Assembly: GCA_949751835.1 (NCBI GenBank)
Contig: CATKHK010000077.1
Location: forward strand, 150,363-214,362
Length of the DNA stretch: 64,000 nt
Direction: 5' to 3'
Origin: Blepharisma japonicum
Taxonomy: Eukaryota > Ciliophora > Heterotrichea > Heterotrichida > Blepharismidae
Position numbers and translations under genes: made by a program
Shown: piece after piece, positions 1-64,000 of the stretch
Layout of the letters: each line of letters starts with the position of its first letter
Numbering within the stretch: position 1 is the first letter of the stretch
Notes under the pieces: model-generated
The model's input: only the letters and a program-made list of their open reading frames with translations
What the model was told of the DNA's origin: nothing
Databases searched by the model: none

Positions 1-2
1 GA

Positions 3-818
3 ATGTATGGAAAAGACTCCGCCTCAAGACAGCCCCATAAAGACCAAGTCCACGAGTACCCTACAGAAACCTTTAAAAAGGCTGGAGAAGAGCCTAACAT
101 TCAGGCCAAAAAAGCCCACGAAATTGGGCAAAAACCAAAAAATGAAATTAAAATGGCTAAAGAAATGGATTTACTTGAAGATTTACCAAATAAAATTGAG
201 TTTGATTTATTACCAGGAAATGTGAAGCCTGCCAGGGCTAAGCTGAAAGATGATTTTTTAGAGCTCGGCGCAGAAGAAAATAAAGACTCGGATTTATTAA
301 GTTTGGAAGGTTTAGATATAAAAGCGAGCGAAAATGCATTTGATACTATTTTTGATAATAAGCCAAAACCTGCTAATAAAGCTGCTACAGATTTAGATCT
401 TTTTGCAGATATTCAGAAAACTGATAATAAAACTAAACCAGCTGGGAGTTCACTCAATATGGATCTTTTTGCAGATATGCCGAAGTCAGCAAGCTTTACT
501 GGGGATATTTTTAGTAAGCCAGCGGTAAATATAACAAATAAGCAGGCCAATCCTTCGTCATTTGATTTTGCGAATAGCAATAAGGACTTATTTGCAGGCG
601 CAAAACCGCAGCCGGCTAGCAGCTCAAATCCTTTAGACTCGCTATTTAGTCTGGATACAATGAAAACTCAAGCAAAAAGTGTGACTAGCACAAGTGCGCA
701 GCCGGAGCTTTTTCGCATTCAGCAAAACCCTAATAAAAATACAGAAAGTTTAATGAATTCATCACAGTCAACTAGCAAAAAAGAAGAAAAATCAGCCTTT
801 GATGATTTATTTTCATAA
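3..818 (+). CDS. C-terminal part of an endocytic adaptor-like protein (clathrin/AP2-binding tail), partial
   Basis: This frame is open to the window edge, so the true start may lie upstream; the first ATG in the window is at base 3. The 271 residues are low-complexity, polar and rich in Asp, Lys, Asn and Ala, as expected of an unstructured tail. Repeated DLFAD motifs (about residues 130-160) plus further DLF and FDDLF motifs resemble AP-2 ear-binding signals. LLSLE (about residue 100) fits the clathrin-box pattern L-hydrophobic-x-hydrophobic-D/E. Such motif strings are known in the tails of epsin- and AP180-like adaptors that link cargo and membrane to the clathrin coat. No ENTH or ANTH fold is visible here, because it would be upstream. 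The gene ends in TAA. Function is inferred from motifs only; another disordered protein is possible. Confidence 0.5.
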   Translation: MYGKDSASRQPHKDQVHEYPTETFKKAGEEPNIQAKKAHEIGQKPKNEIKMAKEMDLLEDLPNKIEFDLLPGNVKPARAKLKDDFLELGAEENKDSDLLSLEGLDIKASENAFDTIFDNKPKPANKAATDLDLFADIQKTDNKTKPAGSSLNMDLFADMPKSASFTGDIFSKPAVNITNKQANPSSFDFANSNKDLFAGAKPQPASSSNPLDSLFSLDTMKTQAKSVTSTSAQPELFRIQQNPNKNTESLMNSSQSTSKKEEKSAFDDLFS

Positions 819-912
819 GACTAATTACAAATTATTTAAATTTATACGTTTTGAAATAAATCTTTAATATTTAATTTATTATTTAAATCACATATTGCTA
901 AATTGTAATAAA

Positions 913-1590
913 ATGGAGACTGTGGATCCAAACGAGACTCTCTACATCCAAAATCTCAATGAAAAAATCAAATCTGATGGTAAATTTTATATAGAAATGA
1001 GGGTTTTACTCTATCAACTATTCGCACAATACGGCACAGTCTTAGAAGTCCAAACCCAAAAACAATACCGTATGAGAGGCCAAGCATTCGTAGTTTATGA
1101 CTCTAAAGAGGATGCTACAAATGCTATGAGACTATTACAAGGCTACAGTTTTCATGGAAAAACATTGGTAAGTTTCACCTAGAGAATTTCTTACTCAAAG
1201 GTAAAATCTGATATAATCACAAAACGTGAAGGAACATATATACCCCGTGATCATACAGAATCCACCTTCAAACGCCAGCACTTTTTCAGAAAACTTGAAG
1301 AAAAACAAGCCAAAAGACAAGGAATGCAGATAGAAATGCCCAGCAATGGCCATGCAGGGGCAAACCATATTTTATTTATTGAAAGAATTGATTCCAGCAT
1401 CCCTGAAAACGTGATTGCTTCTCTATTTTCTCTATACGAAGGATATAAAGAAGTAAGAATGATTCCTGAAAAAAGAGTAGCTTTTATAGAATTCGACGAA
1501 GATTTCCAAGCTGCTAAAGCTTTAGAAGGCTTAAATGGGTACAAAATCACAGAAAACTGCCAGCTTATCATTTCTTATGCTAAAAGATAG
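913..1590 (+). CDS. U1A/U2B''-type snRNP protein with two RRMs, one 15-nt intron
   Basis: The product resembles the U1A/U2B''/SNF family, which binds stem-loops of U1 or U2 snRNA in the spliceosome. Exons are 913-1167 and 1183-1590. RRM1 starts near residue 8 with RNP2-like LYIQNL and has RNP1-like RGQAFVVY. RRM2 has ILFIER and RVAFIEF. Between them lies a basic linker containing KSDIITKREGTY, close to the family sequence that follows RRM1. Splicing out 1168-1182 joins KTL to RISYSKVKSD without a stop; unspliced, the frame stops at the TAG that ends the intron. The ATG at 913 gives the sequence beginning METVDPNETLYIQNL; an upstream ATG at 895 is in frame but less likely. The stop is TAG. One protein may serve both the U1 and U2 roles, as in flies; the sequence does not separate them. 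Confidence 0.9.
1168..1182 (+). other. 15-nt spliceosomal intron
   Basis: GTAAGTTTCACCTAG begins with a consensus GTAAGT and ends in TAG. Its removal restores the conserved end of RRM1 in the U1A/U2B''-like gene. Introns of 15-16 nt are characteristic of heterotrich ciliates. Confidence 0.88.
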
Positions 1591-1678
1591 GTTTAAAATT
1601 GTATTTTCTTATATAGGCTAAGAGCTTGCCCTCAAACTCTTAAATAAAGGTAAGTTAAAGACTAATAGTTAGTAAAAC

Positions 1679-2518
1679 TTAAAATATCTCACAGCATTCA
1701 TGATGTACAGGCTGCTGATGGTTGCTTTCTACCCTTTCCACCTGCCTCACAGCTACATTTTTCAGCAACACCCCATCTCCATTTCCAGCCAACAAAATAT
1801 GTGTGTCCCTAAAACAAGGTATAAATTTATTACAACAAGAATTCATACACCTTTTATTTGTGGTAACTGCAGTGATAAATACTTTATCGTCGCCATTGTC
1901 AATCAAATTCACTTTGATGTCAACGTAGTCTTGGATTTCGTTTATTTCTTCAAGTTCAGGGATTTCTTGTTTTTTAAAAAATTTAAATTCGTTTCCAGGG
2001 CCAATATTTGCACCGAAGATGACGAAGACTCTTTGAGAGTCCGAGTCTTTTTTAAATTTACAAATCATGGCGTCGGGATCTTTGACCCCGCTTCCTCTTG
2101 TTATGATAAAAAATGCAGAGTCGCCGATCAGTCTAAAAGTCAAATTTAATTCGCAGGCGATGCTTTTAAGCGAAATAGTCGGTTTTGATCTTAATACTAA
2201 ATTTTGTATCGGAATTCCAAAATTATTCGGCTGAATTTCAAAAGGTCGAAAATTCCCCCTGACCTCAGAAAGTCCTTCAGACGAGTGACTATAAAAATTT
2301 GCGATTTCCCAGTTTGCAGGTTTCGGTATTTGTTGTGAAAAATTATCAGCTATAATAAGTTTGTTCAGAATATGCCTTTCAGTCTGCTGAAATTCTTCTT
2401 GGGAGTCTTTTTGTTCTTTTAAAGGAGACACTTGTCGGTCGGCTTGGATTTTCATAATAAGTTCTTGATTATAAAGCCGTGGTTGATGGGCTCTGAAGTC
2501 TAAAGATTTTGATCTCAT
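1679..2518 (-). CDS. Hypothetical protein, 279 aa
   Basis: A single open frame with an ATG start and TAA stop. The first 90 residues are polar and charged. From about residue 95 the sequence becomes beta-rich: alternating hydrophobic strands, then FVIFGANIGPGNEFKFF, a DYVDIKVNLIDNGDDKV segment and the late HILLAGNGDGVLLKNV strand pair. This suggests a jelly-roll or lectin-like sandwich. Cysteines cluster in RCMNSCCNKFIPC and at the C-terminus (ECCEIF). No signal peptide or membrane segment is visible. The last four residues, CEIF, could formally fit a CaaX box, but this is weak. I do not recognise a family. The gene runs convergent to the U1A/U2B''-like gene and tandem with the AP-2 mu gene, 36 bp away. 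Confidence 0.7.
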   Translation of the reverse strand: MRSKSLDFRAHQPRLYNQELIMKIQADRQVSPLKEQKDSQEEFQQTERHILNKLIIADNFSQQIPKPANWEIANFYSHSSEGLSEVRGNFRPFEIQPNNFGIPIQNLVLRSKPTISLKSIACELNLTFRLIGDSAFFIITRGSGVKDPDAMICKFKKDSDSQRVFVIFGANIGPGNEFKFFKKQEIPELEEINEIQDYVDIKVNLIDNGDDKVFITAVTTNKRCMNSCCNKFIPCFRDTHILLAGNGDGVLLKNVAVRQVERVESNHQQPVHHECCEIF

Positions 2519-2554
2519 GATTTGAATAATTGTTAGAAAATATTATGATTATTT

Positions 2555-3835
2555 TTATATTCTGTGCTGATATGATCCAGCTTTAGTTATGTAGCGGATC
2601 CACTTAGTAGGCTTATAATTGCTTTTTTCTATAACTCTTAAAAATCTGACTCGGAGGCCTGAAGAGGTAAACATAGGGACTTGGAAATCAATTGTTACGG
2701 GAGGCCGAGACCATGGTTTATCATTTGTAGTGGGAACTAAATTGACTGAGCCTCTTAACGTGTATTCACTGTCTCCAGGGAATCTTCTGATTCTCCATAC
2801 AACTGCACCTTGTTCTGGCTCAAGTCTAGCTTTTCCAGTGACTGCATATATATTGGTTTTTCCTGAATTTTTTGGGACTGGGATTTTTATTACCACATTA
2901 GACGCAAAAACATTCCTCTCAAAAAGTGCTTTAATTTTCAGCGAGATTTCTATCTTGTTTTTATCATACTCGTGCACTATAGGAATAAGCTTGAAAGGAA
3001 GATTCACGTTTTCAGTGACCCTATAAGTCATTAATTCAAAAACACCATCAGGTGGGATAAAAGTAATTGATCTGTCTCTATCAAATTTCCCTAGTCTTAC
3101 ACATTGGTGGAATTTTATATCATCAATAGCTATTCCTTTATCTCCAAGGACACTATTTCCATCCCCAGCCATTGCTAGCTTATCATTCATACCAAACTTG
3201 CATTCTGGCATAAAAGAAAGCAGGCTTTTTACCATGATTTGGCCTTGGACTTCACTACGCAAAACAGTGCCTTGGGATGACACGAGGACATGGAGACTTT
3301 CAATAACGTCTATATAAACTTCATTATTTTTGTGCCTAATATTATCAGGACGCCAACTAGTAATTCCTGTAGCTTGAATTAAAGCTCCTTGGATCTGATC
3401 ATCCCTAATAGACTTCCTTAACCCGCCTTGGGTGATGAATTGTTTTAACACCTCGGTCTCAGTCAGCTGGGGCAAGCCGAAATCCATAATTTCGTCCAAT
3501 AGCTCATAAATAAGCACATAATTTTTTTTGATTGCATTTTCATCAAATTCCCCATTAAAATAAGCTTTGAAAACCTCAACAGCTTTATATAGGAATTGAA
3601 GGATCATGGCGACGTTGATATTAGAAGCCGCTGCAGCTACCACAAAGATGTTGTTTTGAACTGTATGGATATAATGGACGCCATTTAAATAGACGATCGG
3701 CTGTTCTGATGCTTCTTTAGCTGCGACTACTTGGGTACAGAACTGGGAAACTTCAGTCCGGCTGACGTCGTCACGATATGACCTATAAATCAAGACTTCT
3801 CCACGAGAATTTAGAAATAATAAAGCACTAGCCAT
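2555..3835 (-). CDS. AP-2 complex subunit mu (clathrin adaptor medium chain)
   Basis: 426 residues, the usual length for mu adaptins. Residues 1-140 form the longin-like N-terminal domain (SRGEVLIYRSYRDD, then KNYVLIYELLDEIMDFGLPQ). Residues about 165-425 are the mu homology domain that binds Yxx-hydrophobic sorting signals: MPECKFGMNDK, IDDIKFHQCVRLGKFD, RSITFIPPDGVFELMTYR, and the C-terminal TKWIRYITKAGSYQHRI, which matches the end of AP-2 mu better than AP-1 mu. The protein acts at the plasma membrane in cargo selection for clathrin vesicles. The ATG at 3835 gives the expected N-terminus and the stop is TAA. No introns or internal TGA are seen. The neighbouring SNARE gene is also a trafficking gene, perhaps by chance. 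Confidence 0.92.
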   Translation of the reverse strand: MASALLFLNSRGEVLIYRSYRDDVSRTEVSQFCTQVVAAKEASEQPIVYLNGVHYIHTVQNNIFVVAAAASNINVAMILQFLYKAVEVFKAYFNGEFDENAIKKNYVLIYELLDEIMDFGLPQLTETEVLKQFITQGGLRKSIRDDQIQGALIQATGITSWRPDNIRHKNNEVYIDVIESLHVLVSSQGTVLRSEVQGQIMVKSLLSFMPECKFGMNDKLAMAGDGNSVLGDKGIAIDDIKFHQCVRLGKFDRDRSITFIPPDGVFELMTYRVTENVNLPFKLIPIVHEYDKNKIEISLKIKALFERNVFASNVVIKIPVPKNSGKTNIYAVTGKARLEPEQGAVVWRIRRFPGDSEYTLRGSVNLVPTTNDKPWSRPPVTIDFQVPMFTSSGLRVRFLRVIEKSNYKPTKWIRYITKAGSYQHRI

Positions 3836-3876
3836 TTCTTTATAAGAAATATATAACTTATCATAAGAATCGTCAA

Positions 3877-4702
3877 TTAAACTAAGAAAATAACGTAAAA
3901 CACAAAGAAAATCACAAAAATCATGAAAACTTTGATGCCTAAGTTCCTGTTGCTGGTGACATTTTGGTGGTATTTTTCTATTTCCTGTTTTCCTTTTTCT
4001 AAATTTAATAAAGCTTGATCAGTATTCTGGTCAATTCTTTCTACCATAAGCTGCTGCTCGTGTACAATTAAAGCTAATCTTTGGACCATCTGGGAGACTT
4101 CTGCCATTTGTTTTTCTACTTGTTCGACGCTATCAGCCCTGGCTTGGAGTTCTGATAAATCATCAATTTGTTCTTGCACATTACCACCTATAGTATTCTT
4201 ACTTTACTTCTAAAAAGCTTGGGATATCTTTTCTAGATAGCTCTACTTCGTTTACAGAGGAAATTTCTTTTTGCTTAAGTTTATTGTCTTTAAGAAGCTT
4301 GGTTCTAGTTTGGAGAAGTTTTTGGAAATCTTTGATGAGAGATAATAAGCGTTGCTGCAGGATTTCTTTGATAATTTCGGCACAGTCACCATCTATTTGG
4401 ACCCCTCGGACTTCTTCAAGCTTGATTTGGGAAACTTTTATGCTATCTTCAATTTGTTCGCTGAGCTGGTGGATACGAGAACTTTGGTTATTGAAAAGAG
4501 TGTTTTGCTTTGTTAGTTTGAATAAAGAATTGAGCATTTTGTGGGTTTCGACTAAAGAAAAATGCAATTTTCCAGCTTCGTTCATAAAGTGGCTGTCACT
4601 TGCTGAAATTTCAGAAGGCTGAAAGCGCTCTTGATAAGCAGACTTGAGAGGAGCTTTATAAGTTTGAGTAATAAGAAGAAGCTGAGGTGTAATATCAGTC
4701 AT
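3877..4702 (-). CDS. Syntaxin-5-like Qa-SNARE, in two frame-offset segments
   Basis: The upstream segment (4702 down to about 4199, 167 aa) is an Habc-like N-terminal region (KLTKQNTLFNNQSSRIHQLS, then helices). The downstream segment (about 4188 down to 3877) carries the SNARE motif, including QARADSVEQVEKQMAEV and VHEQQLMVERIDQNTDQALL, followed by NVTSNRNLGIKVF and a C-terminal membrane anchor. This order matches syntaxin 5, the Golgi/ER Qa-SNARE. A candidate 15-nt intron, GTAAGAATACTATAG (4188-4202), lies exactly at the break. Its removal, however, leaves the two segments one nucleotide out of frame, so either a base is missing in the sequence or the splice is unusual. Identity is confident; the exact gene structure is not. 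Confidence 0.8.
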
Positions 4703-4796
4703 TTTTATACAAAATTAATAAACAGCCCAAAATTATTTTAAATATATTTTCATTATTTATAAAAATAAACCAATTTACTATCATAATTTCTTATAA

Positions 4797-7736
4797 TTAA
4801 GCTAAAACCTGTAGGTTCGGGCATCTCAATCTTATGCTGTCTTGTGGGCTAATATAAGCTTCCTCCCTCATATATCCAATAATTTTCCTAAAACACTCAT
4901 CAAGGCATTCAAGTTCTTCAAAACTCTCGAAATAAGGCGTATTCCTCTTATAAAGCTGGAAAAGCTTGCTCAGTCCTACAGGCTCTCTAGGTTCAGATCT
5001 GGGAGGGAGCTCTACAGGCTCATTTTTTACTATTTGGGAGTTATGGATTTCTTCGTTTTCTTCGTCACTTTTTTTCTCTTCAACCTCTTCTTCTTCACCA
5101 TTAGCAGGCTTAGGGGGAGGATAATGGACGACTGGGATGTACTCAATTTCGACGTTTTGGGCGGATTTTCTGCTACAAATTCGAATTACACTGATGATCT
5201 CGCCAAGTTTTTCTTCGAGGGTAAGGAATGTGTCCATGCCTCGAGGGTATTCGTAAGGGTCTTCGGTTGAGCTGAAATGGGATAGGAGGATTAACTGAGA
5301 TCTGTAGGGGAGATATTTGTTTAAATAATCCTGGATTAGTGAAAATTTCAATGATAGTGGAAGCTGAATATGCTGAGATCTCATAGTCTGTATCAAATTT
5401 CCACGTTCAGACAGTGTATTAATTTCTTCAGCAATCACAATTTCCATATTGACATGGAAAATATCATAATTTATGCACAAATTTTCTATATAAGTTTCAT
5501 AGTGTTTGTGGCTATCCCCCTCAACAATAATAAACTTTTTACTGAAAATTGAGTTTAGGTATTCTTTTGTCCTAGAAATGGTTTTCGAGGTATCAATCTG
5601 ATAATAAATTTTAGTTTTCCAGCTATCTGGATCCAATTCATGATCATAATGCACTTTTAACGAGTCCAGCCATCCTAAAAACGGATTTTCTTTTGCCGCT
5701 GAATCTTTAAATAGTTCATGATGTTCTTCTGTCAGTTCATCCTCTTCCCCCAACTCTAAGCTGACAAACAGTCTTTTTTCTAAAATAGGAAGATCAGTCA
5801 CAGTATGCAAAACCGCATAAGGTGTCCCCATAGCTGCTATAAATTCCTCTTTAATTTTATTGAAATATTCCACATTTTTATCTTTTTCGACCACTTCTTC
5901 ATCTTCTTCATTTTCCTCTTTTTTTTCTTCTTCTGCTTCTAAAACCATAGTATCTGGTGGAAATCCGTCTAATAAAATAACTGCATTTGGCTTAGAAGCT
6001 TGGAAAACTAATTCTTCAATTATATCATGCCAGGTTACGTTTTCATATGGTTCTTCTTCGGTACTCTTTTTAGCTTTAATCTGCTCTGGGAGCTCTTCAT
6101 AATTAATAAGCTTATATTTGTGGTGCTCAGCGAGGTATTTAGCTATAGTGGATTTTCCGGTTAAATATTGCCCTAATACTACAATCCATTTTCCTTTTTT
6201 TCTATTAATTCGCTCTTGGAGATCGTGTTCAAAATACTTTAATCTTTCTTCTTCTGATAAGGCTGGATTATAGTAAATTTTGCTTACTCTATTGTCTTTG
6301 GCAAGGAAGGTGTCGATTTCTTCTTTGTCGAGCTCTGACATAGAGAAATCACTGGGGTTGTTAATTATATGGTAAATTTTGCTGATTTTTGCACAGTCTT
6401 TTTCGAAGAATTTTAACTCTTTTACGCTGGCTGGGAATTTGCCTTTTATGATGAATTTTTTGCCGAAGCTGGAACCGTTGTATAAGGAGTCTTGAATTAA
6501 GCTGACCAGCATCTTTTTAGGGACTATTTTTCCGTTTTCTATATACTGCATAATATTTTTGCCTTTGGGGGTTTGTCTTTTGCATATCAAAGTCATTGAT
6601 TCTTGTAAATTTACATCAGTGAACCCTAGCCCATGCAGATAATTAGAAAAACTCCCATCTTGGTCTTTTCTAATAATTACTACTTCTGGCTCCATATGAC
6701 CTGAAATCTGTTTCATTGAATTTTCTACAGTCAAATTTGCATTAATTTTCGCGAAATTTGGCTTTTTTTCTAATGCGTCTATGACTGGGGACATTTTTTT
6801 CATATAGCTTAAATACTCAACATTTATATTTGGGTTTGTAGACCTCTGCATTAATTCTTCTTTATATAGAGCAATGTAAAAAATTTTCTTAGGTTTTGCA
6901 TAAGCAAGCTCAAATTGTTTTAAATTGTAAAGAGTAGTTGGGAAACCTTCAATTAGAAATCTCATAGAGCTTGTCCTTTCCATTGTTTGCATAACTCTAG
7001 ATGATATAGAGTTGTCGTCTGTGATCCTTACAGGTCTTCCACTGACATCTCTGTCCCAAACGATGCTTTCTAAATCAATGAAGTGTAAGTTGTATTTTTC
7101 GGCCATTTTGGAGCCAATTGTGGTTTTCCCACAGCCAGGAGCACCGATTATCAAGAAGACTTCTGGTCTTATTGCGAGTTTGAATTTCTTGAAAGAAATT
7201 TCTGGGGTTCCAATTGCTTCTGTTTCTTTGACAGCTCCAAATTGTTTATAAAATTCAATGATTTCGTGCTTTTGGTTTAAATAATGCTCAATTTGTTCTA
7301 AATTTTTATTTCTACCTTGCAGCTGTTCAAAATAAGCTTGCTTATCATTAATGACAAAATGAACAATAAGTTTTATTTCAGCGATTCTTTTCTCGAACTC
7401 CAAAGCTTCATCTAGGCTTTTCAAAAATCCTGAAATTATGTATGAGTGGCTTGGGTTAATAGAAATTTCTCTTGAAAGTAAGCTTACTCTAATATCTTTA
7501 GAAGGAACATGGCCACCTTTAAGCATTTTTTCTATTTGTTGGCCTTCTTCGCTTCCTCGCTTGATTTCTGCCTGCATTAGAGCTTTCATTGAGATGTGGT
7601 AGCAGCCTTGCTCAGAGCTTAACCTTTCTGCTTGAGTTTTTTTCCCAGAAGATGAAGGACCGTGGAGAAATATGATTTTTGGATTTGGAAAGGCATTAGA
7701 AAAAACTGGATTTTTGTGAGTAACTGTTCTTTCCAT
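4797..7736 (-). CDS. Multi-domain adenylate kinase-like protein (AK9-like), 979 aa
   Basis: Three P-loop NTPase modules are visible. GPSSSGKKT is at residues 26-34, GAPGCGKTT at about 198-206, and GQYLTGKST at about 520. Each is followed by an NMP-kinase-like continuation (for example HFIDLES and LIEGFPTT after the second P-loop). More degenerate kinase-like segments lie between and after them. Acidic linkers (EEEKKEENEEDEE near residue 600, EEEEVEEKK near 900) separate modules. Several adenylate-kinase domains in series are typical of AK9 and related ciliary proteins, which buffer adenine nucleotides along axonemes. The first P-loop lacks the usual GxPGxGK spacing residues, so not every module need be active. 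ATG at 7736, TAA stop, no introns. The assignment to AK9 rather than another multi-AK protein is inference. Confidence 0.8.
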   Translation of the reverse strand: MERTVTHKNPVFSNAFPNPKIIFLHGPSSSGKKTQAERLSSEQGCYHISMKALMQAEIKRGSEEGQQIEKMLKGGHVPSKDIRVSLLSREISINPSHSYIISGFLKSLDEALEFEKRIAEIKLIVHFVINDKQAYFEQLQGRNKNLEQIEHYLNQKHEIIEFYKQFGAVKETEAIGTPEISFKKFKLAIRPEVFLIIGAPGCGKTTIGSKMAEKYNLHFIDLESIVWDRDVSGRPVRITDDNSISSRVMQTMERTSSMRFLIEGFPTTLYNLKQFELAYAKPKKIFYIALYKEELMQRSTNPNINVEYLSYMKKMSPVIDALEKKPNFAKINANLTVENSMKQISGHMEPEVVIIRKDQDGSFSNYLHGLGFTDVNLQESMTLICKRQTPKGKNIMQYIENGKIVPKKMLVSLIQDSLYNGSSFGKKFIIKGKFPASVKELKFFEKDCAKISKIYHIINNPSDFSMSELDKEEIDTFLAKDNRVSKIYYNPALSEEERLKYFEHDLQERINRKKGKWIVVLGQYLTGKSTIAKYLAEHHKYKLINYEELPEQIKAKKSTEEEPYENVTWHDIIEELVFQASKPNAVILLDGFPPDTMVLEAEEEKKEENEEDEEVVEKDKNVEYFNKIKEEFIAAMGTPYAVLHTVTDLPILEKRLFVSLELGEEDELTEEHHELFKDSAAKENPFLGWLDSLKVHYDHELDPDSWKTKIYYQIDTSKTISRTKEYLNSIFSKKFIIVEGDSHKHYETYIENLCINYDIFHVNMEIVIAEEINTLSERGNLIQTMRSQHIQLPLSLKFSLIQDYLNKYLPYRSQLILLSHFSSTEDPYEYPRGMDTFLTLEEKLGEIISVIRICSRKSAQNVEIEYIPVVHYPPPKPANGEEEEVEEKKSDEENEEIHNSQIVKNEPVELPPRSEPREPVGLSKLFQLYKRNTPYFESFEELECLDECFRKIIGYMREEAYISPQDSIRLRCPNLQVLA

Positions 7737-8296
7737 TTTATATAACCTAAAGGATTATCAAATTAAATTTAAAGAAATATGCAAAAATTTGATTATATTT
7801 TTCAAAGAAATATTTTATTATTAATTTTTCTTATATGAATATTGCATTCGAGCTAATATAAAAATATAATCATTTTTATAAATGTAAATGCGAATAAAAG
7901 TTCCAATAGAATAAATTTATAATAAAATCATCTAAAATAGGCTAAATATGAATTTTATAAATTCTTTTAATTTGGAGAGCAATTAAGAACTAGAAATTTG
8001 AAATAAAAATGGAAATTGTTTCTGATGATTATTAATCGCGGAAAATTAGCAAATTTCTGCAGATACATAGATATACTATTCAGCAACGCAAAAAATCGAA
8101 ACAATTAATTAGAAAATAAAATAGGAAAATTCATATGATCTTTAAATTTTATAATTAAAGTATCTTATAAGGAAGAAATAATTCACAGTGAGAAAACTAT
8201 AGATCTTAATGAATAAATCAATTTTGGATTGCGAGGTTTCAAATAATTTAAGCAATTATATACATTAATGATATTAGTAATAAAAAAAACTTTCAA
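7737..8296. promoter_or_regulatory. Divergent intergenic region
   Basis: About 560 bp of very AT-rich DNA between two divergently transcribed genes, so promoters for both should lie here. I see no open frame, repeat or recognisable motif. Confidence 0.4.
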
Positions 8297-9412
8297 ATGG
8301 AAAATGATCAAATTTTAAGCATCAACCCTGCATTTAAGCATTTATTAGACAAGTGCAATATTAATCCAAGTCATTTTAAATCAAAAAGTTTCGACACAAC
8401 AGAACCAATTCGAAACCAACAAAGGCTTAAATTGCATTTCGTTTCAAAATCAATAAATTCACTTCCAAAATATAAAATAACCAAAAATGAGTGTGCGATA
8501 AAATTTAAACCAGAAGATCTTGCCTCAATTAAGATTGCAATAAAAGACACTCTTAATGCAAATAAAAATTGTAAAATAGAAAATCATTATGAAATTTATG
8601 ATGGAGCAGAGTCTATACCAACTGAAAATACACAAGAAGACAAGCCAAAAACAGAAGGAAAATCAGTATTGAAATGAAAAGAAAATGTAATAGAAGACAT
8701 GAGAAATACTATATCTTATAAAGAGCTGATAAATTATAAAACTGGGGACTTAAAAAAGAAGAAAAAAACAACTCAAATAGCACAAGAACCTTTTTCTTGC
8801 CCAAATGTAAAATATGAACAAAAGATTATGGCATTAATCAGGCCATTTACTACCATAGCAAACCAACTTTGCAAAATGTCTTTTACAGAGTATTGTTCTT
8901 GGGAAACTTCAGATAATACTGGTATTAAAAAAACCAAACCAAAGGAAAAAACTAAAAAGCCAAAAAAATTTTGCAGAAACACCACAGCTCCTCCAGTTCA
9001 CAAAATTTTCGATTCTTTAGGACTAGTTAAATTAAGTGAAAAATTAAAAACTGGCAAAGCACACAGAAGCTCAAGTGAAATGAGAGCTACACAGCCAACA
9101 AACAATTCAAATGATGTCAATAAAAGCTATAATTACATTATAGAAACCTGTGAAAAAGAGCATTTCATTAATAAATCATTTGTAAAAGGGTTTAAACAAG
9201 AAGGTGTATCAATTGTAAATAAATTCAAACGCTTGAACCAAGAAAATGCAAGTGAAAAATTGAGGCTAAAAATATGGCAAAAAGAAGAAATTGTGAAATA
9301 TAAGAAAAATCTTAACGAGATGACAAAAACTCAAATGCTAGCTTTTAAATCGATAAATGAGAGAAGAATTTCGAAATGCAGCAATAGTGATAAATTACTG
9401 TTACATCCATAA
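8297..9412 (+). CDS. Hypothetical basic protein with in-frame TGA (Trp), 371 aa
   Basis: Two apparent frames (8297-8677 and 8699-9412) are one gene if the TGA at 8675-8677 is read as Trp: the frame continues through VLKWKENVIEDMRN without change. The next stop is TAA at 9410-9412. The product is rich in Lys, Asn, Ser and Thr and strongly basic, with KKKKKTT and KPKEKTKKPKKF patches. It contains a possible helical tail (SEKLRLKIWQKEEIVKYKKN). No known domain is recognised. It converges on the first array gene with only 4 bp between the two stop codons. Confidence 0.7.
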
Positions 9413-9416
9413 TAAT

Positions 9417-10688
9417 TTAAAAACCATTAATTCTCTTAACGTTTCTCATGGTTTTAAGCTTCAAATCAAATTCATATAGATCATGGGTATGATAAGCAAA
9501 ATAAACTTTATCCTGCCACAGAACTCTATATCCCATTAAATCTGTATTTTCAATTTCTGTGCATCCTATTGTATTCCAAATCTCCCATTCATGATTACTT
9601 TCATAAATATTGCCTCCTGTTTCTATTACAAAATATTTTTTACCATTTCCACATATTATTTTTCTAAACATTACTTGGGTATCATGCACCTCAGTATAGT
9701 AATTTTCTATGGTATCATAGACATAGATTTTGGGGTGTTCTCTACCAGATAATAAGACTTTGCTTTTTCTAGCAATACAGGATACAAATGAAGATGAAAT
9801 CGCCATAGACTTCAAAGTTTTTCATTTATTTTCGAGGAAATTATATTTAAATGCATTATTGACATATCCACTTCCGGTATAGCCTCCAAAAATATAGACA
9901 CTGTTCTTACAATAAATTGCTCCAGAAAGTCCTAAGCTATACGGTGCATCAATTACTTGCTTAATATCATTACTCTTCTCAATAATAAATGCTGAGCTAA
10001 CTGGTTTAGCATAATTTCCATAGCAAAATATTGAATTTTCAGGAATTAAACACATAGTAATATACCTGCTTTTTGGCTCGGCTATAGAAATATCAAAAAA
10101 AGTCGACGAAAAATTGCTTAAATCTGTTTTAGCAATTCTCATAGATTCATCTTTGAATAAAACTATTTGATTTGACTCATCATTTATGCTTTCTTTTTTT
10201 CCTATAATTCCTCAGTCATCTATAAAAAAATTTGATTTATCAAAAATATCAATAAAACCTTCAAGATTTTCAAGTGAATCTTCAGGCTGCATTAATAAAA
10301 TTTCATCGAGCTTGGCTTTACTATCGCTTGATATAGCATTTGTCGAGTTTATTTTAGAAATTAATTGGCGATGCTGCTTGATAACTTTTTCAAAGGATTT
10401 TAATGTATTTTGCATTTTGTCATTAAGCTGCTTAATTTGGTTTGTGAAGTCTAGAATGGCGCTTCGTTTAAAATCATATAAATTTGAAAGGGACTTGCTT
10501 AAGATTCTAATAAGATCCCTTTTAGTTTCAGGATTTGGGAAAATTTTTAGTACTTCAGGGTGGTGCTCTAATTTAGACCCGATTTTAAGGTGCTCGCCGA
10601 TGTGCAGATCACAGGAATAAATAGGAGAATCCATGCACGGGCATATAAATTCCAATTTTTTATCGCATTCTTCTTTTCAACATTTCAT
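9417..10688 (-). CDS. BK1: B-box-like zinc finger/kelch protein, intact, 423 aa
   Basis: First member of the array. It starts at ATG 10688 (MKCWKEECDKKLEFICPC) and stays open to TAA at 9417 when TGA codons at 10677, 10212 and 9822 are read as Trp. The family plan: Cys and His ligands at residues 3, 8, 16, 18, 26, 29, 33 and 42, like a B-box (C-x4-C-x7-C-x-C-x7-C-x2-H-x3-H-x8-H); a coiled coil at about 60-140; then a kelch-type beta propeller whose blades show GAIYCKNSVYIFGG and LSGREHPKIYVYD. B-box/coiled-coil/propeller proteins generally act as protein-interaction scaffolds; whether this family does so is unknown. In this copy the NHEWEIW site uses TGG, which fixes the meaning of TGA in other copies. 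The tail, RINGF, differs from the usual KIKTI. Confidence 0.8.
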
Positions 10689-10957
10689 TTTAATACAAAG
10701 ACATAGTTTTTGAGAATCTTTCATAAATTAATCAAAAATTTATCTATATATATGAAATTAAAATCTTAAAAGATCTTAATATTGAATTTAAACAATTTAT
10801 TGTTGATGCGAAGTTTATTAAGAATTTTAGCAATACTGCTGACTCCTCCTTTAAGTTTAAGAAAATAATTAATCAATTTAATGTAGAGCGAAAATAGAAA
10901 TTTGCCTATAGCTTGAGAATATTGATAAATTTAATAAATGAGCTATAAATAATATTT
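10689..10957. other. Gap between BK1 and BK2
   Basis: 269 bp of AT-rich DNA upstream of BK1. No gene or clear repeat is seen; it must hold the BK1 promoter and the BK2 3' end signal. Confidence 0.4.
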
Positions 10958-12190
10958 TTAAACAGTTTTAATCATTTTAGTCGTTTTTTCCTTCATATCA
11001 AATTCATATAACTCAAATTTGCGAGAAGTGAAATACACTTTATTTTGCCAAATTACTTTATATCCAATTAGCTCATTATTTTCAATGCTTAATGAGCTAG
11101 CTATAATGCTCCAACTTTTTCATTCATGATTGCTCTCGTAGACATTTCTTCCTGTTTCTATCACATAAGCATTAGTATCATTTTCACATACAATTTTTCT
11201 AAACGTTCCTGGCTCCATATTATACAACTCAATGCAGATTTGCTCAATAATATCATAGCAATATATCTTTGAGTGTTCCCTTCCTGATAGTAAAATTTTG
11301 TTTTTTCTCGCAATACAAGATATATGTGAAGATGGGATTGGCAGAGACTCCAAATTTTCTCATTTTTGCACCAATGTATCATATTTAAATACATTGGATG
11401 CAAAGCTGCCATTTCATCCTCCTAATATATAGACACAATTTTTATAATAAATTAAGCCTGGGCATGAAATTTTATGAGGTGCATTTTTTACTTCTCTTAT
11501 AGTATTATGGGGTCCAATAATAAAAGCTGAGTCTGTAAAAGTTGGATAGTTTCCATAACAAAAAATTGAATTTTCAGGCATTAAACACATAGCTATGTGC
11601 ATGCTTTTGGGACTATCCATTTGAAGGCTAAATTCAGTTGGAGAAAAGTTAGATAAATTTATCCTCACAATCTTTTGGGAAAATTCTCTAAATAAAACAA
11701 TTTGATTAGAATTTTCTTTAGGATTATTTTCTTCAATAAGTAAGTTTGATGCATCAATTATTTTTAGTTTTTCACTTATTTCTAGTGGTGCTGAGACCAA
11801 AATTTCATCAAGTTCAGTTTTATTTTGATTTGATATAATTTCTGTTGAAATAACTTTAGAAATCATTTGGCGTAGCCCTTTTATAGCTTTGTCAAATGAT
11901 TTTAAGGTAATTTCCATTTCGTAATTAAGCTGCTTAATTTGTGCTGACAAGTCTTTAACAGTTTTTATTCTAGATTCATATAAATTTGAAATTTTTTTGT
12001 GAAGATGACTAATAAGAGTTATTTTCGTTTCAGGATTTGGTGTTATAGTTAATGGCTCAGGAAGTTGCTCGAACTTTGAGTGAATTTTAAGATGCTCCAC
12101 AATGTGAGAATCACATAAATAAGCTGGAGGGTCTGTGCATGCACATATATACTCTAGCTTATGTTCACAATGATCTCTTCAACATTTCAT
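10958..12190 (-). CDS. BK2: B-box-like zinc finger/kelch protein, intact, 410 aa
   Basis: Starts MKCWRDHCEHKLEYICAC at 12190 and ends in TAA at 10958. In-frame TGA codons (12179, 11414, 11120 and one in the QKWENL site) are read as Trp. All eight zinc-ligand positions are kept (CDSHIVEHLK supplies C26, H29 and H33). The propeller shows YILGG followed by WNGSFASNVFKYD, and LSGREHSKIYCYD. It is a divergent member: the coiled coil and the C-terminal KEKTTKMIKTV differ from neighbours, so it is not a recent duplicate. Confidence 0.78.
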
Positions 12191-12303
12191 TTTATGAGTA
12201 AATTTTAATGAATAATTGCGGCTTTAAAAATTAATTGCTTATCTGCTGCATATGGCTTAATAATAAATGTTGAACTTAAAATTACATTTGAATTTAAAGT
12301 TTG

Positions 12304-13560
12304 TTAAATTGTTTTAATTTTCTGAATTTTCTTTTCTCTAAAATCAAACTCATACAAATTATAATTGCTTAAAGCAAAATAAACCTTATTGTGTCATAGC
12401 ACTCTGCACCCAATAACTGGACCATTTTCAATTTCTGAGCTTCATAATACCCTCCAGATCTTCCATTCATAATTGCTTTCATAAATATTTCCACCTGCTT
12501 CTATCAAATAATAGTTCTCCTTATTTCCACATAATATTTTGTTATAGTTTGCTTGAACATTTTGCAGTTCAGTGTAATTATTTTGAATTATATCATAATA
12601 ATATATCTTTGAGTGCTCCCTTCCAGATAATAAAATTTTATTTTTTCTGCAAATGCAAGATACAAATGAAGAAGGTGCTGGCAAAGAGTTTAAATTTTTT
12701 CATTTTTTATTTGCCAAGCCATAACTGAATGCAGAGGTTGTAGGCATAGTTATTCATCCTCCATAAATATAGACGCGGTTCTTATAATAAATTGAGCCAG
12801 AAGCTAACAAACTAGCTGGAGCATTCATTACCTGGCTTACATTGTTATTTTCATCAATAATAAATGCAGTATTGGGAAATCTAGCTTGATTTCCAAAGCA
12901 AAAAATCGAATTTCCAGGGATTAAACACATTGATGAAAGCTGGCTTTGTGGATTATCTAATGAGATATTATATTCAGCTGATGAGTAATTATTTAAGTCT
13001 GTTTTTGCAATTTTCATTGTGCAATCTCTAAATACCGTAAATTGATTTGATTCATCTCTAATACATTTTTTAATTATTTTTCCTTCATCATTGATAAAGA
13101 ACTTTGACTCATCGAAAATGTCAAAAAAATCTTGAAGCCTTTTTATTGATTCTTCTGGCTCTAGTGTCAAAATTCTATTGATTTTGTTATTATTTAGTTT
13201 CGATATAACTTCTAATGAGTTTATTAGAGAAATCATCTCACAGTGGCTTTGAATGATTTCTTTAAATGAATTCAGTGTAATTTTTATTTTTTCATTGAGA
13301 AATTTGATCTGCATTGATAAGTCTGAAATAATTTTTCGCCTAAATTCATAGAGTTTTGATAGTGACATGTGAAGATAGCCAGCAAGTGCTTTTTTAGTTA
13401 TTGGATTTGGTATAATCGATAAAGGAATAGGCTTATGGCTAAGTTTAGATGAGATTTTAAGATGCCCGCTAATATGCAAATCGCATGAGTAAACTGGAGG
13501 AGTTGAGCATTGGCATACATATTCCAACTTGTTCTCACAATTTTCTTTTCAACACTCCAT
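12304..13560 (-). CDS. BK3: B-box-like zinc finger/kelch protein, intact, 418 aa
   Basis: Starts MECWKENCENKLEYVCQC at 13560 and ends in TAA at 12304. The zinc-ligand set is complete. This copy founds the subtype whose broken pieces recur at 15.4, 22.3 and 33-34 kb. Besides the usual Trp sites it has a TGA in WRVLWSSEIEN where the related copy at 33 kb has GGA (Gly). That is a single-base change giving a Gly-to-Trp substitution under the ciliate code, which a standard code would read as a truncation. The upstream flank is repeat R5. Confidence 0.78.
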
Positions 13561-13860
13561 TTTATATTTATAGCATAAAATGTTTCCAACTTCGTGTTCT
13601 ATTTCTCCATGAGAAAATCTGCAGGGTTAAATTTTGGTTGGTCAGCTGTTATTGCCGCTACTCTATGCTAGTAAAATCTACCATGATATTTAATCGACAT
13701 CTAGGGTCCCTACCCCACATGGCATCATCTACAGGAATTAAGAAGGTAGTGAATGTAACCCACATTTTTAATAATAATAATCCACTAATTCGAGTTGCTA
13801 ACTGGAAGAATAGCGCCTACCGTTATACGAATTTCCACATCCTTAGCAGTATATTTAAAT
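13561..13860. repeat. R5 dispersed repeat, copy 1
   Basis: About 250-300 bp, visibly less AT-rich than the surroundings, lying directly upstream of the BK3 start. It is related to 50,754-51,030 by shared blocks (CCATGAGAAAA; GGTCAGC versus TGATCAGC; TCCCTACC; CATC.CTACAGG.AT.AAG; TCC.CTAAT). The plus-strand frame across it is not conserved in the other copy, so it does not look coding. Confidence 0.55.
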
Positions 13861-14004
13861 AAAATTAAGATATTTTCTGTTTAAATATGGCAAAATATTA
13901 ATATTATATATGGTACATAATCAGTTGCTGCAAATAAGATTTTAAAAATATTTATAATCATTTGCTTTACTTAACTTTAGTTATAAATCCCGAATAAAAC
14001 TTTT

Positions 14005-15326
14005 TTAAATTTTTCTAATCTTTTTGCATTTCTTTTCCTCCATATCAAATTCATACAAATTATTCCCGTGAAAAGCAAAATAAACTTTATTTTGCCATGA
14101 AACTTTGCATCCAATTAAGTCGTTTTTTTCAGTTCCTGAGCTACCAATTGAGTTCCAGACTTTTCAATCATGGCTTCCTTCATAAATGTATCCGCCTGCT
14201 TCTATTACATAAGCATTTTCATCATTTCCACATACAATTTTTCTTCACATTCCTGATTGAATGTTATGTAACTCGATGTAAATATTTTCAATAATATTAT
14301 AGCAATATATCTTTGAGTGATCCCTACCAGAGAGTAATATTTTATTATTTTTACCCATACATGACACAAATGAAGATCGAGCTGGCAAAGGATTTAAGTT
14401 TTCTCATTTATTTTCTAATAAATTATATCTAAAAGCATTACTTAAATATGCCTTTCATGCTAGTCCTCCAAAAATATAAACATTGTTATTATAATAAGTT
14501 GAGCCGCTGAGACTCAGACTATGCTGTGCATTAATTACTTGCTTGACATTACTATTCGAATCAATAATAAATGCAGCATTTGTAGGTGTTGGATAATTTC
14601 CATAGCAAAAGATTGAATTTCCAGGAATTAGACACATTGTTAAAAATATGCCTTTTGGACTATCTAATGAGATATTGAATTCAGTTGATGAGTAATTATG
14701 TAAATCCATTTGGACAATTTTTGTGGAATTATCGCGAAAAATAATAAATCTATTTGATTCATTAATGAATGGCTCTTGTTTTGCTGCATCTGCATCATTC
14801 ATAAAGTAATTTGATCCATCAAAAATACCAAAAGAATTTTTAAGACGCTTAATTGATTCTTCTGGTTCTGAAATCAGTATTTCATCTATTTCGGTCTTAT
14901 TGACATTTGATATGACTTCTATTATCATTATTTCAGAAATTATTTTCTGTTGCTTTTCTATAGACAGATCGAATCCTTCCAATGTAATTTTCATTTTCTC
15001 ATTAATCTGCTTAACTTGCATTGAAAAATCTAAAACAGCATTTCTCCTTAACTCATATAAATCTGACAGCGATTTTGAATAATTAAAATAGGAGGTCTTC
15101 AGCATCTGTTCTGCTAAGATCAAGGTAGCGATTTGAGAAGATAATCAATAAGAACTCTTTTTGTTTCTGGGTTTGGTGATATTGCTAAGGGACCAGGAAG
15201 ATGCCTAGATTTAGATGCAGTTTTCATGTGAGCTACGAGATGAATATCACATGAGTAAACAGGAGGATTTGTGCATGGGCAAGCAAACTCCAACTTGTTT
15301 TCGCAGTTGTCTTTTCAGCATTTCAT
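14005..15326 (-). pseudogene. BK4: B-box/kelch gene disrupted by a 59-nt insertion
   Basis: The 5' part (MKCWKDNCENKLEFACPC, start 15326) is in frame through SPNPETKRVLIDYLLKSL, then runs into a stop because 59 nt are inserted around 15,069-15,127. Downstream the frame is open from about 15,123 to TAA at 14005, with TGA read as Trp. Removing exactly 59 nt gives a normal 420-residue family member. An in-frame ATG at 15,108 could allow a product that lacks the zinc finger. The insertion is flanked by the 8-nt direct repeat AGCGATTT. At the MWRKI site TGA aligns with Phe in BK1, consistent with an aromatic residue. Confidence 0.7.
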
Positions 15327-15383
15327 TTTATAAATTAATATATTGCCTAATAATTACCTTATTCCAATATTTAAATCCTTTTA

Positions 15384-15789
15384 ATAATTTAGTGTCAAAA
15401 TTCTATTGATATTGCTATTATTTAGTTGTGATATAACTTCTAATGAGTTTATTAGAGAAATCATCTCACAGTGGCTTTGAATGATTTCTTTAAATGAATT
15501 CAGTGTAATTTTTATTTTTCTCGTTGAGAAACTTGATTTGCATTGATAGATCTGAAATAATTTTTCGCCTGAATTCGTATAGTTTTGATAGTGAAATGTG
15601 AAGATAGCTAGCAAGTGCTTTTTTAGTTATCGGATTTGGTATAATTGATAAAGACTCAGGCTTATGGCCAAGTATAGAAGAGATTTTAAGATGCTCGCTA
15701 AAATGTAAATCACATGAGTAAACTGGAGGAGTTGTGCATGGGCATACATATTCCAACTTGTTCTCACAATTTTCTTTTCAACACTCCAT
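15384..15789 (-). pseudogene. BK5: 5' fragment of a BK3-like gene
   Basis: Starts MECWKENCENKLEYVCPC at 15789 and follows BK3 closely through the coiled coil. A frameshift near 15,520 and truncation at about 15,384 leave no propeller. The piece is the left edge of tandem unit 1 and matches the pieces at 22.3 and 34 kb. Confidence 0.75.
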
Positions 15790-16430
15790 TTATATTTATA
15801 GCATTAAAACGTTCTAAATATCTCACCCCCTCAATTTTGAGAAAAACAAGTGTTTTTATTTCGATAAATTTTTTATTTATATTAAATTATATATACAATT
15901 TTTTTAATTTGTGTAAATTTGAAAAGAAAATAACAAAAATTAGAAGAAATCGATTAGATGATTAATTTCTTCATATTTCCTTAAGCCTTGCAATTTCAAA
16001 TCACATTTAACAATTTTAAGAATAATAGAATTGATTCTTAAATTTGATTCTGATAAAATCTTTATAATATCACATACAAGTATATCAAGTGTCTGCCAAT
16101 ATTTCATTCAATCTTTTGTTATCACCATTTTGATTACTTATATATCATAAATTGAATTAGAAGTCATATTAGTCTTATGGAAGCTAATCTCTTAATAAAT
16201 CAGCAATTGATTTTCTCTTATTGATATCACTCTGAGATAGTCATTAAGAATCTGATCAATAATTTAGCCCAGATTTATTTAAATCTAAAGTAATATTTCT
16301 TTGATTATAACAAGCTATTGATTTGTACACTCAAAAAAATAAATATTAGATATGGCATATAATCAGTGTCATAAAATCTAAGATTTAAAAATATTGCTAG
16401 CTATACGCTAAGCTTAGCTTTAGTTATTAA
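15790..16430. repeat. R3 repeat, copy 1
   Basis: About 600 bp upstream of the BK3-like fragment and downstream of BK6. Near-identical blocks recur at 22,520-23,150 and 34,145-34,780, for example TCTCACCCCCTCAA and GTGTCTGCCAATATTTCATT. No conserved open frame is seen. It is a marker of the three-unit segmental duplication. Confidence 0.75.
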
Positions 16431-16434
16431 TCTA

Positions 16435-17693
16435 TTAAATTGTTTTGATCTTTTTGCATTTCTTTTCTTTCATATCAAATTCATATAAATTATAAGTTTG
16501 AAAAGCAAAATAAACTTTATTTTGCCATGAAACACTACATCCAATTAAGTCGTAATTTTCAGTTTCTGAGAAAACTATCGTGCTCCAAGCTCTTCATTCA
16601 TGACTTCCTTCATAAATATATCCGCCTGCTTCTATTATATAAGCATTTTTATAATTTCCACATACAATTTTTCTTCACTGTCCTGATTGAATGCGATGCA
16701 ACTCAGTGTAGCTATTTTGAATTATATCATAACAATAAATCTTTGAGTGTTCCCTACCAGATAGTAATATTTTATTATTTTTAGCCATGCATGACACAAG
16801 TGAGGACCGAACTGGCAAAGGATTTAAGTTTTCCCATTTGTTTTCTAATAAACTATATCTAAATGCATTATTTGCATTCACTTTTTCATTGGATCCTCCA
16901 AAAATATAAACACAGCCATTATAATAAATAGAGCCACTGAGATACAGACTATGCTCTGCATTAACTACTGGTTTAACATTATTATTCGATTCAATAATAA
17001 ATGCAGTATTTGTAATTGGTTTATTTCCATAACAAAAATTGAGTTTTCAGGAATTAAGCACATTGCTATGTAATGACTTTTTGGACTATCCAATGATATA
17101 TTGCGTTCAGTTGATGAGTAATTATTTAAATCCGTTTGCACAATTTTTGTGGAATTATCACGAAAAAGAATAAATCTATTTGATTCTTTTATCGAAGACT
17201 CGATTATTAATTTCCCTTCACCATCTATAAAGAAGTTAGACCCATCAAAAATATCATAAAAATTTTTAAGGAGACTAATGGCTTCTTCTGATTCTGAAGT
17301 CAGCATCTCATCTATTCTAGTCTTGTTAAAATTTGATATGGCTTCTGTAAGCATTATTTCAGATATTATTTTGCGCTGCTTTTTTATAGATTCGTCGAAT
17401 GATTCCAATGTAATTTGCATTTTCTCGTTAAGTTGCTTAATTTGCATTGAAAAATCTGAAACAATTTTTCTCCTTAGCTCATACAAATCTGATAGCGATT
17501 TGTGAAGATAATCAATAAGAGCTCTTTTTGTTTCTGGATTTGATGAAATTGTTAAGGAATCTGGAATATGCTTAGATTTAGATGCAGTTTTTAGATGAGC
17601 TATGAGATGCATATCACACGAATAAACAGGTGGATTTGTGCATAGGCATCCAAATTCTAACTTATTTTCGCAGTCGTCTTTTCAGCACTTCAT
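16435..17693 (-). pseudogene. BK6: full-length B-box/kelch copy with a 1-nt frameshift
   Basis: Starts MKCWKDDCENKLEFGCLC at 17693; the expected stop is TAA at 16435. The length is one nucleotide short of a whole number of codons. The missing base is in an A-run near 17,034 (five A where other copies have six), just after the IPENSIF segment. Everything else is intact, and the ENKWENL site here is TGG. This is either a young pseudogene or a homopolymer sequence error. Confidence 0.7.
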
Positions 17694-17699
17694 TTTATA

Positions 17700-20075
17700 A
17701 ATTAATGCAACAATCAATAGCCTAAGTAAGCTACCGATATAATTCACGGGTAAAGTTCAATTTTTGACAGTTGACTATAAATTTCACATGGCAAGATACT
17801 AAGAAAAGAAATTTACAGTCAACGATGACAGCTCAGAACTCTAGAAAAAGAAATTAAAATTGTTTAATTACCAAGAGTAACAAAATTTTAATTATTTCTA
17901 ATACTTTAACTATTTTCAAAGAGATTTTTGTCTTTCACATGCGTGTGCTATAATGAAAATTTATTTTCTTTACTTTCCTCCCTCCTCTATGGTCGAGTAA
18001 AAGCTTATCTAAGTTATAAATGCTTCTTGGAGAGTATTATCTAGATCTGACAGGATTATTTATTCGTAAACCATTTTAGTATGCTAAAAAATTTCGAAAT
18101 TTAAATATCTAATCAGGCAGCTAACTAGTAAAAGTATTTATAAATAATGAATTTATTAGCGATTCAAACAGATATAATATTGTCTCTTAATATGAATTTC
18201 CTATGATGAAATATGCAAACATAGATTTATCAGCATTCCCTTTAATTCCAAGTCAATCGCTGTAATATGAGAACCAGAAAATTTAATTGCAGCTGAATAG
18301 AAAATACTTTTGATATCAAAAAATGCAGTATAATATCCAAATTATTTTGCAAGCCAATTTCTCAACAAAAAGAGAAATGGATGAAAGCTTTCATATGAAT
18401 TAGGAGAAGAATTGGCAGTCAAAATTCAGGAAGAAGATATTAACTAGTTATTTTAAAAAAAATGATGAGTATAGCTTTAGTGAGATGCAGAGTTAATCCA
18501 TGAAAAAGAAAACTCAATAGGCCAAAATTAAAGGCTTATCTTAGTAAATAAAAGCTTTAGATTGAGAAAAGAACTGAAGATATTTTTAATATTGATGAAT
18601 TTCACATAGAAATGTAGTAGAAACTATGGTTGAATTAATGTAAGAATTTCTTATGCTAAGTTACAAGATTTAAAATAAAAGCCTGCAAAGCTATCTCGCT
18701 GTGTCAAGTTTATTAAAATATTGCCAAACTCAATTTCAAATTCAGAACAGATTTTTAATGGGTAAAATATGAAGTTTTCTAATCAAACTCCATTAATATT
18801 TACCTCTGGAAATAGTTTATTTTCAAGAGAAATCGGACTACTTACAAAATATATTTTGAATTCTTTTAGTATAAACCTGTTTATTAAACATCGGTAAATG
18901 CTCTAACGAAGTCCCTCTATTTTTGCAATATAATTCTCCTTTTAAGTTTTTGGTCTAATAGTCACAGATTTTCATCAATCAATTTATCCATAGATTTATT
19001 CAGTCTAATACTATTCATATATATGGACTTTTCATTTACTAAAATTTTATAAAAATTTCTCGGTGAATAAGGATTTGCTATTAAATTTTAGCAACTTCAC
19101 GTATTCTCTGTCTCTTTTACTTGCAGAAGGATAACTATCTTCTAAAGACGTAAAAACGGAACTTCAGATGAATTGAATCAAATGATTTATTGCGTTCACT
19201 ATATAATGAAAGATCAGGAGAAATAGAAGGAGTTTTTTTAACACTAAGATTCAAAACTTGAGCAAATTATGCAGAAATATTTTTTTGTGGTATTCAAATA
19301 GCGTTCTTCCATCACTTAGAGCTCTTAGGCCATTACGAAGCATAATTAATCCATCATCCCTATTATCTTCTAAATAATTTGCTTTAATACCATTAATAGA
19401 GTTCTGATAGTGATTTAAACAATAAGTCATATATAATTTGCTAATTGCTCTTATCGAATTAATTGAAAAGTTGTTTTCTTTGTTTGCTCATACTCTTTAA
19501 ATATTTTTGTTTCGTCTTGCCTATTCAAAATGCTTTCAAAAGCAGTAAAAACTGAAAATCGATATCTATTTTAATCTTCTTCATAATTCCTTTCAACTTT
19601 GTATGCATTCCTTCAACACTGCTTGCTTTGAAAATAATTTCTGGCTATTTTTAAAGATTCTTCAATGTTTCTTAAATGGACACAATTCAGCCAATTCAAT
19701 TGAGGAAAATTCGCGCATATCTCTCTTTGTTAAAAATTAGCGTCTAAAAGAAATTCAATCATTTTTATTAGCAGATTGAACAATTATTACAGTGTTTTCT
19801 CCAATAGCACATTTAGCATAAACAATGTCTGTTACGATTGAATTTAACTCTCAGATGCTAGATCTATAGCAATACCCTTGCAGTATATCGTCTTCTATGC
19901 TATTTTGAGAGCCTCTTGATGTCAGTTCTAGCTCTATTTACAAATTATGGCCTATTTGGCAACTAATTAAGTCAATATCAACGATTTACAATTAAAATAT
20001 TAGATATAGCATATAATTTGCGGCATAAAATCCAAATTTTAAAATATTGCTAGTTATACGCTAAGCTTAGCTTTA
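17700..20075. repeat. R1 long repeat, copy 1
   Basis: About 2.3 kb between BK7 and BK6. It is closely repeated at 24,415-26,585 and 36,048-38,268. Its first 250 bp or so, next to the BK start, are shared with R2. It contains broken coding-like stretches on the minus strand, for example SVFTSLEDSYPSASKRDREY, MDKLIDENLWLLDQKLKRR and NTVIIVQSANKND, interrupted by stops and shifts. I do not recognise the protein. It is probably a decayed gene or mobile element carried along by duplication. Confidence 0.7.
18681..18707. other. Conserved 27-nt block, copy in R1a
   Basis: Begins GCCTGCAAAGCTATCTCGCT and ends GTGTCAA. The same block, with at most one change, stands at 22,174, 25,329, 32,659, 36,876 and 41,587, in both R1 and R2, although the sequence around it differs more. 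Confidence 0.6.
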
Positions 20076-20079
20076 GTTA

Positions 20080-21345
20080 TTAATCTATTATTCTTTTGAT
20101 CTTTTTGCATTTCTTTTCTTTCATATCAAATTCACATAAATTATAACCTCTAAAAGCAAAATAAACTTTATTTTGCCATGAAACACTACATCCAATTAAG
20201 TCTGCATTTTTAATTCCTGAGCTACCTATCGTACTCCAGGCTCTTCATTCATGGCTTCCTTCATAAATATATCCGTCTGATTCAATTACATAAGCATTTT
20301 TATTATTTCCACATACAATTTTTGACTTTTCTGATTGAATGTTATGCAACTCAATGTAGTTATTTTGAATAATATCATAGCAATAGATCTTTGAGTGCTG
20401 CCTACCAGATAGTAATATTTTATTATTTTTAGCCATGCATGACACATTATAGGATGGAACTGGCAAAGGATTTAAGTTTTCTCATTTGTTTTCTAATAAA
20501 TTATGTCTAAATGTATTATTTACAGACGCATTTCCATTATGTCCTCCAAAAATATAAACACAGCTATTATAATAAATAGAGCCACTTAATCCCAGACTAT
20601 GCTCTGCATTAACTACTTGTTTAACATTATTATTCGATTCAATAATAAATGCAGTATTTGTAATTGGTTGATGATTTCCATAGCAAAAGATTGCGTTTTC
20701 AGGAATTAAGCACATTACTATGTAATTGCTTTTTGGGCTATCCAATGAGATATTGAATTCAGTTGATGAGTAATTATTTAAATCAGTTTGCACAATTTTT
20801 GTGGAATCATTACGAAAAAGAATAAATCTATTTGATTCTTTTATAAGAGGCTCTGTTGTTAATTTCCCTTCATCATCTATAAAGAAGTTAGACCCATCAA
20901 AAATATCAAAAGAATTTTTGAGGAGACTAATTGCTTTTTCTGGTTCTAAAGCCAGCATCTCATCTATTTTAGTCTTGTTAAAATTTGATATGGCTTCTGT
21001 TAGCTTTATTTCAGATATTATTTTGCGCTGCTTTTTTATAGATTCGTCGAATGATTCCAATGTAACTTGCATTTTCTCATTAAGTTGCTTAATTTGTATT
21101 GAAAAATCTGAAACAATCTTTCTCCTTAGCTCATACAAATCTGATAGCGATTTGTTAAGACAATCAATAAGAGCTCTTTTTGTTTCTGGATTTGGTGAAG
21201 TTGCTAAGGGATCAGGAAGATGCCTAGATTTAGATGCGGTTCTCATATGAGCTGCGAGATGGATAGCACATGAATAAACAGGCGGATTTCTGCATGGGCA
21301 AGCAAACTCCAACTTATTTTGGCAGTGATCATTTCAGCACTTCAT
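20080..21345 (-). CDS. BK7: B-box-like zinc finger/kelch protein, intact, 421 aa
   Basis: Starts MKCWNDHCQNKLEFACPC at 21345 and is open to TAA at 20080 with TGA read as Trp at residue 4, ENKW (20482) and SHEW (20245). The zinc finger has CAIHLAAHMR for C26, H29 and H33. The CRNPP form links it to BK15 (40 kb), its probable counterpart in unit 3. A small change at the stop extends the tail to KIKRIID. The propeller signatures YYNSCVYIFGG and LSGRQHSKIYCYD are present. Confidence 0.8.
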
Positions 21346-21349
21346 TTTA

Positions 21350-22230
21350 TAAGCTAATCTACAAAAATTAATAGCCTAAGTAAACTACCGATATCATTCA
21401 TAGTTAATAGTATAAGTCTTGGCAATTGACTATGAATTTTACATGTCAAGAAACCGAGAAAATAAATTTACAGTCCAAGATAACAGCTCAGAATTCTAGA
21501 AAAAGAAATTAAAAATGTTCAATTACCAAGATTAACAAAATTTTAATTATTTCTAATATTTTTAACTATTTTAAAAGAGATCTTTGTCTTCCACATACAT
21601 ATATTATATTAAATATTTATTTTATTTAGTAAAAAGTATTTAATTATGTTAGCCAACTCAAACAAATATGATATTGTCTCATCAAAATAAATTAAATGTT
21701 ATGGAAGATATTAGCATATATTTGCCACATTTGTTTAATTCAAAGTCAATCCCTGCAATATGAGAACCAGAAAATTTGATTGCAACAGAATGGGAAATAC
21801 TTTTGTCAAGCACAAGAATCTATATGATTAGCAAATCAATTATTTAACAAATCAGCAAAAAGGAAAAGCTCTCATACGAATTAGTAGAAGAACCGGTAAT
21901 CAAAGTTCATAAAGAAACCCGAATGAAAATAATAACTAGTTAGTTTTTAAAAAGAATCAAAAGAAAAGAATGTTTATAGCTTTAATAAGATACAGAGTTA
22001 TCCATGAAAAAAGAAAATTCAATTAGACCAAAAATTATAAGGCTTATTATATTTTGTTGAAAGTAATGAAAAATTATTATATATTGGTGAATTCCACATA
22101 GCACAATGCAATAGAAATTATGGTTGAATAAAGTTAGAATTACTTATGCTAAATTACAAGATTTCAAATAAAAGCCTGCAAAGTTATCTCGCTGTGTCAA
22201 ATTCTTATGAATTATTGCTTGAATAGAAAT
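21350..22230. repeat. R2 repeat, copy 1
   Basis: About 0.9 kb upstream of BK7, repeated at 31,855-32,735 and 40,925-41,630. On the minus strand a coding-like piece reads KFSGSHIAGIDFELNE in the second copy; a diverged version is found in R1, so the two repeats share an ancestor. It contains the conserved 27-nt block at 22,174. Confidence 0.7.
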
Positions 22231-22261
22231 TGAAGATTGAAATAATGGGGTAGTAGTGAAA

Positions 22262-22515
22262 ACCCTCAGAGAAATCATCTCACAGTGGCTTTGAATGATT
22301 TCTTTAAATGAATTTAGTATAATTTGAAGATAGCCAGCAAGTACTTTTTTAGTTATTGGATTTGGTATAATTGATAAAGATTCAGGCTTATGGCCAAGTA
22401 TAGAAGAGATTTTAAGATGCCCGCTAAAATGTAAATCACATGAATAAACTGGAGGGGTTGTGCATTAGTATACATATTCTAACTTGTGCTAACAATTTTC
22501 TTTTCAACACTTCAT
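22262..22515 (-). pseudogene. BK8: short 5' fragment of a BK3-like gene
   Basis: Starts at the ATG at 22515 (MKCWKENC) but has a true stop (TAG) soon after and an internal deletion in the coiled coil. It is the unit 2 counterpart of BK5 and BK12. Confidence 0.7.
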
Positions 22516-22519
22516 TTAT

Positions 22520-23150
22520 ATTTATAGCATTAAAACGTTTCTAAATATCTCACCCCCTCAACTTTGAGAAAATCAAGTATATTTGTTTTGATTTCTTTTT
22601 TTTATATTAATTTAATATACAATTTTTTAAATTTGTGTAAATTTGAAAGAAAATAACGAAAAATTGGGGGAAGTCGATTAGATAATTAATTTCTTCATAT
22701 TTCCTTAAGCCTTGCTATTTCAAATCACATTTAAAAATTTTAAGATCAATAGAATTGATTCTTAAATTTAATTCTGATAAAGTCTTTAAATTACCATATA
22801 CAAGTATATCAAGCGTCTGCCAATATTTCATTCAAATTTTTGATCACCATTTTGGTTACTTATAAATCATAAATTGAATTAGAAGTCATCTTAGTCTTAT
22901 TGAAGCTTATCTGGCAATAAATCAGCAATTGATTTCTCTTATTGATAGCACTCTGAGATAGTCATTAAGAATCTGATCAGTAATTTAGTCAGATTTATTT
23001 AAATCTAAAGTAATTATTTTTTTGATTATAGCAAGCTATTGATTTGTACACTCAAAAAAATAAATATTAGATATGGCATATAATCAGTGACATAAATCCA
23101 AATTTTAAAATATTGCTAGTTATGCGCTAAGCTTAGCTTTAGTTATTAAT
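22520..23150. repeat. R3 repeat, copy 2
   Basis: Second copy of the block at 15,790-16,430, with the same order of neighbours (BK3-like fragment on one side, complete BK gene on the other). Confidence 0.75.
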
Positions 23151-23153
23151 CTA

Positions 23154-24407
23154 TTAAATTGTTTTGATCTTTTTGCATTTCTTTTCTTTCATATCAAATT
23201 CATATAAATTATAACCTAAAGCAAAATAAACTTTATTTTGCAATGAAACACTATATCCAATTAAGTCTGTATTTTCAGTTTCTGAGCTACCTATCGTACT
23301 CCAGGCTCTTCATTCATGACTTCCTTCATAAATATATCCGCCTGATTCTATTACATAAGCATTTTTATTATTTCCACATACAATTTTTGACTTTCCTGAT
23401 TGAATGTTATGCAACTCAATGTAACTATTTTGAATAACATCATAGCAATAAATCTTTGAGTGTTCTTTACCAGATAGTAATATTTTATTATTTTTAGCCA
23501 TGCATGACACAAGATATGATGGAACTGGCAAAGTATTTAAGTTTTTTCATTTGTTTTCTAATAAATTATATCTAAATGCATTATTTACAGACGTACTTCA
23601 ATTATGTCCTCCAAAAATATAAACACAGCTATTATAATAAATAGAGCCACTGGCATACAGACTATGCTCTGCATTAACTACTCATTTAACATTATTATTC
23701 GATCCAATAATAAATGCAGTATTTGTTCTTGGATCATTTCCATAGCAAAAAATTGAGTTTCCCGGAATTAAGCACATTACTATGTAATGGCTTTTTTGCA
23801 TATCCAATGAGATATTGAATTCAGTTGATGAGTAATCATTTAAATCCGTTTGCACAATTTTTGTGGATTTATTACGAAAAAGAATAAATCTATTTGATTC
23901 TTTTATCAAAGACCCAATTATTAATTTCCCTTCATTATCTATAAAGAAGTTAGACTCATCAAAAATATCAAAAGAATCTTTAAGGAGACTAATGACTTCT
24001 TCTGGTTCTGAAGCCAGCATCTCATCTATTTTAGTCTTGTTAAAATTTGATATGGCTTCTACTAGTTTTATTTCAGATATTATTTTGCGCTGCTTTTTTA
24101 TAGATTCGTCGACTGATTCCAATGTAACTTGCATTTTCTCATTAAGTTGCTTAATTTGTATTGAAAAATCTGAAACAATTTTTCTCCTTAGCTCATACAA
24201 ATCTGATAGCGATTTGTGAAGACAATCAATAAGAGCTCTTTTTGTTTCTGGATTTGGAGAAATTGTTAAGGGATCTGGAATATGCCTAGATTTAGATGCA
24301 GTTTTTAGATGAGCTATGAGATGCATATCACACGAATAAACAGGTGGATTTTTGCATGGGCATGCAAATTCTAACTTATTTTGGCAGTGGTCTTTTCAGC
24401 ACTTCAT
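23154..24407 (-). CDS. BK9: B-box-like zinc finger/kelch protein, intact, 417 aa
   Basis: Starts MKCWKDHCQNKLEFACPC at 24407 and ends in TAA at 23154. Additional TGA codons fall at NNNVKWVVNAE (others have Gln) and GGHNWSTS, so this copy has several Trp at unusual places. The SVSLQNK site has Leu where others have Trp. It is the unit 2 counterpart of BK6 and BK13. Confidence 0.78.
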
Positions 24408-24414
24408 TTTATAA

Positions 24415-26585
24415 ATTAATGCAACAATCAATAGCCTAACAGTTCAATTTTTGACGATTGACTATAAATTTCACATGGCAAGAAACTAAGAAAAGAAATT
24501 TACAGTCAATGATGACAGCTCAGAACTCTAGAAAAAGAAATTAAAATTGTTTAATTATCAAGAGTAACAAAATTTTAATTATTTCTAGTACTTTAACTAT
24601 TTTCAAAGAGCTTTTTGTCTTTCACATGCGTGTGTTATAATTAAAATTTATTTTCTTTATAAATTATAAATGCTTCTTGGAGAGTATTATCTAGATCTGA
24701 CAGGATTATTTATTCGTAAACCATTTTAGTATGCTAGAAAATTTCGAAATTTAAATATCTAATCAGGAGGCTAACTAGTAAAAGTATTTATAAATAATGA
24801 ATTTGTTAGCGATTCAAATAGATATAATATTGTCTCTTAATATGAATTTCCTTTGATGAAATATGCAAACATAGATTTATCAGCATTCCCTTTAATTCCA
24901 AGTCAATCGCTTTAATATGAGACCTAGAAAATTTAATGGCAGCTGAATAGAAAATATTTTTGATATCAAAAAATGCATCATAATATCCAAATTATTTTGA
25001 AAGCCAATTTCTCAACAAAAAGAGAGAAGGATGAAAGCTTTCATATGAATTAGGAGAAGGATTGGCAGTCAAAATTCAGGAAGAAAATATTAGCTAGTTA
25101 TTTTTAAAAAAAATCAAAAGAATGGTGGGTACAGCTTTAGTAAAATGCAAAAAAGATAACTCAATTAGGCCAAAATTAAAGGCTTATCTTAGTATGTAAA
25201 AGCTTTATATTTAGAAAAGAAATGAAGATATTATTAATACTGATGAATTTCACATAGAAATGTAATAGAAACTATGGTTTCATTAACGTTAGAATTTCTT
25301 ATTCTAAATTACAAGATTTAAAATAAAAGCCTGCAAAGCTATCTCGCTGTGTCAAGTTCATCAACATATTACCAAACTCAATTTCAATGTCAGAACAGAC
25401 TTTTAATGGGTAAATATAGAGTTTTCTGATCAAACTCCATTAATATTTACCTCCGGAAATAGTTTATTTTCAAGAGAAATCGGACTACTTACAATATTTT
25501 TTGAATTCTTTTAGTATAAACCTGTTTATTAAGCATCGGTAAATAAAATTTTATGAAAATTTCTCAACGAATAAAGATCTGCTATTAATTTTTAGCAATT
25601 TCACATATTCTCTGTCTCTTTTACTTGCAAAAGGATAACTATCTTCTAAAGACGTAAAAACGGAACTTCAGATGAATTGAATCAAATGATTTGTTGCGTT
25701 CACTATATAATGAAAGATCAGGAGAAATAGAAGGAGTCTTCTTAACACTAAGATTCAAAACTTGAGCAAATTACGCAGAAATATTATTTTATGGTATTCA
25801 AATAACATTTTTCCGTCACTTAGTGCTTTTAGGCCATTACGAAGCATAATTAATCCATCATCCCTATTATCTTCTAAATAATTTGCTTTAATACCATTAT
25901 AAGAGTTCTGATAGTGATTTAAACATAAGTCATATATAATTTGCTAATTGCTCTTATCGTATTAATTGAAAAGTTGTTTTCTTTGTTTGCTCATACTCTT
26001 TAAATATTTTTTTTCGTCTTGCCTACTCAAAATACTTTCAAAAGCAGTAAAAACTGAAAATCGATATCTATTTTAATCTTCTTCATGATTCCTTTCAACT
26101 TTGTATGCATTACTTCAACACTACTTGCTTTGAAAATGATTTCTGGCTATTTTTAAAGATTCTTCAATGTTTCTTAAATGGACACAATTCAGCCAATTCA
26201 ATTGAGGGAAATTCGCGCATATCTCTCTTTGTTAAAAATTAGCGTCTAAAAGAAATTCAATCATTTTTATTAGCAGATTGAACAATTATTACAGTGTTTT
26301 CTCCAATAGCACATTTAGCATAAACAATGTCTGTTACGATTGAATTTAACTCTCAGCTGCTAGATCTATAGCAATACCCTTGCAGTATATCGTCTTCTAT
26401 GCTATTTTGAGAGCCTCTTGATGTCAGTTCTAGCTCCATTTACAAATTATGGCCTATTTGGCAACTAATTAAGTCAATATCAACGATTTACAATTAAAAT
26501 ATTAGATATGGCATATAATCTGTGGCATAAAATCCAAATTTTAAAATATTGCGAGTTATACGTTAAGCTTAGCTTAAGTTATTAA
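24415..26585. repeat. R1 long repeat, copy 2
   Basis: Second copy of R1. Compared with copy 1 it lacks short pieces (near 24,660 and 25,550) and carries scattered changes. Stops interrupt the same coding-like stretches, so the decay probably predates the duplication. The 27-nt block is at 25,329. Confidence 0.7.
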
Positions 26586-26589
26586 TCTA

Positions 26590-27846
26590 TTAAATTCTTT
26601 TGATCTTTTTGCATTTCTTTTCTTTCATATCAAATTCATATAAATTATAATTTCAGAAAGCAAAATAAACTTTATTTTGCCATGAAACACTACATCCAAT
26701 TAAGTCGTTATTTTCAATTCCTGAGCTACCTATCGTACTCCAGGCTCTTCATTCATTGCTTCCTTCATAAATATATTCACATTCAATTACATAAGCATTT
26801 TTATAATTTCCACATACAATTTTTCACTTTCCTGATTGAATGTTATGCAACTCAATGTAGTTATTTTGAATAATATCATAGCAATAGATCTTTGAGTGCT
26901 GCCTACCAGATAGTAATATTTTATTATTTTTAGCTATGCATGACACAATATAGGATGGAACTGGCAAAGGATTTAAGTTTTCTCATTTGTTTTCTAATAA
27001 ATTATATCTAAATGCATTATTTACACAACCACTTCCATTGGTTCCTCCAAAAATATAAACACAGCTATCATAATAAATAGAGCCACTGGCATACAGACTA
27101 TGCTCTGCATTAACTACTTGTTTAACATTATTATTCGATTCAATAATAAATGCAGTATTTGCAATTGGATAATTTCCATAGCAAAAAATTGAGTTTTCAG
27201 GAATTAAGCACATTACTATGTAATGGTTTTTTGGACTATCCAATGAGATATTGAATTCAGTTGATGAGTAATTATTTAAATCCGTTTGCACAATTTTTGT
27301 GGATTTATTACGAAAAAGAATAAATCTATTTGATTCTTTTATTAAAGGCTCTGTTTTTGTTAATTTTCCTGTATCATCTATAAAGAAGACTGACCCATCA
27401 AAAATCTCAAAAGAATCTTTAAGGAGACTAATGGCTTTTTCTGGTTCTGAAGCCAGCATCTCATCTATTTTAGTCTTGTTAAAATTTGATAGGGCTTCTG
27501 TTAGCTTTATTTCAGATATTATTTTGCGCTGCTTTTTTATAGATTCGTCGAATGATTCCAATGTAATTTGCATTTTCTCATTAAGTTGCTTAATTTGTAT
27601 TGAAAAATCTGAAACAATCTTTCTCCTTAGCTCATACAAATCTGATAGCGATTTGTGAAGACAATCAATAAGAGCTCTTTTTGTTTCTGGATTTGGTGAA
27701 GTTGTTAAGGGATCTGGAAGATGCCTATATTTAGATGCGGTTTTTATATGAGCTGCGAGATGGGTATCACATGAATAAATAGGAGGATTTGTGCATGGGC
27801 AAGCAATCTCTACCTTATTTTGGCAGTGGTCTTTTCAGCACATCAT
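26590..27846 (-). CDS. BK10: B-box-like zinc finger/kelch protein, intact, 418 aa
   Basis: Starts MMCWKDHCQNKVEIACPC at 27846 and ends in TAA at 26590. The open frame is continuous with TGA as Trp (residue 4; ENKW at 26983; GKWKIV; SNEW; FAFWNYN). The KVEI zinc-finger variant and the 126-bp upstream spacer are shared with BK14 (38 kb), its unit 3 counterpart. One codon is lost before the YIYEG segment. Confidence 0.8.
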
Positions 27847-27972
27847 TTTATAATTTAATGAACAAAATTAATAGGCTTTGCGAATCATGATAAAGTTATA
27901 ATCTGTGGCATAAAATCCAAGATTTAAAAATATCGCTAATAATGCGCTAAGCTTACTTTAGTTATTAATCTA
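27847..27972 (-). promoter_or_regulatory. 126-bp spacer between tandem BK genes
   Basis: Separates the BK11 stop from the BK10 start. It is almost identical to 39,530-39,655 between BK15 and BK14. It must hold both the 3' end of one gene and the promoter of the next, so BK regulatory sequences are short. It includes the TAATAGGC and ATGCGCTAAGCTTA elements seen at other BK gene edges. Confidence 0.5.
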
Positions 27973-28987
27973 TTAAATTGTTTTGATCTTTTTGCATTTC
28001 TTTTCTTTCATATCAAATTCATATAAATTATAAGTATCAAAAGCAAAATAAACTTTATTTTACCATGAAATTTTGCATCCAATTAAGTCGTGATTTTCAA
28101 TTCCTGAACTACCTATCGTACTCCATGCTCTTCATTCATGGCTTCCTTCATAAATATATCCTCCTGATTCTATTACATAAGCATTTTTATTATTTCCACA
28201 TACAATTTTGACTTTCTTGGTTGAATATTATGCAACTCAATGTAACTATTTTGAATAATATCATAACAATAGATCTTTGAGTGCTGCCTACCAGATAGTA
28301 ATATTTTATTATTTTTAGCCATGCATGACACAAGTGAGGAGGAACTGGCAAAGGATTTAAGTTTTTTCATTTGTTTTCTAATAAATTATATCTAAATGCA
28401 TTATTTACAGGCGCACTTCCATTTCCTCCTCCAAAAATATAAACACAGCCATTATAATAAATAGAGCCATTGGCATACAGACTATGCTCTGCATTAACTA
28501 CTTATTTAACATTATTATTCGATTCAATAATAAATGCAGTATTTGCAATTGGATAATTTCCATAGCAAAAAATTGAGTTTTCAGGAATTAAACACACTAC
28601 TATGTAATAATGTTTTGGACTATCTAATGAGATATTGAATTCAGTTGATAAGTAATTATTTAAATCTGTTTGCACAATTTTTGTGGAATTATCACGAAAA
28701 AGAAAAAATCTATTTGATTCTTTTATTAAAGGCTCTGTTGTTAATTTCCCTTCATCATCTATAAAGAAGTTAGACCCATCAAAAATCTCAAAAGAATCTT
28801 TAAGGAGACTAATGGCTTTTTCTGGCTCTGATGCCAGCATCTCATCTATTTTAGTCTTGTTAAAATTTGATATGGCTTCTGCTAGCTTTATTTCAGATAT
28901 TATTTTGCGCTACTTTTTATAGATTCGTCGAACGATTCCAATGCAATTTGCATTTTCTCGTTAAGTTGCTTAATTTGTTTTGAAAAA
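27973..28987 (-). pseudogene. BK11: 3' part of a B-box/kelch gene, cut by an insertion and frameshifted
   Basis: The family sequence is recognisable from KQIKQLNEKMQ (about 28,985) to the stop at 27973. Single-base losses occur near 28,912 (after DESIK) and 28,210 (near KIVCG). The zinc-finger half is missing here and is found instead at 31,655-31,849, so this gene was split by foreign DNA. Its counterpart in unit 3 is BK15. Confidence 0.8.
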
Positions 28988-29801
28988 TAAAATATTGGAA
29001 AATTAGAATAGCTTTCAGGCAAAATATCTAAATAAGGCTTCCACCTGCTTTCTTCTTTTGCTTTTTCCTGCAATATAAACGAAGATAAAAAGGAATGTTT
29101 AGGAGACAACAAATTTAAATTACCGCAACCATATTTTGGCCAATTGGAGTCGTTTTTGTCATTTACAATGTAATTATATGAGATCTTGGAATAACCACAA
29201 TACACTCATTTTTAGCCATAAAAGTTGTGTGGGGACTCCTCTATAATCTTTCGAATAAAACCTTAACTTTATTTTCGGAAATTTTGCTCCACCTTCAATC
29301 AGCCAATTAAACAGGTTTTCGAACTTTTTCCTTTCTGGATGGTCCAAAGGAAGTGCTGTCTCAATCTCCATATCAGCTTCGATTTCTTTTTTTAATACTA
29401 ATAACTCTGGAAACTCAGGGTTAATTGCAAACCCACGATGTGCATAATCAAGTGCTTCTTGGAATCTGCATAATTCCCTGTGAGTAACTGCCATACGATA
29501 GTATAGAAATTGCCCGAGGATGACGCTATCTTGCGCCATCCTCGGGCAATTTGTATAGCCTTTATTTCAGCTGGGTCAGTTTCTATAGCTTTGGCAGAAT
29601 CTATGATTGCGTCTTCATAGTGGCGAAGCTCTATATAAGCTGATGCTCGATTAGTCAAAAGTATGACATGCGCCGGGTCTAATTCAAGACCTTTTGTGTA
29701 TAATTCAAGAGCCCTTGAAAATCGTGCATGCTGAAATCAGAGTTACCTTTTTCTTTGAAGGATTCTAGAGTATCTCGCTTCTTTTTGCCTTTGCCACCCA
29801 T
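28988..29801 (-). pseudogene. Decayed TPR-SET-type gene, truncated
   Basis: Begins with a plausible ATG at 29801 (MGGKGKKKRDTLESFKEKGN). TPR helices follow (LLTNRASAYIELRHYEDAI, THRELCRFQEALDYAHRGFA), then SET-like segments (KLRFYSKDYRGV, PRSHIITL and KHSFLSSFILQEKAK with PYLDILPESYSNFPIF). TPR plus SET is known from SMYD/RBCMT-like methyltransferases. The frame is broken by a one-base loss near 29,750, the palindromic element at 29,504-29,555, a shift near 29,225, a true TAA after HIITL, and another shift after that. The 3' end is lost at the BK11 junction. Confidence 0.75.
29501..29558. mobile_element. Palindromic TA-bounded miniature element (MITE/IES-like)
   Basis: Arms 29507-29522 and 29537-29552 are a perfect 16-bp inverted repeat (AAATTGCCCGAGGATG), extended to 20 bp with one mismatch around a 6-nt loop. 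The direct repeat GTATAG lies at both ends (29501-29506 and 29553-29558). Removing 50 bp between the inner TA dinucleotides rejoins the two TPR frames (KAIYYRMAVTHREL). It is GC-rich compared with its surroundings. TA-bounded, precisely removed elements with inverted ends are the hallmark of ciliate internal eliminated sequences; this assignment is inference. Confidence 0.65.
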
Positions 29802-29899
29802 TTTTAGCACTTTTATGGAAGAAAGTAATAGAAGTTCAAGAGAAAGCAAAATTTTTTAGAAAAATTATTCTTGAAACAATTGATATTAAGTTACGCTTT

Positions 29900-31849
29900 C
29901 TAAAATATAAAGCATTTTTCTTTATCCTTTTCACCTTTAGCCTTTTTTTCATATCTTTTAAAATTTTTTTGATGACTCCCAGTTATCGCAATCCTTTGAA
30001 GACCAACTTCACCTTCATTTTTATGCAAATTGCTTGTGCTCCCGATAGTCACTGCTCTTTGTATCATATTTTCTATAACATTTTCTATAACATTTTCTAT
30101 AACATTTTCTAAACATGGTACTTTTGCAGGCGCGCTCTCATACGTAGGCTTCTTCTTCAGAATTTTATATGTTTCTACCTTCATAGCCATTCCAGTCCCG
30201 AACACCGAAATTGCTAATTTTTTAGTCTGCATATGGTTGCATAAGAAATCATCTACAAGCACACTAGTAAATTGCTCCTTATAGTTAAAATTAGGACGTT
30301 CTGAATAGCCAGGAAATACATTGGTTCTTCGAATCCCAAGGCCTGGGAAATGGTACTCACAATATACATCATTTGCATGGGACAAAGGAATATTTCAAGC
30401 ATCATGGATTTCGACTCGGAAATTTATGAGGGATCCTATAAGTTCTTCAGGGGTTTCTGGGCCTTCGTCTAGGTAGTTGCCGTCTTCGTCAGTAGGGACA
30501 ATATTCATTTTAAGAAGCCCTGCGTCTCCTCCACTTGTGCTGATTATGAGGATGTTAAAAGGGTTATCAAAAAGTAGCCCTAGGGGTTTTAAAGAATAAT
30601 AGCCTTTCCCAAGTAAATTTTCTTCTGGAGGATCCCATAGTGGGTCTTCTTCAGGGGACGGATCAGTTTGTTCGTCTAGCATTTCTCTGAGCATACAAAG
30701 CCTATCTTCGAATTTTTCTACATCTCATAGCCAAATTAAGCCATAATCTTGGTTTTGTACTTCTACTTTGAGCTCTTTTTCCCAATAATCAGGCTCCAGG
30801 TCTTCTTCTTTTTCGACCTCATCAGGAAGAATATTGATGATTTTTACATTGAATTTTACATGTCGGTTTAAATCGGTTGTTATTAAATTGGCTTCGTTCA
30901 CAAGTGGGAAAAGTTTTGCAAGTCGCGAATGAAGCTGGCGTTTTTTGCTTATTGGCTCAGGCTCTGGAGGGACTTCAGCGGCTGAAACAGGTTCTTGTGG
31001 AGGCTCAGCTGAATTTTCTTGATTTTCAAGGTGTGTTTCAGGTTCAGCTACAATATCATTTTTAGGCTCTTCTTGAGGAGGAATTGAAGCTGTTTTTGTT
31101 AAAAGTGGGGTTGGAGGCTGCCAAGGTAGCTGCCGTAAATCTTTTTCTAGCCCTAATATTTGGGCTTCGTATTTCTCTTCCATTGCAAATTCATAGTCAA
31201 TGTCTTTTTCTTTGTATTTTGAGTCTTCTCCAGGTCTTTTGAATAAATAAATTTGGTTAGTCCCTATGATGATTCTGTCCAAGTTCTTAAGAATTATTTT
31301 TTCAATAACTTTTTGACCGTTTACATATAAATATTCACTGCAAGAAGGATCTATAGGTTCTAACGTGATATTTTCATTTTTATCTTTATCAAAAATGCAA
31401 TGTCTTGGCCTAATACTACAATTCGCAATAATTATATCCGGTTTGGGAATTCCAACTTTTCTACCCACAACTAATGGCACACTATCAAAATTATGGACAA
31501 CTTTGCCAGAAAGCAAATAATCTTCATTAAGATTCGTAAGATGAGGGCCAGACCTATCAATTTCTGGTTCAAATTCTTCTTTAACAGTATCTCTTTGCTG
31601 CTTCCAGCTTATTCTTTGTGCAGATGAAAATTTCTCATTTTCTTCTAGCTGTTCTCTTAGCTCATACAAATCTGATAGCGATTTGTTTTCTGGATTTGGT
31701 GAAGTTGTTAAGGGGCCAGGAAGATGCCCAGATTCAGATGCGGTTTTCATATGAGCTGAGAGATGGATATCACATGAATAAACAGGAGGATTTGTGCATG
31801 GGCAAACAATTTCCACCTTATTTTCGCAGTGGTCGTTTCAGCACTCCAT
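29900..31849 (-). CDS. Chimeric protein: BK zinc finger fused to kinesin-3 FHA and tail, 649 aa
   Basis: Open from ATG 31849 to TAG 29900 with TGA read as Trp at 30725 and 30395. Residues 1-64 are a BK N-terminus (MECWNDHCENKVEIVCPC, CDIHLSAHMK, then SLSDLYEL). From about residue 65 (REQLEENEKFSS) the sequence is kinesin-3: PHLTNLNED, an FHA domain at about 122-206 (LVVGRK, IRPRHCIF, YLYVNGQK, DRIIIGTNQIYLF), a Pro/Glu-rich linker, then the KIF1-type tail (LWDPPEENLLGKGYYSL near 404, and NFRVEIHDAW). There is no motor domain. Four ENVI-type repeats lie near residues 579-594. The protein ends KEKCFIF, a possible CaaX box. Residues ETKRALIDFLNK of the family are deleted in frame. If expressed it could act as a motorless adaptor; this is inference. 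Confidence 0.8.
30067..30112. repeat. 12-nt tandem repeat inside the chimeric gene
   Basis: The unit TTTTCTATAACA is repeated about four times on the plus strand, encoding ENVI repeats in the kinesin tail. Being a multiple of three, copy changes keep the frame. Confidence 0.7.
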
Positions 31850-31854
31850 TTTTA

Positions 31855-32735
31855 TAAGTAATCTACAAAAATTAAAAGCCTAATTAAACTACTGATATCA
31901 TTCATGGTTAATAGTATAAGTCTTGGCAATTGACTACACATCAAGAAACCGAGAAAATAAATTTACAGTTACAAGATGACAACTCAGAATTCGAGAAAAG
32001 AAATTAAAGATGTTCAATTACCAAGATTAACAAAATTTTTATTATTTCTAATATTTTTAACTATTTTAAAAGAGATCTTTGTCTTTCACATACATATGTT
32101 ATATTAAATATTTATTTTATTTAGTAAAAAGTATTTAATTATGTTAGCCGACTCAAGCAAATATGATATTGTCTCATTTAATAAATTAATTGTGATGGAA
32201 GATATTAGCATAGATTTGCCACATTCGTTTAATTCAAAGTCAATCCCTGCAATATGAGAACCAGAAAATTTGATTGCAATTGAATGGAAAATACTTTTGC
32301 CAAGCATAAGATCCAAATTATTTCAAATCAATTTTTAACAAATCGGCGAAAAGGAGCTCTCATACGAATTAGTAGAAGAACTGGCAATCCAAGTTCATAA
32401 AGAAATCAGGAATGAAAATATTAACTAGTTAGTTTTTAAAAAGAATCAAAAGAAAAGAATGTTGATAGATTAAATAAGATGCAGAGCTATCCATTAAAAA
32501 AAAAAACTCAATTAGGTAAAAAATAGAAGGCTTATTATATTTAGTTGAAATTAATGAAGAATTATTATATATTGGTGAATTGCACATAGCACAATGCAAT
32601 AGAAATTATGGTTAAATAAAGTTAGAATTCCTTAAGTAATTACAAAATTTCAAAAAAAGCCTGCAAAGCTATCTCGCTGTGTCAAATTCTTATAAATTAT
32701 TGCTTGAATAGAAATTGAAGATTGAAATAATGGCA
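31855..32735. repeat. R2 repeat, copy 2
   Basis: Second copy of R2, upstream of the chimeric gene. A 70-codon minus-strand frame remains open here (32,104-32,316) with KFSGSHIAGIDFELNE, conserved at protein level in R1 and R2 but broken in the others. The 27-nt block is at 32,659. The following 190 bp hold nothing recognisable. Confidence 0.65.
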
Positions 32736-32931
32736 TTAAATGATAAGAATGATTATGAATATTAAGTGCTCCCTTATCGTTACGAAATATAATTTTAGCT
32801 CTAAAAATTAGTACAGCGGGAATGTTAATAGATGCTTATCTGCTGCATATTAGATAAATTAATGCTGAACTTTAAAATTACATTTGAACTTAAAGAGTTA
32901 AAATGGTTTAAAATTACATAGTAAAAGTTTG

Positions 32932-34142
32932 TTAAATTATTTTAATTTTCTGAATTTTCTTTCCTCTAAAATCAAACTCATACAAATTATAATTGCTTAA
33001 AGCAAAATAGACCTTATTGTGTCATAGCACTCTGCACTCCATAGCTGGACTATTTTCATTTTCTGAGCTTCCTAATACCCTCCAGATCTTCCATTCATAA
33101 TTACTTTCATAAATATTTCCACCTGCTACTATCAAATAATAGTTTTCCTTATTTCCACATAATATTTTGTTATAGTTTGCTTGAACATTTTGAAATTCAG
33201 TGTAATTATTTTGAATTATATCTAATAATATATCTTTTAGTGCTCCCTTCCAGATAATAAAATTTTATTTTTTCTGCAAATACAAGATACAAATGAAGAA
33301 GGTGCTGGCAAAGAGTTTAAATTTTTTCATTTTTTATTTGCCAAACCATAACTGAATGCCGAGGTTGTAGGCATGGCTATTCATCCTCCATAAATATAGA
33401 CGCGATTCTTTATAACAAATCGAACTAGAAGCTACCAGCTAACTGGAGCATTCATTACCTGGCTTACAATGTTATTTTCATCAATAATAAATGCAGCACT
33501 AGGAAATAGAACGTAATTTCCAAAGCAAAAAATCGAATTTCCAGGGATTAAACACATTGATATACACTGGCTTTGGGAGTAATCCGTTTTGCAATCTTCA
33601 TTGTGCGATCTCTAAATACCGTAAATTGATCTGATTCATCTCTAATACGTTTTTTAATTATTTTTCCTTCGTCATTGATAAAAAATTTTGACTCATCGAA
33701 AATGTCAAAAAATTCTTGAACCTTTTCATTGATTCTTCTGGCTTTAGTGTCAAAATTCTATTGATCTTGCTATTATTTAGTTTCGACATAACTTCTAATG
33801 AGTTTATTAGAGAAATCATCTCATAGTGGCTTTGAATGATTTCTTTAAATGAATTCAGTGTAATTTTTATTTTCTTTTTGAGAAATTTGATTTGCATTGA
33901 TAAATCTGAAATAATTTTTCGCCTTAATTCGTAAAGTTTTGATAGTGACATGTGAAGATAGTCAGTAAATGCTTTTTTAGTTATCGGATTTGGTATAATT
34001 GATAAAGACTCAGGCTTATGACAAAGTATAGAAGAGATTTTAAGATGCCCGCTAAAATATAAATCACATGAGTAAACTGAGGGGTTGTCCATGGGCATAC
34101 ATATTCCAACTTGTTCTCACAATTTTATTTTCAACATTCCAT
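32932..34142 (-). pseudogene. BK12: full-span but decayed BK3-like gene
   Basis: Aligns to BK3 from start to stop. The fifth or sixth codon region has a true stop (TGTTGAAAATAA: Glu to TAA). A one-base change follows in the zinc finger, a short deletion occurs near 33,580, and there are further shifts in the propeller. It keeps Gly at the RVLGSSE site where BK3 has TGA. It is the most complete of the three BK3-like pieces that mark the unit boundaries. Confidence 0.8.
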
Positions 34143-34144
34143 TT

Positions 34145-34780
34145 ATATTTATGACATTAAAACGTTTTTAAATACCTTCATCCCCTCAACTTTGAGAAAA
34201 ACAAGTGTTTTTGTTTAGATATATTTTTTATTTATATTAATTTATATATACAATTTTTTTAATTTGTGTAAATTTGAAAGAAAATAACGAAAAATTAGAA
34301 GAAATCGATTAGATAATTAATTTCTTCATATTTCCTTAACTCTTGCTATTTCAAATCACATTTAACTTTTTTGAGATCAATAGAATTGATTCTTAAATTT
34401 GATTCGGGTAAAGTGTTTAAATTATCACATGCAAGCATATCAAGCGGCTGCCAATATTTCATTGAATCTTTTGTTATCAACATTTGGTTACTTATAAATC
34501 ATAAACTGAACTAGAAGTCATATCAGTCTTATGAAAGCTAATCTGGCAATAAATTAGCAATTGATTTTCTCTTATTGATAGCACTCTGAGATAGTCATTA
34601 AAAATCTGATCAGCAATTTAGCCAGATTTATTTAAATCTAAAGTAATTATTTCTTTGATTATAGCAAGCTATTGATTTGTACACTTAAAAAAATAAATAT
34701 TAGATATGGCATATAATCAGTGACATGAAATCTAAGATTTAAAAATATTGCTAATTATTCTTTATAACTTTAGTTGTTTA
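34145..34780. repeat. R3 repeat, copy 3
   Basis: Third copy of R3, in the same position between a BK3-like pseudogene and a complete BK gene. Confidence 0.75.
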
Positions 34781-34784
34781 TCTT

Positions 34785-36041
34785 TTAAATTGTTTTGATC
34801 TTTTTGCATTTCTTTTTCTTCATATCAAATTCATATAAATTATAACTTCTAAAAGCAAAATAAATTTTATTTTGCCATGAAACTCTGCATCCAATTAAGT
34901 CTCTAACTTCAGTTTCTGAGCTACCTATCGTACCCCAGGCTCTTCATTCATGGCTTCCTTCATAAATATATCCGCATAATTCTATTAAATAAGTATTTTT
35001 ATCATTTCCACATACAATTTTTATTTTTTCTGATTGAATGTTATGCAACTCAATGTAAATATTTTGAATAATTTCATAGCAATAGATCTTTGAGTGCTGA
35101 TAACCAGATAGTAATATTTTATTATTTTTAGCCATGCATGACACACTTGAGGACGGAACTGGCAAAGGATTTAAGTTTTTTCATTTGTTTTCTAATAAAT
35201 TATATCTAAATGCATTATTTACACAAGCACTTCCAGTGAATCCTCCAAAAATATAAACACAGCTATTATAATAAATAGAGCCACTGAGATACAGACTATG
35301 CTCTGCATTAACTACTTGTTTAACATTATTATTCGATTCAATAATAAATGCAGTATTTGTAATTGGTTTATTTCCATAGCAAAAAATTGAGTTTCCAGGA
35401 ATTAAGCACATTGCTATGTAATGACTTTTTGGACTATCCAATGATATATTGAATTCAGTTGATGAGTAATCATTTAAATCAGTTTGCACAATTTTTGTGG
35501 AATTATTACGAAAAAGTATAAATCTATTTGATTCTTTTATAAAAGACTCTATTGTTAATTTCCCTTCATCATCTATAAAGAAATTAGACCCATCAAAAAT
35601 ATCAAAAGAATCTTTAAGGAGACTAATGGCTTTTTCTGGCTCTGAAGCCAGCATCTCATCTATTTTAGTCTTGTTAAATTTTGATATGGCTTCTGTTAGC
35701 TTTATTTCAGATATTATTTTGAGCTGCTTTTTTATAGATTCGTCGAACGATTCCAATGTAATTTGCATTTTCTCATTAAGTTGCTTAATTTGCATTGAAA
35801 AATCTGAAACAATTTTTCTCCTTAGCTCATACAAATCTGATAGCGATTTGTTAAGACAAGCAATAAGAGCTCTTTTTGTTTCTGGATTAGGTGAAATTGT
35901 TAAGGGAGCTGGAATATGCTGAGATTTAGTTGCAGTTTTTAGATGAGCTACGAGATGCATATCACACGAATAAACAGGTGGATTTGTGCATGGGCATGCA
36001 AATCCTAACTCATTTTGGCAGTGGCCTTTTCAGCACTTCAT
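34785..36041 (-). CDS. BK13: B-box-like zinc finger/kelch protein, intact, 418 aa
   Basis: Starts MKCWKGHCQNELGFACPC at 36041 and ends in TAA at 34785. TGA is read as Trp at residue 4, ENKW (35181) and SHEW (34944). Zinc ligands are complete (CDMHLVAHLK). This is the unit 3 counterpart of BK6 and BK9 and the only one of the three, with BK9, that is still open. Confidence 0.8.
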
Positions 36042-36047
36042 TTTATA

Positions 36048-38268
36048 AATTAATGCAACAATCAATAGCCTAAGTAAGCTACCGATATCATTTATGGTAT
36101 CAGTATAATTATTGACAATTGACTATAAATTTCACATGGAAAGAAACTAAGAAAAGAAATTTACAGTCAACAATGACAGCTCAGAACTCTAGAAAAAGAA
36201 ATTAAAATTATTTAATTACCAAGATAACAAAATTTTAATTATTTCTAATACTTTAACTATTTTCAAAGAGATTTTTGTCTTTCACATGCTTATGCTATCA
36301 TGAAAATTTATTTTATTTACTTTAACTAGTAAAAGTATTTATAAATAATGAATTTGTTAGCGATTCAAACAGATATAATATTGTCTCTTAATATGAATTT
36401 CCTTTGATAAAATATGCAAACATAAATTTATCAGCATTCCCTTTAATTCCAAATCGCTGTAATATGAGACCCATAAAATTTAATGGCAGCTGAATAGAAA
36501 ATATTTTTGATATCAAAAAATGCATCATAATATCCAAATTATTTTGAAAGCCAATTTCTCAACAAAAAGAGAAAAGGATGAAAGCTTTCATATGAATTAG
36601 GAGAAGAATTGGCAGTCAAAATTCAGGAAGAAAATATTAGCTAGTTATTTTTAAAAAAAATCAAAAGAATGGTGGGTACAGCTTTAGTTAGATGCAAAAA
36701 AGATAACTCAATTAGGCCAAAATTAAAGGCTTATCTTAGTAAGTAAAAGCTTTATATTTAGAAAAGAAATGAAGATATTATTAATACTGATGAATTTCAC
36801 ATAGTAATGTAATAGAAACTATGGTTGCACTAATGTAAGAATTTCTTATTCTAAATTACAAGATTTAAAATAAAAGCCTGCAAAGCTATCTCGCTGTGTC
36901 AAGTTCATCAACATATTACCAAACTCAATTTCAATGTCAGAACAGATTTTTAATGGGTAAAATATGGAGTTTTCTGATCAACTCTCCATTAATATTTACC
37001 TCCGGAAATAGTTTATTTTCAAGAGAAATCGGATTACTTACAATATATTTTGAATTTTTTTAGTATAAACCTGTTTATTAAACATCGGTAAATGCTCTCA
37101 CAAAGTCCCTCTATTTTGCAATATAATTCTCCTTTAAGTTTTTTGTCTAATAGTCACAGATTTTCATCAATCAATTTATCCATAGATTTATTCAGTCTAA
37201 TACTATTCACCTATGCGGATTTATCATTTACTAAAATTTTATAAAAATTTCTCAACGAATAAAGATCTGCTATTAATTTTTAGCAATTTCACGTATTCTC
37301 TGTCTCTTTTAGTTGCAAAAGGATAACTATCTTCTAAGGACTTAAAAACGGAACTTCATATGAATTGAATCAAATGATTTATTGCGTTCACTATATAATG
37401 AAAGATCAGGAGAAATAGAAGGAGTCTTCTTAACACTAAGATTCAAAACTTGAGCAAATTTAGCAGAAATATTGTTTTTATGCTATTCAAATAGCGTTCT
37501 TCCATCACTTAGTGCTCTTAGGCCATTACGAAGCATAATTAATCCATCATCCCTATTATCTTCTAAATAATTTGCTTTAATACCATTAATAGAGTTCTGA
37601 TAGCGATGGCGCGGAATGGCGCCATCCTCAGAAAAGCTCTATATCGTATTAATTGAAAAGTTGTTTTCTTTGTTTGCTCATACTCTTTAAATATTTTTTT
37701 TCGTCTTGCCTACTCAAAATACTTTCAAAAGCAGTAAAAGCTGAATATCGATATCTATTCTAATTTTCTTTATAATTCCTTTCAACTTTGCATGCATTCC
37801 TTCCACTCTGCTTGCTGTTTGAAAATAATTCCTGGATATTTTTAAAAATTCTTCAATGCACTTAAATAGACACAATTCAGGAATTCAATTGAGGAAAATT
37901 CACACATATCTCCTTTGTTGAAAATTAGAGTCTAAAAGAGATTCAATCATTTTTATTAGCAGATTGTACAATTATTACAGTGCTTTCTTCAATAGCACAT
38001 TTAGCATAAATAATGTCTGTTACGATTGAATTTAACTCTCAGCTTTAGATCTCTAGAAATGCCCTTGCAGTATATCGTCTTCTATGCTATTTTGTGAGCC
38101 GCTGATGTCAGTTCTAGCTCCATTTACAAATTATGGCCTATTTGGCAACTAATTAAGTCAATATCAACGATTTAGATTTAAAATATTAGATATGGCATAT
38201 AATCTGTGGCATAAATCCAAATTTTAAAATATTGCTAGTTATACGCTAAGCTTAGCTTAAGTTATTAA
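36048..38268. repeat. R1 long repeat, copy 3
   Basis: Third copy of R1, with a short palindromic insert/replacement at about 37,605-37,640 in place of 37 bp found in copy 2. The 27-nt block is at 36,876. The coding-like remnants are broken as in the other copies. Confidence 0.7.
37605..37630. mobile_element. Remnant related to the palindromic element
   Basis: GATGGCGC and GCGCCATC form an 8-bp inverted repeat around a 6-nt loop. GCGCCATCCTC is identical to part of the element in the TPR-SET pseudogene. It is a GC-rich patch in an AT-rich repeat and is absent from the two other R1 copies. Confidence 0.5.
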
Positions 38269-38272
38269 TCTA

Positions 38273-39529
38273 TTAAATTGTTTTGATCTTTTTGCATTTC
38301 TTTTCTTTCATATCAAATTCATATAAATTATAACTGCTAAAAGCAAAATAAACTTTATTTTGCCATGAAACACTACATCCAATTAAGTCTGAATTTTCAG
38401 TTTCTGAGCTACCTATCGTACTCCAGGCTCTTCATTCATGGCTTCCTTCATAAATATATCCGTGTGATTCTATTACATAAGAATTTTTATTATTTTCGCA
38501 TACAATTTTTCTTTTTCCTGATTGAATGCTATGCAACTCAATGTAGCTATTTTGAATAATATCATAACAATAAATCTCTGAGTGCTGCCTACCAGATAGT
38601 AATATTTTATTATTTTTAGCCATACATGATACATTATAGGAAGGAACTGGCAAAGGATTTAAGTTTTTTCATTTGTTTTCTAATAAATTATATCTAAATG
38701 CATTATTTACATGCGCACTTCCATTATATCCTCCAAAAATATAAACACAGCTATTATAATAAATAGAGCCACTGGCATACAGACTATGCTCTGCATTTCT
38801 CACTTGTTTAACATTATTATTCGATTCAATAATAAATGCAGTATTTGCAATTGGGTCATTTCCATAGCAAAAAATTGAGTTTTCAGGAATTAAGCACATT
38901 ACTACGTAATTGCTTTTTGGGCTATCCAATGAGATATTGAATTCAGTTGATGAGTAATTATTTAAATCAGTTTGCACAATTTTTGTGGAATTATCACAAA
39001 AAAGAATAAATCTATTTGATTCTTTTATAAAAGGCTCTATTTTTAATTTCCCTTCGTCATCTATAAAGAAGTTAGACCCATCAAAAATATCAAAAGAATA
39101 TTTAAGGAGACTAATGGCTTCTTCTGGTTCTGAAGCAAGCATCTCATCTATTTTAGTCTTGTTAAAATTTGATATGGCTTCTGCTAGCTTTATTTCAGAT
39201 ATTATTTTGCGCTGCTTTTTTATAGATTCGTCGAATGATTCCAATGTAATTTGCATTTTCTCGTTAAGTTTCTTAATTTGCATTGAAAAATCTGAAACAA
39301 TCTTTCTCCTTAGCTCATACAAATCTGATAGCGATTTGTGAAGACAATCAATAAGAGCTCTTTTTGTTTCTGGATTTGGTGAAGTTGTTAAGGGATCTGG
39401 AAGATGCCTAGATTTAGATGCGGTTTTTATATGAGCTGCGAGATGGGTATCACATGAATAAATAGGAGGATTTGTGCATGGGCAAACAATCTCTACCTTA
39501 TTTTGGCAGTGGTCTTTTCAGCACTTCAT
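38273..39529 (-). CDS. BK14: B-box-like zinc finger/kelch protein, intact, 418 aa
   Basis: Starts MKCWKDHCQNKVEIVCPC at 39529 and ends in TAA at 38273, open with TGA as Trp (residue 4; ENKW at 38669; SHEW at 38432). It is the close relative of BK10. Zinc ligands include CDTHLAAHIK. The propeller shows YYNSCVYIFGG and LSGRQHSEIYCYD. Confidence 0.8.
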
Positions 39530-39655
39530 TTTATAACTTAATGAATAAAATTAATAGGCCTTGAGAATCATGATAAAGTTATAATATGTGGCATAAAATC
39601 TAAGATTTAAAAATATCGCTAATAATGCGCTAAGCTTACTTTAGTTATTAATCTA

Positions 39656-40915
39656 TTAAATTGTTTTGATCTTTTTGCATTTCTTTTCTTTCATATCAAA
39701 TTCATATAAATTATAATTTCAGAAAGCAAAATAAACTTTATTTTGCCATGAAACACTACATCCAATTAATTCGTGATTTTCAGTTCCTGAGCTACCTATC
39801 GTATTCCAAGCTCTTCATTCATGACTTCCTTCATAAATATATCCATCTGTTTCTATTACATAAGCATTTTTATCATTTCCACATACAATTTTTGCCTTTC
39901 CTGATTGAATGTTATGCAGCTCAATGTAACTATTTTGAATAATATCATAACAATAGATCTTTGAGTGTTTGTAGCCAGATAGTAATATTTTATTATTTTT
40001 AGCCATGCATGACACAAGTGAGGACGAAATTGATAAAGGATTCAAGTTTTCCCATTTGTTTTCTAATAAATTATATCTAAATGCATTATTTACTTGCGCT
40101 CTTCCATTATGTCCTCCAAAAATATAAACACAGCTATTATAATAAATAGAGCCACTGGAACAAAGACTATGCTCTGCATTTCTCACTTGTTTAACATTAT
40201 TATTCGATTCAATAATAAATGCAGTATTTGTAATTGGATGATTTCCATAGCAAAAAATTGAGTTTTCAGGAATTAAGCACATTGCTATGTAATTGTGTTT
40301 TGGGCTATCCAATGGGATATTTAATTCATTTGATGAGTAATTATTTAAATCTGTTTGCACAATTTTTGTGGAATTATTACGAAAAAGTATAAATCTATTT
40401 GATTCTTTTATAAAACACTCTGTTTTTGTTAATTTCCCTTCATCATCTATAAAGAAGTTAGGCCCATCAAAAATATCAAAAGAATCTTTAAGGAGACTAA
40501 TGGCTTCTTCTGGTTCTGAAGCAAGCATTTCATCTATTTTAGTCTTGTTAAAATTTGATATGGCTTCTGTTAGCTTTATTTCAGATATTATTTTGCGCTG
40601 CTTTTTTATAGATTCGTCGAATGATTCCAATGTAATTTGCATTTTGTCGTTAAGTTGCTTAATTTGTATTGAAAAATCTGAAACAACCTTTCTCTTTAGC
40701 TCATACAAATCTGATAGCGATTTGTTAAGAAAATCAATAAGAGCTCTTTTTGTTTCTGGATTTGGTGAAGTTGTTAAGGGATCAGGAAGATGCCTAGATT
40801 TAGATGCGGTTCTCATATGAGCTGCGAGATGGATATCACATGAATAAACAGGCGGATTTCTGCATGGGCAAGCAAACTCCAATTTATTTTGGCAGTTGCC
40901 ATTTCAGCACTTCAT
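39656..40915 (-). CDS. BK15: B-box-like zinc finger/kelch protein, intact, 419 aa
   Basis: Starts MKCWNGNCQNKLEFACPC at 40915 and ends in TAA at 39656. At ENKWENLNPL this copy uses TGG, so the frame is open for 355 codons even under the standard code. It is thus the best single witness that TGA in its sisters is Trp. It is the counterpart of BK7 and of the split BK11. Zinc ligands CDIHLAAHMR are complete. Confidence 0.85.
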
Positions 40916-40924
40916 TTTATAAGC

Positions 40925-41630
40925 TAATCTACAAAAATTAATAGCCTAACAAAATTTTAATTATTTCTAATATTTTTAACTATTTTAAAAGAGATCTTTG
41001 TCTTTCACATACATATGTTATATTAAAAATTTATTTTATTTCTTAGTAAAAAGTATTTAATTATGTTAACCGAGTCAAACAAATATGATATTGCCTCATC
41101 AAAATAAATTAATTGTGATAGAAGATATTAGCATAGATTTACTGCATTCATTTAATTCAAAGTCAATCCCTGCAATATGAGAACCAGAAAATTTGATTGT
41201 AACTGAATGAAAAATACTTTTGTCAAGCACAAGATCCAAATGATTTGCAAATCAATTTTTTAACAAATCGGCGAAAAGGAAAAGCTCTCATACAAATTAG
41301 TAGAAGAACTGGCAATCCAAGTTCATAAAGAAATCAGGAATGAAAATATTAACTAGTTAATTTTGAAAAAGAATCAAAAGAAAAGAATGTTGATAGCTTT
41401 AATAAGATGCAGAGTTATCCATGAAAAAAGAAAACTCAATTAGGTAAAAATTAGAAGGTTTATTATATTTTGTTTAAAGTAATGAAGAATTATTATATAT
41501 TGGTGAATTGCACATAGCACAATGCAATAGAAATTATGGTTAAATAAAGTTAGAATTCCTTAAGTAATTACAAAATTTCAAAAAAAGCCTGCAAAGCTAT
41601 CTCGCTGTGTCAAATTCTTATAAATTATTT
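40925..41630. repeat. R2 repeat, copy 3
   Basis: Third copy of R2, shortened near the BK15 start compared with copies 1 and 2. The 27-nt block is at 41,587. Unit 3 ends here and is followed by an unrelated gene fragment. Confidence 0.7.
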
Positions 41631-41639
41631 TAACACAGC

Positions 41640-42590
41640 TATTGCAGCCACTTCCCTTTCTGGAAGACTGAATTTTCTAAATATTTCCTATCATTTCACA
41701 CTGTAAATTAATTTCTGCCAAGCCTAATCGAGAAGAAATCCTCAAAAATGAGCTTATTCCAGGAAAATTTGATTTTTGTCTCACTTCATATGAAGGAATC
41801 TTTATTCCTAAAATTATATAAAAAATGCAAGTGGAAACTTTTTATTATAGATGAAGCTCATAAAATAAAAAAAGACAAATCCAATCTCGCTCAATTTTTG
41901 AGACAGCTGCACAGTGGCCATCTCATTTTAATCACAGAATAATTTGCACCAGCTTTTAAGCATGATGAACTTTTTGGTCCTGATTTATTATCTTCGTCAT
42001 CAGAATTCATGAATGGTTTAATCTAAAAGGTCTCAAGACTGAAGAAATCGAGAATAATATTTGTGCAGCATCTTTCATAAAAATTCTTAAGTCTTTTATA
42101 TTGAGAAGATCATAATCTGAAGTAGAAAAAGGAATCCAAGCCAGAAAAGAAATATTAGTGACACAAAAAAATAACTGCTTTACAAAAGAGATTTATATAA
42201 AATAAATTAGCAAATGAACTAGTGAAGTTTGATAGTAAAAGCCATTATTTAAGTTCATCATGCAACTTAAAAAAGCCTGCAATAGCCCATTCCTTTTTTC
42301 TAGGCATTGAAGATCAAAATGCTACAAATTATTATGAAGGACTAATTGCGTATTCAGAAAAATGAAACTATTAGGACAGATTTTTTGAAATAAAAGAAAA
42401 TGGCTGACAGGTTTTGATTTTTCACAGATGCTAGACATAATTGAAGCTTATTGCTCACATAAAAGACATTGCTACTGCGGATTAGAAGGCTCAGCAGATA
42501 TATGTGAAAGAGGACAAATGATAGAGATATTTAATATGCCAGACCCAGAATATTTTTTTTCTTTTGTCTGCTAGAGCAGAGGGATAAGAG
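41640..42590 (+). pseudogene. Decayed ISWI-type chromatin remodeller fragment
   Basis: Read in changing frames on the plus strand, this gives ordered SNF2/ISWI helicase segments: KFDFCLTSYEG, KWKLFIIDEAHKIKKDKS (DEAH box), LRQLHSGHLILITE, a region like the ISWI LFSSSSEF segment, FIKILKSFILRRSKSEVEKG, a DFSQMLDIIEAYC-like stretch and FFLLSARAEG. True stops and many shifts separate them. ISWI proteins slide nucleosomes; this copy cannot. It is one of very few plus-strand coding relics in the array and probably arrived as a duplicated genomic piece. Confidence 0.75.
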
Positions 42591-42838
42591 ATAAATTTAG
42601 ATTTGTAGGTACAGTGATTTTATATATTTTTTAAAAACTCAGTGAAAACTGATTTTAAAAAAATTGAGCACGTACAATCCCCATTAAGAATTATTTGACT
42701 CTAAAGCGAATTTTCTTTAATTATAGCAAAATCTATTTATATATGATATATAATCAAAACAATAATCCAAGATTTAAAACTATTGCGAATTATATGCCAA
42801 GCTTTTAACTTTAGTTAATAATCTCTAATAAAAATATT
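42591..42838. other. Gap between the ISWI relic and BK16
   Basis: About 250 bp of AT-rich DNA, with the usual BK 3' flank near 42,770-42,838. No gene is seen. Confidence 0.35.
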
Positions 42839-44103
42839 TTAAATTTTTTTGATAATTTTGCATTTCTTTTTCTTCATATCAAATTCATATAAATTATAAG
42901 TGTAAAAAGCAAAATAAACTTTATTTTGTCATGAAACACTGCATCCAATTAAGTCGGTATTTTCAGTTCCTGAGCTACCTATCATACTCCAGGTTCTTCA
43001 TTCATGGCTTCCTTCATAAATATACCCACCTGCTTCTATTACATAAGCATTTTTATCATTTCCACAACAATTTTCCTTCAAATTCCTGATTGAATGTTAT
43101 GCAACTCAATGTAACTATTTTGAATAATATCATAACAATAGATCTTTGAGTGCTGCCTACCAGATAGTAATATTTTATTATTTTTAGCCATGCATGAAAC
43201 AAACAAGGATTCAGTGGGCAAAGAGTTTAAGTTTTCTCATTTGTTTTCTAATAAATTATATCTAAACGCATTGCTTACATGCTCCCTTACTGTACATCCT
43301 CCAAAAATATAAACACTGTTATTATAATAAATAGACCCACTGAGACCCAGACTATGCTCCGCATTAATTACTTGCTTTACATTATTATTTGATTCAATAA
43401 TAAATGCAGCACTCGTAGGAGTTGGATAATTTCCATAGCAAAAGATTGAGTTTCCAGGAATTAAGCACATTGTTGTATACATGCTTTTTGAACTATCCAA
43501 TGAGATATTGAGCTCAGTTCATGTAAAATTATTTAAATCTGTTTGCACAATTTTTCTAGAATTATCTCGAAAAATAATAAATCTATTTGATTTATTTATG
43601 AAAGGTTCTATTTTTGCTAATTTTCCTTCATCATCTATAAAGAACTCTGACTCATCAAAAATATCAAAAGAATCTTTAAGCTGCTTTATTGCTTCTTCTG
43701 GTTTTGAAGCCAGCATACCATCTATTTTATTCTTGCTGACATTTGATATAATTTCTGTTAGCTTTATTTCAGATATTATTTTTCGTTGATTTTTTATATA
43801 ATCATCAAATGATTCCAATGTAATTTTCATTTTCTCATTAAGTTTCTTAATTTGCATTGAAAAATCGGAAACAATTTTTCTCCTTACCTCATATAAATCT
43901 GATAGCGATTTGTTAAGAAAATCAATAAGAGCTCTTTTTGTTTCAGGATTTGGCGAAATTGCTAAGGGATCTGGAATATGCCTAGATTTAGATGCAGTTT
44001 TCACGTGAGCACCAAGATGCGTATCACATGAATAAACAGGAGGATTTGTGCATGGGCAAGCAAATTCCAACTTATTTTCGCAGTGGTCTTTTCAGCATTT
44101 CAT
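42839..44103 (-). pseudogene. BK16: B-box/kelch copy with a 1-nt frameshift
   Basis: Starts MKCWKDHCENKLEFACPC at 44103; the expected TAA is at 42839. The frame is open (TGA as Trp at FTWTE and ENKW) until KIV, where one base is missing near 43,065 (CCACAACAAT versus CCACATACAAT elsewhere). The rest of the propeller is intact in the shifted frame. It is either a young pseudogene or a sequence error. Confidence 0.7.
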
Positions 44104-44640
44104 TTTATAAATTAATGCAACAATCAATAGTCTAATAATTGCCTGATTTCAATACTTAATTTGCTTTAATTATTTATTGAAATAATCCTGAATGTTCAAA
44201 AGTCTTGTCTTTGAAATTTGAATACATGCCAATACTTTGCTTTAAGGAAATTCAATGCATCTTTGAAGGGTACAACAATATTAATATTGTTTATCTAAGT
44301 GATATCAAATGATCTATTTTATCCTATAGATCCTAGGAAATCTTTAAAAATTATGATGCACTGCAAGTAATGCCTAGAATAAAATTAGAAAAATGATGCC
44401 CCCAAGCAAAATAATCCGCTCTCACCTGCTAACTACATTAAGCAGAGCAATATTTTCTGGAAGAAGATTCGCATTTACTTAGACAAATTTTCACATTCAT
44501 AGCAAATAATTGTATTTAAATATAGATGCTTTCATAATTATTATGCTAAGATTCATGATTTCTGTGCCAAAAATAATAAACATTATATATGGCATAATTA
44601 ATGGCATGAAATTCAAAATTAATTATTAATCTCGAATCTT
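44104..44640. repeat. Spacer with R4b repeat, copy 1
   Basis: The part at about 44,330-44,580 recurs at 48,850-49,130 and 56,230-56,480 (shared AGTAATGCCTAGAATAAAAT, AATCCGCTCTC.CCTGCTAAC, GATTCGCATTTACTTA). No open frame is conserved. Confidence 0.6.
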
Positions 44641-45909
44641 TTAAATTGTTTTGATTTTTTTGCATTTCTTTTCTTTCATGTCAAATTCATATAAATTATT
44701 TCCATAAAAAGCAAAATAAGCTTTATTTTGCCATGAAACACTACATCCAATTAAATCGGTATTTTCAGTGCCTGAGCTACCTATTGTGCTCCAGACTTTT
44801 CATTCAAGACTTCCTTCATAAATATATCCGCCTGCTTCTATTACATAAGCATTTTTATCATTTCCGCATACAATTTTTCTTCACTGTCCTGATTGAATGC
44901 TATGCAACTCAATGTAACTATTTTGAATAATATGATAGCAATAGATCTTTGAGTGTTCTCTACCAGATAATAATATTTTATTATTTTTAGCCATGCAAGA
45001 CACAAATGAGGATTGAATTGGCAAAGGATGTAAATTTTCTCATTTGTTTTCGATTAAATAATATCTAAATGCATTATTTACATATACACTTCCTGTATAT
45101 CCTCCAAAAATATAAACACAGCTATTATAATATATAGAGCCATTGAGATCTAGACTATGTTCTGCATTAATTACTTGCTTGACATTATTATTCGATTCAA
45201 TAATAAATGCAACATTTGTAGGAGTTGGATAATTTCCATAGCAAAAGATTGAGTTTCCAGGAATTAAACACGTAGTTATATACGTGCTTTTTAGACTATC
45301 CAATGATATATTGAATTCAGTTGATGAGTAATTATTATTTAGATCTACTTGCACAATTTTTGTGGTATAATTACGAAAAATAATAAATCTATTTGATTCA
45401 TTTACGAATGGGTCTTTTTTTGTTAATTTTCCTGCATTATCTATAAAGAAGCTTGACTCTTCAAAAATATCAAAAGAATCTTTAAGGCAATTAATTGCTT
45501 CTTCCGGCTCTGAAGTTAGCATCTCATCTATTTTATTCTTGTTGAAGTTTGATATAACTTCTACTATCTTTATTTCATAAGTTATTTTTTGTTGTTTTTT
45601 TATAAATTCGTCAAATGATTCCAATGTAATTTTCATTTTCTCATTAATTTGCTTAATTTGCATTGAAAAATCTAAAATAACTTTTTTCCTTAGCTCATAC
45701 AAATCTGATAACGATTTGTGAAGACAATCAATAAGAACTCTTTTCGTTTCTGGATTTGGTGAAATTATTAAGTAATCTGGAAGATGCCTAGATTTAGATG
45801 CAGTTTTTAGATGAGTTGTGAGATGCGTATCGCATGAATAAACAGGAGGATTTGTGTATGGGCATTCAAATTCCAACTTATTTTCACAGTGATCTTTTCA
45901 ACACTTCAT
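44641..45909 (-). CDS. BK17: B-box-like zinc finger/kelch protein, intact, 422 aa
   Basis: Starts MKCWKDHCENKLEFECPY at 45909 and ends in TAA at 44641. The fourth cysteine (residue 18) is Tyr here (TAT for TGC), so one zinc ligand is lost although the frame is intact. One extra Asn in DLNNNYSSTEF marks the subfamily of BK17-BK19, BK21 and BK23. TGA is Trp at residue 4, ENKW (45040), GQWRKI and SLEW. Confidence 0.78.
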
Positions 45910-46570
45910 TTTATAAGTCAATGTGCAAAATTAATAGTCTAAAAGCTACAGCAATCACTCATAAACCCGTGTAAGCCTCGCTAATTGATTATTAATTTCA
46001 CAATCCTGAAATTGAGCAAACAACATTAGTGTCCAAGATGACAGTTCATAATTCTAGAAAAGATAAAAAGGATGTTCAACTGACAAAAGTAACAAATTTT
46101 AAATCCTATTCTAATATCTTTAACTATTTTAAAAGAGAGATTTTCCTCAAATGCGTGTTCTGTAGTGAAAATGGATTTTCTTTAGCAAAATAGCAACTGT
46201 AAAATATTATGTGCTATCCAAAATATATTTACAAATAAAGTATGAATTGAAACAATAAACAAGAATGATGATAATTAAAAGTTTTCTTCAAAATTAAAGT
46301 TGGAAAAATAAATACAGAGTTTGTGTCATTATCAGCAGCACTATCCAGGATGAATTTTAATTGAGAGCCATCGATTGTGGTGCCTAGTTATTTCAATTCA
46401 TTTTTAAGATCCAAGAGATCTTTGAAATTTATGATATGTTTCAAATCAATACCTAGAATAAGATTTGAAAAAAAGACGCGTTAGGGTAAAAATAAATCGC
46501 TTTTATATCACGAATTCTAGTCTTTATTGCTATGTAAACTAATAATAATGCAAATGTAAATTTAAAAACC
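45910..46570. repeat. R4a repeat, copy 1
   Basis: About 650 bp upstream of BK17, closely matched by 48,191-48,850 upstream of BK18 (for example CCTCAAATGCGTGTTCT and TGTGTCATTATCAGCAGCAC). BK17 and BK18 plus their R4a flanks form a local tandem duplication. Confidence 0.7.
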
Positions 46571-46572
46571 AA

Positions 46573-46800
46573 TATTCTGTATTCCCTTTCTAGCACAATC
46601 TAAGGGTGGACTTTATTATATCTATAATAAAGCGATCCAGATAACTGTGTGCACCTAACGTGAATTCTCGGCTTTGAAAATTTGAAAAACGAACTTTCTC
46701 GCCACCTTTTAACAAAATGGAAAGTCTTAATCTAGAGCACAACATCTGGTATGTCCCAAAAACCCAACTAACGGTTGTACGTCAAATTGGGATATCCCTC
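46573..46800. other. About 220-bp insert absent from the sister repeat
   Basis: Lies between R4a and R4b-like sequence; the second copy lacks it. It is richer in G+C than the flanks and contains the perfect hairpin CTTTATTATA-TC-TATAATAAAG (46,611-46,632). No open frame is seen. It may be a small insertion element or a non-coding RNA; the sequence alone does not decide. Confidence 0.4.
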
Positions 46801-46924
46801 CTATTTTAAAAATTATGATATGCTGCAAGTAATGCCTAGAATAAAATTAGAAAAATGATCTTAGCGAGTGCAGCCTCTCATCTGAAAGGCGTAAACTTAA
46901 CTTTAGCTATTAATTTCGAATCTT

Positions 46925-48190
46925 TTAAATTGTTTTGATCTTTTTGCATTTCTTTTCTTTCATATCAAATTCATATAAATTATAACCTTCAAAAGCAAAA
47001 TAAACTTTATTTTGCCATAAAACACTGCATCCAATTAATTCATTATTTTCAGTTCTTGAGCTACCTATTGTGCTCCAGACTTTTCAGTCATGGCTTCCTT
47101 CATAAATATATCCGCCTGCTTCTATTACATAAGCATTTTTATCATTTTCACATACAATTTTTCTTCACATTCCTGATTGAACGCTATGCAACTCAATGTA
47201 ATTATTTTGAATAATATGGTAGCAATAAATCTTTGAGTGTTCTCTACCAGATAATAATATTTTATTATTTTTAGCTATGCATGACACAAATGTGGATTGA
47301 ATTGGCAAAGGAGATAAATTTTCTCATTTGTTTTCGATTAAATAATATCTAAATGCATTACTTACATATACAAAATCTGTATATCCTCCAAAAATATAAA
47401 CACAGCTATTATAATATATAGATCCGTTGGCATACAGACTATGTTCTGCATTAATTACTTGCTTAACATTATTATTGGATTCAATAATAAAAGCAGTATT
47501 TTCAATTGGACAATTTCCATAGCAAAAGATTGAGTTTCCAGGAATCAAACACATAGTTATATATTGGCTCTTTTGGCCATCCAATAAAATATTGAATTCA
47601 GTTGATGAGTAATTATTATTTAGATCCACTTGCACAATTTTTTGGGTATTATTACGAAAAAGAATAAATCTATTTGATTCATTTATGAAAGGCTCTTTTT
47701 TTGTTAATTTTCCCTCATTATCTATAAAGAAGCTTGATTTATCAAAAATGTCAAAAGAATCTTTAAGGCTATTTATTGCTTCTTCCGGCTGTGAAGTTAG
47801 CATCTCATCTATTTTATTCTTGTTAAAATTTGATATGACTTCTACTATCTTTATTTCAGAAATTATTTTGCGTTCTTTTTCTATAAATTCGTCAAATGAT
47901 TCCAATGTAATTTTCATTTTCTCATTAATTTGCTTAATTTGCATTGAAAAATCTGAAATAACTTTTCTCTTTAGCTCATACAAATCTGATAACGATTTGT
48001 GAAGACAATCAATAAGAACTCTTTTCGTTTCTGGATTTGGTGAAATTATTAAGTAATCTGGAAGATGCCTAGATTTAGGTGCAGTTTTTAGATGAGTTGT
48101 GAGATGCGTATCACACGAATAAACAGGAGGATTTGTGCATGGGCAAACAAATTCCAACTTATTTTCACAGTGATCTTTTCAACACTTCAT
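46925..48190 (-). CDS. BK18: B-box-like zinc finger/kelch protein, intact, 421 aa
   Basis: Starts MKCWKDHCENKLEFVCPC at 48190 and ends in TAA at 46925. Zinc ligands are complete (CDTHLTTHLK). TGA is Trp at residue 4, ENKW (47324), GMWRKI and HDW. It is the nearest relative of BK17, with which it shares CDTHLTTHLKTA.KSRHLPDYL, and it keeps the cysteine lost there. Confidence 0.8.
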
Positions 48191-49130
48191 TTTATAAGTT
48201 AATCTACAAATTAATAGTCTAAATAAACTACAGCAATCACTCATAAAACAGTATTAGTCTTGCTAATTGACTATGAACTTCACAATCCTAAAATTGAGCA
48301 AACAATATTAAAGTCCAAGCTGACAGCTCAGAATTCTAGAAAAGATAAAAAGGATGCTCAAGTGCCAAGAGTAGCAAATTTTAAATTCTATTCTAATATC
48401 TTTAACTATTTTAAAAGAGAGATTTTCCTCAAATGCGTGTTCTATAGTGAAAATGTATTTTCTTTAGCAAAATAGCAACTGTAAAATATTATGTGCTATC
48501 CAAAATATATTTACAAATAAAGTATGAATTGAAACAATAAACAAGAATGATGATAATTAAAAGTTTTTCTCAAAATTAAAGTGGGAAAAATAAATACAGA
48601 GTTTGTGTCATTATCAGCAGCACTATCTAGGATGAATTTTAATTGAGATCCATCAATTTTTGGTGCCTAGTTATTTCAATTCATTTTATGATCCAAGAGA
48701 TCTTTGATATTTATGATATGTTTCAAATCAATACCTAGAATAAGATCTGAATAAAACGCGTTAGGGTAAAAATAAATCGCCTTTATATCACTAATTCTAG
48801 TCTTTATCGCTATTTAAACTAATAATAATCCAAATGTAAAGTTAAAAACCATTACTACAAGTAATGCCTAGAATAAAATTAGAAAAATGATACCCTGGCA
48901 CAAAATAATCCGCTCTCGCCTGCTAACTACATTAAGCAGATCAATATTTTCTGGAAGTAGATTCGCATTTACTTATACGAATTTTCACATTCATAACAAA
49001 TAATTGTATTTAAATACAGATGCTTTCATAATTATTATGCCAAGATTCATGATTTTGTACTAAAATTATAATTATTATATATGGCATAATTAGTGCATGA
49101 AATTCAAGATTAAATATTGCTAATTATGCA
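48191..49130. repeat. R4a copy 2 followed by R4b copy 2
   Basis: R4a (48,191-48,850) matches 45,910-46,570; R4b (48,850-49,130) matches 44,330-44,580. A 71-codon plus-strand frame at 48,260 is not open in the sister copy and is not taken as a gene. Confidence 0.65.
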
Positions 49131-49164
49131 TTAAGCTAAACTTTAGTTATTAATCTCAAATCTT

Positions 49165-50430
49165 TTAAATTGTCTTGATTTTTTGGCATTTCTTTTCTTT
49201 CATATCAAATTCATATAAATTATAACCAAGAAAAGCAAAATAAACTTTATTTTGCCATAAAACACTGCATCCAATTAATGCGTTATTTTCAGTTCCTGAG
49301 CTGCCTATTGTGCTCCAGACTTTTCAGTCAAGGCTTCCTTCATAAATATATCCGCCTGCTTCTATTACATAAGCATTTTTATCATTTTCACATACAATTT
49401 TTCTTCACATTCCTGATTGAACGCTATGCAACTCAATGTAACTATTTTGAATAATATCATAGCAATAGATCTTTGAGTGTTCTCTACCAGATAGTAATAT
49501 TTTATTATTTTTAGCTATGCATGACACAAACGAGGATTCAATTGGCAAAGGATGTAAATTTTCTCATTTGTTTTCGATTAAATAATATCTAAATGCATTA
49601 CTTACATATGCACTTCCTGTAAATCCTCCAAAAATATAAACACTGTTATTATAATATATAGAGCCGCTGATACCCAGACTATGCTCTGCATTAATTACTT
49701 GCTTAACCATATAATTCGATTCAATAATAAATGCAGTATTTCCAAATGGATAGTTTCCATAGCAAAAGATTGAGTTTCCAGGAATCAAACACATAGTTAT
49801 ATATTGGCTCTTTTGACCATCCAATAAGATATTGAATTCAGTTGATGAGTAATTATTATTTAAAGCTACTTGCACAATTTTTGTTGAATTATCACGAAAA
49901 ATAATAAATCTATTTGATTCATTTATGAAAGGCTCTTTTTTTGTTAATTTTCCCTCATTATCTATAAAGAAGCTTGACTCATCAAAAATATCAAAAAAAC
50001 CTTTAAGGCACTTAATTGCTTCTTCTGGTCCTGAAACAAGTATTTCATCTATTTTATTCTTGCTGACATTTGATATGACTTCTGTCATTTTGATTTCAGA
50101 AATTATCTTTCGTTGCTTTTTTATAAATTCGTCAAATGATTCCAATGCAATTTTCATTTTCTCATTAATTTGCTTAATTTGCATTGAAAAATCTAACACA
50201 GTTTTCTTCCTTAACTCATACAAATCTGATAGCGATTTGTGAAGATAAGCAATAAGAACTTTTTTTGTTTCTGGATTTGGTGAAATTGTTAAGGAATCTG
50301 GAATATGCCTAGATTTAGATGCAGTTTTCATATGAGCTGCAATATGTATATCGCATGAATAAACAGGAGGATTTGTGCATGGGCAAGCAAATTCCAATTT
50401 ATTTTCGCAGTGGTCTTTTCAGCATTTCAT
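49165..50430 (-). CDS. BK19: B-box-like zinc finger/kelch protein, intact, 421 aa
   Basis: Starts MKCWKDHCENKLEFACPC at 50430 and ends in TAA at 49165. All zinc ligands are present (CDIHIAAHMK). The frame is open with TGA as Trp (residue 4; ENKW at 49564; GMWRKI; LDW). The propeller shows YYNNSVYIFGG and LSGREHSKIYCYD. It shares the DLN/ALNNNYSSTEF insertion of its subfamily. Confidence 0.8.
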
Positions 50431-50604
50431 TTTATAAATTTATGCAACAATCAATAACCTAATAATTATGATTTTAATGTTTAATATCTTTTAATTATTT
50501 ATATTTATTATTTGAATAGTTGTGAATCTTCCAAAATCTTCTCTACGAAATTTTAATTCATGTCGAAGTTTTGCTTTGAGGGTATTTCAAAGCCTCTTTT
50601 AATG

Positions 50605-50753
50605 TTGTTTATCTAAGGGATCTGGAAGGCGCCTAGATCTAGATCAGCTTTCATATGAGCACCAATATTCAAGTCGTACAAATAAATAGGAGGATTTGCG
50701 CATGGACAAGCAAATTCTAACTTATTTTCGCAGTTATCTTTTCAGCATCTCAT
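50605..50753 (-). pseudogene. BK20: 5' fragment of a B-box/kelch gene
   Basis: Starts MRCWKDNCENKLEFACPC at 50753 and fades out after about 50 codons with altered ligands (YLYDLNIGAHMK). Only the zinc-finger end is left; the flanks are unrelated spacer and R5. Confidence 0.7.
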
Positions 50754-51030
50754 TTTATATATTTCTGGAAGATCCCTTTCCTCTTCGTGCTCCATGAGAA
50801 AAACCTTCTAAAGAATTGTGTTTTGGCTGATCAGCCAGCATCACCACTTAGACTGCACTAAATAAAATCTAGTCGGCCACATTGGCCTCTCCACTCACTA
50901 GTTCAAGGTTCCCTACCTAGTATGACATCAGCTACAGGTATAAGAGCGTGGGTAAATTCACCAAACCATATTAATGCTTATCCGCTAATCCTAGTTGTCT
51001 ATGCATTATCAACTGATATAATCTCGCAAC
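50754..51030. repeat. R5 dispersed repeat, copy 2
   Basis: Partner of 13,561-13,860. Like the first copy it lies directly upstream of a BK start codon (here the fragment BK20). The sequence 50,431-50,604 between BK19 and BK20 holds nothing recognisable. Confidence 0.5.
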
Positions 51031-51169
51031 AAATATAAAAATTTCAAGATCAGTGGTAGCAATCTAAGATTTAAAAATATTCCTAATTATGCGCTAAACT
51101 TAACTTTAGTTTTTGATTTAAAATGAAAAATCTTTTAAATTTTTTTGATTTTTTTGCATTTCTTTTCCA

Positions 51170-52399
51170 TTATGTCAAATTCATATAAATTATAATTGTT
51201 AAAGCAAAATAAACTTTATTTTGTCATGCAACACTACATCCTATTAAAGCGCTGTTTTCAGTACCTGAGCTACCTATTGTGTTCCAGACTTTTCATTCAT
51301 GATTTCCTTCATAAATATAGCCGCCTGCTTCTATTACATAAGCATTTTTATTATTTCCACATACAATTTTTGTTTTTCCTAATTGAATGTTATGCAACTC
51401 AATGTAACTATTTTGAATAATATCATAGTAATAGATCTTTGAGTGTTCTCTACCAGATAGTAATATTTTATAATTTTTAGCCATGCATGACACATATAAG
51501 GATGGAGCTGGCAAAGGATTTAAATTTTCTCATTTGTTTGCTAATAAATTATATCTAAATGCGTGACTTACATATCCCCTTTCTACACATCCTCCAAAAA
51601 TATAAATATTGTCATTATAATAAATAGAGCCAGACAGCCCCATACTAAATGGAGCATTAACTACTTGCTTTACATTATTATTCGATTCAATAATAAATGC
51701 AGCACTTGTAGGAAATGGATAATTTCCATAGCAAAAAATGGACTTTTGAGGAATTAGACACATCGTTATAAATTGGCTTCTTGGGCAATCCAATGAGATA
51801 TTGAATTTAGTTGATGAATAATTATTATTTAGATCTGTTTGCACAATTTCTGTGGAATTATCACGAAAAATAGTAAATCTATTTGATTCAATTAAGGAAG
51901 ACGCTATTTTTGTTAATTTCCATGTCTCATCTATAAAGAAGCTTGACTCATCAAAAATACCAAAAGAATCTTTAAGACATTTAATTGCTTCTTCTGGCTC
52001 TGAAACGAGCATTTTATCTATTTCTGTTTTTCTGAAATTTGATACGATTTCTGGTATCATTATTTCAGATATTATTTTGCGTTGCTTTTTTATAAATTCA
52101 TCGAACGATTCCAATATAATTTTCATTTTCTCAGTAATTTGCTTGATTTGGATTGAAAAATCTAAAACAGTTTTTCTCCTTAATTCATATAAATCTGATA
52201 GCGATTTGTAAAGACAATCAATAAGAACTTTTTTAGCTTCATCATTTGGTGAAGTTATTAAGCGATCTGTAAGGTGCCTAGATCTAGATGCAATTTTCAT
52301 ATGATCGCCAATATGTAAGGCACATGAATAAATAGGAGGATTTGCGCATGGGCAAGTAAATTCAAACTTATTCTTGCAGTGGTCTTTTCAGCATCTCAT
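51170..52399 (-). CDS. BK21: B-box-like zinc finger/kelch protein, C-terminus altered by frameshift, 409 aa
   Basis: Starts MRCWKDHCKNKFEFTCPC at 52399. The frame is open (TGA as Trp at residue 4, at the ANKW site 51530 and HEW 51293) until VYFALT, where one base is missing compared with related copies (near 51,200). It then ends at TAA 51170 instead of the family stop at 51135. Only the last propeller strand and the basic tail are lost, so a near-normal protein is possible. Confidence 0.7.
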
Positions 52400-52739
52400 T
52401 TTATAATGAATATCTAAAAATTAATATCCTAAATAATTGGCTGATTCCAATACTAATTTCCTCGAATCATAATTATTTGAAAAGATTATTAACCTTTAAA
52501 ATCTTGTCTATGAAACTTGAATCCTTTTCAATGCTTTTGAAACAAAAACATATTTACAATAATGTGTGCTTTAATGTCCCAATGGACTATAACTTAAAAA
52601 GTTAATGAGAGCATTTATCTCAAGCGAAAGCAATTTTCGATCTAATAGTCAGGAAATAGTTAATAGATAGCCAAAATTCTGTACGCCTGAAATTTTAGCT
52701 TAATTTATAGATAAATTATATAATTAATATAAAAGTGTG
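52400..52739. other. Spacer between BK21 and the BK22 fragment
   Basis: AT-rich, about 340 bp. No gene or repeat is recognised apart from the short BK 5' flank near 52,400. Confidence 0.35.
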
Positions 52740-53175
52740 CTAAATTGTTTTAATCTTTCGAATTTTCTTTTCTTTTAAATCAAACTCATGCAAAATTATA
52801 ACCCTAAATAGCAAAATAAATTTTATTTTGCCACGATGCTGTAAATCCAATAAAATTATCATGCTCCATACTCGAACTTCCTATTTTACACCAGACTTTC
52901 CATTTACGATTGCTTTCGTCAATATTGCAAACTATTTTATCAAATAATAGCTCTTTTATTTTCGTATATAATTTTTCCATAACCTGCCTGAACATATGCA
53001 ATTCAGCGTAACTATTTTGACTGATATCATAGGAATAGATTTTTTAATGCCCCTTCCTAATAGTAAAATTTTGTTTTTCCTGCAAATGTAAGATGTAAAT
53101 GCACATGAAGCTGGTAAATTGTTTATATTTTTCCATTTATTCTTCGCTAATAAATTGTTTATTATATTCATTCAC
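52740..53175 (-). pseudogene. BK22: 3' fragment of a B-box/kelch gene
   Basis: Shows KNKWKNINNLPAS, CRKNKILL and WQNKIYFAI in broken frames and ends at TAG 52740. It is cut at about 53,175, where retrotransposon sequence begins, so the element probably landed in or recombined with this gene. No 5' half is found on the far side of the element. Confidence 0.7.
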
Positions 53176-53179
53176 TAAA

Positions 53180-56090
53180 TAACTTAAACATGCTGAGGTA
53201 AAAAATTGTAAGCTTTTATTCGATATTGGCCTAAATCTGAAAATTAGTGAAATTAGCTCTTCATCGATTCATTTTAATGAATTCTCTTTAATTTTACTTC
53301 TAAATCTTGATTTTTCCTGGTTTTTTAATTTTTTTCAGTCTATTATTTCAGGAGATCTTATTAAATTTTTAACTGTAGGGAATGAATCAAATATCTTTTT
53401 TGAGCATTTTGTAAATTGATTTCTTAAAAGCTCTCTATCACTTTTATCAAATTGTTCACTGTTATAGTTTTTTCATAGCTCTTTTAATCTGTTAGCTTTG
53501 ATTTCCCTCAGAATTAAGTAGTAAGATGGTATTTTGGTAATAAGATGCAATATCGGTATAGGACATCATTGAGGAGCGTATGATACTTTCCTTAGTGTTT
53601 TTCTTATGCAAGTCTCAAATTTTCCTTTCTCTCCTGATAAAAAAATTTTGTTCTCATTTTTATCTACAGTATTGCCCATCCCTTATAAATTTCCTCTGAT
53701 ACAGCTTTCGATAAGAATTTTAATGATTTATAATTAAAGCAATCTTGTCTTATACATCTTCCTATATTGTTCAAAGAAAATTTGAATTTGGGTAGTCTTA
53801 TTCTGCATTGTTCAATAGAATAGCTATTAATAAAAAATTTTCCGTCTTTCCTTAATTTCATAGTATTACCTAAATATTTATAAGATGTCGTTAAGCATGC
53901 ATATTCATTTTCTCTGTATTTGTCTAAATAAATTTCCTTTTTCCTTGATAGAATCATAATAGCTGTTTTATCAATTCCTTTATTGATTTCCATATTATTA
54001 TTGTTACATCATCTAATTACTTCATCACAAGCTTTAAGAATAGATTCATAATTATCACTTGCAATTAAAATATCATCAGCATAATCTCTAATAAATAGTC
54101 TTTTATCATTTTCTAGTATATCAAACAAGTCGTTAATATAAAGGTTAAATAAAATAGGACTTAATGGAGAACCTTGTCTAGCTCCTCTGTTAATTTTCAT
54201 TCATGGCATTTTAGAGCCCAAGACTCTTAAAGTTTGATCTTCGAAGATTAATTTTACAGCGTTAATTAGCTCAGCTGGCATCTTATAATTTTTTAGTTTT
54301 TCAATCAAAATTTGTCTATTAACAAATTTATATGCTTTTTTTGAAATCTATAAAAAGAAGAAAAATATTGCCTACTTTGTTGACATTAAATTTCTCATCA
54401 ATTCATGAATTTAGTATTTCGTATTGAATTTTAGCTGATTTTTTCTTTATAAATCCAAATTAATAACTTTTTATCTTTTCTGTTAAAATTTTTCGATATT
54501 TTTTGAATATGGAACTTTCATACAATTTAACTAAAAAGTTTATTAGTTCAATTGGTAGTTTTCAGCAAGATTTTTATAGCCTTCATTTTCAATATCATAA
54601 ACAATTCTATTACTACTCTCATACAAATTTGAATAAAATACTTTTCACGTATTGTACATACCATCATCACCACGAATACAACTTCTCTTTATAAATTTTA
54701 ATCTCCTATTCACTAGATATTTATCATCTCTCATATTAATGATATCTAGTATTTTATTCATATGCATACTAATAATCTCATTCTTTTCTAAAATTTTTAT
54801 ATTGGTGGTTCTTCTGTTTCTTCTTCCATATGCTCATCTTAAAGAACTTTGAAATGCTCATATTCAATTGCTAATATCTATTTTAGCAAGATTCCACAAT
54901 ATATTCTTCATATTTTCATAATTAGCATAGTCAATTTTAATATTCTTATTAATCTGAAAGTCTAAACACCTGCTCTTTCTGCTCATCTTAATAAATTGTA
55001 TCATATGTGAAGTTTTTTCTGTTTCATAAAGGAATAAATCGATGGGAAATTTGCTAAATGTATAATCAATAATTTTTTGGCAGTTTATATTTTTAAAGTT
55101 GGATTATTAGTAGAGTTTTTGATTTTATAGTCACATTCTTCAAGGTAGTCAAGAAGTATTTTGCTAATCTTGTCATTTTTATTTGATAGATAGCCTTTAA
55201 TATGTAAATTGAAATCTCAGTAATTATATCACATTGATATTTTTCAATGTTTCGTAAAAGTTTCATAAATTCCTCTGTTTTACATTTAGGTCTTGCATAG
55301 ATAAAGCAGGTTTTGAATCCTAATCCTTCAGCAATTGCAAATTGATATTCATTGTTGCTATCTTTTTCTAGAATTTTTCAATTTTCAGAATCTCTATCAT
55401 ATATTTGCAATCCTCAACTATCCAGTTTGAGGATTTTATTAAAATTTTTACTTATAAGTTCTCCAAATCCACTTTTTAGAATTCCTATCAGGTCACAGTT
55501 TGATTATTCAATTTCTTTTATTGAGTAATTTTTTATCCCTAGTTTATTATTCTAAATGTTTATGCAAGCAACTTTAATACAGTCTTTATCTGATTTCAAT
55601 ATATTTTTATCTTTCTTCATTTCTATTTCTGGTTTATCCCCAAACAGTTCTTTAATATCATAAATAATCAGCGATTTGAATTTTCTGCTTAAAGGACCAT
55701 CTGTTTTAATATCAAATCAAATGCAATCTCAGTTTCTCTCTTCACAGAATTTACGAATTAAATGTTCGTTTGACCATATAACAGAAGTTAATGAGAAATT
55801 TTCCTCTTTCTTGCCTTTTTCAATAAAACTTCTACTAACTACATCTTCATTTTCATTCGTAATTTTAATAAGTGCTTGTGGAAAATGAATAATTTTGCTA
55901 TAATAAGCTTAGGTACTCATATGTCTATTAATTTCACTCATAATTCATTTAATTTCCTTTTATAAAGCTCAGCATTGTTTATATTTGTGCATCTATCAGA
56001 GTAATGTCCAATTTTATTATATTTATTACAAAATCTAGTAAAATAGTGTTTTATCATAAAATCTCTTCCCAAATTTTAATACTTTTTCCA
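53180..56090 (-). mobile_element. Decayed non-LTR (LINE-type) retrotransposon
   Basis: Read on the minus strand with TGA as Trp. A CCHC-type zinc knuckle lies at 55,989-56,030 (C-x2-Y-x4-H-x4-C, second Cys changed to Tyr). Next is a region with an APE-endonuclease-like DFNLH segment near 55,200. Then comes a reverse transcriptase: LLFIDFKKAYKFVN near 54,340; MPWMKINRGARQGSPLSP; YADDILIA at about 54,065-54,085; and YKYLGNTMKLRKDG. There is a C-terminal tail to about 53,180. Several frameshifts and true stops break it, so it is inactive. No terminal repeats are seen, as expected for a LINE. The order knuckle-endonuclease-RT and the motifs support the class; the clade is not clear. Confidence 0.75.
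54009..54200 (-). pseudogene. Reverse transcriptase core fragment
   Basis: Open 63-codon stretch holding the two best RT motifs, GARQGSPLSPILFNLYINDL and YADD, the latter with the metal-binding Asp pair. It continues through a TGA (Trp) into the next 109-codon stretch (53,664-53,993), so the RT and thumb-like region is open for about 175 codons. Confidence 0.8.
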
Positions 56091-56558
56091 AGATTTTTAG
56101 CATCCTCAATGGAGCTTAAGGGCAAATATATAATTTGAATTAAAATACAGCTACATTTATCAGGGATGAACCTTAATTTTAGAGAGACATTAAGTGTTCC
56201 ACTTCATTTTATACATCTTAAGAGGTCTTTAAACATTTTGGTTAACCTAAGCCAATAACTAAAGTAAGATTAGAATAAAGATATCCAGGGATAAAATTAC
56301 CACTTTTACCTACTAATTGCAGTAAACGGAGCAATATTCACTAGAAGATTCGCACCTACTTATACACTAAATTTTCACATACATAACAAATAATTTTAAT
56401 TAAAATTAAGATCTAATTATATCAAGCCCGATAATTTGCGCATTAAATAATAAATACTATATATGATATATAATAAGTGGCATTGTCCAAGATTTGAAAT
56501 ATTGCTAGCTAATTATGCCTAAGCTTTATTTTATTATTAATCTCTAATAAAGACTCTT
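56091..56558. repeat. Spacer with R4b repeat, copy 3
   Basis: The part at 56,230-56,480 is a diverged copy of R4b (GAAGATTCGCACCTACTTATAC, ACATAACAAATAATT). No gene is seen. Confidence 0.55.
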
Positions 56559-57824
56559 TTAAATTATTTTGATTTTTTGGCATTTCTTTTCTTTCATATC
56601 AAATTCATATAAATTATAACCAAGAAAAGCAAAATAAACTTTATTTTTCCATAAAACTTTGCATCCAATTAATTCGGTATTTTCAGATCCTGAGCTACCT
56701 ATTGTGTTTCAGACTTTTCATTCATGATTTCCTTCATAAATATATCCACCTGTTTCGATTACATAAGCATTTTTATAATTTTCACATACAATTTTTCTTT
56801 TTCCTGGTTGAATGTTATGCATCTCAATGTAATTATTTTGAATAATATCATAGCAATAGATCTTTGAGTGCTCTCTACCAGATAGTAAAATTTTATTATT
56901 TTTAGCAATGCATGATACAAATGTTGATTTAATGGGCAAAAGATTTAAATTTTCTCATTTGTTTTCTAATAAACAATATTTAAAGGCATTATTTGCATGA
57001 TCAGTTACTGTATATCCTCCAAAAATATAAACACAGCTATTATAATAAGTTGAGCCACTGAGACCCAGACTATGTTGGGCGTTAATTACTTGCTTAACAT
57101 TATTATTCGATTCAATAATAAATGCAGCATTTGTAGGAGTCGGATGATTTCCATAGCAAAAAATTGAGTTTCCAGGAATTAAACACATAGTTATATACAT
57201 GCTTTTTGGATTATCCACTGAGATATTAATTTCAGTTGATGAGTAATTATTATTTAGATCCACTTGCACAATTTTTGTGGAATTTTCACGAAAAATAATA
57301 AATCTATTTGATTCATTTATGAAAGGTTCTGTTTTTGTTAATTTTCCTGCATCATCTATAAAGAAGTTTGACTCATCAAAAATATCAAAATAATCTTTAA
57401 GGCACTTAATTGCTTCTTCTTGTTCTGAAGCCAATATTTCATCTATTTTAGGATTGCTGGCATTTGGCATGACTTCTGTCATCTTTATTTCAGAAATTAT
57501 TTTGTGTTGCTTTTTTATAAATTCGTCAAATGATTCCAATGTAATTTTCATTTTCTCCTTAAGTTGTTTAATTTGCATTGAAAAATCTAAAACAGTTTTT
57601 TTTCTTAATTCATATAAATCTGATAGTGATTTGTAAAGATAAGTAATAAGTGCTCTTTTTGTTTCTGGATTTGGTGAAATTATTAAGAGATCTGGAAGAT
57701 GCCTTGATTTAGATGCAGTTTTCATGTGAGCACCAATATGCGTATCGCATGAATAAATAGGAGGATTTGTGCATGGGCAAGCAAATTCCAACTTATTTTC
57801 GCAGTGGTCTTTTCAGCATTTCAT
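56559..57824 (-). CDS. BK23: B-box-like zinc finger/kelch protein, intact, 421 aa
   Basis: Starts MKCWKDHCENKLEFACPC at 57824 and ends in TAA at 56559. The eight ligands are complete (CDTHIGAHMK). TGA is Trp at residue 4, ENKW (56955) and NHEW (56718). The tail is KEKKCQKIKII. The upstream flank carries the conserved TAGGCTATTGATTGTTGCAT element. Confidence 0.82.
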
Positions 57825-58327
57825 TTTATAAATTAATGCAACAATCAATAGCCTATAATTACCTGATTTTAATACTTAATTTCTTTTAATCATTTATATT
57901 TATTATTTGAATAGATCGTGAGTCTTCTAGCTTCTTGTCAGTGAAATTAGAATCCAAATCAATGTTTTTGCTTTTTGATTGTATTTGCAATGCCTCTTTT
58001 AAAGCGCACGACAATATTGATATTGTTTACCTAGCTTTCACCTAAAAAATTGAAATAAAATACAGCCAAGAGTAATAAAATTTAAATCTAATTCTTATAT
58101 TTGGCTATTTAATAAGAAATCTTTGCTCTCAAATAAATAAATGAATGATAGCCTGAACTTTCTGATTTTGTCTTGGGCTATGTAAAGTTTTGATTCTCAA
58201 ATAATAAATGAGCTCATCCAAAGAAGAACTCTTACCAAAAATGAGACAAAAGATAACTTAAAAAATAATAAAAATGACTGTAAGGCCTAATCTTCATGCA
58301 TAAATTAATAGTTAATATAAAGTTTTG
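57825..58327. other. Spacer between BK23 and BK24
   Basis: About 500 bp, AT-rich. The end next to BK23 has the common BK 5' flank; the rest is weakly like the 44.1-44.3 kb spacer (CTTCTTGTC, GCGCACGACAATATTGATATTG). No gene is seen. Confidence 0.4.
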
Positions 58328-59422
58328 CTAAATTGTTTTGATCTTTCGAATTTTCTTTTCTTTTAAATCAAACTCATACAAATCATAATTATAATAAGCA
58401 AAATAAACTTTATTTTGCCATAATGCTCTAAATCCAATAATATCAGCTATTTCTGTGCCCGAACTTCCTATTGTCCTCCAGTCTTTCCATTCATGATTAC
58501 TTTCATAAATATTGCCAGATAATTCTATCAAATAATAGTTCTTTTTATTCCCACATACAATTTTATTGTAATTTGCTTGAACGTTATGCAGCTCAGAGTA
58601 ACTATTTTGAATGATATCATAACAATAGATTTTTGAATTCTCTCTTCCTGATAGTAATATTTTATTTTTCTTGCATATGCAAGATGTAAATATAGACGGA
58701 ACTGGCAGATTATTTAAATTTTCCCACTTATTTTTTGCAACATCATAACTAAAAGCATTGCTTACAAGCCCGCTTATATTACGTCCTCCAAATATATAGA
58801 CACGATTCTTATAGTAAATCGAGCCAGAAAGTCCTAAAGCAAAAGGAGCAGTTGCTACTTGGCTTACATTATTATTTGAATCAATAATAAATGCAGCATT
58901 TGAAGGAGGTGAGTTTCCATAGCAAAAAATTGAATTTACAGGAATTAAGCACATTGATATGTACCGATTTTTTGAGCTATCTAATGAAATATTGAATTCA
59001 GTTGACGAGTAACTATTATTTAAATCTGTTTTTACAATTTTCATTGTGTTATCTCGAAACACTGTTAAGTGACTTGATTCAACTTTATTTTTAGTAATCT
59101 TTCCTTTATCATTTATATAATAATTTGATTCTCCAAAAAGCTTTAAAAAATCTTTAAGTTTTTCTATTGATCCTTCTGGCTCTAATACCAAAATGCCATT
59201 AATTTTATTGTTGTCTACCTTCGAAACAATTTCTAGTGAATTGATATGAGAAATTAATTCACAATGTTTTTGAATGTCTTCTTCAAAAGAATTCAATGTG
59301 ATTTTTATTTTTTCATTGAGTAGTTTAATTTGCATTGATAAGTCAGAAATAGTTTTTCTTCTAAACTCATACAAATTTTCTAACGATTTGTGAAGATGAT
59401 CAATAATGGTTTTCTTTGTCAT
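58328..59422 (-). CDS. BK24: kelch protein lacking the zinc finger, 364 aa
   Basis: Open from ATG 59422 (MTKKTIIDHLHKSLENLYEF) to TAG 58328 with every conserved Trp written TGG. The part before SPNPMTKK, which in other members holds the zinc finger, is missing. The BK25 stop codon lies only about 35 bp upstream, so a deletion fused the two genes head to tail and also removed the promoter. The coiled coil and whole propeller are intact (YYKNRVYIFGG, LSGRENSKIYCYD). It may be a 5'-truncated pseudogene or a zinc-finger-free protein. Confidence 0.7.
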   Translation of the reverse strand: MTKKTIIDHLHKSLENLYEFRRKTISDLSMQIKLLNEKIKITLNSFEEDIQKHCELISHINSLEIVSKVDNNKINGILVLEPEGSIEKLKDFLKLFGESNYYINDKGKITKNKVESSHLTVFRDNTMKIVKTDLNNSYSSTEFNISLDSSKNRYISMCLIPVNSIFCYGNSPPSNAAFIIDSNNNVSQVATAPFALGLSGSIYYKNRVYIFGGRNISGLVSNAFSYDVAKNKWENLNNLPVPSIFTSCICKKNKILLSGRENSKIYCYDIIQNSYSELHNVQANYNKIVCGNKKNYYLIELSGNIYESNHEWKDWRTIGSSGTEIADIIGFRALWQNKVYFAYYNYDLYEFDLKEKKIRKIKTI

Positions 59423-59457
59423 TGGATTTGGTGAAATTGCTAATAGTGAATTTTAAG

Positions 59458-60710
59458 TTAAATTGTTTTAATCTTTTGAATTTTCTTTTCTTTTAAATCA
59501 AACTCATACAAATTATAATTCTGTAAAACAAAATAAAATTTATTTTGCCGCAATGCTTTAATTCCAATTATATTAACATTTTCTATGCCCGAACTCCCTA
59601 TCGTACACCAGACTTTTCATTCATAATTGCTTTCATAAATATTACCACCTGCTTCTATTTATTTTTATTCCCACATATAATTTTCCTGTAGTTTACTTGG
59701 ACATTATGTAATTCATAGTAACTATTTTGAATGATATTATAACAATAGATTTTTGAATGATGACATCCTGACAGTAAAATTTTATTTTCCCTGCAAATGC
59801 AAGATGTATATGCAGATGGATCTGGCAGATTGTTTAAGTTTTCCCATTTATTCTTTGCTAAATCATAATAGAATGCTGTGGCAAGGTATGCACCACCACT
59901 ATATCCTCCAAATATATAGACACGCTTCTTATAATAAATCGAGCCAGAAAGTCCTAAAGCTACTGGAACAGTATCTACTTGGTTTACTTTGTTATTTAAA
60001 TCAATAATAAATGCAGTATTTGAAAGAGTTGAATAATTTCCAAAGCAAAAAATTGAATTTTCAGGGATTGAGCACATTGTTATTAAATTGCTTTTTGAGC
60101 TATCTAATGAGATATTGAATTCAGCTGACGAATAATTATTATTTAAGTCTGTTTTTACAATTTTCATTGTGTTATTTCGAAATAATACAATTTGACTTGA
60201 CCCAACTTTACTTATTTTTTTAGTTACTTTTCCTTTATCATCTATAAAAACCTTTGATTCAACAAAAAGATCTAACAAATCTTTAAGTTTTTCTACTGAA
60301 TCTTCTAGCTCCAATGCCAAAATGTCATTGATTTTATTATGGTCTACTTTCGATATGATTTCCAATTAATTTATTTCAGAAATTAATTCATAGTGTTTTT
60401 GAATGGCTTCCTCAAAAGAATTGAGTGTAATTTTCATTTTTTCGTTGAGAAGTTTAATCTGCACTGATAAATCAGAAATAGTTTTTCTTCTAAACTTATA
60501 AAAACCCTCTAACGATTTGTGAAGATGATTAATAAGGGCTTTCTTTGTTATTGGATTTGGTAAAATTGTTAAAGATTCAGGATGATGCCCTGATTTAGAT
60601 ATGGTCATAAGATGAACAACAATGTGCAGACAGCACGAATAAATTGGAGGGTTTGAGCATGGGCATATAAATTGCACTTTGTCTTTACATTGATCTTTTC
60701 AGCATTCCAT
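59458..60710 (-). pseudogene. BK25: B-box/kelch copy with a nonsense codon and deletion
   Basis: Starts MECWKDQCKDKVQFICPC at 60710. A true TAA at 60366 replaces the Gln codon found in BK27 and BK28 (EINQLE). A later short deletion near 59,660 (in GNKKNYYLIE) shifts the frame. The final stop TAA is at 59458. Two single-gene halves look open on their own, but a full product is not possible. Confidence 0.8.
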
Positions 60711-61145
60711 TTTATTTTATAGAGTCTCAATATATTTTAAATCGAATTTGCAAAAATAAAGAAATGCCTACAAATTGGCATTAAACAATGAGAATGCTAT
60801 AGAAAGTTATACGAAATAGCTAATATTATCATAAAAATAACTTCTTAAATAAATTCTACCTTTTGAGTTTAAACTTTTTTATATTTTTATTGACTTCTGA
60901 TTCTATTACATACGCATTTTTATAAATCCCGCGTGCAATTTATCTTCACATTCCGATAGTGTATTATACAATTCAATATAATTATTTTTGAATAAGACTA
61001 TAATATAATAGATCTTTAAGCGCTTTCTGCTAGATCCCAATATTTTATTATTTTTGGCAATGCATAATGCAGATATAGATTAAAATGGCAGAGCTTCTAG
61101 GCTTACACATTTATTCTCTGATAAATAATATAGTTAATATAGAAG
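60711..61145 (-). pseudogene. Spacer with a decayed BK propeller fragment (BK26)
   Basis: Between 60,896 and 61,130 the sequence resembles the ESxAYVIE to NPLPxxS part of the propeller genes (TGATTCTATTACATACGCATT, TTTATTATTTTTGGCAATGCA) but is heavily mutated. The remaining bases, upstream of BK25, are closely similar to 62,403-62,580 upstream of BK27. Confidence 0.6.
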
Positions 61146-62402
61146 TTAAATTGTTTTAATCTTTTGAATTTTCTTTTCTTTTAAATCAAACTCAAACAAA
61201 TTATAATTGTTTAAAGCAAAATAAACTTTATTTTGCCATAATGCTCTAAATCCAATAAAATTAGTATTTTCTATGCCCGAGCTTCTTATTGTACACCAGA
61301 CGTTCCATTCATGATTGCTTTCATAAATATTGCCACCTGTTTCTATCAAATAATAGTTTTTTTTATTCCCACATACAATTTTAATTAAGTTTACTTGGAC
61401 ATTATGCAGCTCAGAGTAACTCTTTTGAATGATATCATAACAATAAATTTTAGAATGTCCAAATCCTGATAGTAAAATTTTATTTTTCTTGCAAATGCAA
61501 GATATAAAATGAGACGGAGCTGGCATACTATTTAAGTTTTCCCATTTATTCTTTGCTAAATCATAACTTAAAACATTGTTTACATGCGTGTTTGTATATC
61601 CTCCAAATATATAGATATAATTCTTATAATAAATAGGGCCAGAAATCATTAAGGCTAAAGGAGCAGGAGCTAATTGTTTTATTTTATTATTCGAATCAAT
61701 AATAAATGCAGTATTTGAAGGGGTTGATCAATTTCCATAGCAAAAAATTGAATTTCCAGGGATTAAACACATTGATATATGTATACTTTTTACACTATCT
61801 AATGAGATATTGAATTCGGTTGACACATTAATATTATTTAAGTCTGTTTTCACAATCTTCATTGTGTTATTTCGAAACACTATAAATTGACTGGATTCAC
61901 CTTTACTTATTTTAGCTATTTTTCCTTTATCATCTACGAGGAACTTTGATTCACTAAAAATATCTAAAAAATCTTTAAGTTTTTTTATTGATTCTTCTGG
62001 CTCCAATACCAAAAGGTCATAAACTTTATTATTGTCTACTTTCGATATGATTTCCAATTGATTTATTTCAGAAATCAATTCTCAGTGTTTTTGAATGGCT
62101 TCTTCAAAAGAATTCAGCGTAACTTTTAGTTTTTCATTAAGAAGTGCAATTTGCTTTGATAAGTCAGAAATAGTTTTTCTTCTAAACTCATACAGACTTT
62201 CTAACGATTTATGAAGATGATCAATAAGAGCTTTTTTTGTAATTGGATTTGGTGAAATTGTTAAAGATTCAGGATGATGCCCTGATTTAGATATGATCAT
62301 AAGATGAGCAGCAATGTGCAGACAGCACGAATAAATTGGAGGATTTAAGCATGGGCATATAAATTGCACTTTGTCTTTACATTGATCTTTTCAGCATTCC
62401 AT
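61146..62402 (-). CDS. BK27: B-box-like zinc finger/kelch protein, intact, 418 aa
   Basis: Starts MECWKDQCKDKVQFICPC at 62402 and ends in TAA at 61146, with TGA read as Trp at residue 4, QKHWELIS (62082) and GNWSTPS (61728). In BK28 and others these last sites are Tyr or His codons, so the Trp are substitutions. Zinc ligands: CCLHIAAHLM gives C26, H29 and H33. The propeller sites ENKW and HEW use TGG. Confidence 0.8.
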
Positions 62403-62782
62403 TTTATTTTTATAGAATCTCAACATATTTTAAAATGAATTTGCAAAAATAAAGAAATGCCTACAAATTGGCATTAAACAATGAGGATGCTATAGAAAGT
62501 TATATGAAATATCTAATATTATCATAAAAAAAATTCTTAAATAAATCCTGCCTTTGGAGTTTAAACTTTTTTATATTTTTATTGACGTCTTAATATTAAA
62601 TAAATAAATGATCTTTCTATATTGATCTCTTAATATAGTTCAAGCCTCGTTTTTGGCTCAAGCTATATCAGGTCTTGATTTTTAAGTGAATAAACAAGTT
62701 TATATTTAGATAGCAAAAGCAACTGTAACACTTGAAAGTTTAGCTTAAATTTAATATATAAATAATATAGTTAATATAGAAG
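62403..62782. other. Spacer between BK27 and BK28
   Basis: About 380 bp; its first 180 bp are nearly the same as those upstream of BK25, showing that BK25 and BK27 are duplicates including promoter DNA. No gene is seen. Confidence 0.45.
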
Positions 62783-63880
62783 TTAAATTGTTTTAATCAT
62801 TTGAATTTTCTTTTCTTTTAAATCAAACTCATACAAATTATAATTGCAAAAAGCAAAATAAACTTTATTTTGCCACAATGGTTTAAATCCAATAAAATTA
62901 GTATTTTCTGTACCCGAACTTCCTATTGTCCTCCAGTCTTTTCATTCATGATTGCTTTCATAAATATTGCCACCTGTTTCTATCAAATAATAGTTCTTTT
63001 TATTCCCACATACAATTTTATTATAGTTTATTTGAACGTTATGCAGCTCAGAGTAACTCTTTTGAATGATGTCATAACAATAGATTTTAGAATGCCCATA
63101 TCCTGATAGTAAAATTTTATTTTTCTTGCAAATGCAAGATGTAAAATAAGACGGAGCTGGCATACTATTTAAGTTTTCCCATTTATTGTTTGCTAAATCA
63201 TAACTCAAAACATTGTTTACAGGCCCACTTGTTCATCCTCCGAATATATAGATATAATTCTTATAATAAATCGAGCCAGAAACCATTATGGCTAAAGGAG
63301 CAGTGGCTAATTGGTTTACTTTATTATTCGAATCAATAATAAATGCAGTATTTGAAGGGGTTGAGTGATTTCCATAGCAAAAAATTGAATTTCCAGGGAT
63401 TAAACACATTGATATATACTGACTTTTTACACTATCTAATAAGATATTGAATTCAGTTGACGCATTAATATTATTTAAGTCTGTTTTCACAATCTTCATT
63501 GTGTTATTTCGAAACACTATAAATTGACTGGATTCAGCTTTACTTATTTTAGCTATTTTTCCTTTATCATCTATGAGGAACTTTGATTCACTAAAAATAT
63601 CTAAAAAATCTTTAAGTTTTTCTATTGATTCTTCTGGCTCCAATACCAAAAGGTCACAAACTTTATTATTGTCTACTTTCGATATGATTTCCAATTGATT
63701 TATTTCAGAAATCAATTCTCAGTGTTTTTGAATGGCTTCTTCAAAAGAATTTAGCGTAACTTTTATTTTTTCATTAAGAAGTGTTATTTGCATTGATAAG
63801 TCAGAAATAGTTTTTCTTCTAAACTCATACAGACTTATTAACGATTTATGAAGATGATCAATAAGAGCTTTTTTTGTCAT
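62783..63880 (-). CDS. BK28: kelch protein with disrupted N-terminus, 365 aa from the first ATG
   Basis: Open from ATG 63880 (MTKKALIDHLHKSL) to TAA 62783, with TGA as Trp at QKHW (63719), FGGW (63233) and NHEW (62942). Upstream the frame continues to a TAA at 63,977 but the sequence (YTCHLPGDLEKYIFHFY) only faintly recalls the zinc finger and lacks its Cys/His pattern. So the N-terminal domain is lost or mutated, as in BK24. The propeller (YYKNYIYIFGG, LSGYGHSKIYCYD) is complete. Confidence 0.7.
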
Positions 63881-64000
63881 TGGATTCGATAAAATCGTTA
63901 ATAGACTTGATTTATAAAAATGAAATATATATTTTTCTAAGTCTCCAGGCAAATGGCAAGTATAATTTATTTTAATTTATAGCAGTCTTTGTTCATCTTT

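Follow-up and report, generated by a model that had tools for sequence, protein, structure and literature searches.

The window analysed here is a 64-kb stretch of Blepharisma japonicum DNA that forms the end of contig C77, in an assembly of 224 contigs and 45.2 Mb. At about position 8000 of the window the GC content falls from 32-37% to about 28%, and ordinary single genes give way to an array of BK genes. Read with TGA as tryptophan, a code also reported for Blepharisma stoltei (somatic genome of 41 Mbp, 66% A+T; PMC9942806), the window holds 15 open BK reading frames of 409-439 amino acids with a Cys/His-rich N-terminus, one of which (51170-52399) has an altered C-terminus; seven shorter BK pieces are found in the same list of open reading frames of at least 150 amino acids. 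All three intact BK proteins scanned carry kelch repeats. Pairwise dN/dS among BK genes has a median of 0.36 over 78 pairs (13 of the 15 frames) and is 0.54-0.80 in the eight closest pairs. Open pieces resembling a non-LTR reverse transcriptase, by eye, lie within the array at 53137-55004, and more BK arrays occur at C50:1-30000 and C135:36000-45000 (L023-L026). Since C77 ends and C50 begins within BK arrays that point the same way, these contigs may be neighbours. Among the papers listed in a narrow search of open-licence literature on tandem expansion of kelch/B-box genes, none names Blepharisma in its title or abstract opening.

On the minus strand of this array, from 31849 to 29900, lies a frame of 649 codons that runs from ATG to TAG with no internal TAA or TAG and with TGA read as tryptophan at W4, W375 and W485; this frame, like those of the BK genes, is open under TGA=Trp only. 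The initial annotation, which gave no strand, had described it as a BK N-terminus joined in frame, at about 31,655, to a kinesin-3 that lacks its motor; both the open frame and the position of the joint are confirmed, the latter by DNA matches and a direct reading of the joint. Judging from its matches to the FHA domain and to the solved structure 7wrg_A (see below), the frame is more than a chance opening.

The BK-derived part comprises about 64 Cys/His-rich codons (31658-31849), as delimited by an alignment of 16 N-termini and by DNA matches to BK genes. Residues C3, C8, C16, C26, H29 and H33 are invariant in all 16 N-termini, the chimera included, and the potential ligands that the chimera keeps in this alignment are C3, C8, C16, C18, C26, H29, H33 and H42. 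The spacing of these residues is what we take to be a B-box-like pattern, as had been suggested at the outset, but profiles lend the suggestion no support: none of the 16 N-termini has a Pfam match at E<=10 (B-box PF00643 included), a PDB profile search of the BK N-terminus gave no match, and the 91 zf-B_box matches listed for the genome (best candidates scored) all lie outside the BK arrays on C77, C50:1-30000 and C135. The chimera also carries a 27-base in-frame deletion (site at 31688-31690), which is absent from all 13 BK N-termini aligned, eight of them as DNA.

Origin of the inserted segment

Positions 28987-31663 are 92.4% identical to C77:128235-130837 (2681 aligned bases, with 123 mismatches and 7 gaps), a source locus about 50 kb away on the same contig and in the same orientation. 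The segment contains the kinesin from about codon 400 to its stop, a spacer, and the start of a TPR-SET gene. The full-length parental kinesin-3 that the initial annotation proposed to look for is thus present on the same contig: a gene of 972 amino acids (C77:129098-132016, minus strand) with its motor, followed by a TPR-SET gene of 574 amino acids. A second, paralogous kinesin/TPR-SET pair lies on C27, and further kinesin-3-like genes were found on C46, C6 and C5 (three, among the best 68 of 330 candidates scored). The 29 matches listed in a search with the insert DNA are the insert itself, the parent, two C27 pieces, one C108 match, and copies of a small foldback element. The C108 match (C108:133194-133255) covers 62 bases of the insert's 3' end, in TPR-SET sequence, at 90% identity, and is possibly a second small copy.

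BK sequence borders the insert at both ends. Upstream, window 31652-32733 is an 88% match to BK sequence at 21120-22248; downstream, the best BK match of the flank is at 39284-40677 (93%). At window 20012-22248 and at L026, the two flank matches lie 12 bases apart, which represents the uninterrupted paralogue form. At the 5' joint (31652-31663) BK and kinesin homology overlap, and an exact CTAAG is common to both; at the 3' joint the shared bases are AT. Read by eye, the joints show a loss of 17 BK bases and no target-site duplication. These comparisons indicate that a 2.68-kb genomic segment of kinesin and TPR-SET DNA was inserted into the coding sequence of a BK gene; capture of a BK promoter and zinc finger by a kinesin, as first proposed, has to be turned around, the kinesin/TPR-SET segment having entered the BK gene. 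Because the 5' joint is in frame, the reading from the BK start passes through the 64-residue Cys/His N-terminus straight into the kinesin tail and stops at the parent's own stop codon; the upstream region (31850-32733), a flank common to other BK genes, is inherited as well. The product would presumably be made from the BK promoter.

A retrogene, copied from one transcript with its poly(A), was rejected, because the segment crosses the spacer into the start of the next gene. The five and two shared bases and the 17 lost target bases would fit repair of a break by microhomology-guided templated insertion. BK arrays are repetitive and C77 ends inside one, a setting in which assembly or long-read error might join a kinesin to a BK gene; yet insert and closest source are set apart by the 123 mismatches and 7 gaps noted above, the insert shows decay of its own, and the BK halves on its two sides match. 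With an insert 7.6% diverged and BK sequence at both ends, an artefact of this kind is very unlikely, and we reject a misjoin.

Frame preservation and substitution rates

The insertion cut off the 3' part of the BK gene and left it without a start. This remnant (27986-28984), identified by BK DNA matches and codon comparison, has three single-base deletions and three nonsense codons in 329 usable codons; the co-inserted 5' fragment of the TPR-SET gene (28987-29801), compared with the parental locus, is likewise dead, with four single-base deletions, one nonsense codon in 251 usable codons and one 54-base insertion. The initial annotation's statement that all neighbouring relics are broken is correct for these two and does not extend to the array, with its 15 open BK frames. 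The 54-base insertion (29503-29557) is a foldback with TATAC at both ends. Its 16-base arm has 18 copies in the genome, spread over 13 sites, against 0 for the reversed control, and the insertion appears to be a MITE-like element of very small size; for Blepharisma, PMC9942856 describes MITEs in abundance and eliminated sequences that are palindromic.

Together the relics (761 TPR and 999 BK bases, 1760 in all) hold seven frameshifts and four nonsense codons, against none of either in the 1950 bases of the fusion frame (p=0.005 for frameshifts alone). The TPR fragment, which came in with the kinesin part, is as old as the fusion, and compared with this fragment alone the kinesin part shows no frameshift in 1776 bases against four in 761 (p=0.008), or one indel of any kind against five (p=0.011). 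Both indels in the fusion frame, the 27-base deletion and a 24-base insertion of 12-base units revealed by comparison with the parent (30090-30113), are multiples of three. The frame has therefore been kept against a neutral control, of which the BK portion is perhaps partly older than the insertion, as the remnant may have decayed beforehand.

Parent and chimera differ by a dS of 0.078 and a dN of 0.046 (577 codons, four of them BK-derived), while the pairwise dN/dS between the parent and C27 is 0.08. We fitted a three-sequence codon model (table 4) to 573 codons, leaving out the BK codons and dropping 12 of 585 kinesin-derived codons for gaps. On the chimera branch, to which 48 replacement and 18 synonymous changes are assigned (ambiguous ones included), the kinesin part taken as a whole has a dN/dS of 0.62 when fitted alone and of 0.94 in the joint model. 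These values do not differ from 1 (p 0.48-0.83) and are far above a background of about 0.05 (BK codons 61-64 included); nor is this branch distinguishable from the parent's own short branch (p 0.66, the same four codons included). By part, with MBS-MATH limits and a three-part split chosen after the alignment was seen, dN/dS is 0.91 for CC1c-FHA-CC2, 0.30 for MBS-MATH and 2.25 for the C tail, beside 0.68 for the TPR relic. Four free values fit better than all values equal to 1 (p=0.003), and MBS-MATH, at 0.30-0.33, departs from 1 by itself (p=0.0017). Residues 329-455 contain no replacement change where 10.6 are expected and three synonymous changes where 4.0 are expected; a gap of 128 codons without amino-acid change has a scan P of 2e-4, position allowed for.

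These figures bear on two readings other than selection on the fusion. The first is that the chimera is dead or drifting: the insertion broke a BK gene, nothing in the product is selected, and the frame is open by luck. The whole-part dN/dS agrees with this, as do the values for CC1c-FHA-CC2 and the C tail, neither of them lower than the value of the TPR relic, and the death of the adjoining BK remnant and TPR fragment; in a simulation (four BK codons included) the frame stays free of nonsense by chance with P 0.18 at 40 changes, falling to 0.05 at 70. What drift accounts for poorly is the absence of frameshifts and nonsense in the fusion beside their number in the relics, and the 128 codons without replacement at a normal synonymous rate. 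We regard drift as a serious rival that falls somewhat short of an even chance. The second reading is that gene conversion by the parent keeps the frame. Donor and recipient share a contig and 92% identity, and the longest run free of differences (62 codons, residues 362-424; P 0.004, four BK codons included) lies in the conserved centre; but synonymous changes there are not clearly depleted, being near expectation (on small numbers), which argues against conversion, and the TPR part of the same insert stayed unconverted. Conversion is thus rejected as the main cause and very improbable as an explanation.

The evidence for selection is mixed: the frame is kept and one domain pair looks constrained, and the rest is apparently free to change. 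The initial annotation had offered selection or a very recent origin, and had proposed dN/dS of the shared part as a check. Selection is favoured by the frame kept against the relics and by the low rate in MBS-MATH, but the kinesin part as a whole is not below 1, and a dS of 0.08 to the parent means that the origin is not very recent. On balance, we put the chances slightly better than even that this is a young chimeric gene, formed at the DNA level and under some selection, that encodes a motorless tail; the chimeric gene has probably been retained.

A motorless kinesin-3 tail

That the tail is of the kinesin-3 type, with an FHA domain, is borne out by profile comparison. Residues 127-196 (31262-31471) match FHA (PF00498, E 4.7e-8, 33.8 bits against a cut-off of 20.7), the sole Pfam family above its cut-off in the fusion; the same scan found neither a kinesin motor domain nor kelch repeats there, whereas the parent has the motor (PF00225, E 2.3e-104). 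The best solved relative is 7wrg_A (residues 58-225 and 306-555 of the fusion, E 5.9e-32), listed as 'kinesin-like protein' and taken here to be KLP-6, whose published residue numbering it fits. Residues 306-555 align to 7wrg 593-840 (phmmer, 63 bits), so that an MBS-MATH tail is present by sequence alone, and the tail also matches chains of KIF1A, KIF1B, KIF1C and KIF13B. KLP-6 is reported to have the order CC1c, FHA, CC2, MBS, MATH, the CFCMM supramodule (PMC9314371); with this order, the phmmer match and the maximum-likelihood rates, we place the MBS-MATH region at residues 302-560 (30170-30946). The fusion thus appears to keep CC1c, FHA, CC2, MBS and MATH and to lack motor and neck, the extent of retained coiled coil being a reading of the alignment. 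A genome search with KIF1B (PF12423) gave no match at the fusion among the matches listed, which are three, in the C5, C46 and C6 kinesins, one of them over the cut-off.

The fusion ends in CFIF (29903-29914), as does its parent, and similar ends occur in all five kinesin-3-like genes fetched (CFIF, CAIF, CEII, CLIF and CLIF). We assume this motif to be a CaaX box, and the ends read as if prenylation attaches these kinesins to membrane. Among the papers listed in narrow searches of open-licence literature, none is, by its title, on ciliate kinesins, and none on a natural motorless kinesin-3 gene.

What such a tail might do is suggested by C. elegans KLP-6. Constructs without the motor (350-928 and 580-928) are reported to bind microtubules (PMC10945585), and in the autoinhibited protein FHA and MBS pack on the motor (PMC9314371). 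The simplest role for a motorless tail with those parts and a C-terminus of lipidation type would be that of a competitor or trans-inhibitor of its parent: attached to membrane, it would, if expressed, vie with the parent kinesin-3 for cargo adaptors or for contact with microtubules, or alternatively bind the parent motor in trans, an action extrapolated from contacts within one molecule. MBS-MATH would be the part that still matters. We hypothesize, as an unlikely but specific version, a newborn regulatory gene in which break repair has made the entire autoinhibitory half of a kinesin-3 into a separate, lipid-anchored protein whose N-terminus is zinc-finger-like and which acts in trans on its parent motor, with the MBS-MATH core under selection and the FHA part and tail being remodelled.

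The FHA and MBS-MATH tail is, by sequence, what the fusion has in common with KLP-6 and the KIF1/KIF13-type kinesin-3 proteins; unlike them, it lacks motor and neck, begins instead with a BK Cys/His N-terminus, and has the CaaX-like end found in five kinesin-3-like genes of its own genome. Young chimeric genes are also said to have formed elsewhere, jingwei by duplication and insertion and others in a gene-fusion study of Oryza, and the fusion resembles these in its two parents, in-frame joint, inherited upstream region and fast amino-acid change; it differs in being a DNA copy that brings along the start of the next gene, usable as a control. Among ciliates, Oxytricha is reported to form new genes by alternative use of DNA segments (PMC4684698), and as far as that account goes short duplications feed new somatic genes there as here, the present case differing as a plain insertion in an assembled genome.

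Chimeric genes by duplication are already known, and what is unusual here is how complete the record is and that it brings its own control: parental locus, interrupted BK gene, the two joints and the pair of dead relics all lie on one contig, which lets the upkeep of the frame be judged against sequence of the same locus. As a record of a chimeric gene at an early stage the locus is unusually clear and, if the gene is expressed, would show that the part of a kinesin-3 responsible for autoinhibition, half of the protein, can become a separate gene.
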